64,000 nt of DNA from Wenzhouxiangella limi (GTDB lineage: Bacteria; Pseudomonadota; Gammaproteobacteria; Xanthomonadales; Wenzhouxiangellaceae), in contig NZ_JAAGSC010000044.1 of the NCBI RefSeq assembly GCF_010499265.1, positions 279,266 through 343,265 on the forward strand, written 5' to 3'. Shown piece by piece: positions 1-64,000 of the stretch. The notes beneath the pieces are model-generated. The model did no database searches, was not told the origin of the DNA, and saw nothing but the letters and a program-made list of their open reading frames with translations. Each line of letters opens with the position of its first letter. Within the stretch, counting starts at the first letter, position 1. The position numbers and the translations under genes are program-made.

Positions 1-271
1 TCGAGCGCGCCGATTCGATCAGGTCCTCGCCTTTGAAGTCGCGCGCCAGCTCCAGCGAAAACTGCTTGGGCACGGTCTCGAGGATTTCAGACGCGCTGCT
101 GCATTGGTCAAGGTACAGATAGGCCGTGCCGACATGAAACAGTCCGGCCACGCGCAGCTCCAGTTCAGCACAGCGCTTGAGATCGCCGGGCTCGGGCGCC
201 GCCCACGCCAGGCCGCACGACGCGACCAGCAGCAAGGCGGCCAGCGATTGGCTCCAGCTCAGGCGGCTCAC
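1..271 (-). CDS. Chalcone-isomerase-like periplasmic protein (3' end off window)
   Basis: Incomplete gene read on the minus strand and leaving the window at its left edge; about 90 residues are visible. The GTG start overlaps the TGA of the upstream lipoprotein gene (GTGA), which fixes the start and implies translational coupling. The first 25 or so residues are a Sec signal peptide (hydrophobic core LAALLLVASCGLAWA), followed by a segment that recounts a small beta-rich domain with a Cys in the mature part (LYLDQCSSASEIL). This pattern fits the bacterial chalcone-isomerase-like family, which often accompanies DUF1365/CFA clusters like the one on the other side of the divergent promoter. The family has no proven reaction in bacteria. 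Assignment rests on context and on a partial sequence. Confidence 0.6.
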   Translation of the reverse strand, partial: MSRLSWSQSLAALLLVASCGLAWAAPEPGDLKRCAELELRVAGLFHVGTAYLYLDQCSSASEILETVPKQFSLELARDFKGEDLIESARS

Positions 272-846
272 ATTGCGCTCCGCGCTCTGCGCACGGCAAA
301 GCCGACGATCGGCAGATGGGCATACAGGGCATGGCCGCTGTCCCAGAAATCCTGGTGCAGCACGACGCGGCCGGCCTCGTCGAACCTGAGGTGGGTCATG
401 CCAATGGAGTGCGAGTGAATGTTGCGGCCGGCTGCGCGGGTCCTGAACTCCATGGTCCAGCGCACGAAGACGTCGGACCCGTCGCGTACGATCTGATGAA
501 CATCGACCGTGCTTTCGCTCAAGTTCGCGCCGGTCTTGGCCATGTAATCGGCAAGATCATCGAGACGGTCGATCGTATGCAACGTGTCGTTGAAAAACAG
601 CGATTCGGCGTAGGTGTCGCGAAACCGATCGGCGATGTCGGGCGCGGTGAGGTCGTGGAAAGTCGACTGGAACCGCTCCAGGCCGGTATCGATGGCCTCC
701 GTTGAACCGGGAAATTTGGCCATGGCTTGCTCATAGCCATCCACATCGATCATGGTTGTTGCGCCTCCTCGGCCGCTGCATCCGGCCAGCCCGATGACCA
801 GCGCCATCAGTAGAACACCGAAAAAAATATGCGTTGACGATTTCAT
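268..846 (-). CDS. SnoaL/NTF2-like lipoprotein
   Basis: A 192-residue protein with a lipoprotein signal peptide ending in a lipobox (LAGC at about residues 20-23), so it is probably membrane anchored. Residues from about 45 to 185 have the alpha-plus-beta cone pattern of SnoaL/NTF2-like proteins: an N-terminal helix region (FHDLTAPDIADRFRDTYAE) and a late beta-sheet with WTMEFRTRAAGR and HQDFWDSG. No catalytic role can be read from the sequence. It precedes and overlaps the chalcone-isomerase-like gene and lies divergent from the desaturase operon. Homologues of this small protein recur beside CFA/DUF1365/FAD-oxidoreductase genes, so a supporting role in lipid modification is likely but inferred. 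Confidence 0.8.
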   Translation of the reverse strand: MKSSTHIFFGVLLMALVIGLAGCSGRGGATTMIDVDGYEQAMAKFPGSTEAIDTGLERFQSTFHDLTAPDIADRFRDTYAESLFFNDTLHTIDRLDDLADYMAKTGANLSESTVDVHQIVRDGSDVFVRWTMEFRTRAAGRNIHSHSIGMTHLRFDEAGRVVLHQDFWDSGHALYAHLPIVGFAVRRARSAM

Positions 847-972
847 TATGGCAGTTTGCGCCAGCCATCATCACGCGGCAGTGAACGAAACAGGTATTCA
901 ATTTCACGGTGCATTCATTGGCCGCGCGGCTACCATTGCGCCGGTCCATTCCCCTGCGCTCCGGAAACTCGC

Positions 973-1893
973 TTGAAACAAACGCTGCTGACCTGGATAG
1001 ATGCTTCCCGTTATGCCGTGCCCGACGATCGCGACCAGCGTTCGATCGACTGGCTTCGAATCCTGCCCTTTCTTGCCCTGCACCTGGCGTGCCTGGCGGT
1101 CATCTGGGTCGGCGTGTCCTGGGTGGCCGTCGCGGCCTTCGTGGTCAGCTACCTGGTGCGGATGTTTGCGATCACGGCGTTCTACCATCGCTACTTCGCC
1201 CATCGGGCGTTTCGGACCTCGCGCCCGGCGCAGTTCGTTTTCGCCCTGATCGGGGCGGCCGCTACCCAGCGCGGGCCGCTGTGGTGGGCCTCGCATCACC
1301 GCGAGCATCATCGAAGCGCTGACCAGGAATCCGATCCGCACTCGCCGCGGCACGGCTTCCTGTGGAGCCACATGGGATGGTTTTTAAGCCGGCAGCATTT
1401 CACCACCGACGAAGCCCGCATTCCTGACCTGGTGAAATACCCGGAGCTGCGCTGGCTGGATCGCTTTGCGCTGGCGGTGCCCGTGGCGTACGCGGTGTTC
1501 TGGTTCGCGCTCGGATGGATCCTGAATGTGGTCGCGCCCGGACTCGAGACCAGTGGCTGGCAGCTGCTGGTCTGGGGCTATTTCATTTCCACGGTGGTCC
1601 TGATTCATGCAACGCTGACCATCAATTCACTGGCCCACGTCTGGGGCCGGCGACGCTACGCCACCCGCGACGACAGCCGCAACAATTTCTGGCTGGCGCT
1701 GCTGACCCTTGGCGAAGGCTGGCACAACAACCACCATCACTATCCGGGTTCGGCGCGCCAGGGTTTTTACTGGTGGGAGATTGATCTGAGTTTCTACGTG
1801 CTCAAGGCGATGAGCTGGTTCGGCCTGGTCTGGGATCTCAAGCCGGTGCCGCAAAAGATACGCCAGGCCCGGCGCATTCGGGCAGCAACGTGA
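973..1893 (+). CDS. Acyl-lipid / acyl-CoA fatty acid desaturase
   Basis: Integral membrane di-iron desaturase of about 306 residues that would introduce a double bond into fatty acyl chains. All three histidine boxes are present: HRYFAH, HREHH and HNNHH. Hydrophobic stretches before the first box and between the second and third box fit four membrane spans. I prefer a TTG start at 973 because the reading frame upstream encodes a basic, low-complexity leader unlike the family, while the segment from 973 (KQTLLTWIDASRY) is typical. The stop overlaps the GTG of the next gene (GTGA). In this operon it would supply the unsaturated acyl substrate for the downstream CFA-type methyltransferase. Confidence 0.85.
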   Translation: MKQTLLTWIDASRYAVPDDRDQRSIDWLRILPFLALHLACLAVIWVGVSWVAVAAFVVSYLVRMFAITAFYHRYFAHRAFRTSRPAQFVFALIGAAATQRGPLWWASHHREHHRSADQESDPHSPRHGFLWSHMGWFLSRQHFTTDEARIPDLVKYPELRWLDRFALAVPVAYAVFWFALGWILNVVAPGLETSGWQLLVWGYFISTVVLIHATLTINSLAHVWGRRRYATRDDSRNNFWLALLTLGEGWHNNHHHYPGSARQGFYWWEIDLSFYVLKAMSWFGLVWDLKPVPQKIRQARRIRAAT

Positions 1894-3131
1894 GGCTGGT
1901 CATCGTCGGGGCCGGCGTGGCCGGCCTCTACGCTGCCTGGCATCTGAGCCGAAAGCATGAGGTCATCGTGCTCGAGGCCGAGGGCCGACTGGGCGGCCAC
2001 GCCGACACCCAGCGCGTTGTCGAAGGCGATCGCGAGCGCTTCATCGACACCGGTTTCATCGTTTTCAACGAGCACCATTACCCGCTGCTCACGCGCTGGT
2101 TCGAGGCAATGAACGTCGCCTGGGAAGACTCGGACATGAGTTTCGCCGTCTCCGACCAGGTCAGTGGGCTGGAGTACAACGCCACCAGCCTGAACCGCCT
2201 GTTCTGCCAGCGCCGTAACCTGGCTAGCCCCGCTTTCTGGGGCATGTTCAGCGATATCGTACGCTTCTACCGCCGCGCCCCGGCGCTGCTGGCCAGCCTC
2301 GACGAGCGCATCACGCTGGGCCAGTGGCTGGAACACAGCGGGCTGGGATCGATGTTTCGCGAGCAGCACCTGCTCCCCATGGCCTCGGCGCTGTGGTCGG
2401 CGCCGATGGGCCGGGTGACCGAGTTTCCGATGAAGCACCTGCTGCAGTTCATGGACAACCACAACATGCTCCAGCTGGCCGGACGACCGACCTGGCGTAC
2501 GGTCAGCGGCGGCAGCCGGAGCTATGTCGCCAAGGCAGCCGAGTGTGCAGCGAACTTCCAGACCGGGGCCGCGGTCCGGACCATCCACCGCAGTGCCGAC
2601 CAGGTCCGCATTGTGACCGACACGGACGAACTGCAGGCCGACGGGGTCATCCTGGCCTGTCACTCCGACCAGGCGCTGGCGATGCTCGCCGACGCCAGCA
2701 CGGCCGAGCGCGACATCCTCGGGGCGATCGGCTACCAGCCCAACGAAACCGTGCTGCATACCGATACCCGCCTGCTGCCGCATCTGCCGGCCGCGCGCGC
2801 GGCCTGGAACGTGCGCCGCGATGGCGCCGACGAGACCTGCTGCCGGGTGTCTTACTACATGAACCGCCTGCAGAATATCGACGGTCCGACCGATTACATC
2901 GTCTCGCTCAACCAGACCGAACAGATCGATCCCCACCGTATCCTGGTCCGGCGCCAGTACCAGCATCCGGTGTTTACCCCGGAAGCGATCCAGGCCCAGC
3001 AGCGCTGGTCGGACATCAACGGCGGCCGTCGGACCTGGTTCTGCGGCGCCTGGTGGGGCTGGGGCTTCCACGAGGACGGTGCCCGCAGCGCCCGCCGGGT
3101 CGTCGATGATCTGGAACACCGGCATGGATAA
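1890..3131 (+). CDS. FAD/NAD(P)-binding oxidoreductase (COG2907 type)
   Basis: A 413-residue flavoprotein with an N-terminal dinucleotide-binding motif (VGAGVAGLYAAWHL) followed by LEAEGRLGGHADT, the arrangement of amine-oxidase/desaturase-like FAD enzymes. The C-terminal part (WFCGAWWGWGFHEDG) is the typical second FAD contact of COG2907 proteins. GTG start overlapping the desaturase stop. This family nearly always travels with DUF1365 and a CFA-type methyltransferase, as here. A flavin desaturase of similar type acts on methylated fatty acids in furan fatty acid synthesis in alphaproteobacteria, which is the most attractive functional hint; the actual substrate is unknown. Confidence 0.85.
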   Translation: MRLVIVGAGVAGLYAAWHLSRKHEVIVLEAEGRLGGHADTQRVVEGDRERFIDTGFIVFNEHHYPLLTRWFEAMNVAWEDSDMSFAVSDQVSGLEYNATSLNRLFCQRRNLASPAFWGMFSDIVRFYRRAPALLASLDERITLGQWLEHSGLGSMFREQHLLPMASALWSAPMGRVTEFPMKHLLQFMDNHNMLQLAGRPTWRTVSGGSRSYVAKAAECAANFQTGAAVRTIHRSADQVRIVTDTDELQADGVILACHSDQALAMLADASTAERDILGAIGYQPNETVLHTDTRLLPHLPAARAAWNVRRDGADETCCRVSYYMNRLQNIDGPTDYIVSLNQTEQIDPHRILVRRQYQHPVFTPEAIQAQQRWSDINGGRRTWFCGAWWGWGFHEDGARSARRVVDDLEHRHG

Positions 3132-3879
3132 CGCCGTGGCGACGGGCCGCGTCTGGCACCGTCGAGCCACACCCAGGTCCCATCGCTTTGTCTACCGGCT
3201 TTACTACAGCCTGTTCGACGTCGAACAGATCGACGACCTGTGTGCCCGTTCGCGCTGGTGGTCGCGCGAGAAGGCCAACCTGGTCACTTTTCGCCGCAGC
3301 GACTATATCGGGCCGCCGGAGCGATCCGTGGCCGAGGCGGTGCGCGACCGAATTGAGCAGGTCGCGGGTTTGCGCCCGGCCGGCCGGGTGTTCGTGCTGA
3401 CCCACTTGCGCCAGTGGGGGGTGTGCTTCAACCCGGTCAGCTTCTACCTGTGCCTGGATGACGAGGAGCGGCTGCAGTTCATCGTTGCCGAAGTGCACAA
3501 CACCCCGTGGGGCCAGCGCCATGCCTACGTGCTGGATGCGCGCGAGCAGCCAGGCCCCGACTACCGCTTCTGCTTTGCCAAGGCGTTCCACGTCTCGCCG
3601 TTTCTGCCCATGGAGCTCGACTACGACTGGCGCTTCAGGATCGAACCGGACTCGGTGGCTGTTCACATGCTGGTGATGGACGGCGACACAGAATGCTTCG
3701 CGGCCGGAATGAAGTTGAGCCTGGCGCCGCTGGATCGCCGCGCGATGAGGCGCATGCCATTGGCCTACCCGCTGCTAACGCTGAAAGTTCTCGGCGCGAT
3801 CTACTGGCAGGCCCTGCGGCTGTGGCTTCGACGGATTCCGTTTTTCCCCCATCCTGACAAACAGGCGAAATCGACATGA
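3124..3879 (+). CDS. DUF1365 family protein
   Basis: A 251-residue protein starting at an ATG (MDNAVATGRVWHRR) that lies a few codons inside the end of the preceding gene; the upstream in-frame codons have no homology-like content. Recognisable DUF1365 landmarks are HRFVYRLYYSLFDVEQ near the N-terminus, NPVSFYLC in the middle and KAFHVSPFLPMELDYDW in the second half. The family has no established reaction but is tightly linked to FAD oxidoreductase and CFA-type genes, suggesting a part in modification of unsaturated lipids. The end overlaps the next start by ATGA, indicating coupled translation. Confidence 0.88.
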   Translation: MDNAVATGRVWHRRATPRSHRFVYRLYYSLFDVEQIDDLCARSRWWSREKANLVTFRRSDYIGPPERSVAEAVRDRIEQVAGLRPAGRVFVLTHLRQWGVCFNPVSFYLCLDDEERLQFIVAEVHNTPWGQRHAYVLDAREQPGPDYRFCFAKAFHVSPFLPMELDYDWRFRIEPDSVAVHMLVMDGDTECFAAGMKLSLAPLDRRAMRRMPLAYPLLTLKVLGAIYWQALRLWLRRIPFFPHPDKQAKST

Positions 3880-5156
3880 GTGCCAACGAAAAAGCGGTCC
3901 GCCTGGACATGCAACGGCGTCGTCCGCGACGCGGTCTGGATGCTTGGCTCAGAGAACGCGTGGTGGGTCGTCTGAACCATCTGCGCGAGGGCCAGCTGGT
4001 GATCCGCGATCGACTGGGCGAGGTGCGGCTGGGCCGGCCGGGGGCCGACAGCGCGACCATCGAGGTGCACGATCAGCGCTTCTGGAGAATGCTGGCCACC
4101 GGCGGCGGCCTGGGTGCGGCCGAGGCCTACATGGCCGGGCTCTGGGACAGCCCCGACCTGGTCGGCGTGATCCGTATCCTGGCGCGCAACCGCGATGCGC
4201 TGACCGCCATCGATGGCGGCGGCGCGCGCCTGAGCGGGGCGGTGATGAAGCTCTGGCACGGCTTCAACCGCAACAGCCTGCAGGGCAGTCGACGCAACAT
4301 CGCCGCCCACTACGATCTGGGCAACGACTTCTTCGCCGCCTGGCTGGATGAACGCATGATGTACTCCAGCGCGCTGTACCAGAGTGCCGAAGACAGCCTG
4401 GAGACGGCTCAGTTGGCCAAGCTGGACCGGATTTGCCAGCGCCTTGGGTTGGGGCCCGAGCATCACTTGCTCGAAATCGGCACCGGATGGGGCGGGCTGG
4501 CCATCCACGCCGCCCAGACCACCGGCTGCAGGGTCACGACAACCACGATCTCGCGCGAACAGTTCGACTACGCGCAAGCGCGCGTGGCCGAAGCCGGCCT
4601 CGACGATCGGGTTACCTTGCTGCAGAAGGACTACCGCGACCTCGACGGGCGCTTTGATCGCGTGGTCTCGGTTGAGATGATCGAAGCCGTCGGCCACCAG
4701 TATCTCGACACCTACCTGGCCACCATAGAGCAGCGTCTGAAGTCCGACGGGCTGGCCCTGATCCAGGCGATTACCATTGAGGATTTCCGCTACGCAAAAT
4801 CGCTGACCACGGTCGATTTCATCAAGCGCTACGTCTTCCCCGGCAGCTTCATCCCTTCGGTAAGCGCGATCACGGCGTCCATGGCTCGTTCGACCCGGCT
4901 GGGCCTGGTGGAACTGGCCGATTTCGGGGGCAGCTACGCGCTGACGCTCAAGGCCTGGCGCGAGCGCTTCGAGGCCGCCTGGGACCAGCTGGCGGCCATG
5001 GGTTTCGATGAAACCTTCCGGCGTCGTTGGCGCTATTACCTGGCCTACTGCGAGGGCGGGTTTCGCGAACGCGCGATCAGCGATGTGCACCTGCTGCTGG
5101 CAGCGCCCGGTTTTCGTCCGTCATCCGATTGCGGCCTGACGGGCGGTCGCCTGTGA
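3876..5156 (+). CDS. Cyclopropane-fatty-acyl-phospholipid synthase family methyltransferase
   Basis: A 426-residue SAM-dependent enzyme of the CFA synthase family that would add a methylene or methyl group to the double bond of unsaturated phospholipid acyl chains. The SAM site is LLEIGTGWGGLAIHAA. The acidic residue in SVEMIEAVGHQY corresponds to the conserved Glu of the family. Two residues that bind bicarbonate in E. coli Cfa appear changed: YSCAYW becomes YSSALY, and LHTIG becomes QAITI. These changes are, as far as I know, shared by the subfamily found in DUF1365 clusters. Product could be cyclopropane or methylated/furan fatty acid. ATGA overlap upstream and GTGA overlap downstream. Confidence 0.85.
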   Translation: MSANEKAVRLDMQRRRPRRGLDAWLRERVVGRLNHLREGQLVIRDRLGEVRLGRPGADSATIEVHDQRFWRMLATGGGLGAAEAYMAGLWDSPDLVGVIRILARNRDALTAIDGGGARLSGAVMKLWHGFNRNSLQGSRRNIAAHYDLGNDFFAAWLDERMMYSSALYQSAEDSLETAQLAKLDRICQRLGLGPEHHLLEIGTGWGGLAIHAAQTTGCRVTTTTISREQFDYAQARVAEAGLDDRVTLLQKDYRDLDGRFDRVVSVEMIEAVGHQYLDTYLATIEQRLKSDGLALIQAITIEDFRYAKSLTTVDFIKRYVFPGSFIPSVSAITASMARSTRLGLVELADFGGSYALTLKAWRERFEAAWDQLAAMGFDETFRRRWRYYLAYCEGGFRERAISDVHLLLAAPGFRPSSDCGLTGGRL

Positions 5157-5716
5157 CCAGGGCTTTTCTGGTCAACCAGGGCCTGTTTCAGCTGGCCTGG
5201 CCGGCGTGCGTGATCGGTGCGGCAAACGGTGTGTTCTGGACCGGTCTGCTGGTGGTCGGTGCCCTGGTGTTGTGGCAGCTGAACCGGCACAACCGGCACC
5301 CGCTGGACCTGCGCATGATCGGCGTCTGTCTCGGTCTGGGGTTCGTGCTCGACACGGCCTGGATCCAGCTGGGCTTGCTGGAGTTCGCGATGCCCTGGCC
5401 GTCCTCGCAGTTCGCGCCGATGTGGATCATGCTGCTGTGGGTCTCGGTCGCGCTGGTCATCAACCACTCCATGGCCGCGTTCAAAAACCGCCTGTGGATC
5501 CTGGCCATCGCCGGCGGGGTGGGCTCGCCGATGTCTTATTTTGCCGGTTCGCGCTTCGGTGCGGTAGAGTGGCTGGCGCCGGCCTGGCAGGTGATCCTGA
5601 CCACCGGGCTGAGCTGGGCCATTGTGCTGCCGCTGTTGTTCTGGCTGGCGCGGGATGACCGGGCCAGCCGGCCGGCAGCGCCCCCTGAAGGAATGATTGT
5701 GAATGAAACCGATTGA
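5153..5716 (+). CDS. DUF2878 membrane protein
   Basis: A small integral membrane protein of 187 residues with about five to six hydrophobic spans (for example VFWTGLLVVGALVLWQL and TTGLSWAIVLPLLFWLA). It begins with GTG overlapping the CFA stop (GTGA); the longer upstream frame belongs to the CFA gene and was rejected. The polar loop motif NHSMAAFKNR and the segment GGVGSPMSYFAGSRFGAVEW are typical of DUF2878. It has no known function; its fixed position between the CFA-type gene and the second methyltransferase suggests a membrane partner for lipid modification. Confidence 0.82.
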   Translation: MTRAFLVNQGLFQLAWPACVIGAANGVFWTGLLVVGALVLWQLNRHNRHPLDLRMIGVCLGLGFVLDTAWIQLGLLEFAMPWPSSQFAPMWIMLLWVSVALVINHSMAAFKNRLWILAIAGGVGSPMSYFAGSRFGAVEWLAPAWQVILTTGLSWAIVLPLLFWLARDDRASRPAAPPEGMIVNETD

Positions 5717-6728
5717 TCTGGCCGAATCCGGCCGATTGCCCGACTGGACAGTCCGTATGGGCATCCGGCGACTTCTGCGAAATCGGCTGGCGCAGGAGTT
5801 CGACCGCAATCCCATGCAGCGCTCGCAGCGCGCCCAGGCCCTGATCGAGGAGCTGCGCGAGTCGGCCGTGGCGATAGAGACCGAGGCCGCCAACGAGCAG
5901 CACTACGAGGTGCCGGCGGCCTTCTACCAGCTGGCCCTGGGCGAGCGCCTGAAGTACTCCAGCGGCTACTGGCCGGACGGGGTCAACGACCCGGATTCGG
6001 CCGAAGAAGCCATGCTGGCCGCGACCTGCCGCCACGCCGAGCTGGCCGACGGCCAGCGTATTCTCGAGCTGGGCTGCGGCTGGGGCTCGCTGACGCTGTG
6101 GATGGCCGCCGAGTATCCCGAAAGCCAGATTACCGCGGTCTCGAATTCGGCCTCGCAGCGCGCGCATATCGAGGCCCGGGCGCTGGAGCTGGGTCTGCAC
6201 AACGTCGAGGTCCTGACCCGGGACGTCAACACGCTCAAGCTGGATGAGCGCTTCGATCGCGTGGTCTCGGTGGAGATGTTCGAGCACGTGCGCAACTACC
6301 GCGAGCTGATGAAACGCATTGCCGGCTGGCTGCGGCCCGAGGGCAAGCTGTTTGTGCATATTTTTTGCCACCGCTACCTGCTTTATCCCTTCGAGACCGA
6401 AGGCGAGGGCAACTGGATGGGGCGATATTTTTTCACCGGTGGCCTGATGCCGGCCGCCGATACCCTGCTGCATTTCCAGGACGACCTGGCGCTGGAGAGC
6501 CGCAAGCTTTATTCCGGCCACCACTATGCGCGCACCGCCCGCGCCTGGCTGGACAACATGGACCGACGCCGGGCCGAGGTGGCCGATGTCATGCGCTCAG
6601 CCTACGGCGATGAGGCTGAACGCTGGCAGCAGCGCTGGCGCATGTTCTTCATGGCCTGCGAGGAGCTGTTTGCCTTCGATGACGGCAATGCCTGGCTGGT
6701 GGCCCACTATCGTTTCCGGCGTCGCTAG
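5703..6728 (+). CDS. Coclaurine-N-methyltransferase-like SAM-dependent methyltransferase (CFA superfamily)
   Basis: A 341-residue second methyltransferase of the operon. It has the SAM motif ILELGCGWGSLTLWMA, the motif VVSVEMFEHVRNY, and the segment GKLFVHIFCHRY followed by GNWMGRYFFTGGLMP. That last combination is characteristic of plant coclaurine N-methyltransferases and their bacterial relatives rather than of true CFA synthases. Starts within the end of the DUF2878 gene (14-bp overlap). Substrate cannot be read from sequence; the neighbourhood points to a lipid or fatty acid. The stop is only 14 bp before the sensor kinase start, so the kinase is probably co-transcribed. Confidence 0.82.
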   Translation: MKPIDLAESGRLPDWTVRMGIRRLLRNRLAQEFDRNPMQRSQRAQALIEELRESAVAIETEAANEQHYEVPAAFYQLALGERLKYSSGYWPDGVNDPDSAEEAMLAATCRHAELADGQRILELGCGWGSLTLWMAAEYPESQITAVSNSASQRAHIEARALELGLHNVEVLTRDVNTLKLDERFDRVVSVEMFEHVRNYRELMKRIAGWLRPEGKLFVHIFCHRYLLYPFETEGEGNWMGRYFFTGGLMPAADTLLHFQDDLALESRKLYSGHHYARTARAWLDNMDRRRAEVADVMRSAYGDEAERWQQRWRMFFMACEELFAFDDGNAWLVAHYRFRRR

Positions 6729-6742
6729 AGGACGCTGACGCC

Positions 6743-8074
6743 TTGGGTGCGCTCAATCGTCTGCTGAAGGGGAACCTGGACACCAAGCTGGTCCGGGTGT
6801 TCATCCTGCAGATTCTGGCCATCAGCGTGGCCACCGTGGCCGGCGTCTACGCCGCCGCGCTGGTTGTCGAGAACGTGCTGGTGCGAGAAGCGCTGATTGG
6901 CGAGGCCGAGCATTTCTGGGTCCATCACGCGGAAGATCCGGATTTTCCGCTGCCCAACACCAACAACCTGCGAGGGTATCTTGCCCGCGGGTCGGATGAC
7001 TCCGCGGTGCCGGCCTGGCTGCGCGACCGCGAGCCGGGTTTCGGCCGCATCGAAGAGGCGCCGGGCTCGGAGCCGGTCATCCACGTCAGCCAGCGGGGCG
7101 AGGATCGCCTGTTTCTGGTCTTCGACGAAGTCCAGGTCTCGGCTTTGGCGTTTTACTTCGGGATCGCACCGCTGACCGGCGTGCTGCTGCTGATCTACAT
7201 TCTGACCTGGGTCGGCTACATCATGTCGCGGCGTGCGGTCTCGACGGTGGTCAAGCTGTCCGATGCCGTGCGCAACTATGACTTTCGCGCCGGGCATTTC
7301 CAGAAGTTCGATGTCGAGGAGTTTGCCGAAACCGGCGATACCGAAACCCTGGCGCTGGTCAACGCCATCAACCAGTTCATCAGCCGTCTGGAACTGTTCA
7401 TTCAGCGCGAACGCAATTTCACTCGCAACGCCAGCCACGAGCTGCGCACCCCGCTGGCGGTGATCAAGGCCAATATCAACCTGCTGGCGCGCTTTGATGA
7501 CCCGGACCGACGCCAGGCCGTGATCGAGCGCATGAGCCGGACCGTGGCCGACATGGAGTCGCTGGTCGAGACACTGCTGCTGCTGGCGCGCGAAAGCGAG
7601 TCCAAGCTGTCGTCCTCGTCGCTGGTGCTCAACGACATGTTGAGCGAACTGCTCGATCAGCTGTCCACGGCGCTCGGCAAGGACGATATAGAAACGGGTA
7701 TCCAGGCCCGCGGCCTGCTCGAGGTCGATGCGCCCGAGCGGGTGCTGGCCATCGTGTTCACCAACCTGTTGCGCAACGCCATGACCTATACCGAGCAGGG
7801 GCGGGTGGATGTGTTGATCGATCGGCGCGGGGTGGTCGTGCGCGACACCGGCTGCGGAATGTGCGAAGCCGACCTGGAGCACATGTTCGAGCCCTTCTAC
7901 CGCGGACACGATCGCAGCAACGAGGGCTACGGTCTCGGTCTGGCCATCGTCCGGCGCCTGTGCAAGCGGTTCGGCTGGGACCTGTCAGCCGAAAGCGAGA
8001 TGGGTGTGGGCACCGAAATCCGCATCGATTTCCCGCGCGCACGCTTTCGCCCGTTCGGCGAGCGCAAGGACTGA
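6743..8074 (+). CDS. Two-component sensor histidine kinase
   Basis: Membrane histidine kinase of 443 residues starting with TTG. Two transmembrane segments at about residues 18-42 and 136-160 flank a short (about 90 residues) periplasmic domain without a known fold. A linker of HAMP size leads to the dimerisation domain with the phospho-accepting His232 in ASHELRTPL. The ATPase domain has an N box (FTNLLRNAM), DTGCGM and GYGLGLAIVRRL. It follows the lipid cluster by 14 bp and no response regulator gene is adjacent. The nearest regulator, OmpR-type, lies 5 kb away on the other strand beyond the mevalonate operon. It may sense membrane state, but that is inference. Confidence 0.9.
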   Translation: MGALNRLLKGNLDTKLVRVFILQILAISVATVAGVYAAALVVENVLVREALIGEAEHFWVHHAEDPDFPLPNTNNLRGYLARGSDDSAVPAWLRDREPGFGRIEEAPGSEPVIHVSQRGEDRLFLVFDEVQVSALAFYFGIAPLTGVLLLIYILTWVGYIMSRRAVSTVVKLSDAVRNYDFRAGHFQKFDVEEFAETGDTETLALVNAINQFISRLELFIQRERNFTRNASHELRTPLAVIKANINLLARFDDPDRRQAVIERMSRTVADMESLVETLLLLARESESKLSSSSLVLNDMLSELLDQLSTALGKDDIETGIQARGLLEVDAPERVLAIVFTNLLRNAMTYTEQGRVDVLIDRRGVVVRDTGCGMCEADLEHMFEPFYRGHDRSNEGYGLGLAIVRRLCKRFGWDLSAESEMGVGTEIRIDFPRARFRPFGERKD

Positions 8075-8150
8075 GTTCTATGGCCGGGTTCTTGTCTGCC
8101 CGGTGGATTATCATGCCCGGCAAGTCTTCTCCGCTGCCCGTCGTCAGACC

Positions 8151-9119
8151 TTGAACACCGCAACCGCCCGCGCCGGCGCCAACATCGCCCTGGTCAAGTA
8201 CTGGGGCAAGCGTGATCCGCGCCTCAACCTGCCTGCAGCAGGCTCGCTGTCGATCACCCTGGCCGATCTGGAGACCGTCACCCGGATCGAAGTCGATCAA
8301 GGACTGGACGCCGATCGTTTCGAATTGGACGGCCGAAGCGCTGATCCAAGGCCGGTAGCGGCCGTGCTCGACCTGCTGCGACCGGCCGGCGGGCCGCGCT
8401 GTCGCGTGGTCAGCCGCAACAACTTTCCCACCGGCGCGGGTCTGGCCTCGTCGGCTTCCGGCCATGCCGCTCTGGTGGTGGCGGCGGCGGCAATCTTCTG
8501 TCCGCAGATGGGATCCGGGGACCTTGCGGCCATCGCCCGCCGAGGCTCCGGCTCGGCGTCGCGTTCGCTGTTTGGCGGCTTTTGCCAGCTGCACGCCGGT
8601 GTCGCCGAAGACGGCAGCGATTGCCGGGTCGAGGGGCTCGAGGAGGCAGGATATTGGCCTCTGGAGGTGGTCGTCGCCATCACCGATGCCGGACCCAAGG
8701 CGGTGTCCTCGCGCGCGGGGATGAACCGGACCATGGCCACCTCACCGTACTACCCGGCCTGGGTGGCATCGGTGTCGGCCGACCTGGAGCGCGCGCGCCG
8801 TGCGGTTGCCGATCGCGACTTCGATGAACTGGCTGAGGTCAGTGAGCACAGCGCCCTCAAGATGCACGCCTCGGCGCTGGCCGCGCAGCCGGGCCTGTTG
8901 TACTGGAATGCGGCCACGGTGGCCTGTCTGCGGCGGGTTCGCGAGTTGCGCGACCAGGGTGTCGGGGTCTTCTTCACCGTTGATGCCGGCCCCCAGGTCA
9001 AGGCCGTCTGCCTGCCCGGGCAGGCCGATCGGGTGGCTGCTTCGCTGGCCTCGATTGCGGGCGTTGAACAGGTGCTGCGCTCGGGATTGGGTCCGGGTGC
9101 GCGTCTGGTCGAATCATGA
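8151..9119 (+). CDS. mvaD: Diphosphomevalonate decarboxylase
   Basis: GHMP-fold enzyme of about 322 residues that converts mevalonate 5-diphosphate to isopentenyl diphosphate with ATP and release of CO2. The N-terminal signature ANIALVKYWGKRD and the phosphate loop GAGLASSASGHAALV are diagnostic for this family, as is the later HSALKMHASALAAQPGLLYW. A TTG start at 8151 is preferred since the conserved part begins immediately after it, and the upstream frame runs into the kinase gene. 76 bp separate it from the kinase. Its stop overlaps the next start (ATGA). Confidence 0.93.
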   Translation: MNTATARAGANIALVKYWGKRDPRLNLPAAGSLSITLADLETVTRIEVDQGLDADRFELDGRSADPRPVAAVLDLLRPAGGPRCRVVSRNNFPTGAGLASSASGHAALVVAAAAIFCPQMGSGDLAAIARRGSGSASRSLFGGFCQLHAGVAEDGSDCRVEGLEEAGYWPLEVVVAITDAGPKAVSSRAGMNRTMATSPYYPAWVASVSADLERARRAVADRDFDELAEVSEHSALKMHASALAAQPGLLYWNAATVACLRRVRELRDQGVGVFFTVDAGPQVKAVCLPGQADRVAASLASIAGVEQVLRSGLGPGARLVES

Positions 9120-10189
9120 CCACGATCATGGCGTCGGCACCGGGCAAGGCGGTGCTGCTCGGCGAGTACGCCGTGCTTGAGGGCGCGCCCGCGCTGGTCA
9201 TGGCGGTCGATCGCAGGGCCCGGGTGCGGCTGGCACCCTGTGAGAGTCCGGACAGCTGGATCGAAGTGCCGCAGCTGGGCCTGGCGCCGATCGGCTTCCG
9301 CGTGGCCGAAAACGGCGAAATCCTCTGGCGCGGAGCCGATGTGGAGCAAGCTGTTTTTCAGCGCGCCCGCCTCCTGCTTGAATGGCTGGTCCCCCGCCAT
9401 GCCGCCCGATTACCGGCAGGCGGCGGCCTGCGCATCCGGATCGATACCGGCGAGTTGTACCAGCAGCGGAAAGCGGGCCCGGTGAAGCTGGGTCTCGGCT
9501 CGAGTGCGGCGATGACCGTGGCCCTGGCCGGGGCGCTGGAAGCCCTGGGTGCGGTCATGTCGCGGGCTGCAGTCGTGGCGCGCCTGGAACAGCAACTGCT
9601 GGCGCCGTACCGGGCCGGGCAGGACGGCAGGGCCAGCGGCATCGACCTGGCGGCCAGCCTCCACGGTGGGGTCTGCCGGTACCAGCTCGACCCGGCGGGC
9701 GCCCATGCCGAGCCGGTTGTTTTGCCCGGCGCCCTGAAGCTGGCTTTTGTGTGGACCGGCGAGGCGGCCTCGACCCCGGATTTCCTGGCGCGATACGCGC
9801 GCTGGCGCGCTGCCTCGCCGGGCCAGGCGGCCCAGATGAGCCAGTCGCTGGAAAGCGCTTGCCGGGCGGGACTGGATGCCGTGCGCAGCGACGATGCGGC
9901 CGGTCTTATGACCTGTATCAATAACTATGGACGGCTGATGGGTAGAATTGGCGACCTGGCGGGTTTGCCCGTGGTCAGCGCCCCGCTCGTCGAGATCGCC
10001 CGGACTGCCGCAACACATGGTCTGGCCTGCAAGCCTTGCGGGGCTGGCGGGGGTGATCTGGCGATGCTGGCGGGTACCGAGGAAGCGGCGCTGGAACAGG
10101 CCTGCCGGTCGCTGGCCTCGCGCGGTTGGCCCCGGCTGGAACTGGGCCCGGCATCACGGGGGCTGCAGATAGAGACCAGCCCCGCCTGA
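9116..10189 (+). CDS. Phosphomevalonate kinase (GHMP family)
   Basis: A 357-residue GHMP kinase. N-terminal signature APGKAVLLGEYAVLEGAPALV, phosphate loop KLGLGSSAAMTVALAG at about residues 123-138, and a C-terminal glycine-rich motif CGAGGGDLAML. With the neighbours accounting for mevalonate kinase, reductase, decarboxylase and isomerase, the missing step is phosphorylation of mevalonate 5-phosphate, which this enzyme would do. Start ATG overlaps the mvaD stop. Sequence alone does not fully separate phosphomevalonate from mevalonate kinase; the LLGEYAVLEG form and the separate mevalonate kinase domain downstream favour phosphomevalonate kinase. Confidence 0.85.
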   Translation: MTTIMASAPGKAVLLGEYAVLEGAPALVMAVDRRARVRLAPCESPDSWIEVPQLGLAPIGFRVAENGEILWRGADVEQAVFQRARLLLEWLVPRHAARLPAGGGLRIRIDTGELYQQRKAGPVKLGLGSSAAMTVALAGALEALGAVMSRAAVVARLEQQLLAPYRAGQDGRASGIDLAASLHGGVCRYQLDPAGAHAEPVVLPGALKLAFVWTGEAASTPDFLARYARWRAASPGQAAQMSQSLESACRAGLDAVRSDDAAGLMTCINNYGRLMGRIGDLAGLPVVSAPLVEIARTAATHGLACKPCGAGGGDLAMLAGTEEAALEQACRSLASRGWPRLELGPASRGLQIETSPA

Positions 10190-10218
10190 TCCGGAAATCG
10201 AAAACAGAGTCTGCACGC

Positions 10219-12477
10219 ATGGAAAAATCCAGGATTCCGCAGTTTTACAAGATGTCGGTGCCCGAGCGGGTGCGAAAGGTTCGCGAACGCGGACTGATCG
10301 GCGCTGACGACTATCAGAACCTGCAGTCGGGGCGCCATACGCTGTCGGTGGATCTTGCCGACAAGATGATCGAAAACGTCATCGGCGTGATGGGTCTGCC
10401 GGTCGGTCTGGGGCTGAACTTCCTGATCAACGGCAAGGAGTTCGTGGTTCCGCTGGTGGTCGAGGAACCCTCCATCGTTGCAGCGCTGAGTTCGGCGGCC
10501 AAACTGGCGCGCGACAGCGGCGGTTTCGAGGTGGACAGCGACGAGCCCCTGCTGATCGGTCAGGTCCAGATCGTCGACGTGGCCAACCCGGCCCGGGCCA
10601 AGGCTGCCCTACTGCAGCGCAAGCATGAGATTCTCAATCTCGCCAACAGCCTGCATCCCAAGATGATAGCCCGCGGCGGTGGTGCGCGCGACCTCGAGGT
10701 GTTCGTTCATCCTTCCGAGGGTCCCGGCGGCGACATGGTGGTGGTGCACCTGCTGGTCGACACGCGCGATGCCATGGGGGCCAATCTGGTCAACACGATG
10801 TGCGAAGGCGTCGCTTCCCTGATCGAGGCGATCAGCGAGGGGCGGGTCTTTCTGCGCATTCTGTCCAACCTGGCCGATCGGGCGCTGGTCCGGGCCCGGG
10901 TGAGAATCCCGGTTGCGGCGCTGACCGGCAAGGGTTTTGACGGCGAGCAGGTCCGCGACGGCATCATCGTCGCCAACGACTTTGCCCGGGTCGATCCCTA
11001 TCGGGCCGCGACCCACAACAAGGGCATCATGAACGGCATCGACGCCGTGGCCTTGGCGACCGGTAACGACTGGCGCGCGATCGAGGCCGGGGCCCACGCT
11101 TACGCTGCCCGCGGCGGTCGCTACACCGCGCTGACGCGCTGGCACAAGGCCGACAATGGCGACCTGCTGGGCGAGCTGGAGCTGCCGATCAAGGTCGGCA
11201 CGGTCGGCGGTCCGCTGCAGACCAATCCAACGGTGGCGCTCAACCTGCGCATGCTCAGCGTCGACAGCGCGCGCGAGCTGGCCGAGGTGATGGGCGCGGT
11301 CGGCCTGGCCCAGACCTTCTCGGCGCTGCGCGCCCTGGTCACCGAAGGCATCCAGCAGGGCCACATGACGCTGCACGCGCGCAGCGTGGCCACCGCCGCC
11401 GGGACCCCACCGGAGCTGTTCGATACCGTGGTCGAGCGCCTGATCGCCTCCGGAGAAATCAAGATCTGGAAAGCCGAGGAGATTATTCGCAGCGTCCGCC
11501 TGCAGGCCGAACCGACCGCAGGTCGGCGCGATGAAGAGGTGCTCGAGGGCGAAACCCTGGGCGCCGGTCACGGCAAGATCATCCTGCTCGGCGAACATTC
11601 GGTGGTCTACGGCCGCCGGGCGATCGCGGCGCCGATTCCGCTGGCCATCCAGGCCCGGATCGAGGACACGCGCGAGGGGATCGACCTGATCATCCCGCGC
11701 TGGAGCATCGAGCAGCGCCTGGATTTCAGCGCCAAGCGTCCACCGTCGTTTACCCGTTCGCTGGCGCGGGTGCTCGAGGCGCTGGGCCTGAGCGGGCGCG
11801 GCATGCGCATCGAGGTCTTTCCCAGCGTCCCGAGGGCGATGGGGCTGGGCGGTTCGGCTGCGCTGGCCGTGGCGGTGCTGCGGGCGCTGGACGCGCATTT
11901 CAGCCTTGGCCTGACCGACGAGCGCATCAACGAACTGGCTTTCGAGTGCGAAAAAGTGGCCCACGGCACGCCGTCCGGTCTCGACAATACCCTGGCCACC
12001 TACGGCCAGTTCATGCTCTATCGGTCCGGCGAGCAGCTCGAGCGCCAGGTCATCGAGGTCACCGAGCCGCTTCCCATGGTCATCGCCATGAGCGGGGTGG
12101 AGAGCCTCACCGCGCGCACCGTGGCCCGGGTGCGCGAGGCCTGGCAGCGCAATCCCGGCCTTTACGAGCGCATTTTCGATGAAATCGACAGTCTCGTCGA
12201 GGTCGGCCTGGATGCCCTGGGCAAGCGGGACTACGAGACCCTGGGCGAGACCATGAACATCAATCAGGGCCTGCTCAACGCCATGCAGGTCTCGAACTGG
12301 GAGCTCGAGGAGCTGATCCAGATCGCGCGCACTCATGGCGCGGTCGGGGCCAAGCTGACCGGCGGCGGGGGCGGCGGTTCGGTGATCGCTTTGTGTCCGG
12401 ACAGCAGCGCGCGGGTGGCGCGTGCGATCCGCGAGGCCGGCTACCACGCCATCGAGGTGGAAGTCGGTGGTGCCTGA
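10219..12477 (+). CDS. HMG-CoA reductase (class II) fused to mevalonate kinase
   Basis: A single 752-residue polypeptide joining two consecutive steps: reduction of HMG-CoA to mevalonate and its phosphorylation. Residues 1 to about 430 are a class II (bacterial) HMG-CoA reductase. The catalytic set is complete: Glu83 in VVEEPSIVAA, Lys268 in THNKGIMNG, Asp284 in GNDWRA, and His382 in GHMTLHAR, plus the cofactor segment DTRDAMGAN. Residues from about 448 to 752 are a mevalonate kinase: GKIILLGEHSVVYG, phosphate loop PRAMGLGGSAALAV, catalytic Asp589 in GTPSGLDN, and GAKLTGGGGGGS. The linker between the domains is about 20 residues and charged. ATG 10219 is preferred; upstream frame belongs to the previous gene. 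No stop or frameshift lies between the domains. Confidence 0.95.
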   Translation: MEKSRIPQFYKMSVPERVRKVRERGLIGADDYQNLQSGRHTLSVDLADKMIENVIGVMGLPVGLGLNFLINGKEFVVPLVVEEPSIVAALSSAAKLARDSGGFEVDSDEPLLIGQVQIVDVANPARAKAALLQRKHEILNLANSLHPKMIARGGGARDLEVFVHPSEGPGGDMVVVHLLVDTRDAMGANLVNTMCEGVASLIEAISEGRVFLRILSNLADRALVRARVRIPVAALTGKGFDGEQVRDGIIVANDFARVDPYRAATHNKGIMNGIDAVALATGNDWRAIEAGAHAYAARGGRYTALTRWHKADNGDLLGELELPIKVGTVGGPLQTNPTVALNLRMLSVDSARELAEVMGAVGLAQTFSALRALVTEGIQQGHMTLHARSVATAAGTPPELFDTVVERLIASGEIKIWKAEEIIRSVRLQAEPTAGRRDEEVLEGETLGAGHGKIILLGEHSVVYGRRAIAAPIPLAIQARIEDTREGIDLIIPRWSIEQRLDFSAKRPPSFTRSLARVLEALGLSGRGMRIEVFPSVPRAMGLGGSAALAVAVLRALDAHFSLGLTDERINELAFECEKVAHGTPSGLDNTLATYGQFMLYRSGEQLERQVIEVTEPLPMVIAMSGVESLTARTVARVREAWQRNPGLYERIFDEIDSLVEVGLDALGKRDYETLGETMNINQGLLNAMQVSNWELEELIQIARTHGAVGAKLTGGGGGGSVIALCPDSSARVARAIREAGYHAIEVEVGGA

Positions 12478-13051
12478 TCGCGCCGGGCCGGCCCGGATTG
12501 TGTCTTCGGACGCCGAAGCGCTCATCCGCGTCGATGAAAACGACAATCAGCTGGGGATTCTGAGCAAGCGCGAGTGCCACGACGGCGACGGCGTGCTGCA
12601 CCGCGCTTTTTCGCTCTTTCTGTTCGACCAGAAGGGAAGGTTGCTGATGCAGCAGCGCTCGGCCGAAAAGCGCCTCTGGCCGCTGTACTGGGCCAACAGC
12701 TGCTGCTCGCATCCGCGCGCCGGTGAAACCATGGCCGAGGCCACCGAGCGCCGCCTGCTCGACGAGCTCGGTGTCCGTACGCCGCTGCACTTTATCTACA
12801 AGTTTCGGTACCAGGCCGGCTACGAGGATCTGGGATCCGAGCACGAATTATGCTGGGTCTACGTCGGCCGGGTCGAGGAGTTTCAGCTCAGCCCCAACCC
12901 CAGCGAACTGGCCGCCTGGCGCTTTGTCGAGCCGGATGATGTCGACCGCCTCATGAACGACCCGAACAAGCTGCTGTCGCCCTGGTTCCGGATGGAATGG
13001 GAAGCCCTGCGCGGAAAGTATCAGGCGGCGGTCGCCGAGGCCCTGAGCTGA
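12470..13051 (+). CDS. idi: Isopentenyl-diphosphate delta-isomerase type I
   Basis: A 193-residue Nudix-fold isomerase interconverting IPP and DMAPP, the last step of the operon. The active-site Cys lies in ANSCCSHPRAGE and the conserved Glu in GSEHELCWVYVG; the Nudix-like helix is EATERRLLDELG. Type I is metal-dependent and flavin-free. GTG start overlapping the end of the fusion gene; two adjacent GTG codons (12467, 12470) are possible. Lower end is 31 bp from the convergent response regulator gene, with no obvious strong terminator between. Confidence 0.92.
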   Translation: MPDRAGPARIVSSDAEALIRVDENDNQLGILSKRECHDGDGVLHRAFSLFLFDQKGRLLMQQRSAEKRLWPLYWANSCCSHPRAGETMAEATERRLLDELGVRTPLHFIYKFRYQAGYEDLGSEHELCWVYVGRVEEFQLSPNPSELAAWRFVEPDDVDRLMNDPNKLLSPWFRMEWEALRGKYQAAVAEALS

Positions 13052-13082
13052 AAGGCCTCGACGAGCGCTGCGGGTGGCCGGT

Positions 13083-13784
13083 TCAGGCGTCTTCCGGTGC
13101 GGCCAGCTTGAAGCCCATGCCCTGTACGGTGTGCAGGAGCTTGTTCTTGTAGGGACGATCAATTCCCTTGCGCAGGTTGTACATGTGCGAGCGCAGGGTG
13201 TCGGAGTCGGGCAGCATGTCGCCCCACAGCTCGTTCTCCAGCTGTTCGCGGCTGACCAGGCGGGGTGATTCGCGCATCAACACCTTGAGGATGCGGATGG
13301 AGGTTGGCGACAGGTTGACCCGCTCTCCCTCACGCTCGACGCGCATCGTGCGCGGATCAAACACCAGGTCGCCCACGCGCATGGCGCCGTCCGACATCTC
13401 GCCGCGCGCGCGCCGCACGAGCGCCCGGACGCGAACTTCCAGTTCTTCCATTTCAAACGGCTTGACCAGGTAATCGTCGGCGCCGGCATTGAACCCGGCG
13501 ACCTTGTCGTCGAGCTGGTCGCGGGCGGTCAGCATCAGGATCGGCGTGCCGTCGCCGCGTTCGCGCAGACGCTCGCACACCCGGATGCCGTCAATCTTGG
13601 GCAGCATCAGGTCGAGAATGATGATGTCGTAGGGGTTCTCGTCGAGCAGGTTCAGCGCAATGGCGCCGTCTGCAGCGAAATCCATGGCAAAGCCGCTGGC
13701 TTCGAGATAGTCGCCAATGCTGGCCGCGAGATCGTTGTGGTCTTCCACCAGCAGGATGGTGGCATTGCCTTCTGAATCAGTCAT
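13083..13784 (-). CDS. OmpR/PhoB-type response regulator
   Basis: A 233-residue regulator with an N-terminal receiver domain (acidic pair in LLVEDHND, phospho-accepting Asp58 in IILDLMLPK, Lys in YLVKPFEMEEL) and a C-terminal winged helix (NLSPTSIRILKVLM, SREQLENELWGD, LRSHMYNLRKGID). Start chosen at the ATG because AAGGAG lies six bases upstream; a GTG five codons earlier would overlap that ribosome site. It has no adjacent kinase. It sits downstream of rho on the same strand, and convergent to idi. The orphan kinase at 6743 is the obvious candidate partner. Confidence 0.93.
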   Translation of the reverse strand: MTDSEGNATILLVEDHNDLAASIGDYLEASGFAMDFAADGAIALNLLDENPYDIIILDLMLPKIDGIRVCERLRERGDGTPILMLTARDQLDDKVAGFNAGADDYLVKPFEMEELEVRVRALVRRARGEMSDGAMRVGDLVFDPRTMRVEREGERVNLSPTSIRILKVLMRESPRLVSREQLENELWGDMLPDSDTLRSHMYNLRKGIDRPYKNKLLHTVQGMGFKLAAPEDA

Positions 13785-13852
13785 TTGTCGCTCCTTCACA
13801 CTTGTCGATTTGACAATTGTGAAGGCGGGCTGTGAAAGGACGATGAACGGTA

Positions 13853-13918
13853 TACGGGTTACGGGTTACGGTGGACGGAAGAAGCATGGTTGATCACACC
13901 CGTAACCCGTAACCCGTA
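13853..13918 (-). terminator. Heptamer-built inverted repeat after rho
   Basis: Two blocks of heptamer repeats face each other: TACGGGTTACGGGTTACGG at 13853-13871 and its exact complement CCGTAACCCGTAACCCGTA at 13900-13918, with a 28-base loop. A transcript from either strand could form a perfect 19-bp stem. It lies 8 bases past the rho stop codon and about 70 bases before the response regulator start. There is no U-tract, so intrinsic termination is uncertain; it may instead be an RNA stability or repeat element. Confidence 0.6.
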
Positions 13919-13925
13919 ACCCGTC

Positions 13926-15182
13926 CTACCGCTTCATGTAATTGAAGAATTCTTCGTTGGTCTTGGTGACCTTGAGCTTGTCGAGCATGAATTCGATGGC
14001 CTGGGCTTCGTCCATGGGCTGGAGGATGCGGCGCAGAATCCAGGTCTTTTGCAGCTGATCGTTGCCGACCATGAGTTCTTCGCGGCGGGTGCCGGAGCGG
14101 TTGATGTCGATGGCCGGGTAGGTGCGCTTCTCGGCGATGCGCCGGCTCAAGTGGATTTCCATGTTGCCGGTGCCCTTGAACTCTTCGTAGATCACCTCGT
14201 CCATCTTCGAGCCGGTATCAACCAGCGCGGTGGCGATGATGGTCAGGCTCGCCCCGTCCTCGATGTTGCGCGCGGCCCCGAAGAAGCGTTTGGGCCGCTG
14301 CAGGGCGTTGGCGTCAACCCCGCCGGTCAGGACCTTGCCCGACGAGGGCGCGACCGTGTTGAAGGCGCGCGCCAGGCGGGTGATGGAGTCGAGCAGGATG
14401 ATGACGTCTTTTTTGTGTTCGACCAGTCGTTTGGCCCGCTCGATACACATGTCGGCGACCTGGACGTGGCGCGTTGCCGGCTCATCGAAAGTCGACGAGA
14501 TCACCTCGGCGTCGACCCCGCGCTGCATCTCGGTGACCTCCTCGGGGCGCTCGTCGATCAGCAGGATGATCATGTGCGTTTCCGGGTTGTTGGCCCGGAT
14601 CGCCGTGGCGATGGACTGCAGCATCATGGTCTTGCCGGCCTTGGGTGGACTGACCACCAGGCCGCGCTGGCCCTTGCCGATCGGAGCGATCAGGTCGATG
14701 ATGCGCCCGGTGATGTCTTCGGTCGAGCCGTTGCCCCGTTCAAGATGGAGCTGAACGCGCGGAAATTCCGGCGTCAGGTTTTCGAACAGGATCTTGTTCT
14801 TGGCCTTCTCCGGACGGTCGTAATTCAGTTCCTCGACCTTGAGCAGGGCGAAGTAGCGTTCCGACTGTTTGGGTGGGCGGATCTTGCCGGAAATATAGTC
14901 CCCGGTTCGCAGGTTGAAGCGGCGGATCTGCGAGGGCGAGACATAGATGTCGTCCGGGCCGGCCATGTAGGAGGCCTCCGACGAGCGCAGAAAGCCGAAG
15001 CCGTCCTGCAGGATTTCCAGCACGCCGTCGCCGTAGATCGCGTCCTTCTTGTTGGCCTTGGCCTTGAGGATGGCGAAGATGACGTCCTGCTTGCGCGAAC
15101 GTCCCATGTTTTCGATGCCGAGCTCCTCGGCCATTTCGATGAGCTCTTTGACGTTCTTTGTTTTCAGTTCTGTCAGATTCAT
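13926..15182 (-). CDS. rho: Transcription termination factor Rho
   Basis: A 418-residue hexameric RNA helicase that ends transcription. N-terminal Rho domain ([20 protein letters not shown]), cold-shock-like RNA-binding domain ([21 protein letters not shown]), Walker A in [12 protein letters not shown], Walker B in [14 protein letters not shown], and the R-loop/Q-loop segment around [15 protein letters not shown]. Length matches the family. It is preceded by trxA on the same strand with 273 bases between, the order seen in E. coli. The long untranslated leader fits the known autoregulation of rho. Confidence 0.98.
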
Positions 15183-15455
15183 GGGGATGCTGTCTGGCGG
15201 TGGAGCCGGGACGCGTTGGCGAGCAGGGCCGCTCGCCGCCGGTCACGCCCGGGTTCGAATCATCAATGCGTCAAGTCTGCATGGGGGCTTGCCCGAGGAG
15301 CAGGCAGGGGCCAAGTCGTCATTGCTTAAAGGGAGTCGCGACCGGGAGCGGCCAGCGACCGCGTAACGTTAGCACCAAAGGCTGAGCAAGTCCAGTGCTG
15401 ATTACCGGGGTCCGTCAGGCCCGCCGACGGCGGCGAGTCTGACGGATCGCCCGGT
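15183..15455 (-). other. rho leader / trxA-rho intergenic region
   Basis: About 270 bases between trxA and rho with no supportable gene. In known gammaproteobacteria rho has a leader that allows Rho-dependent attenuation of its own message, and the length and C-rich composition on the transcribed strand would suit that role. No intrinsic terminator with a U-tract is evident. A tRNA-like TTCGAAT motif on the plus strand here was checked and is not part of a tRNA. Confidence 0.4.
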
Positions 15456-15782
15456 TCAGATGGTCTCGTCGACGAAGGCCTTGAGCGCGGACTTGGTCAG
15501 TGCCCCCACCTTGGTTCCCTGATGTTCGCCGTTTTCGAAAATCATCAGGGTGGGAATGCCGCGAATCTTGAAGCGGCTGGTGACCTGCTGGTTCTCGTCG
15601 ATGTTGACCTTGGCGATGCGCAGCTTGTCGCCGTACTCGTCGGCCAGTTCGTGCAGGATGGGGTCGATCATCTTGCACGGGCCGCACCATTCGGCCCAGT
15701 AATCGACCAGCACAGGACCGTCGGCCTTGAGTACGGCCTCGTCGAATTCGCTGTCGGATACGTGAATGATGTTATCGCTCAC
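15456..15782 (-). CDS. trxA: Thioredoxin
   Basis: A 108-residue cytoplasmic thioredoxin with active site WCGPC (Cys33 and Cys36), the buried Asp in VDYWAEWCG, the cis-proline loop [10 protein letters not shown] and a C-terminal helix [13 protein letters not shown]. It reduces disulfides and donates electrons to reductases. Divergent from rhlB with 132 bp between and followed by rho, the same gene order as in E. coli. Confidence 0.97.
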
Positions 15783-15914
15783 AGTTGAGGGCTCCTTGAA
15801 AATGAAATCTGAGAAATGAATCGTCTGCGGGATACCAGATGACCGCCTATACTAACCTGATTGTCGGTTGCGGTTCTTCCGCAGCACCGAATCTTCGAGT
15901 AGACAGGAATTCTT

Positions 15915-17192
15915 GTGAACGATACCCCCAGCACTGAGCAGGTGTTGACCGATATCCGGTTCGATACCTTTGATCTAGACGAGCGCATCATGCGCGGCCT
16001 GGCCGATGCCGGCTTCGAGGCCTGCACCCCCATCCAGGCCCGAACCCTGCCGTTGGCGCTGAGCGGCCGCGACGTGGCCGGCCAGGCGCGCACCGGCACC
16101 GGCAAGACCGCCGCGTTTCTGCTGGCGATCTTTCGCCAGTTGCTCAGCCCGGGCAGCAAGGGTCCCGGTCCCAACCCGCGCGCGATCTGCATCGCGCCGA
16201 CCCGCGAGCTGGCTATCCAGATTCACCGCGATGCCGAACTGCTCGGCAAGCATACCGGGCTGCGCACGCTGCTGGCCTACGGCGGCGTGGACTACACCAA
16301 GCAGCGCGACGAAATCGCCGACGGGGTGGATATCCTGATCGGCACCCCGGGGCGGCTGATCGACTACCTCAAGCAGGACATCTACAACCTGCGCCACATC
16401 GAGGTGGCCGTTCTCGACGAGGCCGACCGCATGTTCGATCTCGGCTTCATCACCGACATCCGCTTCCTGTTCAGGCGTATGCCGCCGGTCGACCAGCGCC
16501 AGACGCTGATGTTTTCGGCCACGTTCCCGCTCAAGGTCACGGAGCTGGCCTACGAGCACATGAACGACGCCGAAACGATCCGGGTCGAAGAAGAGCAGAT
16601 GACCACCGACCGGGTCACCCAGGTGGTTTACTACCCGGCCAACCGCGAAAAGCTGCCGCTGCTGGTCGAGCTGCTGCGGGCCATGAAAGAAGGCCACGTG
16701 ATGGTCTTTGCCAATACCCGGCATGCTGTCGACCGCGTCGCCGAGACGCTCAAGGCCAACGGCTTCAACGCCGCGATGCTGGCCGGCAGCGTCCCCCAGG
16801 TCAAGCGCCAGAAACTGCTCAAACGTTTCCGCGAAGGCGACATCGACGTGCTGGTCGCCACCGACGTGGCCGCTCGCGGGCTGCATATTCCCGACGTCAG
16901 TCACGTCATCAACTACGACTTGCCGCAGGATGCCGCAGACTACGTCCACCGCATCGGGCGTACGGCACGGCTGGGCGCGAGCGGCGATGCCATCAGCTTT
17001 GCCTGCGAGGACTACGCTTTCCATCTGCCGGAAATCGAGCAATACATCGATATCGAGCTGCCCGTGCTGCAGCACGATCCGGATAAGCTGCCGAAACTGG
17101 AGCGTCCGCCACGGCGCCCGAAAAAATCCGGCGGACGCTCGGGCGGAGGCGGTCGCGGTGGTGGTCGCGGTCGCCGCAGCGGCGGTCGCTGA
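15915..17192 (+). CDS. rhlB: DEAD-box RNA helicase RhlB
   Basis: A 425-residue ATP-dependent RNA helicase. Q motif in CTPIQARTLPLAL, Walker A in ARTGTGKTAAF, PTRELA, DEAD motif LDEADRMFDLGF, SAT in MFSATFP, and the C-terminal domain motifs VATDVAARGLHIPD and HRIGRTAR. The tail is basic and Gly/Arg-rich (GGRSGGGGRGGGRGRRSGG), likely for RNA binding. The GTG start is used. Position opposite trxA-rho and the sequence near the Q motif fit RhlB, which in E. coli works with RNase E in the degradosome. Confidence 0.92.
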   Translation: MNDTPSTEQVLTDIRFDTFDLDERIMRGLADAGFEACTPIQARTLPLALSGRDVAGQARTGTGKTAAFLLAIFRQLLSPGSKGPGPNPRAICIAPTRELAIQIHRDAELLGKHTGLRTLLAYGGVDYTKQRDEIADGVDILIGTPGRLIDYLKQDIYNLRHIEVAVLDEADRMFDLGFITDIRFLFRRMPPVDQRQTLMFSATFPLKVTELAYEHMNDAETIRVEEEQMTTDRVTQVVYYPANREKLPLLVELLRAMKEGHVMVFANTRHAVDRVAETLKANGFNAAMLAGSVPQVKRQKLLKRFREGDIDVLVATDVAARGLHIPDVSHVINYDLPQDAADYVHRIGRTARLGASGDAISFACEDYAFHLPEIEQYIDIELPVLQHDPDKLPKLERPPRRPKKSGGRSGGGGRGGGRGRRSGGR

Positions 17193-17245
17193 AAGCCGCT
17201 CTCGTGCTACGCTCGGCGCAGTCATCGCCCGGGGTGTTTTCTGTC

Positions 17246-18115
17246 GTGACTGCCCGCAATTTCCCGCAATGGTCGGGTCGCCTGGCGATCTTCGTGAGCC
17301 TGGTCCTGGGGCTGTTCATTGCCTGGCAGCTGGTTCAGCTGCTGTGGCTGGTGCTGGTGGGGCCCGAGGTCGGCTCCGCGCCTGTTCCGCCGGTGCCGCA
17401 GGTCCAGCCGGCCGCGGCCGGTCGGGAAGGCTTTCGCTGGGAATTGTTTGGCGAGCCGGCCACCGCGCGCGCGCTGCCGGTGGTCGCGGCGACTGCCCGT
17501 ACCGATTTGCAGCTGCGGGGCCTGATGTCGGGCGGTGAGGGCGCTTTCGCCATCGTTGCCGATGAAAGCGGCCAAGAGGCGGTTTACCGCCTGGGCGACG
17601 AGTTGCCCGACGGCAGCCGGCTGGGCGCCATCGAACCGCTGCAGATCGTGCTGGAGCGAGACGGCCGGCGCGAGGCGCTGACGCTGGAGCGGGAACTGCC
17701 CGGGCGCGCGCCGCGTTCCGGGGCTTCCCGGTCGTCGGGCGAGCGCGCGTCGCAGGCGCCCAGTCTACCGGGCATTCGCGGTTTTCAGGCGCCGAGCGGG
17801 ATCAGTGCCGCTTCGCTGCAGACACCGGATTCACCGGCGGCCGGCCTGGCCGACCAGATTTCGGTCATGCCGGTGTCCGGCGGCGGTTTTCGCGTGCGGC
17901 CCGGGCGCGACGCCACGCTTTTTGCCGAACTGGGACTGCAGGTCAACGACGTTGTGACCGCGGTCAACGGTCAGCCGCTGACCTCGCGCGAAGACGCCCA
18001 GGCCCTGTTTGCCGATGTGATGCGCCGCGGCGAAGTCTCCATTACCATCAGCCGTCAGGGGCGGGAAATGACCCTGCGGCCGGACCTGGCGCAAATCCTG
18101 TCCCGGATCGAATGA
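17246..18115 (+). CDS. gspC: Type II secretion inner-membrane protein GspC
   Basis: About 289 residues. One N-terminal membrane span (LAIFVSLVLGLFIAWQLVQLLWLVLV), a homology region with TARTDLQLRGLMSG and EAVYRLGDELPDGSRL, a Ser/Pro-rich linker, and a C-terminal PDZ-like domain (GFRVRPGRDATLFAELGLQVNDVVTAVNG). GspC links the inner-membrane platform to the secretin. GTG 17246 places the span at the right distance from the N-terminus; GTG 17204 is possible. It opens a four-gene gsp operon and overlaps gspD by ATGA. Confidence 0.88.
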   Translation: MTARNFPQWSGRLAIFVSLVLGLFIAWQLVQLLWLVLVGPEVGSAPVPPVPQVQPAAAGREGFRWELFGEPATARALPVVAATARTDLQLRGLMSGGEGAFAIVADESGQEAVYRLGDELPDGSRLGAIEPLQIVLERDGRREALTLERELPGRAPRSGASRSSGERASQAPSLPGIRGFQAPSGISAASLQTPDSPAAGLADQISVMPVSGGGFRVRPGRDATLFAELGLQVNDVVTAVNGQPLTSREDAQALFADVMRRGEVSITISRQGREMTLRPDLAQILSRIE

Positions 18116-20067
18116 TCCCAGCGAAGACGGAGCCCGTTAATTTCATGCCGAGACTGCTGACCCGCCCGTTGATGTACCTCATGCTGGCGTTTGCGCTGGG
18201 CGCGCCGCTGGCCGCGCTGGCCGACGAGGACGACGGCCACGTCCTCAACTTCAACGATGCCGATATTCGCTCGCTGATTCAGGCCGTGGCCGAAATGACC
18301 GGCCGCAATATCATCATCGACCCGCAGGTCTCCGGGCGGGTGACCGTCGCCTCCACCCAGCCGCTGGCCGGCGACGAGATCTGGGCGGTTTTTCAGTCCA
18401 TCTTGCAGGTGCATGGCTATACCGCCGTCAGCGATGACAACGTCACCCGCATTCTGCCCGACGCCAACGCCCGCCAGGACGGGCGGGTGCCGGTCGACGG
18501 GATGGAGCTGAGCGGCGACGAACCGGTCACTCGCATCCTGGCGCTGGAGCACGTGCGCGCCGCCGAGGCCTCCCAGCTGCTCCGCTCGCTGCTGCCGCAA
18601 TCGGCCTACATGGCCCACCATGAGCCTTCCAATGTACTGATCATCGCTGATCGTGCTGCCAATATCCGCCGAATTGAGACGATCGTGCGCAGGCTCGATG
18701 CGGCCAACGATCAGGAAGTCGAGGTCATCGCGCTCAGCCATGCCGATGCCGCGGAGGTCGTGCGCATGCTCAACCGGCTCTATGCCGACGGCGGCGCCGA
18801 GACCGCCCTGGCCGACGAGCGCACCAACACCGTCATCCTGGCCGGCGATCCGAGCCGGCGGCTGCGCCTGCGCACCCTGATCAGCCATCTCGACACGCCG
18901 CTGGAAACCGAGGGCAGCACCCAGGTGATCTACCTGCGCTATGCGACCGCCGACACGCTGGTGCCCGTGCTTGAAGGAATCCTCGATCTGGATCCGGAAG
19001 AAGGCCAGCAGGCGCGCATCCAGGCCCATAACGACACCAACGCGCTGGTCGTCAGCGCCTCTCCTTCGGTCTTCCGGTCGATTGAATCGGTGGTCAAACA
19101 GCTCGATATCCGCCGCGCCCAGGTGCTGGTCGAGGCGATCATCGCCGAGGTCGCCGTCGATACCTCGCGCGAGCTGGGCGTGCAGTGGCAGGCCTTCGCC
19201 TCAGGCGACAGCGGCCTGTTCGGCGGCACCAACTTCCAGTCCGGCGGCAACAACATCCTCAACCTGAGCGCCGCGGCCGGTCAGGCCGGGGAAGACGGCA
19301 ACCTGTTCCTGCCCGGCCGCGGCCTGAACCTGGGCTACGTGAGCGGTCGGTCCAGCCTGCTGGGCATCGAGTTGCTCGAGATTGGCGCGCTGGCGCGCGC
19401 GCTCAGCCAGGACGCCAACACCAACGTCCTGTCCACGCCCTCCATCGTGACCATGGACAACCACGAGGCCAGCATCAACGTTGGCCAGGAAGTGCCGTTT
19501 CTGTCGGGCAGTTTCTCGACCCAGGGCATCGCCACCGGCGAAGGCCAGGTCAACCCGTTCCAGACCATCAACCGCGAAGAGATCGGGGTCAAGCTCAACG
19601 TCACCCCGCACATCAACGAAGGCGACACCATTCTGTTGCAGATCGAGCAGGAGGTCTCCACGCTGGCGCCTTCCGGCGGGGCGGTGGACCTGATCACCAA
19701 CAAGCGCACGCTCTCGACCCGGGTCATGGTCCCCGACGGGGCCATGCTGGTGCTGGGCGGCCTGACCAGCGACGATCTGCAGGAGCAGATGGAAAGCGTG
19801 CCCGGGCTGGGCCGGATTCCGCTGATCGGCGAGTTGTTTCGCTATCGCTCAACCAGCACCGTCAAGCGCGACCTGATGGTGTTCATCCGCCCGCGTATCC
19901 TTCACGATCAGGCGCTGATCGATGATCTGACCGCCTCGAAGTACACCGGCATCCGCGACCGCCAGCTCGACCAGCGCGAACGCTCGCGCGGCCTGACGCG
20001 GCCCGACGATATGCCGCTGTTGCCCGAACTGGCCGATTTCCTCCACTCGCCGCCGGATGAGCGCTGA
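18112..20067 (+). CDS. gspD: Type II secretion secretin GspD
   Basis: Outer-membrane secretin of 651 residues (or 640 from the ATG at 18145, which gives a cleaner signal peptide ending ALAALA). N0 domain LNFNDADIRSLIQAVAEMTGRNIIIDP, three repeated N domains (for example RAAEASQLLRSLLPQ and DAAEVVRMLNRLYAD), and the secretin core with VPFLSGSF, EIGVKLNVTPHINEGD and VPDGAMLVLGGL. Forms the exit pore. ATGA overlap with gspC and an 11-bp overlap with gspE. Confidence 0.95.
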   Translation: MIPAKTEPVNFMPRLLTRPLMYLMLAFALGAPLAALADEDDGHVLNFNDADIRSLIQAVAEMTGRNIIIDPQVSGRVTVASTQPLAGDEIWAVFQSILQVHGYTAVSDDNVTRILPDANARQDGRVPVDGMELSGDEPVTRILALEHVRAAEASQLLRSLLPQSAYMAHHEPSNVLIIADRAANIRRIETIVRRLDAANDQEVEVIALSHADAAEVVRMLNRLYADGGAETALADERTNTVILAGDPSRRLRLRTLISHLDTPLETEGSTQVIYLRYATADTLVPVLEGILDLDPEEGQQARIQAHNDTNALVVSASPSVFRSIESVVKQLDIRRAQVLVEAIIAEVAVDTSRELGVQWQAFASGDSGLFGGTNFQSGGNNILNLSAAAGQAGEDGNLFLPGRGLNLGYVSGRSSLLGIELLEIGALARALSQDANTNVLSTPSIVTMDNHEASINVGQEVPFLSGSFSTQGIATGEGQVNPFQTINREEIGVKLNVTPHINEGDTILLQIEQEVSTLAPSGGAVDLITNKRTLSTRVMVPDGAMLVLGGLTSDDLQEQMESVPGLGRIPLIGELFRYRSTSTVKRDLMVFIRPRILHDQALIDDLTASKYTGIRDRQLDQRERSRGLTRPDDMPLLPELADFLHSPPDER

Positions 20068-21532
20068 ATTCCGTCCCGGCTACGGTTTTGCCCGTCGCCG
20101 CGGGGTGGCGGTGGCCGGCCACGACGCCGAAGGCATCCGCCTGGCGGTGCGCGAGCCGGTCGACGTCGCCGCTGTGCAGGAAGTCCGGCGGCGACTGGAC
20201 CGGAAGGTGGTCCTCGAGCGCCTGGAAAGCGCCGAATTTGACCGCCTGGTCAGTCGTCTGTACGAGGCCGACGACGGCTCGGCGGCCCAGGTGGCCGAAG
20301 ACCTGGGCGAGGAAATGGACCTGGCCCGCCTGGCCGAAGACCTGCCCGAACCGGCCGACCTGCTCGAAAGCGAAGACGACGCCCCGATCATCCGACTGAT
20401 CAACGGTATCCTCACCCAGGCCCTGCGCGAGGGCGCCTCCGACATCCACTTGGAGCCGTTCGAAGAGCGCCTGTCGGTGCGTTTTCGGGTCGACGGGGTG
20501 CTGCGGGAGGTGATGTCGCCGGCCCGGGCCCTGGCCGGCCTGATCACCTCGCGCATCAAGGTCATGTCGCGCCTCGACATCGCCGAAAAGCGCGTGCCCC
20601 AGGACGGACGGATCAGTCTGCGCATCGCCGGGCGGCCGGTGGACGTGCGCGTCTCGACGCTGCCGTCCAGCCACGGCGAACGGGTGGTTTTGCGCCTGCT
20701 CGACAAGCAGGCCGGGCGCCTGGACCTGGCCGAGCTGGGCATGGATCCCGACACCGAGGCCCGCGTGGCAAGCATGATCGCGCGCCCGCACGGCATCCTG
20801 CTGGTCACCGGCCCGACCGGCTCGGGCAAGTCGACCACGCTGTACGCCGCGCTGATGCGCTTGAACGACCGCAGCCGCAACATCATGACGGTCGAAGACC
20901 CGATCGAGTACGACCTCGACGGCATCGGCCAGACCCAGGTCAATCCCAAGGTCGACCTGACCTTTGCCCGCGGCCTGCGCGCCATCCTGCGCCAGGATCC
21001 GGACGTGGTCATGGTCGGCGAGATCCGCGACCTGGAGACCGCGCGCATCGCCGTCCAGGCCAGCCTGACCGGCCACCTGGTGCTCTCGACCCTGCACACC
21101 AACACCGCCGTCGGCGCCATCACGCGCCTGGTCGACATGGGCATCGAGCCGTTCCTGCTCGCCTCCAGCCTGATCGGCGTGCTCGCCCAGCGCCTGGTCC
21201 GGGTGCTCGATCCCGAACAGCGCGAGGCCTATGCGATCAGCGCCGAGGAACTGACCCGGTTGGGCCTGCCCGGCAAGCCCGACAGCACGCTATATCGGCC
21301 GCGGGCCGATCTCGAGGCCGGCACCTCCGGTTATCGCGGCCGCACCGGCATCTACGAGCTGGTCGCGGTCGACGAGGCCATGCGCGCGCTGATCCACGAC
21401 GGCGCCGCCGAGGCCCGGCTGGAGGCGCTGGCGCGCCAGTTCCATCCCGCCATCCTCGACGACGGCTGGCGCAAGGCCACCGCCGGCACCACCTCGCTGG
21501 AAGAAGTGCTGCGCGTGACCCGCGCGGCCTGA
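20057..21532 (+). CDS. gspE: Type II secretion ATPase GspE (tetracysteine lost)
   Basis: A 491-residue hexameric ATPase that powers pseudopilus assembly. Walker A GPTGSGKSTT at 252-261, Asp box TVEDPIEY, Walker B VMVGEIRD at about 318-325, His box LSTLHTNTA. The C-terminal domain is odd: the two CxxC pairs that normally bind zinc are absent. Where relatives have LCPxC the protein has LDPEQ (about 384-388), and the second pair before GYRGRTG is replaced by DLEA (418-421). Otherwise intact and of normal length, so probably functional without zinc. Starts inside the gspD end. Confidence 0.94.
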   Translation: MSAEFRPGYGFARRRGVAVAGHDAEGIRLAVREPVDVAAVQEVRRRLDRKVVLERLESAEFDRLVSRLYEADDGSAAQVAEDLGEEMDLARLAEDLPEPADLLESEDDAPIIRLINGILTQALREGASDIHLEPFEERLSVRFRVDGVLREVMSPARALAGLITSRIKVMSRLDIAEKRVPQDGRISLRIAGRPVDVRVSTLPSSHGERVVLRLLDKQAGRLDLAELGMDPDTEARVASMIARPHGILLVTGPTGSGKSTTLYAALMRLNDRSRNIMTVEDPIEYDLDGIGQTQVNPKVDLTFARGLRAILRQDPDVVMVGEIRDLETARIAVQASLTGHLVLSTLHTNTAVGAITRLVDMGIEPFLLASSLIGVLAQRLVRVLDPEQREAYAISAEELTRLGLPGKPDSTLYRPRADLEAGTSGYRGRTGIYELVAVDEAMRALIHDGAAEARLEALARQFHPAILDDGWRKATAGTTSLEEVLRVTRAA

Positions 21533-21538
21533 TCAGCC

Positions 21539-22735
21539 ATGGGCGCGTTCGAATACCAGGCGCTGGCCGGCGACAAGTCCACCCGCGGCGTGCTCCAGGC
21601 CGACACCGCCCGGGCCGCGCGCTCGCAGCTGCGCGAGCGCGGCCTGATTCCACTGGAGGTGCGGGCGGTGCGCGCGGAGTCCGCCGCGCGCCTGCAGCTG
21701 GGCGGGCAGGGCCGCGAGCGCGTCCTCCTGCTGCGCCAGCTCGCGACCCTGCTGAAAGCCGGCCTGACCCTGGAAGAAGTCCTGAGCGTACTGATCGAGC
21801 AGAGCGAGGGCGGCCTGATCCGGCGCCAGCTTGGCGCCATTCGCGCCCGGGTGATGGAGGGTCAGAGCCTGTCGGTCGCGATGGCCGAACACCCGCGCCT
21901 GTTCCCGCCCGTGTTCACCGCCTCGATCGCGGCCGGCGAGCGCGCCGGCCAGCTCGAGGCGGTGCTGGCCCGGCTGGCCGATCACGCCGAGCAGCGCGAG
22001 GCCATGAACCGCGGCCTGGGCCTGGCGCTGATCTACCCGATCCTGTTGAGCGTGATCGCGATCGCGGTGGTGTGGGGGCTGATCGGCTTCGTCGTGCCGC
22101 GCGTGGTCGGGGTGTTCGAGCAGGCCGCACAGGAATTGCCCCTGCTGACCCGAAGCCTGCTGGGTCTGTCGGAAGCCATTGCCAGTTGGGGCTGGCTGGC
22201 GCTGATCGTGCTGCTGGCGCTGATCGTCGCTGCCGTGCTGCTGCTGCGGCGCCCCGGGCCGCGCCTGGTGATCGATCGCTGGCTGCTCCGGGTGCCGGTG
22301 CTTGGCCGCCTGATCCGGGCGCGCCAGACCGCCAGTTTCACCCGCACTCTGGCGATCCTGGTCTCGAGCGCCGTGCCGCTGGTCGAGGCGCTCAAGGTCT
22401 CGGCCGCGGTGGTCGGCAATCGTGTGGTCCAGGCCGACGTCGAACGCGCCGCCGCCCAGGTCCGCGAGGGTGTTTCCCTGTCGGCAGCCCTGCAGGACTC
22501 GGCGTGGCTGCCGCCGGTGGCCCGGCGCCTGATCAGCGGCGGCGAGCGCAGCGGTGAGCTCGCGCCCATGCTCGAGCACGCCGCGGCCATGCAGGAGCGC
22601 GAGCTCAACTCGGCCACCACCGTGCTGCTGGCGGTGCTGCAGCCGCTTTTGATCCTGCTGGTCGGGCTGATGGTGCTCTACATCGTTCTGGCCATCATGC
22701 TGCCCATACTGAGCATGAGTCAGCTGCTGGCGTGA
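21539..22735 (+). CDS. gspF: Type II secretion inner-membrane platform protein GspF
   Basis: A 398-residue polytopic protein with two homologous GspF domains (LLRQLATLLKAGLTLEEVL and FTRTLAILVSSAVPLVEAL) and three main membrane spans, the last at the C-terminus. Each domain has the ERAGQLEAVL / ERSGELAPML glutamate motif. It anchors the ATPase and the pseudopilus base. The next gene is not gspG as usual but ftsE, whose GTG overlaps this stop (GTGA). Pseudopilin and gspL-M-N genes are not in the window. Confidence 0.94.
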   Translation: MGAFEYQALAGDKSTRGVLQADTARAARSQLRERGLIPLEVRAVRAESAARLQLGGQGRERVLLLRQLATLLKAGLTLEEVLSVLIEQSEGGLIRRQLGAIRARVMEGQSLSVAMAEHPRLFPPVFTASIAAGERAGQLEAVLARLADHAEQREAMNRGLGLALIYPILLSVIAIAVVWGLIGFVVPRVVGVFEQAAQELPLLTRSLLGLSEAIASWGWLALIVLLALIVAAVLLLRRPGPRLVIDRWLLRVPVLGRLIRARQTASFTRTLAILVSSAVPLVEALKVSAAVVGNRVVQADVERAAAQVREGVSLSAALQDSAWLPPVARRLISGGERSGELAPMLEHAAAMQERELNSATTVLLAVLQPLLILLVGLMVLYIVLAIMLPILSMSQLLA

Positions 22736-23430
22736 TTTCCTTCCAGAACGTCAGCAAGCGCTACCCCGGCGGCGTGCACGCGCTCAACGACATCAGCTTC
22801 GAACTGGGGCGCGGCGAAATGGCTTTTCTGACCGGGCGGTCGGGGGCCGGCAAGTCGACCCTGCTCAAGCTGATCGCGCTGCTCGAGCGCCCCAGCCGCG
22901 GCCAGGTGCTGTTCGAGGGTCGCAACGTGGGCAAGCTCGCCCGGCGCCAGATTCCCTATCTGCGCCGGCGTATCGGCGTGATTTTTCAGGATCACCGCAT
23001 GCTCTCCGACAAGCGCGTGTTCGACAACGTTGCCTTGCCGCTGATGATTGCCGGGGTGTCGTTCGGCGATATCAAGCGCCGGGTGCGCGCGGCGCTCGAC
23101 AAGGTCGGCCTGCTGGACAAGGAGAAGATGTATCCGCCGATGCTCTCCGGCGGCGAGCAGCAGCGCGTCGGCATCGCCCGGGCCATCATCGCCCGCCCGC
23201 CGGTGCTGCTGGCCGACGAGCCCACCGGCAACCTCGATCCGGCGCTGTCGGCCGAGCTCATGGACACGTTTTTGCAGCTCAACCAGTCCGGGGTCACGGT
23301 GCTGATCGCCAGCCACGACCTGGAGCTGATCAAGCGGCTCGGCCAGCGCGTGCTGGTCCTAGACGACGGCCGCATCGTCGACGACGTCGGCCGGCGCGGC
23401 GGGCCGGGGAGCGGCGATTCGGATGGCTAG
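22732..23430 (+). CDS. ftsE: Cell division ATP-binding protein FtsE
   Basis: A 232-residue ABC ATPase: Walker A GRSGAGKSTLLK, signature LSGGEQQRVGIARA, Walker B VLLADEPTGNLD, and the FtsE-typical start MISFQNVSKRYPGG with IGVIFQDHRML. With FtsX it activates periplasmic peptidoglycan hydrolases at the septum. GTG start overlapping the gspF stop; the C-terminus extends about 10 residues past the usual end and overlaps ftsX by 8 bp. Confidence 0.95.
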   Translation: MISFQNVSKRYPGGVHALNDISFELGRGEMAFLTGRSGAGKSTLLKLIALLERPSRGQVLFEGRNVGKLARRQIPYLRRRIGVIFQDHRMLSDKRVFDNVALPLMIAGVSFGDIKRRVRAALDKVGLLDKEKMYPPMLSGGEQQRVGIARAIIARPPVLLADEPTGNLDPALSAELMDTFLQLNQSGVTVLIASHDLELIKRLGQRVLVLDDGRIVDDVGRRGGPGSGDSDG

Positions 23431-24367
23431 GGCGCGGCGCACCCTGCGCGAGACCGGGACCACCGGCGTGCGCGCCTGGACCAGGCGACATGCCTTCAGC
23501 CTGCTGTCTTCGCTCGGCAGCCTGGCGCGCTATCCGCTGGCCTCGCTGATGACGGTGGCGGTGGTCGCTTTCGCTATCGCCATGCCGCTGGCGCTGCACC
23601 TTGCGCTGGACAATATCGAGCGTGCGGCCAAGCAGTGGGAGCGACTCGATACCTTGTCGGTATTTCTGGAGATCGGAATCGATCAGCCGGGGGTCGACCG
23701 ACTCACCTCACGCCTGAGTACCTGGCCGGCCGTGCTGGCGGTCGATCCGATCAGCCCGCAGCAGGGCCTCGATGAACTGTCACGGCAGCTTGGCCTCGAG
23801 CCTGTCGACGACCTGCTGGCAGACAACCCGCTGCCCTGGGTGCTGGAGGTGACGCTGGCCGCAGGCACCGACCGCGCCGCGCTGATCCAGCGCCTGCAGG
23901 CCAATGAGCGCGTCGACAGCGTACTGGTCGATTTACGCTGGCTGGAGCGGCTGGACGCCATGACCGACGTGCTTGGGCAGCTGGCCTGGCTGCTGGCCGT
24001 GCTGCTGGCGGCCGGCGTGGCCGTGGTGATCGGCAATACCATTCGCCTGGACGTGCAGAACCGGCGCGAGGAAATCGAGGTCATGGCGCTGGTCGGGGCG
24101 ACCGCCGCTTTCATCCGTCGGCCGTTTCTCTACTCCGGACTCTGGTACGGCCTGCTCGGGGGGCTGCTGGCCTGGGCGATGATTGCCGCCGGCCTGATGG
24201 CGCTGGCCGAGCCGGTCGCCCGCCTGGGCCAGACCTATGGCGAGCCGGTCCGCTTGCTGGGACCCGCGCCGGCTATCGTTGTCGCTGCGGTCGGCGGCAG
24301 CGCGCTGTTCGGCCTGCTGGGTGCCTGGCTGGCGGTCAGCCAGCATTTGCGACGGATTGATCCCTAA
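23423..24367 (+). CDS. ftsX: Cell division protein FtsX
   Basis: A 314-residue membrane partner of FtsE. An N-terminal cytoplasmic segment is followed by one span (LMTVAVVAFAIAMPLALHLAL), a periplasmic domain of about 120 residues with WAVLAVDPISPQ-like and LPWVLEVTL segments, and three C-terminal spans with NRREEIEVMALVGATAAFIRRPFLY, the conserved FtsX signature. Co-translated with ftsE. Ends the gsp-fts gene run. Confidence 0.94.
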   Translation: MARARRTLRETGTTGVRAWTRRHAFSLLSSLGSLARYPLASLMTVAVVAFAIAMPLALHLALDNIERAAKQWERLDTLSVFLEIGIDQPGVDRLTSRLSTWPAVLAVDPISPQQGLDELSRQLGLEPVDDLLADNPLPWVLEVTLAAGTDRAALIQRLQANERVDSVLVDLRWLERLDAMTDVLGQLAWLLAVLLAAGVAVVIGNTIRLDVQNRREEIEVMALVGATAAFIRRPFLYSGLWYGLLGGLLAWAMIAAGLMALAEPVARLGQTYGEPVRLLGPAPAIVVAAVGGSALFGLLGAWLAVSQHLRRIDP

Positions 24368-24414
24368 GCGCTACTCTCTTTACCTTCCGACACTTCATTT
24401 CCCAGGCTTTCATC

Positions 24415-25482
24415 ATGGCGTATCGCTGCACCGTTTTCGCAATCGTGCTGCTGGTCCAGCTGGTCGCGGCCACGGCCCTGGCTCAGACTCCGGTCAGCGT
24501 TGCCCGTCCGGCGCTCTCAGGCAGCACCGAGACCCTGCGCCTGACCGGCAATCTGACCGCGCGGCGCACCGCCAGCCTGTCGCCGCAGGTGGCCGGACGG
24601 ATCCAGCGCCTGGCGGTCGATGCCGGCGACGTGGTCGAAGCTGGCGCGGTCATCGCCGAACTCGACGATCGCCTGGCCGGCCTCGAGGTCCAGCGCGCGC
24701 AAGCGCTGCGCAGCGAAGCGGCGACGGCCCTGGCCGAGGCCCGGCGCCTGGCCGAAGAAGGCCAGCGCCTGACCAGCAGCCGCTTTCTGCCCGACACCGA
24801 AGTGCGCGCCCGCGAGGCGGCGGTGGCGGCGGCCGAAGCCACGCTGCAGCGCGCCGAGGCCGAGCTGGCGATCGAGCGCGAGCGCGCGTCGCGCCATGTC
24901 TTGACAGCCCCTTTTGGCGGCATCGTCAGCGCCCGGATGGCCCAGCCGGGCGAGTGGATCGAGCCCGGCAGCGCGGTGGTCGAGCTGGTCGAAGTCGAAA
25001 ACCTGTGGCTGGACGTGCGCGTACCGCAAGGCTACTGGGCGGCGCTGGCGCGCGACCGGATCCGCGTGCGCGCCCGGGCCGATGCCGTCCCCGACCGACT
25101 GCTCGATACCGAGATCATCGCCCGCGTGCCGGTCAGCGATCCGGCCGCAAGAACCTTTCTGCTGCGCCTGCTGGTTCACGACGAAAGCGGCGATCTGACC
25201 CCCGGCATGTCGGCCCGGGTCGAGCTGGACCTGCTGACCGGCGAGCCGCGCACGCGCATCCCGCGCGACGCGCTGCTGCGCGACCCCGACGGCAGCACCC
25301 GGATCTGGCTATTGCCGAACGACAGCGATCAGGTGCGCCAGCAAAAGGTCAGCGTGCGCCGCATGCTGGGTGATCAGGCCGAGCTGGACGAGACCCTGGC
25401 CGATGATGTGCGCGTGGTGGTGCGCGGCAACGAGGGCCTGAGCGAGGGCGAGACCGTGCGCGTGGTCGAGGAGACGCGCTGA
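24415..25482 (+). CDS. RND efflux periplasmic adaptor (membrane fusion protein)
   Basis: A 355-residue secreted adaptor with a signal peptide ending TALAQT. The lipoyl halves are visible (SLSPQVAGRIQRLAVDAGDVVEAGAVIAELDDR and HVLTAPFGGIVSARMAQPGEWIEPG), separated by an Ala/Glu-rich coiled-coil hairpin of about 80 residues. The beta-barrel domain follows. It bridges the inner-membrane pump to an outer-membrane channel, whose gene is not nearby. Stop and next start share bases (TGATG). Confidence 0.92.
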   Translation: MAYRCTVFAIVLLVQLVAATALAQTPVSVARPALSGSTETLRLTGNLTARRTASLSPQVAGRIQRLAVDAGDVVEAGAVIAELDDRLAGLEVQRAQALRSEAATALAEARRLAEEGQRLTSSRFLPDTEVRAREAAVAAAEATLQRAEAELAIERERASRHVLTAPFGGIVSARMAQPGEWIEPGSAVVELVEVENLWLDVRVPQGYWAALARDRIRVRARADAVPDRLLDTEIIARVPVSDPAARTFLLRLLVHDESGDLTPGMSARVELDLLTGEPRTRIPRDALLRDPDGSTRIWLLPNDSDQVRQQKVSVRRMLGDQAELDETLADDVRVVVRGNEGLSEGETVRVVEETR

Positions 25483-28400
25483 TGTTCGAGGGCATCATCC
25501 GCCACGGCGTGATCGTCACCGTGGTCGTGCTGATCGTTGCCGTGCTCGGCGTGCTGGCCGCGCTGCGCATCCCGGTGCAGATGATTCCCGACCTGGAAGT
25601 GCGCGTGGTCCAGGTCGAGACCCGCTGGCCGGGGGCCACGCCGCAGGACGTGGAAAAAGAGATCCTGATCGAGCAGGAGCAGTACCTGCGCTCGATTCCG
25701 GGGCTTGAGCGGATGATCTCCTCGGCCAGCTACGGCCAGGCCAGCATCGACCTGGAGTTTCCGTTTGGCACCGATATCAACGAGGCCCTGATCCGGGTCA
25801 ACAACGCCCTGAGCCAGGTGCCGTCGTATCCTGAAAACGTTGACGAGCCGCGCCTGGAGGCCAGCTCGTTTTCGCAGAACTCGTTCATGTTCTTCCGCGT
25901 GGTGCCGCTGGAGGGCAACCCGCGCGAGCTGGACATGCGCCTGATGTTCGATTTCCTCGACGACAACGTCCGGCCGCGCATGGAGCGCGTCGAGGGCGTC
26001 TCCCAGGCCAACATCCGCGGCGGCGCCGAGCGCCAGATCCGCATCCTCATCGACCCGTCGGCGCTGGCCGAGCGCGGCGTCACCCTGACCGAGGTGCGCG
26101 ACGCGCTCAGGGTGCGCAACCGCGACGTCTCGGCCGGCGACATCGACCTGGGCAAGCGCCGCTACCTGCTGCGCACCATCGGGCGTTTCGACAGCCTCGA
26201 TGAAATGGAAAACCTGATCGTGGCCCGACGCGGCGACAGCCTGGTCCAGCTCAAGGACGTGGCCGCGGTCGAGGAGGCCCACTACGAGCAGCGCGGACTG
26301 TCGTTTTCCAACGGCAGGCCGTCGCTGAGTATCGCCATCGACCGCACGCCGGGCTCCAACGTCATCGACATCAAGCGCGCGCTGCTGCCGGTGGTCGACG
26401 ACATCAACGCGCGCGTACTCAACCCCGCCGGGATGGAAATGGCGCTGATCAGCGACGACGTGCGCTACGTCCAGGCCTCGGTGGCCAACGTCTGGCAAAA
26501 CCTCATCCTCGGCGCGCTGCTGGCCACGCTGGTGATGTTTCTGTTTCTGCGCTCCTTCGGTGCCACCCTGGTCGGGGTGATCGGCATCCCGATCTGCACC
26601 ATCGCCGCCTTTCTGGGCCTGCTGGCGGCGGGGCGGACGATCAACGTGATCTCGCTGGCCGGCGTGGCCTTCGCCGTCGGCATGACCCTGGACAACAGCA
26701 TCGTCGTGCTCGAGGCGATCGAACGCCGGCGCCGCGAAGGAGTGGCGCGCGCCAGGGCCGCGCTGGAGGGCGTGCGCCAGGTCTGGCCGGCCGTGCTCGC
26801 CTCCACCCTGACCACGGTGCTGGTATTCGCGCCCATCCTGTTCATCCAGCAGGAGGCCGGGCAGCTGTATTCCGACATCGCGATCGCGATCTCGGCCTCG
26901 ATCCTGGCCAGCATGCTGGTCGCCATCACCGTGGTGCCCACGCTGAGCGCGCGGCTGCGCTTCGGTTATGCCGGCCAGACGAGCAGCGCCAGCCCGGACA
27001 GCGGCCTGCGCGACCGGCTGCTGGGCATGGTCGGCTGGCTGATCGACAGCGCGCCGCGCCGCTGGGCCACCCTGGGCGGGGTGATCGTGCTGGTGCTGGG
27101 CATCATCTTCACCCTGACCCCGCCGGCCGAATACCTGCCCGAGGGCGAGGAGCCCAAGACCTTCGCGCGCATGTTCGCCCCGCCCGGCTACAACCTGGCA
27201 GAAATGCGCGCCATCGGCGAGCAGGTTGAGGCCTACCTGCTGCCCTACATCGGCGATGACCCCGAGCGCTTCGAGCGCGGCGAGGCGCCGGTGCCGGCGC
27301 TGGCCTACATGAGCATGTCGATCAGCCCGGACAACATCTGGCTTCTGGCCGAGACCGTGGACCCGCGCCAGATCGATGCGCTGATGGAAGTGCTGACCGA
27401 CTACTACCGCGGCTTTCCCGGCATGCGCGCTTTCGCCAGCCGCGGCTCGATCATCTCCAGCAACGACGGCGGCACGCGCAGCGTCAACCTCGACATCACC
27501 GGGCGCGACCTGGCCGACATCTACCGCGTCGCGCAGCTGGCCTACGACCGCGCCGAGTCGCTGTTCGACAACCCGCGGCTGGGCTCGTCGCCGTCCTCGC
27601 TGTCGCTGGACCAGCCCCTGGTCGAAATCCGGCCCGACTGGTTCCGGGCCGCCGAAATGGGCTTGAGCGCGGCTGAGATCGGCTTTACCGTGGCCGCGCT
27701 GACCGACGGCGCCTTCGTCGACGAGTACTTCCGCGGCGACGACAAGATCGACGTCTTCCTGTTCAGCCAGGCCGGCAGCGAGCAGCGCCTGGACCGGATC
27801 GAGGACCTGCCGGTCTACGTGCCCGACACTGGCGTGGTGCCGCTGGGCAGCCTGGCCGAGATCGTCGAGACCGTCGACACCGACGCCATCCGGCGCCTGA
27901 ACGGCCGCCGCACGGTGACGCTGAACATTATCCCGCCGCGCGCGGTGCCGCTGGAATCCGCGCTCGGCATCGTCGAGCGCGAGGTGGTCGACTGGCTGAG
28001 CCGCGAGGGCCACCTGGGCGACGACATCAGCCTGGATATCTCCGGGGCCAGCGACCAGCTGATGGAAACCCGTGCGGCTTTAAGCGGCAACTACGTGGTT
28101 GCCATCGTGCTGTGCCTGCTGGTCATGGTCGCCATCTTCCGCCACTGGGGCTGGCCGTTCGTGATCCTGACCGCCGTGCCGCTGGGCATTGCCGGCGGCA
28201 TCGGTGGCCTGGCCCTGCTCAACTGGATCGGCGGGATGCTGCCGCTGCTGGGCCTGCAGGCGGTCAGCCAGCCGTTCGACATGATCACCATGCTCGGCTT
28301 TTTGATCCTGCTCGGCGTGGTCGTCAACAATCCCATCCTGCTGGTTGATCGCACCCTGGCCAACCTGAGACGCGGCATGACCGACGAGGTCGAGGCGGTC

Positions 28401-28640
28401 ACCGAAGCCGTCGCCACCCGCATCCGCCCGATCATGATGTCGATGATCACCACCCTGTTCGGCCTGGCCCCGCTGGTGTTCCTGCCCGGCGAAGGCACCG
28501 AGCTCTACCGCGGTGTCGGCGTAATCGTGCTCACCGGCCTGCTGTTTGCCACCCTGGTCACGCTGACCTTCCTGCCGGCGCTACTGGTAACCGTGCTCAA
28601 GCTGGTGGGCGGCAATAGCCTGAGAAACGGTAGTGCATAA
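25482..28640 (+). CDS. RND-family efflux permease
   Basis: A 1052-residue proton-driven transporter with the twofold repeat of six spans plus large periplasmic loop. Start FEGIIRHGVIVTVVVLIVAVLGVLA is the first span. The proton-relay helix in the first half reads VGMTLDNSIVVLEAI, with a single Asp followed by Asn rather than the Asp-Asp of AcrB. PGATPQDVEKEI and the ADxRPIMMSM-like stretch near residue 985 (TRIRPIMMSMITTLFGLAPL) are typical. Substrate unknown; related pumps export hydrophobic compounds or, in some cases, lipids. No adjacent regulator. Confidence 0.92.
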   Translation: MFEGIIRHGVIVTVVVLIVAVLGVLAALRIPVQMIPDLEVRVVQVETRWPGATPQDVEKEILIEQEQYLRSIPGLERMISSASYGQASIDLEFPFGTDINEALIRVNNALSQVPSYPENVDEPRLEASSFSQNSFMFFRVVPLEGNPRELDMRLMFDFLDDNVRPRMERVEGVSQANIRGGAERQIRILIDPSALAERGVTLTEVRDALRVRNRDVSAGDIDLGKRRYLLRTIGRFDSLDEMENLIVARRGDSLVQLKDVAAVEEAHYEQRGLSFSNGRPSLSIAIDRTPGSNVIDIKRALLPVVDDINARVLNPAGMEMALISDDVRYVQASVANVWQNLILGALLATLVMFLFLRSFGATLVGVIGIPICTIAAFLGLLAAGRTINVISLAGVAFAVGMTLDNSIVVLEAIERRRREGVARARAALEGVRQVWPAVLASTLTTVLVFAPILFIQQEAGQLYSDIAIAISASILASMLVAITVVPTLSARLRFGYAGQTSSASPDSGLRDRLLGMVGWLIDSAPRRWATLGGVIVLVLGIIFTLTPPAEYLPEGEEPKTFARMFAPPGYNLAEMRAIGEQVEAYLLPYIGDDPERFERGEAPVPALAYMSMSISPDNIWLLAETVDPRQIDALMEVLTDYYRGFPGMRAFASRGSIISSNDGGTRSVNLDITGRDLADIYRVAQLAYDRAESLFDNPRLGSSPSSLSLDQPLVEIRPDWFRAAEMGLSAAEIGFTVAALTDGAFVDEYFRGDDKIDVFLFSQAGSEQRLDRIEDLPVYVPDTGVVPLGSLAEIVETVDTDAIRRLNGRRTVTLNIIPPRAVPLESALGIVEREVVDWLSREGHLGDDISLDISGASDQLMETRAALSGNYVVAIVLCLLVMVAIFRHWGWPFVILTAVPLGIAGGIGGLALLNWIGGMLPLLGLQAVSQPFDMITMLGFLILLGVVVNNPILLVDRTLANLRRGMTDEVEAVTEAVATRIRPIMMSMITTLFGLAPLVFLPGEGTELYRGVGVIVLTGLLFATLVTLTFLPALLVTVLKLVGGNSLRNGSA

Positions 28641-28746
28641 TACTGCGAAATGGTAGCGTTTGTGTAGGTGAAATGGTATCGTAAGGTCTGTCAAGCAATC
28701 AAGCAGGCCCTCAAGCACTTTCCTGTCGAACCGAGACTGATCGTCC

Positions 28747-30024
28747 TTGAACACGCATTACCTCAAACGAATCGTCGACCGGGAGCTAGACGAGCTGTTG
28801 CCCCAGCTGCCCGCCATTTCGCTGGAGGGCCCCAAAGGCGTCGGCAAGACCGAAACGGCCAGGCGTCGCGCCAACACGATTAACGAACTCGACGATCCAG
28901 CACAGCGCGCGATCGCCGAGGCCGATCCTTTGCGGCTGCTTTCCGGCCAGCCACCGATTCTGATCGACGAGTGGCAGCGAGTGCCCGCCAGCTGGGACAT
29001 CGTTCGCCGCGCCGTCGATGCCGCTTGCCCACCGTCAAGATTCTTGCTGACCAGCTCGGCCAGCCCCGCCACCGCGCCGTCCCATTCCGGCGCGGGTCGC
29101 ATCGTCACCGTCCGGATGCGACCGCTGTCGCTTGCCGAGCGCAAGCTGACGCAGCCGACGGTCAGCATGGGTGAACTGTTGCTCGGCAAGAGGCCCGGCC
29201 TGGATGGGTCGTGCCAAACGGGACTGGAGGACTATGTCGCAGAGATCGTTCAGTCCGGTCTGCCCGGTCTTCGCGGCTACTCCGGCCGCGCCTTGCGCGC
29301 TCAGCTCGACGGTTACCTGCATCGCATCATCGAGCGAGATTTCAAGGAGCAGGGCCTGACCGTACGCCGACCAGAGACGCTCAGACGCTGGTTGATCGCC
29401 TACGCCGCTGCCACGGCCACCTCTGCCAGCTTCGAGGCCATTCGCGATGCTGCAACGAGCGGTGAGGGGGACAAGCCGGCAAAAACCACGACGCAGCCCT
29501 GGCATGATGCCCTGGCGAGGCTCTGGGTTCTCGATCCCGTCCCCGCGTGGCTGCCGACGCAGAACGAACTCAATCGCCTGGCCCAGGCCCCGAAACATCA
29601 CCTGGCCGACCCGGCACTCGCCGTTCGCCTGCTGGGCCTGGATGCCGACGGACTGCTCGAGGGCAGCGAAACCGGGCCACGAGTGGCCCGTGGCGGATCA
29701 CTGCTTGGAAGATTGTTCGAATCGCTGGTCACGCTCAGCCTGCGGGTCTATGCCCAGGCCAACGAGGCCCAGGTCCGACACCTGCGCCTGCACGGCGGCC
29801 AGCGCGAAATCGACTTGATCATCGAGCGCCCCGATCGTCGTGTGCTGGCGCTGGAAGTCAAGCTCAGCCGGACGGTAGGTGACGACGATGTCAGGCAACT
29901 GCTGTGGCTCAGGGACCAGATCGGAGACCAGTTGCTCGACGCGCTTGTGGTCCACACCGGCCCCCAGGCCTATCGGCGCCGGGACGGTATCGGCGTGGTT
30001 CCGGCCGCATTGCTCACGGCATGA
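28747..30024 (+). CDS. AAA-like ATPase with C-terminal DUF4143 nuclease-like domain
   Basis: A 425-residue protein starting with TTG. P-loop GPKGVGKTETA near residue 30, Walker B PILIDEWQRVP near 75, sensor region RFLLTSSASP. The C-terminal domain contains GGQREIDLIIERPDRRVLALEVKLS, which has the D-x-(I/V)-E-x-K pattern of PD-(D/E)xK-like folds in DUF4143 proteins. These are common, poorly understood proteins of accessory regions, sometimes linked to toxin-antitoxin function. It is the first gene after the efflux operon and the left end of the accessory island. Confidence 0.85.
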   Translation: MNTHYLKRIVDRELDELLPQLPAISLEGPKGVGKTETARRRANTINELDDPAQRAIAEADPLRLLSGQPPILIDEWQRVPASWDIVRRAVDAACPPSRFLLTSSASPATAPSHSGAGRIVTVRMRPLSLAERKLTQPTVSMGELLLGKRPGLDGSCQTGLEDYVAEIVQSGLPGLRGYSGRALRAQLDGYLHRIIERDFKEQGLTVRRPETLRRWLIAYAAATATSASFEAIRDAATSGEGDKPAKTTTQPWHDALARLWVLDPVPAWLPTQNELNRLAQAPKHHLADPALAVRLLGLDADGLLEGSETGPRVARGGSLLGRLFESLVTLSLRVYAQANEAQVRHLRLHGGQREIDLIIERPDRRVLALEVKLSRTVGDDDVRQLLWLRDQIGDQLLDALVVHTGPQAYRRRDGIGVVPAALLTA

Positions 30025-30143
30025 ATCGTCCGACTGGTCTGGGCGTCACGGTCTGCAGCCTGCTGCTGCAGGCCAATTGGATCGAAGGGCAGGGGAGGTA
30101 GAATCCTGGCTTCGGCTCCAGGCGCTCGCCAGAATTTCCGATC

Positions 30144-31307
30144 ATGTTCATCCTCGACGAACCCTACGTATCGCCGCAGCTGCGGCGGGCGGCCACCCGG
30201 CTCGGTGCGCCCGTTCTCGACAACGCCTGTGCCCGGCGCGCGCTGCCCGGCGTGCAGCTCGTGGGCGACGACGACTTCGCCCGCCGTTACTTCGAGCAGG
30301 ATCATCCGCGGCTCTACACCAACTCCGAGAACGCGCTCGGCTGGATCCGGGATCATCTGGCCGGAAGCGAGCTCCCGGCGCAGATCGAGGTGCTGAAGGA
30401 CAAGGTCCGCTTCCGTGAACGCCTGGCCGATCTCGATCCGGCGTACCGTTTCGAGGAAGTCCGGCTGGACGCTCTCGACGCCGTCGACCCCACGAGCTTC
30501 GGCGGGCCCTTCGTCGCCAAGCCGGCGGTGGGTTTCTTCAGTCTCGGGGTGCAGATCGTGGAGGATCCCGGGGATTGGCCGGCCGCGGCCAAGCGTCTGC
30601 GTGCGGCGGCAGAGCGGTTTCGTGGCCTGTATCCCGACGCCGTGCTAGATCTAGATCGTTTCGTGCTCGAGCAGGTGATCGAGGGCGACGAGTTCGCGGT
30701 CGATGCCTATTACGACGACCAGGGCGCGGTTACGATCGTGAACGTGCTCGAACATCCTTTTGCGCACGGGGCCGATGTGAGTGATCGCGTGTACCGCGTG
30801 CGCCCGGCGGTGATCGAACGTACCCACGACGTGTTCGTGCAACACCTGAACGAGCTGGGGCGTCGCGCCGGCCTGCGCAAGGTGCCGATTCACGTGGAGT
30901 TTCGCATCGCCGAGGACGGCACGGTGCGCCCGATCGAGGCCAATCCGATGCGCTTCGGTGGCTGGTGCGCCGCCGACATCGCCTCGCACGGATGGGGCTT
31001 TTGTCCCTACACGGCGTTCCTGCAAGACAAGCGCCCCGACTGGCGTCGTCTGTGCGAAGAGCAATCGGGTTGGACCACCGCCCTGGTGGTGGCCGATCTG
31101 CCCGCCGACCTCGACCGCACGCGCGTGACCGCGATCGACTACGACGCCTTCACCGCGCGCTTCTCCCGTCCACTGGAGCTACGCCGCGTCGAGGATCCGC
31201 GCCACCCGGTCTTCGCCTTCCTCTTCGTGCGCGTGCGCGACGACGAGCTGGACCAGCTCGACGAGATTCTGCACGCTGACCTTACGAAGTACGTTCGGCT
31301 GGATTGA
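30144..31307 (+). CDS. ATP-grasp domain protein
   Basis: A 387-residue ATP-grasp ligase-type protein. Visible landmarks are FVAKPAVGFFSLGVQIV (ATP-binding loop), FVLEQVIEGDEFAVDAYYD, and HVEFRIAEDGTVRPIEANPMRFGGW, which carries the metal-binding Glu and Asn. Such enzymes couple a carboxylate to an amine or thiol through an acyl phosphate; the substrate here is unknown. The last 79 codons are duplicated 1798 bp downstream with 12 mismatches in 237 bases. No partner biosynthetic gene lies next to it. Confidence 0.88.
   Translation: MFILDEPYVSPQLRRAATRLGAPVLDNACARRALPGVQLVGDDDFARRYFEQDHPRLYTNSENALGWIRDHLAGSELPAQIEVLKDKVRFRERLADLDPAYRFEEVRLDALDAVDPTSFGGPFVAKPAVGFFSLGVQIVEDPGDWPAAAKRLRAAAERFRGLYPDAVLDLDRFVLEQVIEGDEFAVDAYYDDQGAVTIVNVLEHPFAHGADVSDRVYRVRPAVIERTHDVFVQHLNELGRRAGLRKVPIHVEFRIAEDGTVRPIEANPMRFGGWCAADIASHGWGFCPYTAFLQDKRPDWRRLCEEQSGWTTALVVADLPADLDRTRVTAIDYDAFTARFSRPLELRRVEDPRHPVFAFLFVRVRDDELDQLDEILHADLTKYVRLD
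31071..31307 (+). repeat. Direct repeat copy 1 (ATP-grasp 3' end)
   Basis: The 3' end of the ATP-grasp gene matches 32869-33105 over 237 bases without gaps and with 12 mismatches, about 95% identity. Similarity also continues about 15 bases past both stop codons. The two copies bracket the toxin-antitoxin and regulator block. Eight of the twelve changes are synonymous, so the copies diverged while under selection as protein. Confidence 0.9.
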
Positions 31308-31348
31308 TCGTTCGTGCTTGCGGGATAGGTGTTCGGGCTCTGCGTCCG

Positions 31349-31416
31349 AGTTTCGCAACCGAGCAAGCTGCAGGCGTAGTCAAAGCTACGGTGAGGAGTT
31401 GTGACCGAGCGAAACT
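31349..31416. repeat. Nested inverted repeat downstream of the ATP-grasp gene
   Basis: An outer pair AGTTTCGC (31349-31356) and GCGAAACT (31409-31416) encloses an inner hairpin CGTAG-tcaaag-CTACG (31375-31390). It lies in the 165-bp gap between the ATP-grasp stop and the higA stop, a place for a two-way terminator. There is no U-tract; it could also be an end of a mobile element. Confidence 0.5.
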
Positions 31417-31472
31417 TTGAAGACGCGGGGGCTGACGGCGCCGCAGTAGAAGGGATGGTGAATAAGGCGGGG

Positions 31473-31862
31473 TTAAGCGGATTCTACGCGTTCATTCCGT
31501 TTATCCTCGGCCTCCCGAATCAGGACGTCGGCAGGAATATCGAACTGCCGGTGCAAGCGCCGGATCATGGCGACCGAAAGACTGCGTTTTCCGTTAAGCA
31601 CTTCATAGACCCTGTTGCTTCGACCGATCGCAGGCACGAGGTCGTCAACGGTCAGGCCCTGCTGCTCCATTCGAAACTTGATGGCCTCGACCGGGTCGGG
31701 ATAATCCATCGGATAATGGCGAGCCTCGTAGGCTTGCACCAGTGTAACCAGCACATCAAGGCGATCACCTTCGGGCGTATCTGCTTTCGAGCCCATCAAG
31801 CCTTCGATCTCGCGCAGGGTCGCGCGGTAGTCGGCTTCGCTCTTGATCGGTTTGATATCCAT
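31473..31862 (-). CDS. higA: HigA-type antitoxin
   Basis: A 129-residue antitoxin with an N-terminal region like E. coli HigA (IKSEADYRATLREIEGLMGSKADTPEGDRLDVL) and a C-terminal helix-turn-helix (GLTVDDLVPAIGRSNRVYEVLNGKRSLSVAMIRRLHRQF). It would bind and silence the upstream toxin and repress the pair. 12 bp separate it from the toxin stop; toxin-first order is typical of higBA. Base composition is lower in GC than the flanking genes, suggesting acquisition. Confidence 0.92.
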   Translation of the reverse strand: MDIKPIKSEADYRATLREIEGLMGSKADTPEGDRLDVLVTLVQAYEARHYPMDYPDPVEAIKFRMEQQGLTVDDLVPAIGRSNRVYEVLNGKRSLSVAMIRRLHRQFDIPADVLIREAEDKRNERVESA

Positions 31863-31874
31863 GCCTATGTCCTC

Positions 31875-32177
31875 TCAAATCGTTTGGGCGTCTATGGCGT
31901 CGTATTGGGCGTGGGTTCCGATAAAACGGATATAGACCACCCGGTACGCGTAGTTGATCCAGACCACCAACCGATACTTGTTGCCGGCGATGTTGAAAAC
32001 CACACGGCCGTCCTGCAGGATGCTTGCGCTGGAAAACTTCGCTTTCACGTCGGCAGGCGACGACCAGTCCGCGTTGCAGACCTCTCGGTACCAGGCCATC
32101 ACCGCCTTTTCGGCATCCCGGTACTCGGGAGAATCCTCCCAGAACGCCTTGAGTGTCGATAACGCGATAACCCGCAT
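31875..32177 (-). CDS. higB: HigB-type toxin (mRNA interferase)
   Basis: A 100-residue toxin: MRVIALSTLKAFWEDSPEYRDAEKAVMAWY, then DVKAKFSSASILQDGRVVFNIAGNKYRLVVWINYAYRVVYIRFIGTHAQYD, which matches the E. coli HigB layout, with the closing T-H-x-x-Y-D. It would cleave mRNA at the ribosome. An ATG at 32177 is chosen; the frame upstream runs through the promoter palindromes. First gene of the higBA operon. Confidence 0.92.
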   Translation of the reverse strand: MRVIALSTLKAFWEDSPEYRDAEKAVMAWYREVCNADWSSPADVKAKFSSASILQDGRVVFNIAGNKYRLVVWINYAYRVVYIRFIGTHAQYDAIDAQTI

Positions 32178-32183
32178 TGATGG

Positions 32184-32218
32184 ATTATAGTCCCAATTTG
32201 GGACCCATGCAATGGGTC
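32184..32218 (-). promoter_or_regulatory. higBA promoter with two palindromic operators
   Basis: On the minus strand there is a perfect TATAAT (32184-32189) seven bases before the higB start, which would give a very short leader. Two perfect inverted repeats overlap the promoter: arms GTCCCAA/TTGGGAC with one central base (32190-32204) and arms GACCCAT/ATGGGTC with three central bases (32202-32218). They cover the spacer and the -35 region, the expected site for HigA autorepression. Confidence 0.75.
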
Positions 32219-32261
32219 GCAAGTTGTGACGCAAGCCTTTTCCACGATTTCGAAGTTGGGG

Positions 32262-32792
32262 TTAACTTGCCGAATCATGGTCGCTCAAGCGCAACTTCAG
32301 CTCTTCTGCGGCAGCGGCACACTCGCGAGCGCGTCCGCCTCGGATTGCATCGACCAGCACCAGTAACTCATATAGCGCCGGATCCGCGCGAGCGGCGCCG
32401 GGCGCCAGCTTGTAAAGCGGCGCAAAGGCCATGCCACGAACGCTGCCTTCGGGGTCAGGCCAGACCGGCGGGGGATCGCCCGAATCGGGGAAATGGGCGT
32501 CCAGCGGCGGCGCAGCGTGGGCGGTCGGCATGCCACGGGTCAACTCACCCCTTTCAGGAAAGAAAACGTATTTCAGCCCGTGCAGGATGAACTCCTGCAA
32601 AGCCGGACGGTTTGGCACGATGGATCCGTTACTGCGCACTGCCAGTCCAGCAGCGAGCGCGCGCTGGACCGCGGAATGCAACTGCGAGACGCTTATCCCC
32701 AGTTCCTCGGCGAGGCCGGCATAGGTCCACGACCGGTCGGACATCGCAATAAGCTTAAGCATGACCATCAGATCTTGGGGCTTGAGCTGCAT
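32262..32792 (-). CDS. Winged-helix regulator of unknown role
   Basis: A 176-residue protein. The N-terminal part (about 1-60) is a winged helix: LMVMLKLIAMSDRSWTYAGLAEELGISVSQLHSAVQRALAAGLA. The middle reads VPNRPALQEFILHGLKYVFFPERGELTRGMPTAHAAPPL, and the end is helical. I do not know a characterised member. It is on the same strand as higBA, 27 bp past its promoter, and has its own palindrome just upstream. Such proteins are often found singly or beside nucleotidyltransferase-type genes in accessory DNA; none is present here, so a former partner may have been lost. Confidence 0.75.
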   Translation of the reverse strand: MQLKPQDLMVMLKLIAMSDRSWTYAGLAEELGISVSQLHSAVQRALAAGLAVRSNGSIVPNRPALQEFILHGLKYVFFPERGELTRGMPTAHAAPPLDAHFPDSGDPPPVWPDPEGSVRGMAFAPLYKLAPGAARADPALYELLVLVDAIRGGRARECAAAAEELKLRLSDHDSAS

Positions 32793-32804
32793 GATTTTTC
32801 TATA

Positions 32805-32819
32805 TTCTAGAATCTAGAA
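32805..32819 (-). promoter_or_regulatory. Perfect palindrome and promoter upstream of the winged-helix gene
   Basis: TTCTAGAATCTAGAA is a perfect inverted repeat (7-bp arms, one central base) ending 13 bases before the start codon. On the minus strand it overlaps a TATAGA -10-like hexamer in the same AT-rich patch. This is the natural candidate for autoregulation by the winged-helix protein. Confidence 0.65.
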
Positions 32820-32868
32820 AAAAGAATGCCCTAGCCACGGGGCTGTGTCAAGCGGGGAGCAGGCGGGC

Positions 32869-33105
32869 TGGACCACCGCCCTCGTGGTGGCCGATCTGCC
32901 CGCCGATCTCGACCGCACGCGCGTGAGCGCGATCGACTACGCCGCCTTCACCGCGCGCTTCTCCGGTCCGCTGGAGCTGCGCCGCATCGAGGATCCGCGC
33001 CACCCGGTCTTCGCCTTCCTCTTCGTGCGCGTGCGCGACGACGAGCTCGACCAGCTCGACGAGATTCTGCACGCCGACCTCACGAAGTACGTCCGGCTGG
33101 ATTGA
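32869..33105 (+). pseudogene. Truncated second copy of the ATP-grasp 3' end
   Basis: Encodes only the last 79 residues of an ATP-grasp protein, starting WTTALVVADLPADLDRTR and ending KYVRLD. It has four amino-acid differences from the intact copy and lacks all of the ATP-binding domain. An in-frame GTG at 32845 could start a short peptide, but there is no reason to think it is used. It is the remnant of a diverged allele or paralogue, left by the insertion or rearrangement that brought in the higBA block. Confidence 0.88.
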
Positions 33106-33179
33106 TCGTCGGTGCTTGCGACCGGTAGGGGCCAGGGGCGATCCAATACGGGATCAGATCACTTGCCCGTGTCCCAAGG

Positions 33180-33518
33180 TCAAGCCGCTTTCTCGCTGAG
33201 CGCCTGCAAACGACTGAAGGTATCCGGATACTTGCGGACCATGAGTATCAGCGCCGCTGCCTGAGGGTTTGGACGGGCGCGACCCTGTTCCCAGTTTTCA
33301 AGGGTGCGGGCGGAAATGCGCATACGCCGAGCGAAGACCGCTCGTGAAACACAGAGCTGCTCTCTGGTTTGTCGAATGGTTTCGGCATCGATTGACAGGG
33401 GTGGGAGTTCATCGACTTCGTGGGTTCGCAGCGTGGCTATGCCTTCGCGCTCCTGACGCATCGCATCGACGCCGGCCATCAACTCGTCGAATAGTTCGCG
33501 TTTTTTCTTCGTCATCAT
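33180..33518 (-). CDS. Antitoxin, Xre/HigA2-like
   Basis: A 112-residue helix-turn-helix protein. The C-terminal half (ETIRQTREQLCVSRAVFARRMRISARTLENWEQGRARPNPQAAALI) is a typical Xre-family DNA-binding domain of MqsA/HigA2-type antitoxins. The N-terminal 45 residues would contact the toxin. The gene follows the toxin by 11 bp in toxin-first order. It closes a four-gene minus-strand run MazG, HNH, toxin, antitoxin. Confidence 0.9.
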   Translation of the reverse strand: MMTKKKRELFDELMAGVDAMRQEREGIATLRTHEVDELPPLSIDAETIRQTREQLCVSRAVFARRMRISARTLENWEQGRARPNPQAAALILMVRKYPDTFSRLQALSEKAA

Positions 33519-33529
33519 CGCCTCCGGAA

Positions 33530-33823
33530 TTAAAGTTCAGCCTGAATGGCTTGCTTCAGTGCTTTTTTCTGATAGGCGGTGAGGTCCGTGGCCTCATCCT
33601 TGTCGTAGATGGTGAACATCCAAATCTGGTGATCTTCGTTCAAGTAGTAGTAAATCACGCGCAGACCGCCGCGCTTGCCTTTGCCCCTTCGTGGATCCAT
33701 CCATCGTATTTTTCGGAACCCGCCGGTCCCTGGCATTAGTTCGCCGCCCTCTGGATTGGATGCCAGCGCCTGCTGCAGGTCAGAATACGTTATCTGCGTA
33801 TATTTCAACAGATAGATACTCAC
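33530..33823 (-). CDS. RelE/HigB2-like toxin
   Basis: A 97-residue toxin. LQQALASNPEGGELMPGTGGFRKIRW followed by GKGKRGGLRVIYYYLNEDHQIWMFTIYDKDEATDLTAYQKKALKQAI is the standard pattern of the HigB2/RelE-like family, including the basic GKRGG segment thought to face RNA. The GTG start is 26 bp after the HNH stop; the frame stays open further upstream, so the exact start is not certain. Likely an mRNA interferase acting with the adjacent antitoxin. Confidence 0.9.
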   Translation of the reverse strand: MSIYLLKYTQITYSDLQQALASNPEGGELMPGTGGFRKIRWMDPRRGKGKRGGLRVIYYYLNEDHQIWMFTIYDKDEATDLTAYQKKALKQAIQAEL

Positions 33824-33849
33824 CAGCGGCTCATTGGAAAGCGCGCCGG

Positions 33850-34767
33850 TCAGGGTCGGAAAACCTGTTCATTGTGCCAGCCGAGATAGCTGGTATCGGG
33901 TTTCTCGGCCGGGTCGTTCGGCTCGACCTTCAGCTTTTCGCCATGAAAGCGGTAGTAGTCCCGGCCATTTTCAAACTCCTCCCTGATCCGTCGGCTGACT
34001 TCAATCCGATGCTCAGCAGTCACCGTTAGATAGCCCGCGTCAAACAATCGATGTAGATCGGAGCGCAGTAACAGGCCGTTTTCGGTGCGATTGGGGCCGG
34101 ATTCGGCATAGGGTTTGATGTGGGCGGCCTCAAGCGCCGGCAGAGTGCGTTCGCCGGAGATGGCGCATTTTCTTTGATAGGCGTCGGTCACCAGTGACCG
34201 GAAGGCGCCTTGGCCGAGGCGGCCGCGGATGATTCGCAGGGGTCGTTGTGGGTCATCGGAGGGGTTAAGCAGCTCGTCGGTTTCTGCTACGCCATGCATC
34301 CGCTCGCGCACGGCATCGAGCAGCTTGGCTCCTTCCAGCGAATCGCTTTCGTAGCCCTTGCCTCGAACGATATTCTTTGACCAGTCTGCTGGGGTGGGTA
34401 TCCAGCGCTCTTTGGGAAAGAAAAACGGCTGGGCCAGAATGCAGCAGCCGATTTCGTCGGCTGGATGAATTTCGGGCCGCAGCGAGCGGAGGATATTCAG
34501 GAGCTGGGGCAGGCTTTCGACGCCGTTTTTCTGACCGAAGGCATCCCAGGCCAGCATCAGCGGCAGGCGAGTAAAGCGAACGAAAAAACCGCCGCCGACG
34601 ATGAAATTGTTCGGGCTTTTAAGCTTAAAAAGGAACAGCCCGGCTTCGGGCAGGGCCTTGAACCCTGATCCACCCGGCATCCAGAAATTGACTTCGTCGG
34701 GCTTTTGCGCGGCCAGATAGTGAAACCATCTGGAATCCGTGACCCCGATATAGAGTTTTCCGGTCAA
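33850..34767 (-). CDS. HNH_2 endonuclease with N-terminal PUA/EVE-like domain
   Basis: About 305 residues from a TTG start at 34767 (LTGKLYIGVTDSRWFHYL). A GTG-initiated longer frame would overlap the MazG gene by 140 bp, so I reject it. The N-terminal domain (VNFWMPGG, LFLFKLKSPNNFIVGGGFFVRF) has the look of a PUA/EVE-like fold, which in nucleases reads modified bases. The C-terminal domain is an HNH_2 nuclease: RKCAISGERTLPALEAAHIKPYAESGPNRTENGLLL and LHRLFDAGYLTV. A modification-dependent restriction role is plausible but not proven. Confidence 0.82.
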   Translation of the reverse strand: MTGKLYIGVTDSRWFHYLAAQKPDEVNFWMPGGSGFKALPEAGLFLFKLKSPNNFIVGGGFFVRFTRLPLMLAWDAFGQKNGVESLPQLLNILRSLRPEIHPADEIGCCILAQPFFFPKERWIPTPADWSKNIVRGKGYESDSLEGAKLLDAVRERMHGVAETDELLNPSDDPQRPLRIIRGRLGQGAFRSLVTDAYQRKCAISGERTLPALEAAHIKPYAESGPNRTENGLLLRSDLHRLFDAGYLTVTAEHRIEVSRRIREEFENGRDYYRFHGEKLKVEPNDPAEKPDTSYLGWHNEQVFRP

Positions 34768-34795
34768 GTTGGTGCCCCCAGTGCGCCCTACCGGA

Positions 34796-35197
34796 TTATG
34801 GCTTTTTTGGTCGACTTTCGCCAGTTGGGCTTCCAACCGATTGATATGCAGTGTATTTTGCCGCGCTGCCGCGAGCCTGGTCGGCAGGGTACTTGGCGGC
34901 GTTGAGCGCCATTTTTCGCGCCACCGCCGGCCCAATCTCTAAGCCCAAGCGATCGGCGAGGGCGGCCAGGTAGATCTGCACATCGGCGATTTCGTGGGCC
35001 ACTTCTTCGAACTGCTCAGGCGAGAGTTCGGCGCTCTGCTCGCCCGTCAGCCACTGAAAGTGCTCCAACAGTTCGCCGACCTCGCCGGCCAGCGCCATGG
35101 CCAGGTTCTTGGGTGTATGGAATTGCGCCCAGTCGCGCTCGGCGACAAAGGCGCGGAATTCGGACTGAAAATTCTCCAGTTCAGGCCATTCGGGCAT
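34796..35197 (-). CDS. MazG-like nucleotide pyrophosphohydrolase
   Basis: A 133-residue single-domain MazG-type enzyme that would hydrolyse nucleoside triphosphates to monophosphates. The metal-binding motif is GEVGELLEHFQW followed by FEEVAHEIADVQIYLAALADRLG, the EExxE...ExxD pattern. The family usually ends near ARGSAKKYT; this one continues about 17 residues further. It heads the minus-strand run and is divergent from the second HNH gene. Related small MazG proteins occur in phages and defence loci. Confidence 0.9.
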   Translation of the reverse strand: MPEWPELENFQSEFRAFVAERDWAQFHTPKNLAMALAGEVGELLEHFQWLTGEQSAELSPEQFEEVAHEIADVQIYLAALADRLGLEIGPAVARKMALNAAKYPADQARGSAAKYTAYQSVGSPTGESRPKKP

Positions 35198-35300
35198 ATC
35201 AGGCTCCGGCGCGGGTTTTGCGTCGATTGTTGATGCTTCTCAGCCTTGGTGCAAGCGCTTTGGTCTGTTCGGCGCACATGGCCCCGGGTATCCTGGTGCC

Positions 35301-36227
35301 ATGGGTGCTACTGAGCAGGACGCGGGTGTACGCAAGCTGGCCTTCGACTGGCTGGAGCGGCAGACCATGCTGCATGGCGACGTTCTGCCGCGCGAGCTTT
35401 TGTCCCAGGGCTTTGAGTTTGAGGGGCGGCGGGTGCCTTTTCTGTCAGCCCAGGGCATATTCAAGCCGGCGGTGTGTCCCGAGATACCGCTGACGATCAC
35501 GACGTCGCCGAATAGCCCCTACGACGACAGTTTCGCCGATGAGCACCGTTTGACATACCGCTATCGCGGCACGGATCCGCGCCATCGCGACAATGTGGGC
35601 CTGCGCGAAGCGATGCGGCGTCGCACGCCGCTGATTTACCTGTTTGGCTTGGTGCCGGGGCGGTATTTGCCGATCTGGCCGGTCTTCGTGGTCGGAGATG
35701 ACCCGGGCCGGCTTTGTTTTACGGTGATGGCCGACGATCAGCAGAGTTTGGTCGATTCACTATCGGCGGGTGCTGAATCGGAAGTTGCGCGTGAGCCCGA
35801 TGCGCCGCGCCGGCAATACATCACTGCTGCGGTCCAGGTTCGCCTGCACCAGCGCGGTTTCCGCGAGCGCGTCCTGAAGGCTTACCGGGAGCAGTGCGCG
35901 CTGTGCCGCCTGAAGCACCGCGAGCTGCTCGATGCCAGCCACATCATTCCCGATCACGACGTTCGGGGAGAGCCGCGTGTGTCCAACGGGCTGTCGCTGT
36001 GCAAGATCCACCACACCGCCTTCGATCGCCATTTCCTGGGGATCAATCCGGATGGTGTGATTCACATCCGGCGCGACTTGCTCGAAGAAACCGACGGGCC
36101 GATGCTGCAGCATGGATTGAAGGATATGCACCGACTGCGCTTAACCGTCCCCTCCAGACGGGAAGATCGGCCTGATCGAGAAGCCTTGGCTGAACGGTTC
36201 GAGCAGTTTCTGCAATTGCAGGGCTAA
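35301..36227 (+). CDS. HNH_2 endonuclease with distinct N-terminal sensor domain
   Basis: A 308-residue nuclease on the plus strand, divergent from mazG. The C-terminal HNH_2 domain has CALCRLKHRELLDASHIIPDHD, then NGLSLCKIHHTAFDRHFLGI. The N-terminal half contains YRYRGTDPRHRDNVGLREAM and LIYLFGLVPGRYLPIWPVFVVGDDP, a beta-rich domain reminiscent of SRA-type or related base-reading domains. It shares only the nuclease half with the HNH gene at 33850. A restriction role against modified DNA is a reasonable guess. Confidence 0.85.
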   Translation: MGATEQDAGVRKLAFDWLERQTMLHGDVLPRELLSQGFEFEGRRVPFLSAQGIFKPAVCPEIPLTITTSPNSPYDDSFADEHRLTYRYRGTDPRHRDNVGLREAMRRRTPLIYLFGLVPGRYLPIWPVFVVGDDPGRLCFTVMADDQQSLVDSLSAGAESEVAREPDAPRRQYITAAVQVRLHQRGFRERVLKAYREQCALCRLKHRELLDASHIIPDHDVRGEPRVSNGLSLCKIHHTAFDRHFLGINPDGVIHIRRDLLEETDGPMLQHGLKDMHRLRLTVPSRREDRPDREALAERFEQFLQLQG

Positions 36228-36240
36228 CTACGCCCTCGCG

Positions 36241-36380
36241 CTACTTCGGGAAGGTCACGGTCAGCTTGCTGCCCGGTTGCAGGTTCTGCAGCAACGCCCT
36301 CTGGCTGCCGTGAAACTTCGCGTGCTTTGCTGGTTCCGTTAGCGGAGTACCGAAGCTGATGTATACGGAGCTTGTAAAAT
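36241..36380 (-). pseudogene. Possible gene remnant (C-terminal coding fragment)
   Basis: On the minus strand an open frame without a start codon reads SVYISFGTPLTEPAKHAK, then FHGSQRALLQNLQPGSKL, TVTFPK and a stop at 36241. The composition looks like real protein, but the frame is closed by TAG about 45 codons upstream and no homologue comes to mind. It may be the tail of a lost gene at the right edge of the accessory island. The rest of 36228-36430 shows nothing else that I can support. Confidence 0.35.
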
Positions 36381-36430
36381 CGTGCGCCTATTTGCGGTAA
36401 GTTTCGCTTTGTGACTGGCGATGGCGACGC

Positions 36431-37444
36431 CTATTCAAAGGTTCTTGGTCGAACCGTATCCGGTTTCAGGAAAGGCTTGCCGCCCAGGTTGTCGTGATCG
36501 CCCAGGATATGCCCGTCGCTTTCTCTTGCCTGCCCATACATCGAATGCTTATGGAAGGCTTCCCGGGTCTGCTCCAGGGTTTCTTGCACATCACCCGTGT
36601 AGCGCGGGTCTTGCGGGCGTTCCTGGCTGCTCATGTAGTAGGCGATGTCCCAGGCTTCCTGGTCGTCAAGGCTCCTGGGCTGGCCCAGCGGCATGTTGTT
36701 CTTGATGAAACCGGCGGCGGTGAAAATGCGCACCAGGCCGGCTCCCCAGTTGTTGGACATATCGCCCCAGGTGGCGGGGAAAACCGTCTGATCGTCAATC
36801 CGCAGCCCGTCGCCGCTGGCGCCGTGGCAAATAGAGCATTTCTCCACGAACGCGGCTTTGCCGCGGGCGTAGCTCAGATTTTCCGGTCGATCCGGTGGCG
36901 GGAATCCGCGACCGTAAATGGGCTGTTGCGGATACATGGTCACCCCTCTGGCAAGCCAGTGATGATAAGCCGACAAAGCCACCATGTTGTCGCTGCCGTA
37001 CTCGGGGGGCTTGCCGTTCATGGAGTAGGTGAAACAGCCGGCAATGCGTTCTTCAAGGTTGTTGACGTGGGCGTTCTTGCCCCGGAAGTCGGGCAAGGTC
37101 ACCGCCGCGGCCCAGATTGGGGCACTGAAGGGCATGCGACCATCCCCGAGGTGGCAGCTCGAGCAGTTCATGTTGTTGAACACGTGCTCGTCGCGCAGCT
37201 GCTGGGTGTTGGTGAACAGGTCGTGGCCTCTTCGGATGACGCGCTTGAGCTCCGGATGCAGATCGGCGTCTTCAAGATCGTCCAGCGTCGGTGGAATGTG
37301 CACCAGCTCGTTTTCTTTCGGGGCCGGGAAGCCGAGTGCGGCCAGGGTATCGAGGTACTGCTGGGTGGTGTTGTCTTGTGCTGTGGCGTGGATGGAAAAC
37401 AGCAGAGCGCCGGACACTACAGCGCAAGTGAATTTGCGAATCAT
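36431..37444 (-). CDS. tsdA: TsdA-like diheme cytochrome c (thiosulfate dehydrogenase / tetrathionate reductase)
   Basis: A 337-residue periplasmic protein with a signal peptide (ending ATAQD). Two heme sites: CSSCH at 94-98 and CSICH at 203-207. The segment LEERIAGCFTYSMNGKPP contains Cys137, matching the Cys that serves as axial ligand of the active-site heme in TsdA enzymes. The enzyme joins two thiosulfate molecules to tetrathionate or does the reverse. It lies 15 bp after a diheme cytochrome gene of TsdB type, which supports the call. Direction of the reaction cannot be judged here. Confidence 0.85.
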   Translation of the reverse strand: MIRKFTCAVVSGALLFSIHATAQDNTTQQYLDTLAALGFPAPKENELVHIPPTLDDLEDADLHPELKRVIRRGHDLFTNTQQLRDEHVFNNMNCSSCHLGDGRMPFSAPIWAAAVTLPDFRGKNAHVNNLEERIAGCFTYSMNGKPPEYGSDNMVALSAYHHWLARGVTMYPQQPIYGRGFPPPDRPENLSYARGKAAFVEKCSICHGASGDGLRIDDQTVFPATWGDMSNNWGAGLVRIFTAAGFIKNNMPLGQPRSLDDQEAWDIAYYMSSQERPQDPRYTGDVQETLEQTREAFHKHSMYGQARESDGHILGDHDNLGGKPFLKPDTVRPRTFE

Positions 37445-37459
37445 GATGGCGGGATCCTT

Positions 37460-38134
37460 TTAGTTGGCCGCGGAATTCTGGTTGGCGAGCCAAACGGCGA
37501 CCGCATGCATATCCTCATCGCTCATCCGGCGGGCAATTGAGCCCATCAGGTCTTGCGGGTCGTTGTTTCGGGTCCCCTCCTGCCAGGCCTGCAACTGGGC
37601 TTTGATGTAGCCGGCGTGCTGGCCGGCAATGCCGGGGAAAACAGCGCCGGCGCCCCGGTTGTCCGGGCCATGACAGCTTGCGCACGAGACAATGTATTCC
37701 GACCAGTCGCCGCGCCGGGCCAGTTGCTTGCCGCGGTCGAGCATCGATTGATCGGCGCTTTCGCCACCGCTACCCGGGGTGGCGGGCAGGCCGGCATAGT
37801 AGGCGGCCACATCGGCGATCTGCTGTTCATCCAGCATGCTCGCAAAAGGCATCATGCTGGCGTTTGTGCGCGTGCCGGATTTATAGTCCTGCAGCTGCTT
37901 GGCGATGTAGGCGGCGTTCAACCCCGCCAACCGGGGCCAGGATTCACCGCCGGGGATGTTTTTGCCGCTGCCGTCGGCCTGATGGCAGGCGTTGCACGTG
38001 ACCGCCGCTGCCGCACCTCTCTCACTGTCACCCGCGACTTCGGCCAGCGTCAGCCCCGAGTACGCAGCCAGTCCCAAGGTCAGCAGAATTATCGGAATCT
38101 TTCTCACGGTCGATTTACGCCTTTTAGCGTCCAT
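37460..38134 (-). CDS. tsdB: Diheme cytochrome c4-like protein, TsdB type
   Basis: A 224-residue secreted cytochrome with an N-terminal signal segment and two c-type domains: CNACH near 47-51 and CASCH in the second half, each followed by the expected Met-containing loop (MMPFASML and DLMGSIARRM). Length and symmetry fit cytochrome c4 and the TsdB electron acceptor of TsdA. Transcribed first, 15 bp before tsdA, so the two would be made together and exchange electrons in the periplasm. Confidence 0.85.
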   Translation of the reverse strand: MDAKRRKSTVRKIPIILLTLGLAAYSGLTLAEVAGDSERGAAAAVTCNACHQADGSGKNIPGGESWPRLAGLNAAYIAKQLQDYKSGTRTNASMMPFASMLDEQQIADVAAYYAGLPATPGSGGESADQSMLDRGKQLARRGDWSEYIVSCASCHGPDNRGAGAVFPGIAGQHAGYIKAQLQAWQEGTRNNDPQDLMGSIARRMSDEDMHAVAVWLANQNSAAN

Positions 38135-38282
38135 GGCCGACCAACACTTTGTTTATCTACTGCAAGTGTTACGCAGACACCTCCGGTATGACTGTGCGGT
38201 GGCGCACCCTAAGTGCTCACCTTGAAACAACACCTCGTTGGTCCAGACACGGACTGCGACCGGCGACTGGTACCGGACTGAT

Positions 38283-39707
38283 TCACGCCCGGGCCAACTT
38301 GCGCACGCGATAGAGCGAATCGATGGCCACCAGGATGCCGGCCAGCGCGTTGGCCACGGCAATGGCGCCGTAGACCGTGGTGGCCCCGTCCAGGCGCGAG
38401 GCGATCCAGACCAGCGGCACGTAGAACACGGCCGTGCGGGTGAGCGAATAGCCCAGGGCGATCAGCGGCTTTCCCAGGGCGTTGAAAGCGCCGGCGGCGA
38501 TGATGGCGATGCCGTAGCCCCACAGGCTGATGGGTACGATCCAGAGGTAGCGCGCGGCTTGTTCGGTGACGCTGGCTTCGGCGCTGAACAACGCGGCGAT
38601 GGGTTGTCCGAACGCCCAGAAGAACAGCGCCAGCACCAGCGCCCAGCCGGCGCAGAAGCCGAACGCCGTCTTCATGGCCAGGGCGACCCGGTCGGCCCGG
38701 GCGCTGCCCCAGTTCTGGCCTACCACCGGGCCGATCGAGGCCGAAAGCGCCAGCATCGGCAGGATCGCGAACGCCTCCAGGCGGGTTGCCACGCCGAAGC
38801 CGGCCACCGTTTCCGAGCCGAGCACGGCGATGACGGCGGTCGCGATCGCCATGCCCAGCGGGTTGGAGGCGTTGCCGACCGCGGCCGGAATGCCGATGCC
38901 CAGCACGCGCCGGGCCGAGCGCGTGAAGCGCCGCAGGTCGCGCCAGGCCAGCACCACCAGGCGGTCCCGGCCGATCACCAGGTACAGCGCCATGAGCGAC
39001 GAGATCACGCGGGCCATCAGCGTGGCCAGCGCCGCGCCCTCGATGCCCAGGCTCGGGATGACCCCGATGCCGAACACCAGGATCGGCGTGGCGATGACGT
39101 TGAGCAGCGCCGAGCTGACCATGATGGTGCTTGGCCAGAACGCGTCGCCGCCGGCGCGGGTCATGGCGTTGCAGACCATGGTGACGATCAGGAAGGGCAG
39201 CGACAGGTACCAGATCCTGCTGTATCGCATCGCCATGTCGAGGATCTCGCCGCTTGCCCCCAGCAGCCCCAGCACGGCCTCCAGCGTAAGCAGCCCGGCC
39301 GTTGTCAGCACCAGCACGACGGCGAGGGTCAGCAGCAGCGAGTCGCTGGCCAGCTGGCGGGTGCGATCCCGATCGCCGCGTCCGATCGCACGCGAGACCA
39401 GCGAGGCGGCGCCGGCCGAAAGACCGATCGATACGCTGGCCAGCGTGAGCGCAACCGGAAACGAGAACGACAGCGCTGCCAGCGGATCGGTGCCGAGCTG
39501 GCCGACGAAAAAGGTATCGACCACCTGCACCGACATCACCGCGCCGATGCCGAAGATCATCGGCCCGGCCAGGCGCAGCAGTTTGCGCCAGATCGGGCCC
39601 GAGGTCAGGTCTCGCGGGTCGCCGGCCGGGTGCCGGCGATGGCCGTCGTCGTTGGTCATTGCCTGGAGTGGGCGCGCCGGGCGCGACCCGTTCGATTTGT
39701 CAGACAT
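38283..39707 (-). CDS. MATE family efflux transporter
   Basis: About 474 residues with twelve predicted membrane spans in two halves. LTSGPIWRKLLRLAGPMIFGIGAVMSVQVVDTFFVGQLG is the typical MATE opening, and PAAVGNASNPLGMAIATAVIAVLGSETVAGFGVATRLEAF starts the second half. Cation-coupled export of drugs or metabolites. The start is uncertain: ATG at 39707 or 39659; the later one still retains the first span. Stands alone between tsdB and DUF1415. Confidence 0.92.
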   Translation of the reverse strand: MSDKSNGSRPARPLQAMTNDDGHRRHPAGDPRDLTSGPIWRKLLRLAGPMIFGIGAVMSVQVVDTFFVGQLGTDPLAALSFSFPVALTLASVSIGLSAGAASLVSRAIGRGDRDRTRQLASDSLLLTLAVVLVLTTAGLLTLEAVLGLLGASGEILDMAMRYSRIWYLSLPFLIVTMVCNAMTRAGGDAFWPSTIMVSSALLNVIATPILVFGIGVIPSLGIEGAALATLMARVISSLMALYLVIGRDRLVVLAWRDLRRFTRSARRVLGIGIPAAVGNASNPLGMAIATAVIAVLGSETVAGFGVATRLEAFAILPMLALSASIGPVVGQNWGSARADRVALAMKTAFGFCAGWALVLALFFWAFGQPIAALFSAEASVTEQAARYLWIVPISLWGYGIAIIAAGAFNALGKPLIALGYSLTRTAVFYVPLVWIASRLDGATTVYGAIAVANALAGILVAIDSLYRVRKLARA

Positions 39708-39789
39708 TGTCGACGATGAGCGTGACCACGTACCCCGCAAGCGGTATTTTCGGGTGATGAGGGCGCGGCGGCGACCGCCGCAGGACGCC

Positions 39790-40344
39790 TCAGGCGCGCT
39801 CGATCAGCTTGCGCCAGCCCGCCGTTCCAAGCGCCATCATCGTGTTGATGTTGCGCTCGTAGATCGCGTCGGGGTCGGGCAGTCTGGCGGTCGCGGCCTC
39901 GATGCTGGCCTCGCGCAGCAGGTGGAGCATGGGGTAGGGCGAGCGGTTGGTGCAGTGGGCCGGGTCGTCGGGCGGGGCGTCGGCAAAGCGGTAGTCGGGG
40001 TGGAAACTGGCGATCTGGAGCGTGCCGTCGAGGTCGAGGGCCTGCAGCAGCTCGTCGGCCGGATCGAGAAAGTCGTTGTAGTCGAGAAAGTCGGTCAGCA
40101 CGCAGGGGTGGATCAGCAGCGTGGTCTCGCACTCGGTCGGGTCGGCCTGGTCCAGCGCCAGCAGCTCGTCGGCCAGGTCTTGCAGCAGCAGCTGCGCGCT
40201 GGTCGCCTCGCTGACCCGCATCTGCACGCGGCCCTGGCGCCAGGGCAGGCCGGCAAACGGGCACAGGTTGAGCCCGATCACGGCGGCTTCCAGCCAGCGG
40301 CGGGTGGCCTCGATGACGGCCTCTTGATCGGGCGGATTCGACAT
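39790..40344 (-). CDS. DUF1415 family protein
   Basis: A 184-residue protein starting MSNPPDQEAVIEATRRWLEAAVIGLNLCPFAG, which is the diagnostic DUF1415 beginning with its conserved Cys. The family's closing motifs are also seen: SPYPMLHLLREASIEAA and ERNINTMMALGTAGW. Function unknown; widespread in proteobacteria and beta/gamma groups. Likely cytoplasmic. Divergent from the S9 peptidase gene. Confidence 0.88.
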   Translation of the reverse strand: MSNPPDQEAVIEATRRWLEAAVIGLNLCPFAGLPWRQGRVQMRVSEATSAQLLLQDLADELLALDQADPTECETTLLIHPCVLTDFLDYNDFLDPADELLQALDLDGTLQIASFHPDYRFADAPPDDPAHCTNRSPYPMLHLLREASIEAATARLPDPDAIYERNINTMMALGTAGWRKLIERA

Positions 40345-40443
40345 CCGGCAATTGTACGGCCCCGGATTCGGACACATTCCCCGGCAGGCCGATTCCGGGC
40401 GCGGTTACCATTGGGTCTTCAGTTCATCCCGGAGATTGCTTTG

Positions 40444-42558
40444 ATGTCCAAGCTTTGGCGCGTTTCGATGTTGGTTCTGGTCTTTTTGCTGGCGGCTGCG
40501 CCGCTGGCAGCCCAGGAGGGCGAGCTGCGCCCGGTCACCCACGAAGAGGTCTGGCTGATGAAGCGGCTGGGCTCGCCGGTGGTCAGCCCCGACGGGCAGC
40601 ATGCGGTGATCTCGGTCACCGAGCCGTCCTACGAGGAAGACGGCATGGTCTCGGATCTGTGGCTGATCACCGTCGACGGTAGCGAGTCGCCGCGCCGGCT
40701 GACCGCCACCCCGGGCGGCGAGGGCGGCGTGCAATGGCGGCCGGACGGCGCCAAAATCGCGTTCAGCGCCAGCCGCGGCGGCGACGAGGAACCGGCCCAG
40801 ATCTTTGTCCTGGACATGACCGGCCCGGGCGAGGCGGTGCAGATCACCGACCTGTCGACCGGCGCCTCGAACCCGCGCTGGAGCCCGGACGGCGAGCGCA
40901 TCGCGTTCGAAAGCCGGGTCTGGCCCGACGCGGCCGACGACGAGGCCAACGCCGAGCGCGACAAGCAGGCCAAAGAAGACGGCATCAACGTCTCGCGCTA
41001 CGAGATCTTCCCGATCCGCCAGTGGAACCGCTGGCGCGACGAAAAACACACCCGGCTGTTCGTGCAGGACGCTGAGCCAGACGCCGAGCCAGTCGATCTG
41101 CTTTTCGACACCGAGCTGGTCAGCACGCCGGGCTACGCCGGCTCGCCGTCTTTGGGCGGCGACAGCCTGCAGGCGGTCTGGACGCCGGACGGGCAGGCGC
41201 TGGTGTTCACCGCCACCCAGAACCTGCACGAAGCGGCCCATTCGGTGGTGCGCTACCACCTCTACCGGGTGCCGGTAGACGGCGGCGAGCCCGCTGCGGT
41301 GACCGAGGGCGAGGATTTCAGCTGCACCAGCGCGCGCTTTTCGCCCGACGGTCGGGTGCTGTACTGCAGCTACGGGCCGATCACCGAGTTTGTCTACAAC
41401 CACACCGAGATCGCGCGGGCCGGCTGGGACGGCGAGGCCCTGGCCGGCGAGCTTGAGGTGCTGACCGGCGATTTCGACCGCTCGGTGGGCGGTTTCGACA
41501 TCAGCGCCGATGGCCGCACGATTTATCTCTCGGCGGCCGACCAGGGCCATATGCGCTTGTTTGCCATGCCGGCCGATGGCGGCGAAGTCAGCCCGCTGGA
41601 TGCCGACAGCGCCGGCGTGTTCGGCGGCGTGCAGGCCGCCGACGGTGCACTGGTCGCAACCTGGGAAAGCTCGACGACGCCGGTGGAGCTGGTGCGCGTC
41701 AACCCGACCAGCGGCGAGCGCACCGCATTGACCGAATTCAACGCCGAGCGCGCCGAAGGCCTGGACCGGCCGGCGTTTCGCTCGTTCTGGTTCACCTCCA
41801 GCCAGGGCCGGCGCATCCACAGCTGGCTGGCGCTGCCGCCGGACTTTGACGAAAGCAAGCAATACCCGCTGGTGCTGTTCATCCACGGCGGGCCGTTCAG
41901 CTCGTCGATGGATTCCGACCACGTGCGCTGGAGCCCGCACCTGCTGGCCGCGCCCGGCTACGTGGTGCTTTTGACCGACTACACCGGCTCGGTCGGCTAC
42001 GGCGCCGAGTTCTCGCGCAACATCGAGGGCGATCCGCTGGCCACCCCGGGCGAGGAGCTGATCGAGGCCGCCGATGCAGCCATCGAGCGCTTTGCCTTCA
42101 TCGACCCGGAGCGCCAGGCTGCCACCGGCGCCAGCTACGGCGGCCACCTGGTCAACTGGCTGCTGGCCACCACCGACCGCTTCGATACGCTGGTCGGGCA
42201 TGCCGGGCTGGTCGATCTGGAAGGGCAGTGGGCGACCAGCGATGCGATCTATCACCGCGAGCGCATGAACGGCGGCCCGCCGTGGGGCGACAGCCCGGTG
42301 TGGGAAGCCCAAAGCCCGTCGACCTACGCCCCCGAGTTTGCGACCCCGACGATGCTGACCATCGGCGAGAAGGACTACCGCGTGCCGCTGAACCAGACCA
42401 TTGCCGCCTGGACCTATCTGCAGCGCATGCAGGTGCCCTCGAAGCTGCTGGTCTTCCACGACGCCGACCACTGGATCATGAACGGCAAGGAAGCCGAACA
42501 TTTCTGGGAAGAAGTGCACGCCTGGCTGGCGCAGTACCTGCAGCCGGACGGCGATTAG
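40444..42558 (+). CDS. S9 family prolyl-oligopeptidase-type peptidase, secreted
   Basis: A 704-residue serine peptidase with a signal peptide (VLVFLLAAAPLAAQ). The first part is a beta-propeller with repeated WSPDG/RPDG/SPDGR blades (ARFSPDGRVLYCS and similar). The C-terminal alpha/beta hydrolase has Ser564 in GASYGGH, Asp644 in GEKDYRVP and His676 in HDADHW, the full triad. Acts on peptides in the periplasm. An in-frame extension over 600 codons upstream is open but runs antisense through the MATE gene and is not real. ATG 40444 is chosen for the signal peptide. Confidence 0.93.
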   Translation: MSKLWRVSMLVLVFLLAAAPLAAQEGELRPVTHEEVWLMKRLGSPVVSPDGQHAVISVTEPSYEEDGMVSDLWLITVDGSESPRRLTATPGGEGGVQWRPDGAKIAFSASRGGDEEPAQIFVLDMTGPGEAVQITDLSTGASNPRWSPDGERIAFESRVWPDAADDEANAERDKQAKEDGINVSRYEIFPIRQWNRWRDEKHTRLFVQDAEPDAEPVDLLFDTELVSTPGYAGSPSLGGDSLQAVWTPDGQALVFTATQNLHEAAHSVVRYHLYRVPVDGGEPAAVTEGEDFSCTSARFSPDGRVLYCSYGPITEFVYNHTEIARAGWDGEALAGELEVLTGDFDRSVGGFDISADGRTIYLSAADQGHMRLFAMPADGGEVSPLDADSAGVFGGVQAADGALVATWESSTTPVELVRVNPTSGERTALTEFNAERAEGLDRPAFRSFWFTSSQGRRIHSWLALPPDFDESKQYPLVLFIHGGPFSSSMDSDHVRWSPHLLAAPGYVVLLTDYTGSVGYGAEFSRNIEGDPLATPGEELIEAADAAIERFAFIDPERQAATGASYGGHLVNWLLATTDRFDTLVGHAGLVDLEGQWATSDAIYHRERMNGGPPWGDSPVWEAQSPSTYAPEFATPTMLTIGEKDYRVPLNQTIAAWTYLQRMQVPSKLLVFHDADHWIMNGKEAEHFWEEVHAWLAQYLQPDGD

Positions 42559-42572
42559 GATCTGGCCTGGAG

Positions 42573-42603
42573 ATCCCGGATATCGCTGGGGCGATTCCGG
42601 GAT
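42573..42603. repeat. Palindromic intergenic element, possible two-way terminator
   Basis: ATCCCGGA (42573-42580) and TCCGGGAT (42596-42603) are exact complements with a 15-base loop. It sits between the convergent S9 peptidase and MscS genes. The same ATCCCGG core occurs in the two hairpins at 55908 and 55977, so it looks like a dispersed repeat family. No U-tract. Confidence 0.55.
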
Positions 42604-42679
42604 GGCCCAGGGGCAGTGCGGGTTGTCGGGTTAACGGCGGCTTGGGCGGCCGTTGCTTGATGACAGGCTCAAGCCGGAT

Positions 42680-44398
42680 TCAGGCGTTTTCCGGTTCCGG
42701 TGCCGGGTTGGCCGGCTTGTCCTTGTCCGTTCCCGGCAGCGCGCGCACGTAAATGTCTTGCTGCGGGAACGGGATTTCGATGCCTTCCCGGTCCAGGCGC
42801 TGCTTGATCCGCTTGGTCAGCGAGCGCAGCAGCGTCCAGTAGTCCGGCGTGCGCACCCAGGCATGAGTGATCATGAGGATGTCGGACTGTTCCATGGCAT
42901 CGACGAATACGTTCGGCGCCGGCTTGCGCAGAATGCCCTCGTGCCGGGCCACCTCGTCGCGCAGAATCTCCTCGGCCCGGTCGAGATCCTCGCCGTAGGC
43001 GATGCTGACCGGGATCTTCAGGCGGCGGATGCGGTTGGCGGTGAGGTTGGTGATCACGTCGCCCCAGATCTTGCTGTTCGGAATGACCAGGCGCTGGTTG
43101 TCGAACGTCGCGATCGTCGTCGAGACCAGGTTCATGCGTTTGACCGTGCCCTCGACGCCGCCGGCGATGACGTGGTCATCGACGTCGTAGGGCCGGTAGA
43201 TCAGGATCATCCAGCCGGAGGCGAAGTTGCTCAGCGTGTCCTGCAGGGCAAAACCGATGACGATGCCGGCCACGCCCAGGCCGGCCAGCATCGGCACCAG
43301 CGAGATGCCGATGGTCGAAAGCGCCACGACCAGCCCAACGGTGAACACGATGCCGAACGACAGCGAGATCAGCATGGCTTCCATCAGCCGGTGCAGCTGG
43401 ACGGATTCGCGATGGAGCAGCGCCGTGACGATGCCCTGCACGAACTTCGCCACCAGGTAGCCGACGGCGACAATCGAAAGAAAGACCAGCATCTTGAAAA
43501 CAACGTTCGGTCCCTGGGTTAGCAGGCCGTTCTTTGCGCTTTCGATGCGGTTGCCGAGCAGGCTCATGAAGACCTCGCGGTCGAGGATGTCGACCCCGAT
43601 CGAACCGCGCTGGTTGACCAGCAGCGCGCGGTAGCTGCCGGCGTTCAGGCCTATGCTGTCCATCAAGCCGACCAGCTGCTCGAGGGTCTGGATGTTGCGC
43701 ACCTGCTTGCGCTCGATGGCGCGCTCGGCCTTGATCAGCTCGGCGTTGGTGGGGTCGGCGCGGATCATGTTGCGCAATTCGGTCAGGGTCGTGGCATCGA
43801 GCAGAATCTGGCCGCTCACGCCTTCGGCGGCCAGCGCCATGGTTTCCCGGATTTGTCGCGCCAGGTCCTCGTCCATCCGGCCGATCCGCTCGCCCAGTTC
43901 GAGCAGCTTCACCAGCAGTCCGGTGTGGTCGGCGACGACTTTGCGCAGGTCCTGCTGAAAAGCGCGCGAGATCGCGGCCTCGGAGCTTTCGTCGAATTCG
44001 TCGAAGCGCTCCTGTTCCTGCCCGATGCGCTCCTGAAGATCTTCGTAGCGCTCGACCAGAAAGCCCTGGAACCATTCCAGCTGCGCCGGGAAACCCGTGC
44101 CCGCTTCGCCGTCCGCCAGCTCGTCGATCGGGTAGGCGAGCATCATCGTGCCCAGTTCCCGGGCCAGGTCGTCGACGCGGAAAAGCATGCCGTCGTGGCG
44201 ATGCCCGGGCCAGTTGTCCAGGTCGTTGATGATCTGCTCGATCGCTTCGCGCTTGGCTTCGATCGCCGCCAGCCGGTCGTCCTGTGCCCAGGCAGGGTCA
44301 AGGCCGGACGCGATCCACAGGGTCAGCGCCAGCGCCAGCCCGAACGCCGATCTGGAAAACGGACCAGCGCCGCCAGCCGCTCCTGCGCGGATTTTCAT
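42680..44398 (-). CDS. MscS-family mechanosensitive ion channel
   Basis: About 572 residues. A signal-like N-terminus is followed by a long helical periplasmic region with coiled-coil character (LQERIGQEQERFDEFDESSEAAISRAFQQ), membrane spans between about 300 and 400, and the MscS pore and beta domain: GVAGIVIGFALQDTLSNFASGWMILIYRPYDVDDHV, then VSTTIATFDNQRLVIPNSKIWGD. The domain order resembles larger MscK/YnaI-like channels. It would release osmolytes under hypo-osmotic stress. ATG 44398 or the upstream GTG at 44413 both possible. Confidence 0.9.
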   Translation of the reverse strand: MKIRAGAAGGAGPFSRSAFGLALALTLWIASGLDPAWAQDDRLAAIEAKREAIEQIINDLDNWPGHRHDGMLFRVDDLARELGTMMLAYPIDELADGEAGTGFPAQLEWFQGFLVERYEDLQERIGQEQERFDEFDESSEAAISRAFQQDLRKVVADHTGLLVKLLELGERIGRMDEDLARQIRETMALAAEGVSGQILLDATTLTELRNMIRADPTNAELIKAERAIERKQVRNIQTLEQLVGLMDSIGLNAGSYRALLVNQRGSIGVDILDREVFMSLLGNRIESAKNGLLTQGPNVVFKMLVFLSIVAVGYLVAKFVQGIVTALLHRESVQLHRLMEAMLISLSFGIVFTVGLVVALSTIGISLVPMLAGLGVAGIVIGFALQDTLSNFASGWMILIYRPYDVDDHVIAGGVEGTVKRMNLVSTTIATFDNQRLVIPNSKIWGDVITNLTANRIRRLKIPVSIAYGEDLDRAEEILRDEVARHEGILRKPAPNVFVDAMEQSDILMITHAWVRTPDYWTLLRSLTKRIKQRLDREGIEIPFPQQDIYVRALPGTDKDKPANPAPEPENA

Positions 44399-44674
44399 TG
44401 CCTGCACGGACAACTCCAGGTTGCTGCTTGATCAACCGGAGATTGTGGTGCCATGGAGCGGGTCGCGCGATGCTTGATTTGTGAACTTTGTTTAACGGTC
44501 AGGGCAAGCGGCGTGGATCTGTGGCCTGCCGCCGCTGCTGCGGCCTGGTTGGCGCCTGTTCTGCGTTAAGCCCGGCGATCCGGCGGTGGTGATTGGCTAT
44601 CAGTGACTGGCCGATGACTCGTCAGGCACTTATACTCGTTCTCCGCCTTCAGACCATTGGCAGGGTCTAGCGCG
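44399..44674. other. Divergent intergenic region MscS / diguanylate cyclase
   Basis: About 275 bases without a gene. The only element I can point to is TATACT at 44631-44636, a possible -10 for the diguanylate cyclase gene, without a convincing -35. No palindromic operator was seen. Confidence 0.35.
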
Positions 44675-45613
44675 ATGCCTACGCAGAACACCCAGACAAG
44701 AAATGAAAACGGTACCTTGCTGGAGAAGGCCCGGCGCCTCGACCGGATCAGTCAGGCCGTACCCGCGATGCTCTACGAATACGTCATTGATCTCGAAGGC
44801 GTCAGCCGGTGCCTGTTCTGCAGCGAGCACTCGCGGCATCTGTTGGGCATCGATCCAGAGACGTTTCGCGAGGACATTCAGTCATTCTGGACGCTGATTC
44901 ACCCCGATGATCTGGAGGCATTCCGGGAAGCCGATCTACGAGCGAACGCCGCCAATGAGCCGTTCTTCGGCGAGTATCGCGTTCGCCTGAAAAGCGGTGA
45001 AGAAAAGTGGCTGCGGATTGCCTCACAGCCGATAACGACGGGATCGGATGGGATTCCACGCTATTTGGGCTACATGATCGATGTCACTAAATCCCGGCGG
45101 ATGGAAAACGAACTGGAAAAGCGCGCTCGGTACGACTTTCTCACCGGACTCATGAATCGCCAGAGTTTCCAGGAACGTTTCGAGGACGAGCAGCGACGGA
45201 TGCAACGCTTCGGTGGCGTGTGTTCGATCATGATGCTCGATCTGGATCACTTCAAGCTGGTCAATGACCGCTTCGGGCATGCGGTCGGTGATGAAACACT
45301 CAAGGAATTTGCCGGACGGGTGTGTGATGAATTGCGTGAGGTCGATTGTTTTTGCCGCTGGGGCGGCGAGGAATTCTGCATACTCTTGCCCGCCGCCAAG
45401 GGCGACGAGGCCCAGGCTGTGGCCTCACGGATTGTTGCTGCCGTTGCCGCTGATTCTTTTCTTCAGCACTCGCATGCCATCGCCATGACGGTGAGTATCG
45501 GGGTCACTGAACTGCGCACTGCCGGGGAGCGTCTGGAGGATGCGTTGAATCGCAGCGACGCAGCGCTCTACAGCGCCAAGCAGTCCGGGCGGAATCGGGC
45601 CGTTCTCGGCTAA
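44675..45613 (+). CDS. PAS-GGDEF diguanylate cyclase
   Basis: A 312-residue soluble enzyme making cyclic di-GMP. A PAS domain (about 15-130; FWTLIHPDDLEAFREADL, GEEKWLRIASQPI, YLGYMIDVTKSRR) precedes the GGDEF domain with DFLTGLMNRQSFQERF and the active motif WGGEEFCILLP. Start is the ATG 44675, preferred to the GTG 18 bases earlier. A TATACT at 44631-44636 lies at a suitable distance for a -10 box. Divergent from the MscS gene; convergent with the oxoprolinase gene. Confidence 0.92.
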   Translation: MPTQNTQTRNENGTLLEKARRLDRISQAVPAMLYEYVIDLEGVSRCLFCSEHSRHLLGIDPETFREDIQSFWTLIHPDDLEAFREADLRANAANEPFFGEYRVRLKSGEEKWLRIASQPITTGSDGIPRYLGYMIDVTKSRRMENELEKRARYDFLTGLMNRQSFQERFEDEQRRMQRFGGVCSIMMLDLDHFKLVNDRFGHAVGDETLKEFAGRVCDELREVDCFCRWGGEEFCILLPAAKGDEAQAVASRIVAAVAADSFLQHSHAIAMTVSIGVTELRTAGERLEDALNRSDAALYSAKQSGRNRAVLG

Positions 45614-45699
45614 GTTGATTGGCGGCTCTTTCAGGACAGCATCCATACACAACGCCGCGCCGTGGCCACTTGCACCGCTCAGCCGGTTTCAAGCTTGCT

Positions 45700-48600
45700 T
45701 TAATCTGATGGGCCGCCCCACCCTCCACCCCCCGGCGTTCGGATCACCAGCACATCGCCGGCCTCGACTTCGGCCCGGTCGCAGCCGGCCAGGGACTGGA
45801 TGCGGCCGTCGGGTTGTTCGATCCAGGCCTCGCCGGTCCGGCCGGGTCCGCCGCCGACCAGGCCTTGTGGCGCTTGAGTGCGCGAGTTGGCCAGCAGGGC
45901 CACGGTCATGGGCTCGAGAAAGCGGATGCGGCGTTCGGCGCCGTGGCCGCCGCGCCAGCGGCCCTGGCCGCCGGAGTCGGGGCGGATGCCGAAGCCTTCG
46001 AGCAGGACGGGGAAGCGGGTTTCGAGGATCTCCGGGTCGGTCAGGCGCGAGTTGGTCATGTGGGTGTGGACCGCGTCGGCCCCGTTAAAGCCCTCGCCGG
46101 CGCCGGCGCCGCCGCACAGGGTTTCGTAGTGCTGGTATCTGGCGTTGCCGAAGGTCAGGTTGTTCATCGTGCCCTGGCTGTTGGCCAGCTTGCCCATGGC
46201 GCCCAGCAGGGCGTCGGTGATGACCTGGCTGGTCTCGACGTTGCCGGCGACCACGGCGGCCGGGTGCTTCGGGTTGAGCAGACTGCCCTCGGGAATGATC
46301 AGCTCCACCGGCGCCAGACAGCCGTCGTTTAAAGGGATGTCGTCGGCGACCAGGGTTCTGAGCACGTAGAGCACGCAGGCGCGGGTGATGGCTGCGGGTG
46401 CGTTGAAGTTGTCGGGCTGCTGCGCGCTGCTGCCGGAAAAGTCGATCACCGCGCGGCGGTTGGTCCGGTCGACCGAGATCCGGACTTCGACCTGCGCGCC
46501 GGAATCCAGGGTCTTGATCCAGTGCCCGTCCTCGAGCTCGGCCAGGGCGCGCCGGACCTGCTCGGCGGCGTTGTCCTGGACGTGACCCATGTAGGCCTGG
46601 ACGGTTTTTAACCCGAACTGCTCGACCATCTCGGCCAACTCGCGGCGCCCGCATGCGTTAGCCGCGATCTGGGCGCGCAGGTCGGCGAAGTTCTGGCGCG
46701 GATTGCGCGCCGGATGCGGGCCCGAAGCCAGCAGCTCGTCCAGGCGGGCCTCGTCGAGCCGGCCGTCGCGCACGATCCGGGTCGGCGAAATCAGCACCCC
46801 CTCGTCGTCGATGCGGCGGCTGTGCGGCGGCATGGAGCCGGGCGTGAGCCCGCCGATGTCGGCGTGGTGGGCGCGGCTGGCGGTAAAGAACAGGATCTGG
46901 CCCTTCGCGTCGAAGCAGGGGCTGACCACGGTCAGGTCGGGCAGGTGGGTGCCGCCGGCGTAGGGGTCGTTGAGCACAAAGACATCGCCCGGATGCATCT
47001 GGTCAGCGAAGGCCCGGATCACCGCGCGCACGCTCTCGCCCATGGATCCCAGGTGCACCGGCACGTGCGGGGCGTTGGCGACCAGGCCACCCTGGCCGTC
47101 GAACAGGGCGCAGGAGAAGTCCAGCCGTTCCTTGATGTTGGCCGACCAGGCGGTTTTCTGCAGGACCACGCCCATGTGCTCGGCGATGGCCATGAACAGG
47201 TTGTTGAAGACCTCCAGCATGACCGGGTCGACATTCGTGCTGGCGCGATTGCGCGCCGACCGGCTCTCGGTTCGCCTCAGGACCAGGTGGCTGCGCGCGT
47301 TCAGTTGCGCCGACCAGCCCGGCTCGACGACCGTGGTGGCGTGGTCTTCGACCAGAATGGCCGGTCCCGCGACGGGCTGGCCGGGCTTCAGGTCGGCGCG
47401 CGCGATCACCGGCGTTTGCGGCTGCTCGCGACCGTCCATCCAGGCGCGAACTTCGGTCAGCGGCTTGACCGGCGCGTCGGCGGCGTGCGTTTCTTCAGCT
47501 GGCTCGGACAGCGCCTGCCCCGGGGCGAGCGCTTCGACCAGGCCGGACTCGGCGACCAGCGCGCGCCCGTCCAGGGCAAAGCCGAACTGCTCGCGGTGCA
47601 GCCCGGCAAAGGCGGTTTGCATCTCGTCAAGATCGGCGCGATCGACCAGCAGGGTGGTGTCAGTGCCCTCGTATTTCAGCTGGAGCTGGACGCGGGTCCG
47701 GATGCGGTCGCGCTCTTGGCCCTGGTCGACCAGCTCGGCCATGGCCTGGTCCAGCGCCTCGGATTCAGCCTGGCGGAGCGCTTCGAGCAAGTCCGCATCA
47801 AGTACCCCGCCGAGCGGGAATTCGCGCAGCGCGATGACGTCGGCCAGACCCATGCCGTAGGCCGACAGCACGCCGGCCTTCGGGTGGATCAGCACGGTCT
47901 CGATACCGAGCGCGTCGGCGACCAGGCAGGCGTGCTGACCGCCGGCGCCGCCGAAGCAGTTGAGCGTGTAGCGGGTCACGTCGTGCCCGCGCTGCACCGA
48001 GACCTTGCGAATCGCGCTGGCCATGGCGTTGACCGCGATCTGCAAAAAACCCTCGGCGACCTGCTCGGGCGCGCGGGTATCGCCGGTCGCGGCGCGGATC
48101 TGTTCGGTCAACTCGGCGAAACGATCGTGCACGACCGCGGCGTCCAGCGGCTGGTCGGCAGCAGGCCCGAACACCGCCGGGAAGAAGTCGGGCTGCAGCT
48201 TGCCCAGCATCAGGTTGCAGTCGGTCACGGTCAGCGGGCCGCCGCGGCGGTAGCAGGCCGGGCCGGGACTGGCGCCGGCCGAGTCGGGGCCGACCCGGTA
48301 GCGGCTGCCGTCGAAATGCAGGCACGAACCGCCGCCGGCGGCCACGGTGTGGATCTCGAGCATCGGCACGCGCAGGCGCACCCCGGCGATCTCGGTCTCG
48401 AAGCTGCGCTCGAGCTCGCCGCGGTAGTGCGAGACGTCGGTCGAGGTCCCGCCCATGTCGAAGCCGATCACCCGCTCGAAATCCGCCAGTTCCGCGGTGC
48501 GCACGCAGCCGATGATGCCGCCGGCCGGCCCGGACAGGATGGCGTCCTTGCCGGCAAAATGCGCCGATCCCGTCAGCCCGCCGTCGGACTTCATGAACTC

Positions 48601-49332
48601 AAGCCGCACGTCGCCGAGCTCGTCGGCGACCTGGTCGGCGTAGCGCCGCAGCACCGGCGAGAGGTAGGCGTCGACCACCGTGGTATCGCCGCGCCCGATC
48701 AGGCGGATCAGCGGGCTGACCTGGTGCGACAGGCTGACCTGCTCGAAGCCGACCTGGCGGGCCAGCCGGGCCAGGTGCCGCTCGTGGTCGGGATGGCGGT
48801 AGCCGTGGACCAGGACCACGGCCAGCGCGCGGATGCCCTGATCCTTGAGCACCTTGAGCTGGTCGAGAGCGGCGGCCTCGTCGAGCTGGCGCAGCACGGT
48901 GCCGTCGGCGTCGATGCGCTCATCGATCTCGACCACTTGCTCGTAAAGCGCTTCCGGGCGCCGGATGTCGAGGGCAAAGATCTCGGGCCGGGCCTGGTGG
49001 CCGATGCGCAGGGCATCGGCAAAGCCGCGGGTAACGAGCAGCGCGCAGCGCTCGCCGCGCCGCTCCAGCAGCGCGTTGGTGGCCACGGTCGTGCCCATGC
49101 GTACGTGGTCGATCACCCGAGCCGGAATCGACTCATCGGGCGCAAGCGCGAGCAGGCGACGGATGCCTTCGATCGCGGCATCGGCGTAATGGTACGGGTT
49201 GTCCGACAGCAGCTTGGCGGTGTGCAGCTCGCCGTCGGGCGCGCGGGCGACCACGTCGGTAAAGGTGCCGCCGCGGTCGATCCAGAAGCGCCAGCGCTTC
49301 GGGCCGCCGTTGGAGGGATCGGTTGCAGTCAT
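45700..49332 (-). CDS. Fused hydantoinase A/B, 5-oxoprolinase type
   Basis: A 1210-residue single chain containing both subunits. Residues about 1-690 are HyuA-like: [15 protein letters not shown], the ATP-site [13 protein letters not shown] and GGAGGQHAC. Residues about 715-1210 are HyuB-like: [36 protein letters not shown] and [21 protein letters not shown]. The fused form opens 5-oxoproline with ATP to give glutamate, like the eukaryotic enzyme. The start is the ATG 49332, with RGGTFTD at the standard distance. Divergent from the VTT gene by 55 bp. Confidence 0.92.
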
Positions 49333-49353
49333 CGAGAAATACTCTACGCGGAA

Positions 49354-49380
49354 TTGGTGCCCGAATGCCCGTGCTATAAA
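49354..49380 (+). promoter_or_regulatory. Candidate promoter of the VTT gene
   Basis: TTGGTG (49354-49359) and TATAAA (49375-49380) are separated by 15 bases, shorter than ideal. The ATG follows seven bases after the -10, suggesting a leaderless or very short-leader message. The region between the divergent genes is only 55 bp. Confidence 0.4.
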
Positions 49381-49387
49381 CGGACGC

Positions 49388-50089
49388 ATGAAACGAGCGG
49401 CCCCGAACGCGCCGGGTGGCGGACGCCGCATCCGCGTATTGCTGGTTCTGGCCATCGCCGGACTGATCATCGGTGCGATCCAGCCTTACGGCATCGACGA
49501 ACTGCTCGTCCTGGGGCAAACCTTATCCGAACGCCCGCTTTATCTGATCGTGATCATCGTTGGCATGACGCTGCTGTTTAGCTTCGGTCTGCCCGGCAGC
49601 CTGGCGGTGTGGCTGGTTGCGCCCTTCCAGCCGCCGCTGATCGCGACCGCGGTGCTGGTGGCCGGCAGCGCCGGCGGGGCGCTGGGTGGTTACTTTTTCA
49701 GCGCCCATTTTCGTGAAGACTGGGCGCCCGACGGGTTTGCCCGCCGCATCATCGAGCTGCTTTCCCGACACGGCGGGGTGTTGACGCAAACCGCGCTGCG
49801 CGTCCTGCCCGGTTTTCCGCACTCGGTGGTCAATTTCGCCGGCGGCGTGCTGGGTCTGGGTCTGGCGGGCTTTTTGGTCGCCACGATCCTGGGCCTGGCG
49901 GTCAAGTGGGGTGTTTACGCCAGCGCCATCCACGGGCTGGTCGAGGCGGTCGAGGAAGACCAGTCGCTGGACTGGAGCACGGGCCTGCCGCTGCTGCTGC
50001 TCAGCCTGCTCCTGCTGGCCGGCGCCTGGGCGCGCGGCCGGGTGCTGGCCCGGTCTGCGCTGGCAAGAGGCGAGGCGTCCAGAGATTGA
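49388..50089 (+). CDS. TVP38/TMEM64 (VTT domain) membrane protein
   Basis: A 233-residue polytopic protein of the VTT/DedA superfamily with about five to six spans. [21 protein letters not shown] and the family motif [26 protein letters not shown] with its conserved FP..VVN. Such proteins are thought to act as lipid scramblases or flippases in the membrane. ATG 49388 is chosen; the longer upstream frame overlaps the oxoprolinase start. Confidence 0.85.
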
Positions 50090-50200
50090 TTTGCCGTGTT
50101 GTTTTCATTCCCGGCCCTTGTTCACAAGACCTTCACAGTGCTACCCTCGAGCCAATAATCAGTAGTAGGGCAATGGGCCTGCTGCAAAGAGGGAGTTGCA

Positions 50201-51772
50201 ATGTCCAGTCTTTCCGGCGCCGCGGGGCGTTTATCGCTGGGTTTGAACACCCAGCTGCGACTGCTGATCGGGACCGGGCTCGTCCTGGTCACGCTGGCCT
50301 CGACCATCCTGGCCTGGACCGCCATTCGCGCCACCGCGACGCAGTCTGCGGTCGAAATGGCGACGACCAAACTGCAGGGTGATCTCAACGTCCTGCAGGA
50401 CCGCGTCGATCGGCATTTCGGCGCGCTCGAGTTGCAGGGTCAAACGCTGGTCGATGACGAGGGCGCTGATCTGGCCGGGCGCTTTGAGATGCTCGATGAC
50501 CTTTCGCGCGATCTGTCGATCGTGGCCACGATCTTCGTGTCCGAAGGCGACGACTATCGACGACTGCTCACCAGCATTCGCAACGACGCCGGCGAGCGCG
50601 TCATCGGCACCATGCTGGGCACGGCCAGCGCGGCCTATGAACCGCTGCGGGCCGGACAGGACTATTTCGGCCGCGCCGCCATTCTCGGTCGCAACTACGT
50701 GACCGGCTATCGGCCGTTGACGACGCGCGCCGGCGAAACCATCGGTGTGCTGTTTGTCGGGGTGGAGCTGGGGGCGATCCAGGAGATCGTGGACAGCGGC
50801 GCTCGCAGCGCGCTGTGGCGCAATCTCGGCATCAGCCTGCTGATTTTTCTTGGTGTTCAGGTGCTCTCGACGCTGTTTATTCGGCGCAGCATCGTTTCGC
50901 CGCTGCTCGACAGCATCCAGGCGGCCGGCAAGCTGGCCCGGGGCGATCTATCAGCACAAATCGATCATTCGCTGACCCGGCGCAGGGACGAGATCGGCAC
51001 CCTGGCCCAGGCCCTGGAGGCGATGATCGAAAAGCTGCAGGGGATCATCGGGTCGGTGGTGTCCGGCAGTGCCCAGATCACCTCGGCCAGCGAACAGACG
51101 GCGTCCACGGCCCAGACGCTGAGCCAGGGCGCCAGCGAGCAGGCCGCCAGCGTCGAACAGACCACTGCCTCGGTCGAGCAGATGGCCGCCTCGATCCAGC
51201 ACAACAGCGAGAGCGCGGCGAGTACCGACGAGTTATCAAGCCAGGCGGCCAAGAAGGCAGTGCAGGGGCGCGAGTCGGTGCGCGAGACGGTCGAGGCGAT
51301 GAACTCGATCGCCGAGCGCATCCGCATCATCGACGACATCGCCTACCAGACCAACCTGCTGGCGCTGAACGCCGCCATCGAGGCCGCGCGTGCCGGTCAG
51401 CACGGCAAGGGGTTTGCGGTCGTCGCCGAAGAGGTTCGCAAGCTCGCCGAGCGCAGTCAGGTCGCCTCGCGCGAGATCGGCGAGGTCGCCAACGGCAGCC
51501 TGGAGGTCGCCGATCGCGCCGGCCGCCTGCTTGACGAACTCGAGCCACTGATCAACCAGACTTCGAGCCTGGTGCGCGAAATCAGTGCCGCTTCCGGCGA
51601 GCAGGATACGGGCGTGCGCCAGATCAGCCAGGCGATGGAGCAGCTCAATGCCATCACCGAGCAGAGCGCCTCGGCCTCCGAGCAGCTGGCCTCGTCGTCC
51701 GAGGAGCTGAACGGCCAGGCCCGGCACCTGGAAGACGTGGTCTCGTTCTTCCGGCTGGAGACGCGGTCCTGA
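50201..51772 (+). CDS. Methyl-accepting chemotaxis protein
   Basis: A 523-residue receptor. Spans at about 17-40 and 205-226 enclose a periplasmic domain of about 160 residues with Cache-like motifs ([36 protein letters not shown]). A HAMP domain ([22 protein letters not shown]) leads to the signalling hairpin, with the tip [42 protein letters not shown]. The ligand is unknown. A good ribosome site (AGAGGGAG) lies about 6 bases before the ATG. No CheR-docking tail at the C-terminus. Confidence 0.94.
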
Positions 51773-51806
51773 CAAGTGCCGGACAGATCGGCCCCGGGAA
51801 AAGCGG

Positions 51807-54800
51807 TCAACAAAAATCGCGTGAGCCGGCGCTCAAGTTGGCCAGGCGGTGATCCTCGCTGTGCAGGCTTTTGGCGATCAGGTGCTGGCTGCCCTGGGCG
51901 TTTTGCAGGGTGCCGGTCACGCGCAGGATCTGGCCCTGCAGGACTTCGCGGCGGTAACGCTCGAGCAGCTTGGGCCAGACGATGACGTTGATGATGCCGG
52001 TCTCGTCTTCAAGCGACAAAAAGATCACCCCGGAGGCCGTGCCCGGTCTTTGGCGGTGGGTAACCAGCCCGCAGGCTTCCACCCGGGTGCCGTGGGCGGT
52101 CTCGCGCAGGGCCCGGGCGCTGCGAACCTGCTTGCCCAGCGCCTTGCGCAGCAGCCCGACCGGGTGCTGGTCCAGGCTTAAGCCCAAGCTGGCGTAGTCG
52201 TCGAGCAGGTCGCTGCAGGCATCCGGCGGGCGGATCGTGGTGCGCGGTTCGGCGATGGATGCCGCGTCGAGCAGGTCGCCCTGGCGCTGCACCGCCAGCG
52301 CTTCCCAGCGCGCGCGCCGGCGATGTCCGGCCAGGCCTTTGAGCGCCCCGGCCTCAGCCAGGGCTTTGAGCTGCCCCCGATCCAGCCGTGCGCGCACCGC
52401 CAGATCGCGCACATCGGCAAACGCTGCGTCGGCCCGCGCCGCCACGATCCGCTCGGCGGCATCGGCTTTCAGCCCCTTGACCATCCGCAGCCCCAGCCGA
52501 ATGGTTCCCCGACTTGCCTGAACCCTTAACCCTGAATCCCGAACCCCGTCCTGATCCTGTTCCGGCACGCAATCCCAGCCGCTGAAGCGAACGTCCACCG
52601 GCCGCAACGCCACCCCGTGCCGGCGCACATCGTTGATGATCTGGGCGGGGGCGTAGAAGCCCATGGGCTGGCTGTTGAGCAGGCCGCAGGCAAACGCGGC
52701 CGGATAATGACACTTCAGCCAGGCCGAGAAATAGGTCAGCAGGGCGAAGCTGGCGGCGTGCGACTCGGGAAACCCATAGTCGCCGAAACCCTTGATCTGG
52801 CTGTAGATACGCTCGGCAAACTCGGCGCTGTAGCCGCGCGTAAGCATGCCTTCAACCAGCTGTTCGTGAAACGGCTCCAGCCCGCCTCTTCGCTTCCAGG
52901 CCGCCATGGCCCGGCGCAGCTGATCGGCCTGGCCGGGCGTGAATCCGGCCGCGGTCATGGCGATCTGCATGACCTGTTCCTGGAAAATCGGCACGCCCAG
53001 GGTGCGTTCGAGCACGCCTTTCAGCTCCGGGCTGGGATAGCTCACTTCCGCCGGATTGTCGCGCCGGGCAAGATAGGGATGGACCATCTCGCCCTGGATC
53101 GGCCCGGGCCGGACGATGGCGACTTCCACCACCAGGTCGTAGAAGCAGCGCGGCTTCAGCCGCGGCAGCATCGCCATCTGGGCGCGCGACTCGACCTGGA
53201 ACACGCCCACGGCATCACCTTGAGACAGCATCTCGTAGGTCGCCGGGTCCTCGCGCGGAATATCGGCCAGCGTCGGCACACCTCCCGAACCCCGAACCCC
53301 GAACCCTGAACCCGTGTCCAGAAACCCCAGCGTCTTGCGAATCACCGTCAACATTCCCAGCGCCAGGCAGTCGACCTTGAGCAGGCCCAGGGTTTCCAGG
53401 TCATCCTTGTCCCACTGGATGATGGTGCGCTCGTCCATGGCCGCGTTTTCGATCGGCACCAGATGGTGCAGGGGGGCATCCGAGATCACCATGCCGCCGA
53501 CGTGCTGGGAGAGGTGGCGGGGCAGGCCGATGAGGGCCGTGGTCAGATGCATCAGCTGCCGGGTGACGGCGGCGTCTGGATCAAAACCGCAGGCGCTCAG
53601 ACGCTCGGGCCAGGCGTCGGGCCGGTCCCACCAGGCCAGTGAGGCGGTCAGGCGGTCAAGCCGCTCCGGCTCCAGGCCGAGCGCGCGGCCAACGTCCTTG
53701 AGCGCGCTTTTGGGCCGGTAGCTGATCACGGTCGCGGCCAGGGCGGCGCGCTCGCGGCCGTACTTGGCGTAGATGTACTGCAGGACTTCTTCGCGCCGCT
53801 CGTGCTCGAAGTCGACGTCGATATCGGGCGGCTCGTTGCGCTCTTTGGAAATAAAGCGCTCGAACAACAGCTGCTGCTTTGACGGGTCGACCTCGGTGAT
53901 CCCCAAGCAGTAGCACACCGCCGAGTTGGCCGCCGAGCCGCGCCCCTGGCACAAAATGCCGCGCGCGCGGGCAAAGCGGACCAGGTCGTGGACGGTGAGA
54001 AAGAAGGCCTCCACGCCCATCTCCTCGATCAGCTTGAGTTCATGGGCGATGAGCTCGCGGACCCGGTCCGGCACCCGCTCGCCGTAGCGCGTGCGCATGC
54101 CGGCCAGGGTCAGCTGGCGCAGGTGCTGGGCCGGGGTCAGCGGGGCCGGCACCAGCTCGCGCGGATAACGATATCCGAGCTCGCCCAGCGAGAACCGGCA
54201 CTGTTCGGCCACGCGCACGGTCTCGTCCAGCCAGGTGCGCGGATACAGCCGGGCCAGGGTCGAGGGTGGACGCAGGTGGCACTCGCCGTTAGCCGCCAGG
54301 GCCAGGCCGCATTCAGCCAGCGGCTTGCCTTCGTGCAGGGCGGTCAGGACGTCGAGCAGGGGACGCTGCTCGCGGGTGAGCATGCGCACCTCGCCGCAGG
54401 CCAGGCACGGCAGGTGATGCCGTCGGGCAAAACGATCGAGCGCGCGAAACCAGGCGCGCTCGCCGAGCTGGAGCCGCCGGCTCGCGCCCAGCCACAGGCG
54501 GTTTGGGAAAAGTTTGCCGAGTTGCTCGGCCACTGCATGCGGCGGCTCGGCCGCCGAGTCTGTCCACGGTGAGGGCTTCCAGATCGCCAGCGCCTGGTCC
54601 AGGTCGTCTTCGAGATCGGCGCGCCCGATCCGGTAGGCGCCTTTGGGCGCGCGCCGCCGGGCCCGGGTGATCAACCGGCACAGCTGGGTATAAGCGGTCT
54701 GGTTCGGGGCCAGCAGCACCAGCTGCAGTCCATCGTCCAGCCGGATTTCGGTGCCGATGATCAGATCCAGCCCGCAGGTCTGCGCGGCCTCGTGGGCACG

Positions 54801-54959
54801 CACCACGCCGGCCATCGAGCACTCGTCGGTAATGGCCAGGGCGGCATAGCCGAGCTCGGCTGCGCGCTCGACCAGCGCGCCCGGCTGCGCGGCCGAGCGG
54901 CGAAAGCTGAACGCGCTTAAGGCGTGGAGTTCGGCGTAGCGGGGGGTGGTGGTCGACAT
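51807..54959 (-). CDS. dnaE2: Error-prone DNA polymerase III alpha, DnaE2
   Basis: A 1050-residue C-family polymerase for translesion synthesis. PHP domain from the start (YAELHALSAFSFRRS), catalytic Asp cluster in PDIDVDFEHERREEVLQYIY, GRGSAANSAVCYCLGIT, and the DnaE2-type segment VGVFQVESRAQMAMLPRLKP. The C-terminal OB fold contains GVIFLSLEDETGIINVIVWP. Two places in the gene carry CCCGAAC-type heptamer repeats that encode extra residues: 53284-53311 (SGFGVRGSGG) and 52517-52548 (GVRDSGLRVQ). Both stay in frame. imuA and imuB, the usual partners, are not adjacent. A LexA box precedes the start. Confidence 0.95.
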   Translation of the reverse strand: MSTTTPRYAELHALSAFSFRRSAAQPGALVERAAELGYAALAITDECSMAGVVRAHEAAQTCGLDLIIGTEIRLDDGLQLVLLAPNQTAYTQLCRLITRARRRAPKGAYRIGRADLEDDLDQALAIWKPSPWTDSAAEPPHAVAEQLGKLFPNRLWLGASRRLQLGERAWFRALDRFARRHHLPCLACGEVRMLTREQRPLLDVLTALHEGKPLAECGLALAANGECHLRPPSTLARLYPRTWLDETVRVAEQCRFSLGELGYRYPRELVPAPLTPAQHLRQLTLAGMRTRYGERVPDRVRELIAHELKLIEEMGVEAFFLTVHDLVRFARARGILCQGRGSAANSAVCYCLGITEVDPSKQQLLFERFISKERNEPPDIDVDFEHERREEVLQYIYAKYGRERAALAATVISYRPKSALKDVGRALGLEPERLDRLTASLAWWDRPDAWPERLSACGFDPDAAVTRQLMHLTTALIGLPRHLSQHVGGMVISDAPLHHLVPIENAAMDERTIIQWDKDDLETLGLLKVDCLALGMLTVIRKTLGFLDTGSGFGVRGSGGVPTLADIPREDPATYEMLSQGDAVGVFQVESRAQMAMLPRLKPRCFYDLVVEVAIVRPGPIQGEMVHPYLARRDNPAEVSYPSPELKGVLERTLGVPIFQEQVMQIAMTAAGFTPGQADQLRRAMAAWKRRGGLEPFHEQLVEGMLTRGYSAEFAERIYSQIKGFGDYGFPESHAASFALLTYFSAWLKCHYPAAFACGLLNSQPMGFYAPAQIINDVRRHGVALRPVDVRFSGWDCVPEQDQDGVRDSGLRVQASRGTIRLGLRMVKGLKADAAERIVAARADAAFADVRDLAVRARLDRGQLKALAEAGALKGLAGHRRRARWEALAVQRQGDLLDAASIAEPRTTIRPPDACSDLLDDYASLGLSLDQHPVGLLRKALGKQVRSARALRETAHGTRVEACGLVTHRQRPGTASGVIFLSLEDETGIINVIVWPKLLERYRREVLQGQILRVTGTLQNAQGSQHLIAKSLHSEDHRLANLSAGSRDFC
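52517..52548. repeat. Heptamer repeat inside dnaE2 (site 2)
   Basis: Four consecutive heptamers CCTGAAC, CCTTAAC, CCTGAAT, CCCGAAC plus a partial fifth. They fall in the segment encoding GVRDSGLRVQ, between the conserved VRFSGWDC and RLGLRMVKGL blocks of DnaE2, where relatives have fewer residues. Confidence 0.8.
53284..53311. repeat. Heptamer repeat inside dnaE2 (site 1)
   Basis: Three perfect CCCGAAC heptamers and one CCTGAAC. They encode SGFGVRGSGG just before PTLADIPREDPATYEML, a conserved DnaE2 block; the inserted residues sit in a surface-loop-like position. Confidence 0.85.
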
Positions 54960-54960
54960 A

Positions 54961-54976
54961 CTGTAATCATATACAG
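54961..54976 (-). promoter_or_regulatory. LexA (SOS) box of dnaE2
   Basis: On the minus strand CTGTATATGATTACAG fits the gammaproteobacterial LexA consensus CTG-N10-CAG with an AT-rich centre. It ends two bases before the dnaE2 ATG. TATGAT within it is a good -10 hexamer, six bases before the ATG. Transcription from it would begin at or near the start codon, so the message may be leaderless and fully blocked by LexA. Confidence 0.82.
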
Positions 54977-55007
54977 TTATCGGGGTGTGGTGGCAGGCGC
55001 CGAGCGC

Positions 55008-55890
55008 GTGATCCTGCTCCGGCGCTCCGGGCGAACGCGGTTGGCGGTTAGGCATGGGCTAGTGGCGCCCGGGTGCCAGGCGAATGGCGTTGGCGAGGGT
55101 TCTGGCAGGTTGCTCGCTGATGGCTCGGTTGTCTGGCTGGGCGCGCGGATGGGGCGTGCTGTATTCCGCGCCTTCCGGTTCGGAACAGGATCCCGTGCTC
55201 GGTGCTGGAGGGGTTGGTGCCCGGGCCCGAGCACGTGATCCTGTCCCGGCGCTGCGGGCGAACGCTGTTGGTGTTTAGGCGTGGGCTGGTGGCGCCTGGG
55301 TGCCGAGCGAATGGCGCTGACGAGGGTTCTGGCAGGCTGCGCGCTGTGGGCTTGGCCGCCTGGCTGGGCGCGCGGATGGGGCGTGCTGGTTTCCGCGCCC
55401 TCCGGTTCGGAACAGGATCCCGCGCTCGGTGCTGGAGGGTTGGTGCCGGGCATCGAGCACGTGATCCTGTCCCGGCGCTCCGGGCGAACGCTGTTGGTGG
55501 TGAGGCTTGGGCTGGTGGCGCCTGGGTGCCGGGCGAATGGCGCTGACGAGGGTTCTGGCAGGCTGCGCGCTACGGGCTTGGTCGCCTGGCTGGGCGCGCG
55601 GATGGGTCGTGCTGCATTCCGCGCCCTCCGGTTCGGAACAGGATCCCGCGCTCGGTGCTGGAGGGTTGGTGCCGGGCATCGAGCACGTGATCCTGCCCCG
55701 GCGCTGCGGGCGAACGCTGTTGGTGGCAAGGCGTGGGCTGGTGGCGCCTGGGTGCCGGGCGAATGGCGTTGGCGAGGGTTCTGACAGGCTGCGCGCTGTG
55801 GGCTTGGCCGCCTGGCTGGGCGCGCGGATGGGTCGTGCTGCATTCCGCGCCCTCCGGTTCGGAACAGGATCCCGTGCTCGGTGCTTGAGG
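55008..55890. repeat. Four-copy 226-bp tandem repeat array
   Basis: Units start at 55008 (227 bp), 55235, 55461 and 55687 (last one about 205 bp). Copies are about 90% alike. Each junction forms a long imperfect hairpin: GAACAGGATCCCG(C/T)GCTCGGTGC faces GCATCGAGCACGTGATCCTGTC, about 20 of 23 positions pairing across a 17-20 base loop, at 55183-55245, 55410-55471 and 55636-55697. A fourth 5' arm at 55861 has no partner. 226 is not a multiple of three, so the units are not coding repeats, although open frames exist in several frames because of high GC. Confidence 0.88.
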
Positions 55891-55907
55891 GGTGGGTGGG
55901 GGTTGAG

Positions 55908-55928
55908 GTCCCGGATCAAGTCCGGGAC
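55908..55928. repeat. Palindromic element with GTCCCGGA / TCCGGGAC arms
   Basis: Perfect 8-bp arms with a five-base centre (TCAAG). This palindrome type is widely dispersed in proteobacterial intergenic DNA. It lies directly after the tandem array. Confidence 0.7.
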
Positions 55929-55976
55929 GACAGGGGTGGCGTTTTTGGCGGGGTGATTGAAGCAGGCGAACCTGTC

Positions 55977-56008
55977 ATCCCGGCCGGAGCGCAGCGCAGA
56001 GCCGGGAT
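55977..56008. repeat. Palindromic element with ATCCCGGC / GCCGGGAT arms
   Basis: Exact 8-bp arms at 55977-55984 and 56001-56008 with a 16-base loop rich in GCGCAG. Same ATCCCGG core as at 42573 and 55908. Confidence 0.7.
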
Positions 56009-56139
56009 CTCCTGCCAGATCGATAGCACGGCGCACGCCCCGCAGCCAGCCTCTCAGAAAACCCTTCGCCAAGCTGCCATAGCAGCCAATTCCGGTCACC
56101 CCGCAACAGGCGCCCGAAAAACCTTCCACAAACCTGTGA

Positions 56140-56406
56140 GATCGGGTGGTGGTGGACGCCCCGCCGCCGCAGACGGCAGCGGAAATCAGCAGGCAGCCAT
56201 CCGCCCGTCATCCGCAGCACCTGCGTCCAGCAGCAAGCAGATCCCGACCCGCGCCAGAGACCAGACCTAAAAGCGCCCAAAAGCCACCGCGCCATCCGCA
56301 TCCACCCACATCGATGCCGACGGAGGCGACGGGGCGTCCGGCACCACCCGATCCTTCTCCATCCCGATGCCGACGGAGGCGACGGGGCGTCCAGCACCGC
56401 CTGATC
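56140..56406. repeat. Three-copy inverted and direct repeat family
   Basis: A 38-base element at 56140-56177 (starting GATCGGGTGGTG) matches the reverse complement of 56316-56353 at 32 of 38 positions. The latter is repeated directly at 56369-56406, offset by 52-53 bases. They could fold into a long hairpin with either downstream copy. No supportable gene lies in 54977-56488, apart from these repeats. Confidence 0.8.
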
Positions 56407-56488
56407 CATCTCCGCGATCCGGTCCGTCCAATTCCCCGGACGCCCTGGGATGAAACCGGTTTCCATCGACTGTGGCACACTGCACGGA

Positions 56489-57067
56489 GTGAATGAACAA
56501 ACCCTGCAATCTCTGGATGGCGAGGTCACGCGCCTGTTGTCCAGCCTGCGCGAAACGCCTGAAACCATGGATCAGCTTCTGCCGCTGGTCTATGAAGACA
56601 TGCGCCGGATTGCCCGCACCCAGCAGGCCCGGCTGGGCACCAGTCCGACCCTGCAGACCACCGAACTGGTCCACGAAGCCTTCCTCAAACTGCGCCAGTC
56701 CGAAGGCCAGCCGATCCGCAACAGCACCCACTTCAAGCGCCTGTCCTACCTGGCCATTCGCCAGCTGATCGTCGATCACGCACGCGCCAAGCAGGCCGCC
56801 AAGCGCGGGGCCGGTCAGGCCCAGGCAACGCTGCATGAGGACCTCATGGCCGAGGCGCCTGGCGATGAGGAGACGGTGCTGCGCATCGACGAGGCGCTGG
56901 ACCGACTGGCGGCCGCCAACCCGCGCCAGGCCGAGGTCGTCATCGCGCGCTTTTTTGGCGGCTACAAGGCCGAGGAAATCGCCGGGCTGCTGGAGACCTC
57001 CGTTCGCACCGTTCAGCGCGACTGGGAGCGGGCCCGGGCCTGGCTGCTGGTGGACCTGGAAGCCTGA
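56489..57067 (+). CDS. ECF-family RNA polymerase sigma factor
   Basis: About 192 residues. Region 2 (MDQLLPLVYEDMRRIARTQQ, TTELVHEAFLKLRQ, HFKRLSYLAIRQLIVDHARAKQAAKRG) and region 4 (RQAEVVIARFFGGYKAEEIAGLLETSVRTVQRDWERARAWL) are complete. The pattern matches the TIGR02999 / ECF-type group common in Acidobacteria, Planctomycetes and some gammaproteobacteria. GTG 56489 is used; an ATG 39 bases upstream is possible. There is no anti-sigma or linked serine/threonine kinase gene next to it, so control is unclear. Confidence 0.88.
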   Translation: MNEQTLQSLDGEVTRLLSSLRETPETMDQLLPLVYEDMRRIARTQQARLGTSPTLQTTELVHEAFLKLRQSEGQPIRNSTHFKRLSYLAIRQLIVDHARAKQAAKRGAGQAQATLHEDLMAEAPGDEETVLRIDEALDRLAAANPRQAEVVIARFFGGYKAEEIAGLLETSVRTVQRDWERARAWLLVDLEA

Positions 57068-57129
57068 ATCGTGCTTGAAAATGCCGCCGCCGGCCATCAT
57101 TGAAGGCCTACCAGGGTAGAGAGCCAAGC

Positions 57130-58062
57130 ATGCAGTTCAAGGATTATTACAAGATCCTGGGCGTAGAGTCCGGTGCCAGTTCCGACGAGATCAAGCGCGC
57201 TTACCGCAAGCTGGCGCGCAAGTATCATCCCGACGTCAGCAAGGAACCCGACGCCGAATCGCGCTTCAAGGAAATCGGCGAAGCGTACGAGGCGCTCAAG
57301 GACCCCGAAAAGCGCGCCCAGTACGATCAGCTGCGTCAGGGCGGCTGGCGCCAGGGGCAGGAATTCAGGCCACCGCCGGACTGGGGGGCGGGCGCTCAGT
57401 CAGCCGGCGACGGCCAGGGTTTTTCGGGTTTCAGCGATTTCTTTGAAAGCCTGTTCGGCGGCATCGGCGGCGCCGGTTTCGGCAACGGCCGCCGTCCGGG
57501 CGGCGCCGGGGTGCGAGCGCGCGGCCGCGATGTTCATGCCACCGTCGAGATCGACCTGCCGACCGCTTATGCCGGCGGCGTACAGCGACTGAGCCTGGGC
57601 GGCGGTGCCGGTTCGCGCACCCTCAATGTGCGCATTCCCGCCGGCGTCACCGAGGGCCGCCAGATCCGCTTGAGCGGGCAGGGCGAGCCCGGGATGGGCG
57701 GTGGCCCGGCCGGAGACCTGTACATGGAAGTCCGGCTCAAGCCGCACCGTTTGTTCGAGGTGCAGGGTCGCGACGTGCACCTGACCCTGCCGATCGCGCC
57801 GTGGGAAGCGGCGCTGGGTGCTCGCCTGAGCGTGCCGACGCTGGGTGGCAAGGTCGAGATGAATATCCCGGCCGGTACCTCCAGCGGCAAGCGCATGCGG
57901 CTCAAAGGACGCGGCCTGCCGGGCAAGACGCCGGGGGATCAATACGTCATCGTCAAGGTGGTGGTCCCGGCGGCCGAAAGCGCGCGCGCCCGTGAACTTT
58001 ACGAGGCGCTCAAGGCCGAGCAGTCCTTTGATCCCCGCTCCGGAATGGAGGGCTTGTCGTGA
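57130..58062 (+). CDS. cbpA: Curved-DNA-binding / DnaJ-like co-chaperone CbpA
   Basis: A 310-residue J-domain protein with [39 protein letters not shown], including the HPD motif that stimulates DnaK. A Gly/Phe-rich stretch follows ([21 protein letters not shown]), then two C-terminal substrate-binding domains with no zinc finger ([55 protein letters not shown]). Overlaps the cbpM start. Confidence 0.94.
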
Positions 58063-58382
58063 ACTCGTCGAATCATCTACCCGTCGCCGAACTGATTGCC
58101 CAGGATCTGGATGCCGACCTCGACGACATCTGCCGGATTTGCGGACTCGAAGTCGAGGAGCTGCGGCAGTGGATTGAGGAAGGCGTGGCTGAACCCCGCA
58201 GCATCGAGGCCCGGCAATGGCGTTTCAGCGCGCGCCAGCTGCGCCGCGTCCGGGTGGGTCGTCGTCTGCGCCGTGACCTGGAGATCGATGCCCGCGCGTT
58301 GCCTGTTGTGCTCGACCTGATCGAAGAAGTCGAGACCCTGCGACAGCGTGTCCGCCTGCTCGAGCGCGTGATCGAGGACTGA
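58059..58382 (+). CDS. cbpM: CbpA modulator CbpM
   Basis: A 107-residue MerR-like helical protein with [26 protein letters not shown] and a C-terminal coiled coil ([23 protein letters not shown]). In E. coli CbpM binds the J domain of CbpA and blocks it. GTG start overlapping the cbpA stop, as expected for the pair. Confidence 0.92.
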
Positions 58383-60476
<2,094 letters not shown>

Positions 60477-60491
60477 CCGCATGCCAGCGAC

Positions 60492-60505
60492 CCCGAACCC
60501 TGAAC
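60492..60505. repeat. Two heptamer repeats
   Basis: CCCGAAC followed by CCTGAAC in the leader between fadH and the aldehyde dehydrogenase gene; same family as the arrays in dnaE2. Confidence 0.6.
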
Positions 60506-60528
60506 AACGACTCCGGAAGGATTCCAAA

Positions 60529-61911
60529 ATGACCATCGCACCCGAACACTATCCGGCCATGCTCGCCGAGCTTCGCCAGACTTTTGCTTCCGGCCTGACC
60601 CGCGATCTGGCCTGGCGCGACGCCCAGCTCGAAGCCATGGGCAAGCTGCTCAGCGACAACGAGGAAGCCATCGGCCGGGTGCTGGCCGAGGACCTGGGCA
60701 AACCACCCCAGGAGGTGCTGCTGGGCGAGCTGGCGCTGCTGTTCAGCGGCATCCGCCATACCCGCAAGCACCTCAAGCGCTGGGCCAGGCCGCGCAAGGT
60801 CTCGACCCCGGCGGTGGGTCAGCCCGGCCGCAGCTGGGTTCAGCCCGAGCCGCTGGGCGTGGTCCTGATCCTGGGGGCCTGGAACTACCCCTTCCAGCTG
60901 ATCTTCGGCCCGCTGATGCCGGCGCTTGCGGCCGGCAACTGCGTCGTGGTCAAGCCTTCCGAGATTGCCCCGAAAAGCTCGGCCCTGATGGCCGAATTGA
61001 TTCCGCTGTACCTGGATCAGCGCGCGGTCAAGGTGGTCGAGGGCGCGGTCGACGAGACCACCGAGCTTTTGAAGCAGCGCTTTGACCACATCATCTATAC
61101 CGGCGGTGCCGCGGTGGGCAAGATCGTCATGCGCGCAGCCTCCGAGCACCTGACCCCGGTGACCCTGGAGCTGGGCGGCAAGAGCCCGTGCGTGATCGAC
61201 CGCGACGCCGACCTGGCGCTGGCCGCCCGCCGCCTGATCTGGGGCAAGTGCATCAACGCCGGCCAGTCCTGCATCGCGCCGGACTACGTGCTGGTCTCGC
61301 CCGAGCAGCGCGATGATCTGGTCGCGGCCATCGACGCCGAGCTCGACAAGATGTACGGCGAGGATCGCCTGGGCAGCGCCGACTACGCCAACATCATCAA
61401 CGCGCGCCATTTCCAGCGCGTGCGCGAACTGCTGGATGACGGCAAGGTGGTGATCGGCGGTGGGGTCGACGAGGCCCGCAACCGCATCGAGCCGACCGTG
61501 CTGGTCGATGTCGCGCCCGACGCGCCGGTCATGCGCGAAGAAATCTTTGGACCCGTGCTGCCCATTCTCACCGTGAACGATCTCGATGAGGCCATGGCCT
61601 TCATCCTCGAACGCGACAAGCCGCTGGCCGCCTACCTGTTCACCCGCAGCAAGGACTCCGAACAGCGCTTCGTGGAAACAGTCAGCTCAGGCAACATGTG
61701 CATCAACGACGTGATCATGTTCATGGCCGTCCACGAGCTGCCCTTTGGCGGGGTCGGCATGAGCGGCATGGGGCAGTACCACGGCAAGGTCGGCTTTGAC
61801 CGCCTGAGCCACCTCAAGGCCGTGATGAGCCGCGCGCGCACGCCCGAACCGCCGGTGCGCTTTGCCCCCTACAGCGAGTTGAAGATGAAATTGCTGCGCT
61901 GGCTGAGCTGA
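60529..61911 (+). CDS. Aldehyde dehydrogenase family 3 (CoA-independent)
   Basis: A 460-residue NAD(P)-dependent enzyme. EPLGVVLILGAWNYPFQLIFGPLMPALAAGN is the family 3 opening, the catalytic Glu is in TLELGGKSP and the catalytic Cys in NAGQSCIAPDY. The C-terminal HELPFGGVGMSGMGQYHGKVGFDRLSHLKAV is typical of fatty or coniferyl aldehyde dehydrogenases. GGAAGG lies eight bases before the chosen ATG. Converts long-chain or aromatic aldehydes to acids, which would suit a lipid-breakdown context with fadH. Confidence 0.93.
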   Translation: MTIAPEHYPAMLAELRQTFASGLTRDLAWRDAQLEAMGKLLSDNEEAIGRVLAEDLGKPPQEVLLGELALLFSGIRHTRKHLKRWARPRKVSTPAVGQPGRSWVQPEPLGVVLILGAWNYPFQLIFGPLMPALAAGNCVVVKPSEIAPKSSALMAELIPLYLDQRAVKVVEGAVDETTELLKQRFDHIIYTGGAAVGKIVMRAASEHLTPVTLELGGKSPCVIDRDADLALAARRLIWGKCINAGQSCIAPDYVLVSPEQRDDLVAAIDAELDKMYGEDRLGSADYANIINARHFQRVRELLDDGKVVIGGGVDEARNRIEPTVLVDVAPDAPVMREEIFGPVLPILTVNDLDEAMAFILERDKPLAAYLFTRSKDSEQRFVETVSSGNMCINDVIMFMAVHELPFGGVGMSGMGQYHGKVGFDRLSHLKAVMSRARTPEPPVRFAPYSELKMKLLRWLS

Positions 61912-61972
61912 GGCCGGCACCGGGGCTGCGCACGAGCGTATACTCGGACGCTAGCGTCGAAGGGAGCATTGG

Positions 61973-62953
61973 ATGCTGACCAGGAAACGATGCGGTTGTC
62001 ATGCGATCACCGGTGCCGTCGCGCTGGTGCTCCTGGTCGCGCTGTCGGCCTGCGCGCGCGAGGAGCCGGTGCGCATCGCCAGCCACGTCTGGGTCGGCTA
62101 CGAGCCCATGTTTCTGGCCCGCTCGCTGGGCTGGCTTGACGAGGCGCTGGTCACCCTGCAGGAAACCGCCTCGGCCAGCGAGTCCATGGCAGCACTGACG
62201 GCCGGGCAAGTCGACGGCGCGGCGCTGACCCTGGACGAAGTCCTGCAGCTGCGCGAGCAGGGCGTGGACCTGACCGTGGTTCTGGTATTCAACGTCTCGG
62301 TCGGCGCCGACGTGATCCTGGCCCGACCGCCGATCGCTACACTCGCCGATCTGGCCGGACGCCGGGTGGCTTTCGAGCACGGTGCGGTCGGCGAGCTGAT
62401 GATCGTCGAGGCACTGCGCCAGGCGGGTCTGACCCGGGCCGATATCGAGGCGGTGGACCTGTCGGCCAATGAGCAGGCGACGGCCTATTCCGATGGCATG
62501 GTCGATGCTGTCGTCACCTACGAGCCCGCCGCCAGTCTCCTGCAGGCCGAGGGTGCGATCAGCCTCTTCGACAGCAGCGAAATCCCGGAATACATCGTCG
62601 ATGTGCTGGCCGTTCGCAGCGACCGACTTGGTTCCGGCCGGGTCGCAGCGCTGGAACATCTTGTCGGCAGCCACTTGCGGGCCCTGGAATACTTCTTGCG
62701 CAATCCCCAGGATGCCGCCTACCGCATGGCGGAGCGTCTCGGTTTACCGCCCGCTGAAGTGCTGTCGGCCTACCGGGGACTGGTGCTGCCCGATCTGGCG
62801 GGCAACTATCGCCTGCTGCAAGGCGACGCAGCGTCGTTGCGCGAAGCCGCCCAGGCTCTGGTCCTGTTCAAAGTCGAACAGGGCCTTCTGTCCGAGAAAA
62901 ACGACCTCGGTCGTTTGCTCAGCGCGCGCTTTTTGCCGCCGCTGGTCCGCTGA
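61973..62953 (+). CDS. NMT1/THI5-like substrate-binding lipoprotein
   Basis: A 326-residue periplasmic solute-binding protein with a lipobox (LSAC at about 24-27). The fold of nitrate/sulfonate/thiamine-precursor binding proteins is visible: VRIASHVWVGYEPMFLARSLGW, AALTAGQVDGAALTLDEVL, GRRVAFEHGAVGELMIVEAL. No permease or ATPase gene follows; instead a membrane sensor gene begins 15 bp later. It may therefore feed a signalling protein rather than a transporter. Confidence 0.85.
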   Translation: MLTRKRCGCHAITGAVALVLLVALSACAREEPVRIASHVWVGYEPMFLARSLGWLDEALVTLQETASASESMAALTAGQVDGAALTLDEVLQLREQGVDLTVVLVFNVSVGADVILARPPIATLADLAGRRVAFEHGAVGELMIVEALRQAGLTRADIEAVDLSANEQATAYSDGMVDAVVTYEPAASLLQAEGAISLFDSSEIPEYIVDVLAVRSDRLGSGRVAALEHLVGSHLRALEYFLRNPQDAAYRMAERLGLPPAEVLSAYRGLVLPDLAGNYRLLQGDAASLREAAQALVLFKVEQGLLSEKNDLGRLLSARFLPPLVR

Positions 62954-62967
62954 GCCGCGCTTTGACC

Positions 62968-64000
62968 ATGCCTTCCCGGACCCTGCACTTTCCTGTTTGG
63001 CGCACTGCGGGATTCATCGTCTGGTGTCTGTTGCTGCTGTCGGCCACGCAGGCCCAGGCCGCCGAACCGGTCCGCCTGGGCATTCTGTCTCCGCGTCCGC
63101 CGGCCGAGGCGCTGGCGCGCTGGGCGCCGCTTGAGAGCGCGCTGAAGGAATCGCTGGCCGGTCGTGAGGTCGTGATCCGGGTTTTCGACCTCGATGGCCT
63201 GGAGCAGGCGGTGGCCGCCCGCCGACTTGACTTTGTGCTGACCAGCCCGGGTCACTTCGTCATGATGCAGCATCGCCACGGCCTGTCGGCGCCGCTGGCG
63301 ACGCGCATCAGTCGCTACCAGGGGCGGGATCTCGATGCGATCGGGGGTGTGATCATCGCGCGATCCGACGATGCACGGATTCGCGCGCTGGAGGACCTGT
63401 CGGGTCGTCGAATCGCCGTCGTGGATCCTGTGTCCATGGGTGGTTATCAAATGCAGGCCCACGAACTGTTTCAGGCCGGTCTGCCGCTGCCGGAAGAACA
63501 GAACCTGGTGCAGGTCGGTACGCCGCATGACCGCGTCATCGAGGCAGTGCTGGCCGGTGAAGCCGATGCCGGCTTTCTGCGCGCCGGCCGGCTCGAAGCG
63601 CTGATCCGCTCGGGCGAGGTGGCACCGGATGCCCTGCGCGTCATCCATCCCCAGTCGCTGCCCGATTTGCCGTTCGAAGTCTCCACCCGGCTTTACCCGG
63701 AGTGGCCGCTGGCGTCCCTGCCGCATATCGATCCGGAGCTTTCCCGGCAGGTAGCCATGGCGATCCTCGGTTTGACCGATCGCCCCGCTTTTCTCGAGTC
63801 CGTCGGTTTCGGCGGCTTCCGCATCCCGGTCGATTACCGGGCCGTCGAGGACATGCTGCGCGATCTTCGGGTGCCGCCTTTCGATCTCCAGCCGGACGTC
63901 AGCCTGGCGGATTTATGGCGTGCCTACCGCCTCGAAATCCTGGTGACGATCGCGAGCTTTTTGCTGGTGCTGGGCCTGGTCGCCATGCTGGGCCTGAGCC
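62968..64000 (+). CDS. PhnD-domain membrane sensor (3' end off window)
   Basis: 344 codons are visible and remain open to the window edge. A signal peptide (VWCLLLLSATQAQA) precedes a PhnD-like periplasmic binding domain: VRLGILSPRPPAEALARWAPLESAL, VLTSPGHFVMMQ, LEDLSGRRIAVVDPVSMGGYQMQ, VIEAVLAGEADAGFLRAG. A transmembrane helix (ILVTIASFLLVLGLVAMLGL) follows at the edge. This layout is known from sensor kinases and GGDEF/EAL proteins, so the missing part is probably a cytoplasmic signalling domain. ATG start 15 bp after the lipoprotein stop. Confidence 0.8.
   Translation, partial: MPSRTLHFPVWRTAGFIVWCLLLLSATQAQAAEPVRLGILSPRPPAEALARWAPLESALKESLAGREVVIRVFDLDGLEQAVAARRLDFVLTSPGHFVMMQHRHGLSAPLATRISRYQGRDLDAIGGVIIARSDDARIRALEDLSGRRIAVVDPVSMGGYQMQAHELFQAGLPLPEEQNLVQVGTPHDRVIEAVLAGEADAGFLRAGRLEALIRSGEVAPDALRVIHPQSLPDLPFEVSTRLYPEWPLASLPHIDPELSRQVAMAILGLTDRPAFLESVGFGGFRIPVDYRAVEDMLRDLRVPPFDLQPDVSLADLWRAYRLEILVTIASFLLVLGLVAMLGLS

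Follow-up and report, generated by a model that had tools for sequence, protein, structure and literature searches.

The window, the whole stretch of 64,000 nucleotides of Wenzhouxiangella limi DNA that we analysed, carries a tightly packed set of four mevalonate-pathway genes, from approximately position 8088 to 13051, in the order MVD-PMK-[HMGR-MVK]-IDI (Table 1). Family matches, with homology and position in the case of PMK, assign five activities to these four genes, just as the preliminary description of this DNA had proposed. The same description called the operon overlapping, which is right for two of its three junctions: MVD runs 4 bases into PMK, and the fusion about 8 into IDI (with the IDI start assumed), while PMK and the fusion stand 29 bases apart. 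MVD has its longest frame from 8004, with the upstream gene stopping at 8074, and its true start is uncertain. For the PMK-like kinase TIGR01220 is the best NCBIfam match, at a score under the cut-off of 165.7, and its probable identity as phosphomevalonate kinase rests on homology and on its occupying the same place in relatives.

Table 1. Features of the mevalonate locus and its immediate flanks (positions in the window)
Feature	Coordinates	Strand	Remarks
Sensor histidine kinase	6743-8074	+	PF00512, PF02518; directly upstream of the mevalonate genes
MVD, diphosphomevalonate decarboxylase	8088..9119	+	TIGR01240, 259.4 bits (cut-off 171.35); PF22700, PF18376
PMK-like GHMP kinase, probable phosphomevalonate kinase	9116..10189	+	TIGR01220, 92.7 bits
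HMGR-MVK fusion (HMG-CoA reductase, mevalonate kinase)	10219..12477	+	752 residues
HMGR half	10219..11508	+	Residues 1-430; class II reductase including three-helix C-terminal flap
Linker	11509..11556	+	About residues 431-446; pLDDT <50 at 431-445; no Met codon
MVK half	11557..12474	+	Residues 447-752; GHMP kinase fold
IDI, type 1 isopentenyl-diphosphate isomerase	12470..13051	+	TIGR02150, 160.8 bits (cut-off 105.8); NF002995, 164.8 bits
OmpR/PhoB-type response regulator-like frame	13083-13799	-	Recognised by eye; directly after the operon

The 752 codons of the fusion gene translate without an internal stop and both halves exceed the cut-offs of their NCBIfam models, in agreement with the earlier proposal that two consecutive enzymes share one 752-residue frame. 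The N-terminal half matches TIGR00532 (HMGR) over residues 1-387 with 412.1 bits (cut-off 259.95) and PF00368 with 366.6 bits. Its assignment to class II is based on the family cut-off being passed, on the presence of the catalytic Glu, Lys, Asp and His residues, and on a three-helix C-terminal flap in the predicted model (helices 378-393, 398-411 and 416-430). The closest solved relative by sequence, over residues 4-426, is the HMGR of Pseudomonas mevalonii, a catabolic enzyme; a Foldseek search against the PDB also returned it, its top chains reaching a TM of 0.93 when normalised by target length. The C-terminal half matches TIGR00549 (mevalonate kinase) over residues 451-725 with 246.3 bits (cut-off 163.05), as well as the GHMP N and C domains (PF00288 and PF08544), and contains the N-terminal Lys K453, the Gly-rich phosphate loop and the catalytic Asp D589. 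Its closest solved relative by sequence (residues 448-734) is the mevalonate kinase of Leishmania major, and Foldseek against the PDB returned mevalonate kinases (TM 0.79-0.88). The roles of K453, G544, S546 and D589 are presumed after other mevalonate kinases.

All the residues that had been singled out beforehand (E83, K268, D284, H382, the GLGGSAA loop at 542-548, and D589) sit where they had been placed. To judge their conservation we used an alignment of 47 rows, comprising P0001 and 46 of 66 fused loci, hand-picked to span the groups. E83, K268, D284, H382, K453, G544, S546 and D589 were invariant in 47/47 aligned fusions, and among the catalytic or motif positions that we checked, eleven are invariant in all 47. 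The phosphate loop as a whole does vary: the stretch that reads GLGGSAA in the window has GLGA in L028 and GLGS in L030. Taken at face value, the gene product would be one bifunctional enzyme for two consecutive isoprenoid steps, in which the kinase half is predicted to phosphorylate mevalonate with ATP. One close relative (G114) has an extra, free-standing MVK between the fusion and IDI (L148:3967-4926), 54% identical to the MVK half of the window.

The model that fits the reductase half best, TIGR00532, is named 'degradative', of the NAD type, and would be an annotation trap if taken literally. The NADH-selective enzyme of P. mevalonii has D146, L148 and L152, and D146A together with Arg at position 148 makes it use more NADPH; the NADPH-using reductases of staphylococci, enterococci and streptococci differ from it by D146Y, Q147P, L148S and L152R (all from extracts of PMC10070635). 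The fusion of the window has H146, P147, K148 and R152, so that the three NADH determinants of the degradative type are absent even though the TIGR00532 cut-off itself is passed. This pattern is only partly enterococcal: P147 and R152 agree, whereas H146 and K148 stand where Tyr and Ser are reported (PMC10070635, in extract). Among the 47 aligned rows P147 and R152 are found in 47 and H146 in 46, while position 148 has K or R in 31 rows and N in another 12; in a larger set, H146 is found in 72 of 74 fused HMGR rows. Residues 146-148 and 152 thus resemble those of NADPH-using class II reductases, unlike those of the NADH-using one, and because of this comparison with the published determinants (PMC10070635, in extract) we predict NADPH as the cofactor. 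Operon and residues together point to a biosynthetic reductase, probably NADPH-using.

An AlphaFold model built from 47 fused sequences has two well-formed domains and the three-helix flap (378-430), with a mean pLDDT of 85.6. Its pLDDT falls below 50 at 431-445 and its pTM is 0.59, which we read as leaving the placing of one domain against the other unfixed by the model. Across the 66 fused loci the linker, whose ends were set by the separate models of the two halves, has 8-76 residues (median 16.5) and no conserved sequence. It is rich in Ala, Pro, Ser, Gly, Glu and Thr, with 15% hydrophobic residues against 33% in the preceding part; that of the window is probably disordered and exposed. 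Because linker length ranges so widely and no sequence is conserved, the data favour flexible tethers and not a rigid tunnel. The longest linker and one of 58 residues belong to two Cryobacterium loci (L121 and L097, respectively), whose actinobacterial branch clusters with Salinisphaera; in the former a short GRESL motif is tandemly repeated.

A fixed tunnel that carries mevalonate from one active site to the other might have been expected from the consecutive order of the steps and from HMGR preceding MVK in 66/66 fused named loci, a count obtained with a rule that sought this order only. The rigid linker it calls for is unsupported, given the variable length and the low model confidence. 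Moreover, the flap of class II HMGRs carries the catalytic His, shifts on ligand binding and closes the active site (PMC10070635, in extract); it must move, and the kinase hangs behind it. We consider such a channel very unlikely. The exposed linker also brings to mind a precursor that is cleaved, or an MVK half made additionally from an internal start, either of which would leave two proteins in the cell. Codon 441 of the window is GTG and could serve this reading, but the linker of the window lacks a Met codon, Met occurs in only 10/66 linkers, and in sequences so poorly conserved neither a cleavage site nor a start is apparent as a conserved feature. Production of a separate MVK from a conserved internal start is thus unsupported, and the two-protein reading as a whole highly improbable.

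The loci mentioned above come from a named genome collection, searched with the fused protein as query, which favours fused forms. Among the best 80 of at least 587 loci, 66 had both halves fused in one frame (a few of them cut by a contig end), eight had HMGR and MVK side by side in two frames (five Myxococcota and three Bacillaceae), and in the other six HMGR was present and MVK was not found in the flank. Fused loci occur in Wenzhouxiangella and in non-MAG records of Dyella, Rhodanobacter, Salinisphaera and Cryobacterium. Others come from MAGs labelled Woeseiaceae, Calditrichota, Acidobacteriota, Planctomycetota, Ignavibacteriota and Nakamurella, labels that may be wrong; nevertheless, some groups are coherent in the HMGR tree, such as Calditrichota/KSB1 (8 rows, support 99) and Cryobacterium (5 rows, support 99). 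In the family of the source genome (f1) the whole fusion was matched in 32 of 35 genomes, with two partial matches and one genome without any. The frequency was 45/200 in the order sample (2 partial matches included), 9/369 over the whole length plus one partial match in an even sample of the class, and 2/398 in the phylum sample, the last two counts including the source genome. Only 29 of the 369 class-sample genomes match the fusion or one of its halves at E<=1e-30, which fits the earlier remark that a mevalonate route is uncommon in Gammaproteobacteria.

This distribution bears on whether the fused frame could be an artefact of sequencing or assembly in which a stop codon was lost. The event named beforehand as overturning the fusion, a frameshift or stop around codons 430-450, is now very unlikely, the linker being read through in 66 of the 80 named loci and also in single-contig genomes. 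The same fusion is present in the single-contig genomes G037, G051, G099, G060 and G115 and in the non-MAG records of Dyella, Rhodanobacter, Salinisphaera halophila and Cryobacterium. As independent genomes share it and we found no point in favour of an artefact, we reject that explanation as next to impossible. Judging from these sequences, the fusion is real, widespread and old, common to many relatives and to some bacteria of other phyla.

To trace its origin we built trees of a quick kind for each half. The HMGR tree (107 rows) omits 19 near-copies (L004-L022) and rows with fewer than approximately 300 HMGR residues; long branches are those of L049, L050 and L123. A single branch (SH-aLRT 100) sets all 74 fused rows apart from the rest, and the clade is nearest to Myxococcota with adjacent unfused HMGR and MVK and to L120, in which HMGR follows a PMK and MVK was not found. 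The HMGR row of the window groups with L053, another Wenzhouxiangella record, and with L052. The MVK tree with 80 rows, some on long branches, required two changes between the fused and unfused states, and one change with a support of 61 when L116, L122 and L123 were omitted (77 rows); the MVK half is hence compatible with one origin and does not show it by itself. Several independent fusions are unsupported by the HMGR tree, which needs one change. Distances in the two halves correlate strongly across 72 fused rows (r 0.92, reached in 0/1000 shuffles, which ignore relatedness), showing that the halves travel together. The simplest history would be a single stop loss between two adjacent genes in HMGR-MVK order, followed by vertical spread and transfer; the unfused order persists in Myxococcota and some Bacillaceae, and the direction of events is itself inferred.

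The order MVD-PMK-fusion-IDI is present in 37 of the 66 fused named loci. If only the 55 loci with 2500 bases or more upstream of the fused frame and 900 or more downstream of it are counted, 36 have this order. The remainder of the 66 comprise 15 loci with MVD-PMK-fusion in which IDI was undetected, two with IDI on the opposite strand, and 12 with other or shorter sets; for instance, in L087 the fusion is followed by IDI, MVD and PMK, whereas L083 shows only IDI, before it. In the window the mevalonate genes stand between a sensor histidine kinase and a regulator-like frame. Among the loci searched, only L052, L053 and L149 have homologues of both flanking the genes, one on each side. This split two-component pair may regulate the isoprenoid genes in Wenzhouxiangella.

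A mevalonate pathway with squalene synthase has already been reported in Wenzhouxiangella (PMC7691419, in extract). The preliminary description had suggested a search for dxs/dxr and HMG-CoA synthase in the rest of the genome, which is 3.35 Mb long and 99.59% complete; the synthase turned out to be present, and DXR had no match. The synthase (410 residues) lies on another contig (C32), exceeds the PF08540 cut-off and scores 340.0 bits with TIGR01835, slightly below the cut-off of 360.35. Its gene (L001:1465-3392, - strand) stands apart from the other mevalonate genes, a few bases after a gene for the fumarate reductase iron-sulfur subunit (NF010071, 404.3 bits). Neither DXR (PF02670) nor IspH (PF02401) had a match in the source genome, while each was matched in 10/14 control genomes.

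We then looked for DXR in 80 genomes. Of these, 43 were carriers, taken from the 51 that the order and class samples had shown to have the fusion at full length; another 20 had an HMGR-like gene that is unfused, and the other 17 lacked HMGR. The match was missing in 40 of the 43 fused genomes (the exceptions being G174, G115 and G238), and present in 8 of the 20 and in 16 of the 17, respectively. Because a DXR match is missing in 40/43 carriers and present in 16/17 HMGR-less genomes, the mevalonate route with the fusion usually replaces the MEP route. The HMGR-less comparison genome G017 (96% complete, 5% contaminated) is also without a DXR match.

For some carriers the source of HMG-CoA is in doubt, since 18 of the 43 have no recognisable HMG-CoA synthase. 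Twelve have a synthase of the type found in the source genome (65-100% identity); in 13 it is divergent, with 31-37% identity in frames of 491-572 residues. The 18 show nothing, or short weak matches mostly to frames of FabH size, with at most 37.6 bits for TIGR01835 (against 339.7 in the source genome) and no match to PF08540; they include the single-contig genomes G051, G099 and G115. TIGR00748 was uninformative, with matches in 47/48 genomes and none over the cut-off. It is possible that HMG-CoA comes from leucine in the synthase-less carriers. HMG-CoA lyase is found in 40 of the 43 fused genomes, all 18 among them, and because all five comparison genomes have it too, its presence does not discriminate. 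Genes for thiolase and acyl-CoA dehydrogenase lie near that for HMG-CoA lyase in G051 and in the source genome.

In the working model we propose, the N-terminal half, an NADPH-using class II HMGR, would convert HMG-CoA to mevalonate, and the C-terminal half, flexibly tethered to the reductase's mobile flap, would use ATP to convert mevalonate to 5-phosphomevalonate. From this, the products of the adjacent PMK, MVD and IDI genes would make IPP and DMAPP. The mevalonate kinase step is practically irreversible, and joining it to HMGR may pull the first step forward. The class II HMGR reaction itself goes both ways (PMC10070635, in extract). The likely advantage would be a fixed ratio and co-localisation, with phosphorylation beside the reductase pulling the reversible step and limiting the leak of mevalonate. 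A single polypeptide imposes a 1:1 ratio, barring processing; this ratio is not universal, as G114 carries a second, separate MVK. We give this whole reading, of a bifunctional HMGR-MVK enzyme of single origin with a flexible tether and the advantage of fixed ratio and co-localisation, a probability of roughly 0.87. In most carriers examined, and in W. limi, its route would stand in for the MEP route.

Two further readings differ from the preferred one in what proximity achieves. The halves could be enzymes that work independently, their fusion a neutral accident, frozen once it occurred, that secures co-expression and brings no benefit of proximity. The highly variable length and unconserved sequence of the linker fit this, as do a model without fixed orientation (pTM 0.59, linker pLDDT <50), the adjacency of both genes on one strand already in unfused relatives, and the separate MVK gained by G114. 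Yet no unfused row lies inside the 74-row fused HMGR clade, though sampling favoured fused loci, and persistence in records labelled with several phyla suggests, without proving, selection. We regard neutrality as a serious contender that falls somewhat short of even odds. At the other extreme, the fusion could act as a kinetic valve, in which a kinase mounted on the moving flap would phosphorylate mevalonate as it leaves the reversible, NADPH-using reductase; free mevalonate would hardly appear, and in synthase-less carriers HMG-CoA derived from leucine would feed isoprenoids. This combination seems to us unlikely.

Fusion of pathway neighbours as such is already known. MvaE of Enterococcus faecalis is likewise a natural mevalonate-pathway fusion with a class II HMGR (PMC10070635 and PMC13001223, in extract), but there a thiolase precedes HMGR and the steps are non-consecutive, with HMG-CoA synthase acting between them, whereas in the present fusion HMGR comes before MVK and one step directly follows the other. 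The IspDF fusions of the MEP pathway, described as common (PMC13001223, in extract), also join isoprenoid enzymes, though from another pathway and for non-consecutive steps. Each half has free-standing counterparts. The P. mevalonii HMGR (1qax and others) has 51-52% identity to the HMGR half over approximately 420-428 aligned columns (near full-length chains), with the same fold and catalytic residues; it is unfused and NADH-selective (PMC10070635, in extract), while the fusion has H146/P147/K148/R152 and a biosynthetic operon. The best solved relatives of the MVK half, free-standing enzymes of L. major (2hfs, 2hfu) and Methanosarcina mazei (6mde, 6mdf, 4hac), share its fold at 32-33% identity in the Foldseek search. 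Myxococcota (e.g. Corallococcus, L117) and Oceanobacillus/Ornithinibacillus (L124-L126) keep the same HMGR-MVK order in two separate frames; in these adjacent unfused loci MVD follows in 7/8 and PMK in 4/8, so that the remaining genes are arranged otherwise than in MVD-PMK-fusion-IDI.

The HMGR-MVK fusion was not found in titles and the beginnings of abstracts of the open-access literature, in which broader topics were sampled in part, a weak negative; the pair is perhaps undescribed in print. Protein databases probably hold these sequences, and lists of domain architectures may show the pair. HMGR is described as rate-limiting, and HMGR and MVK are named among the targets of engineering (PMC13001223, in extract). 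The fusion would offer a natural, long-lived single chain for two consecutive steps that include both of these targets, and the set of linkers of 8-76 residues, together with the unfused pairs of Myxococcota, would make its effect on mevalonate release testable.
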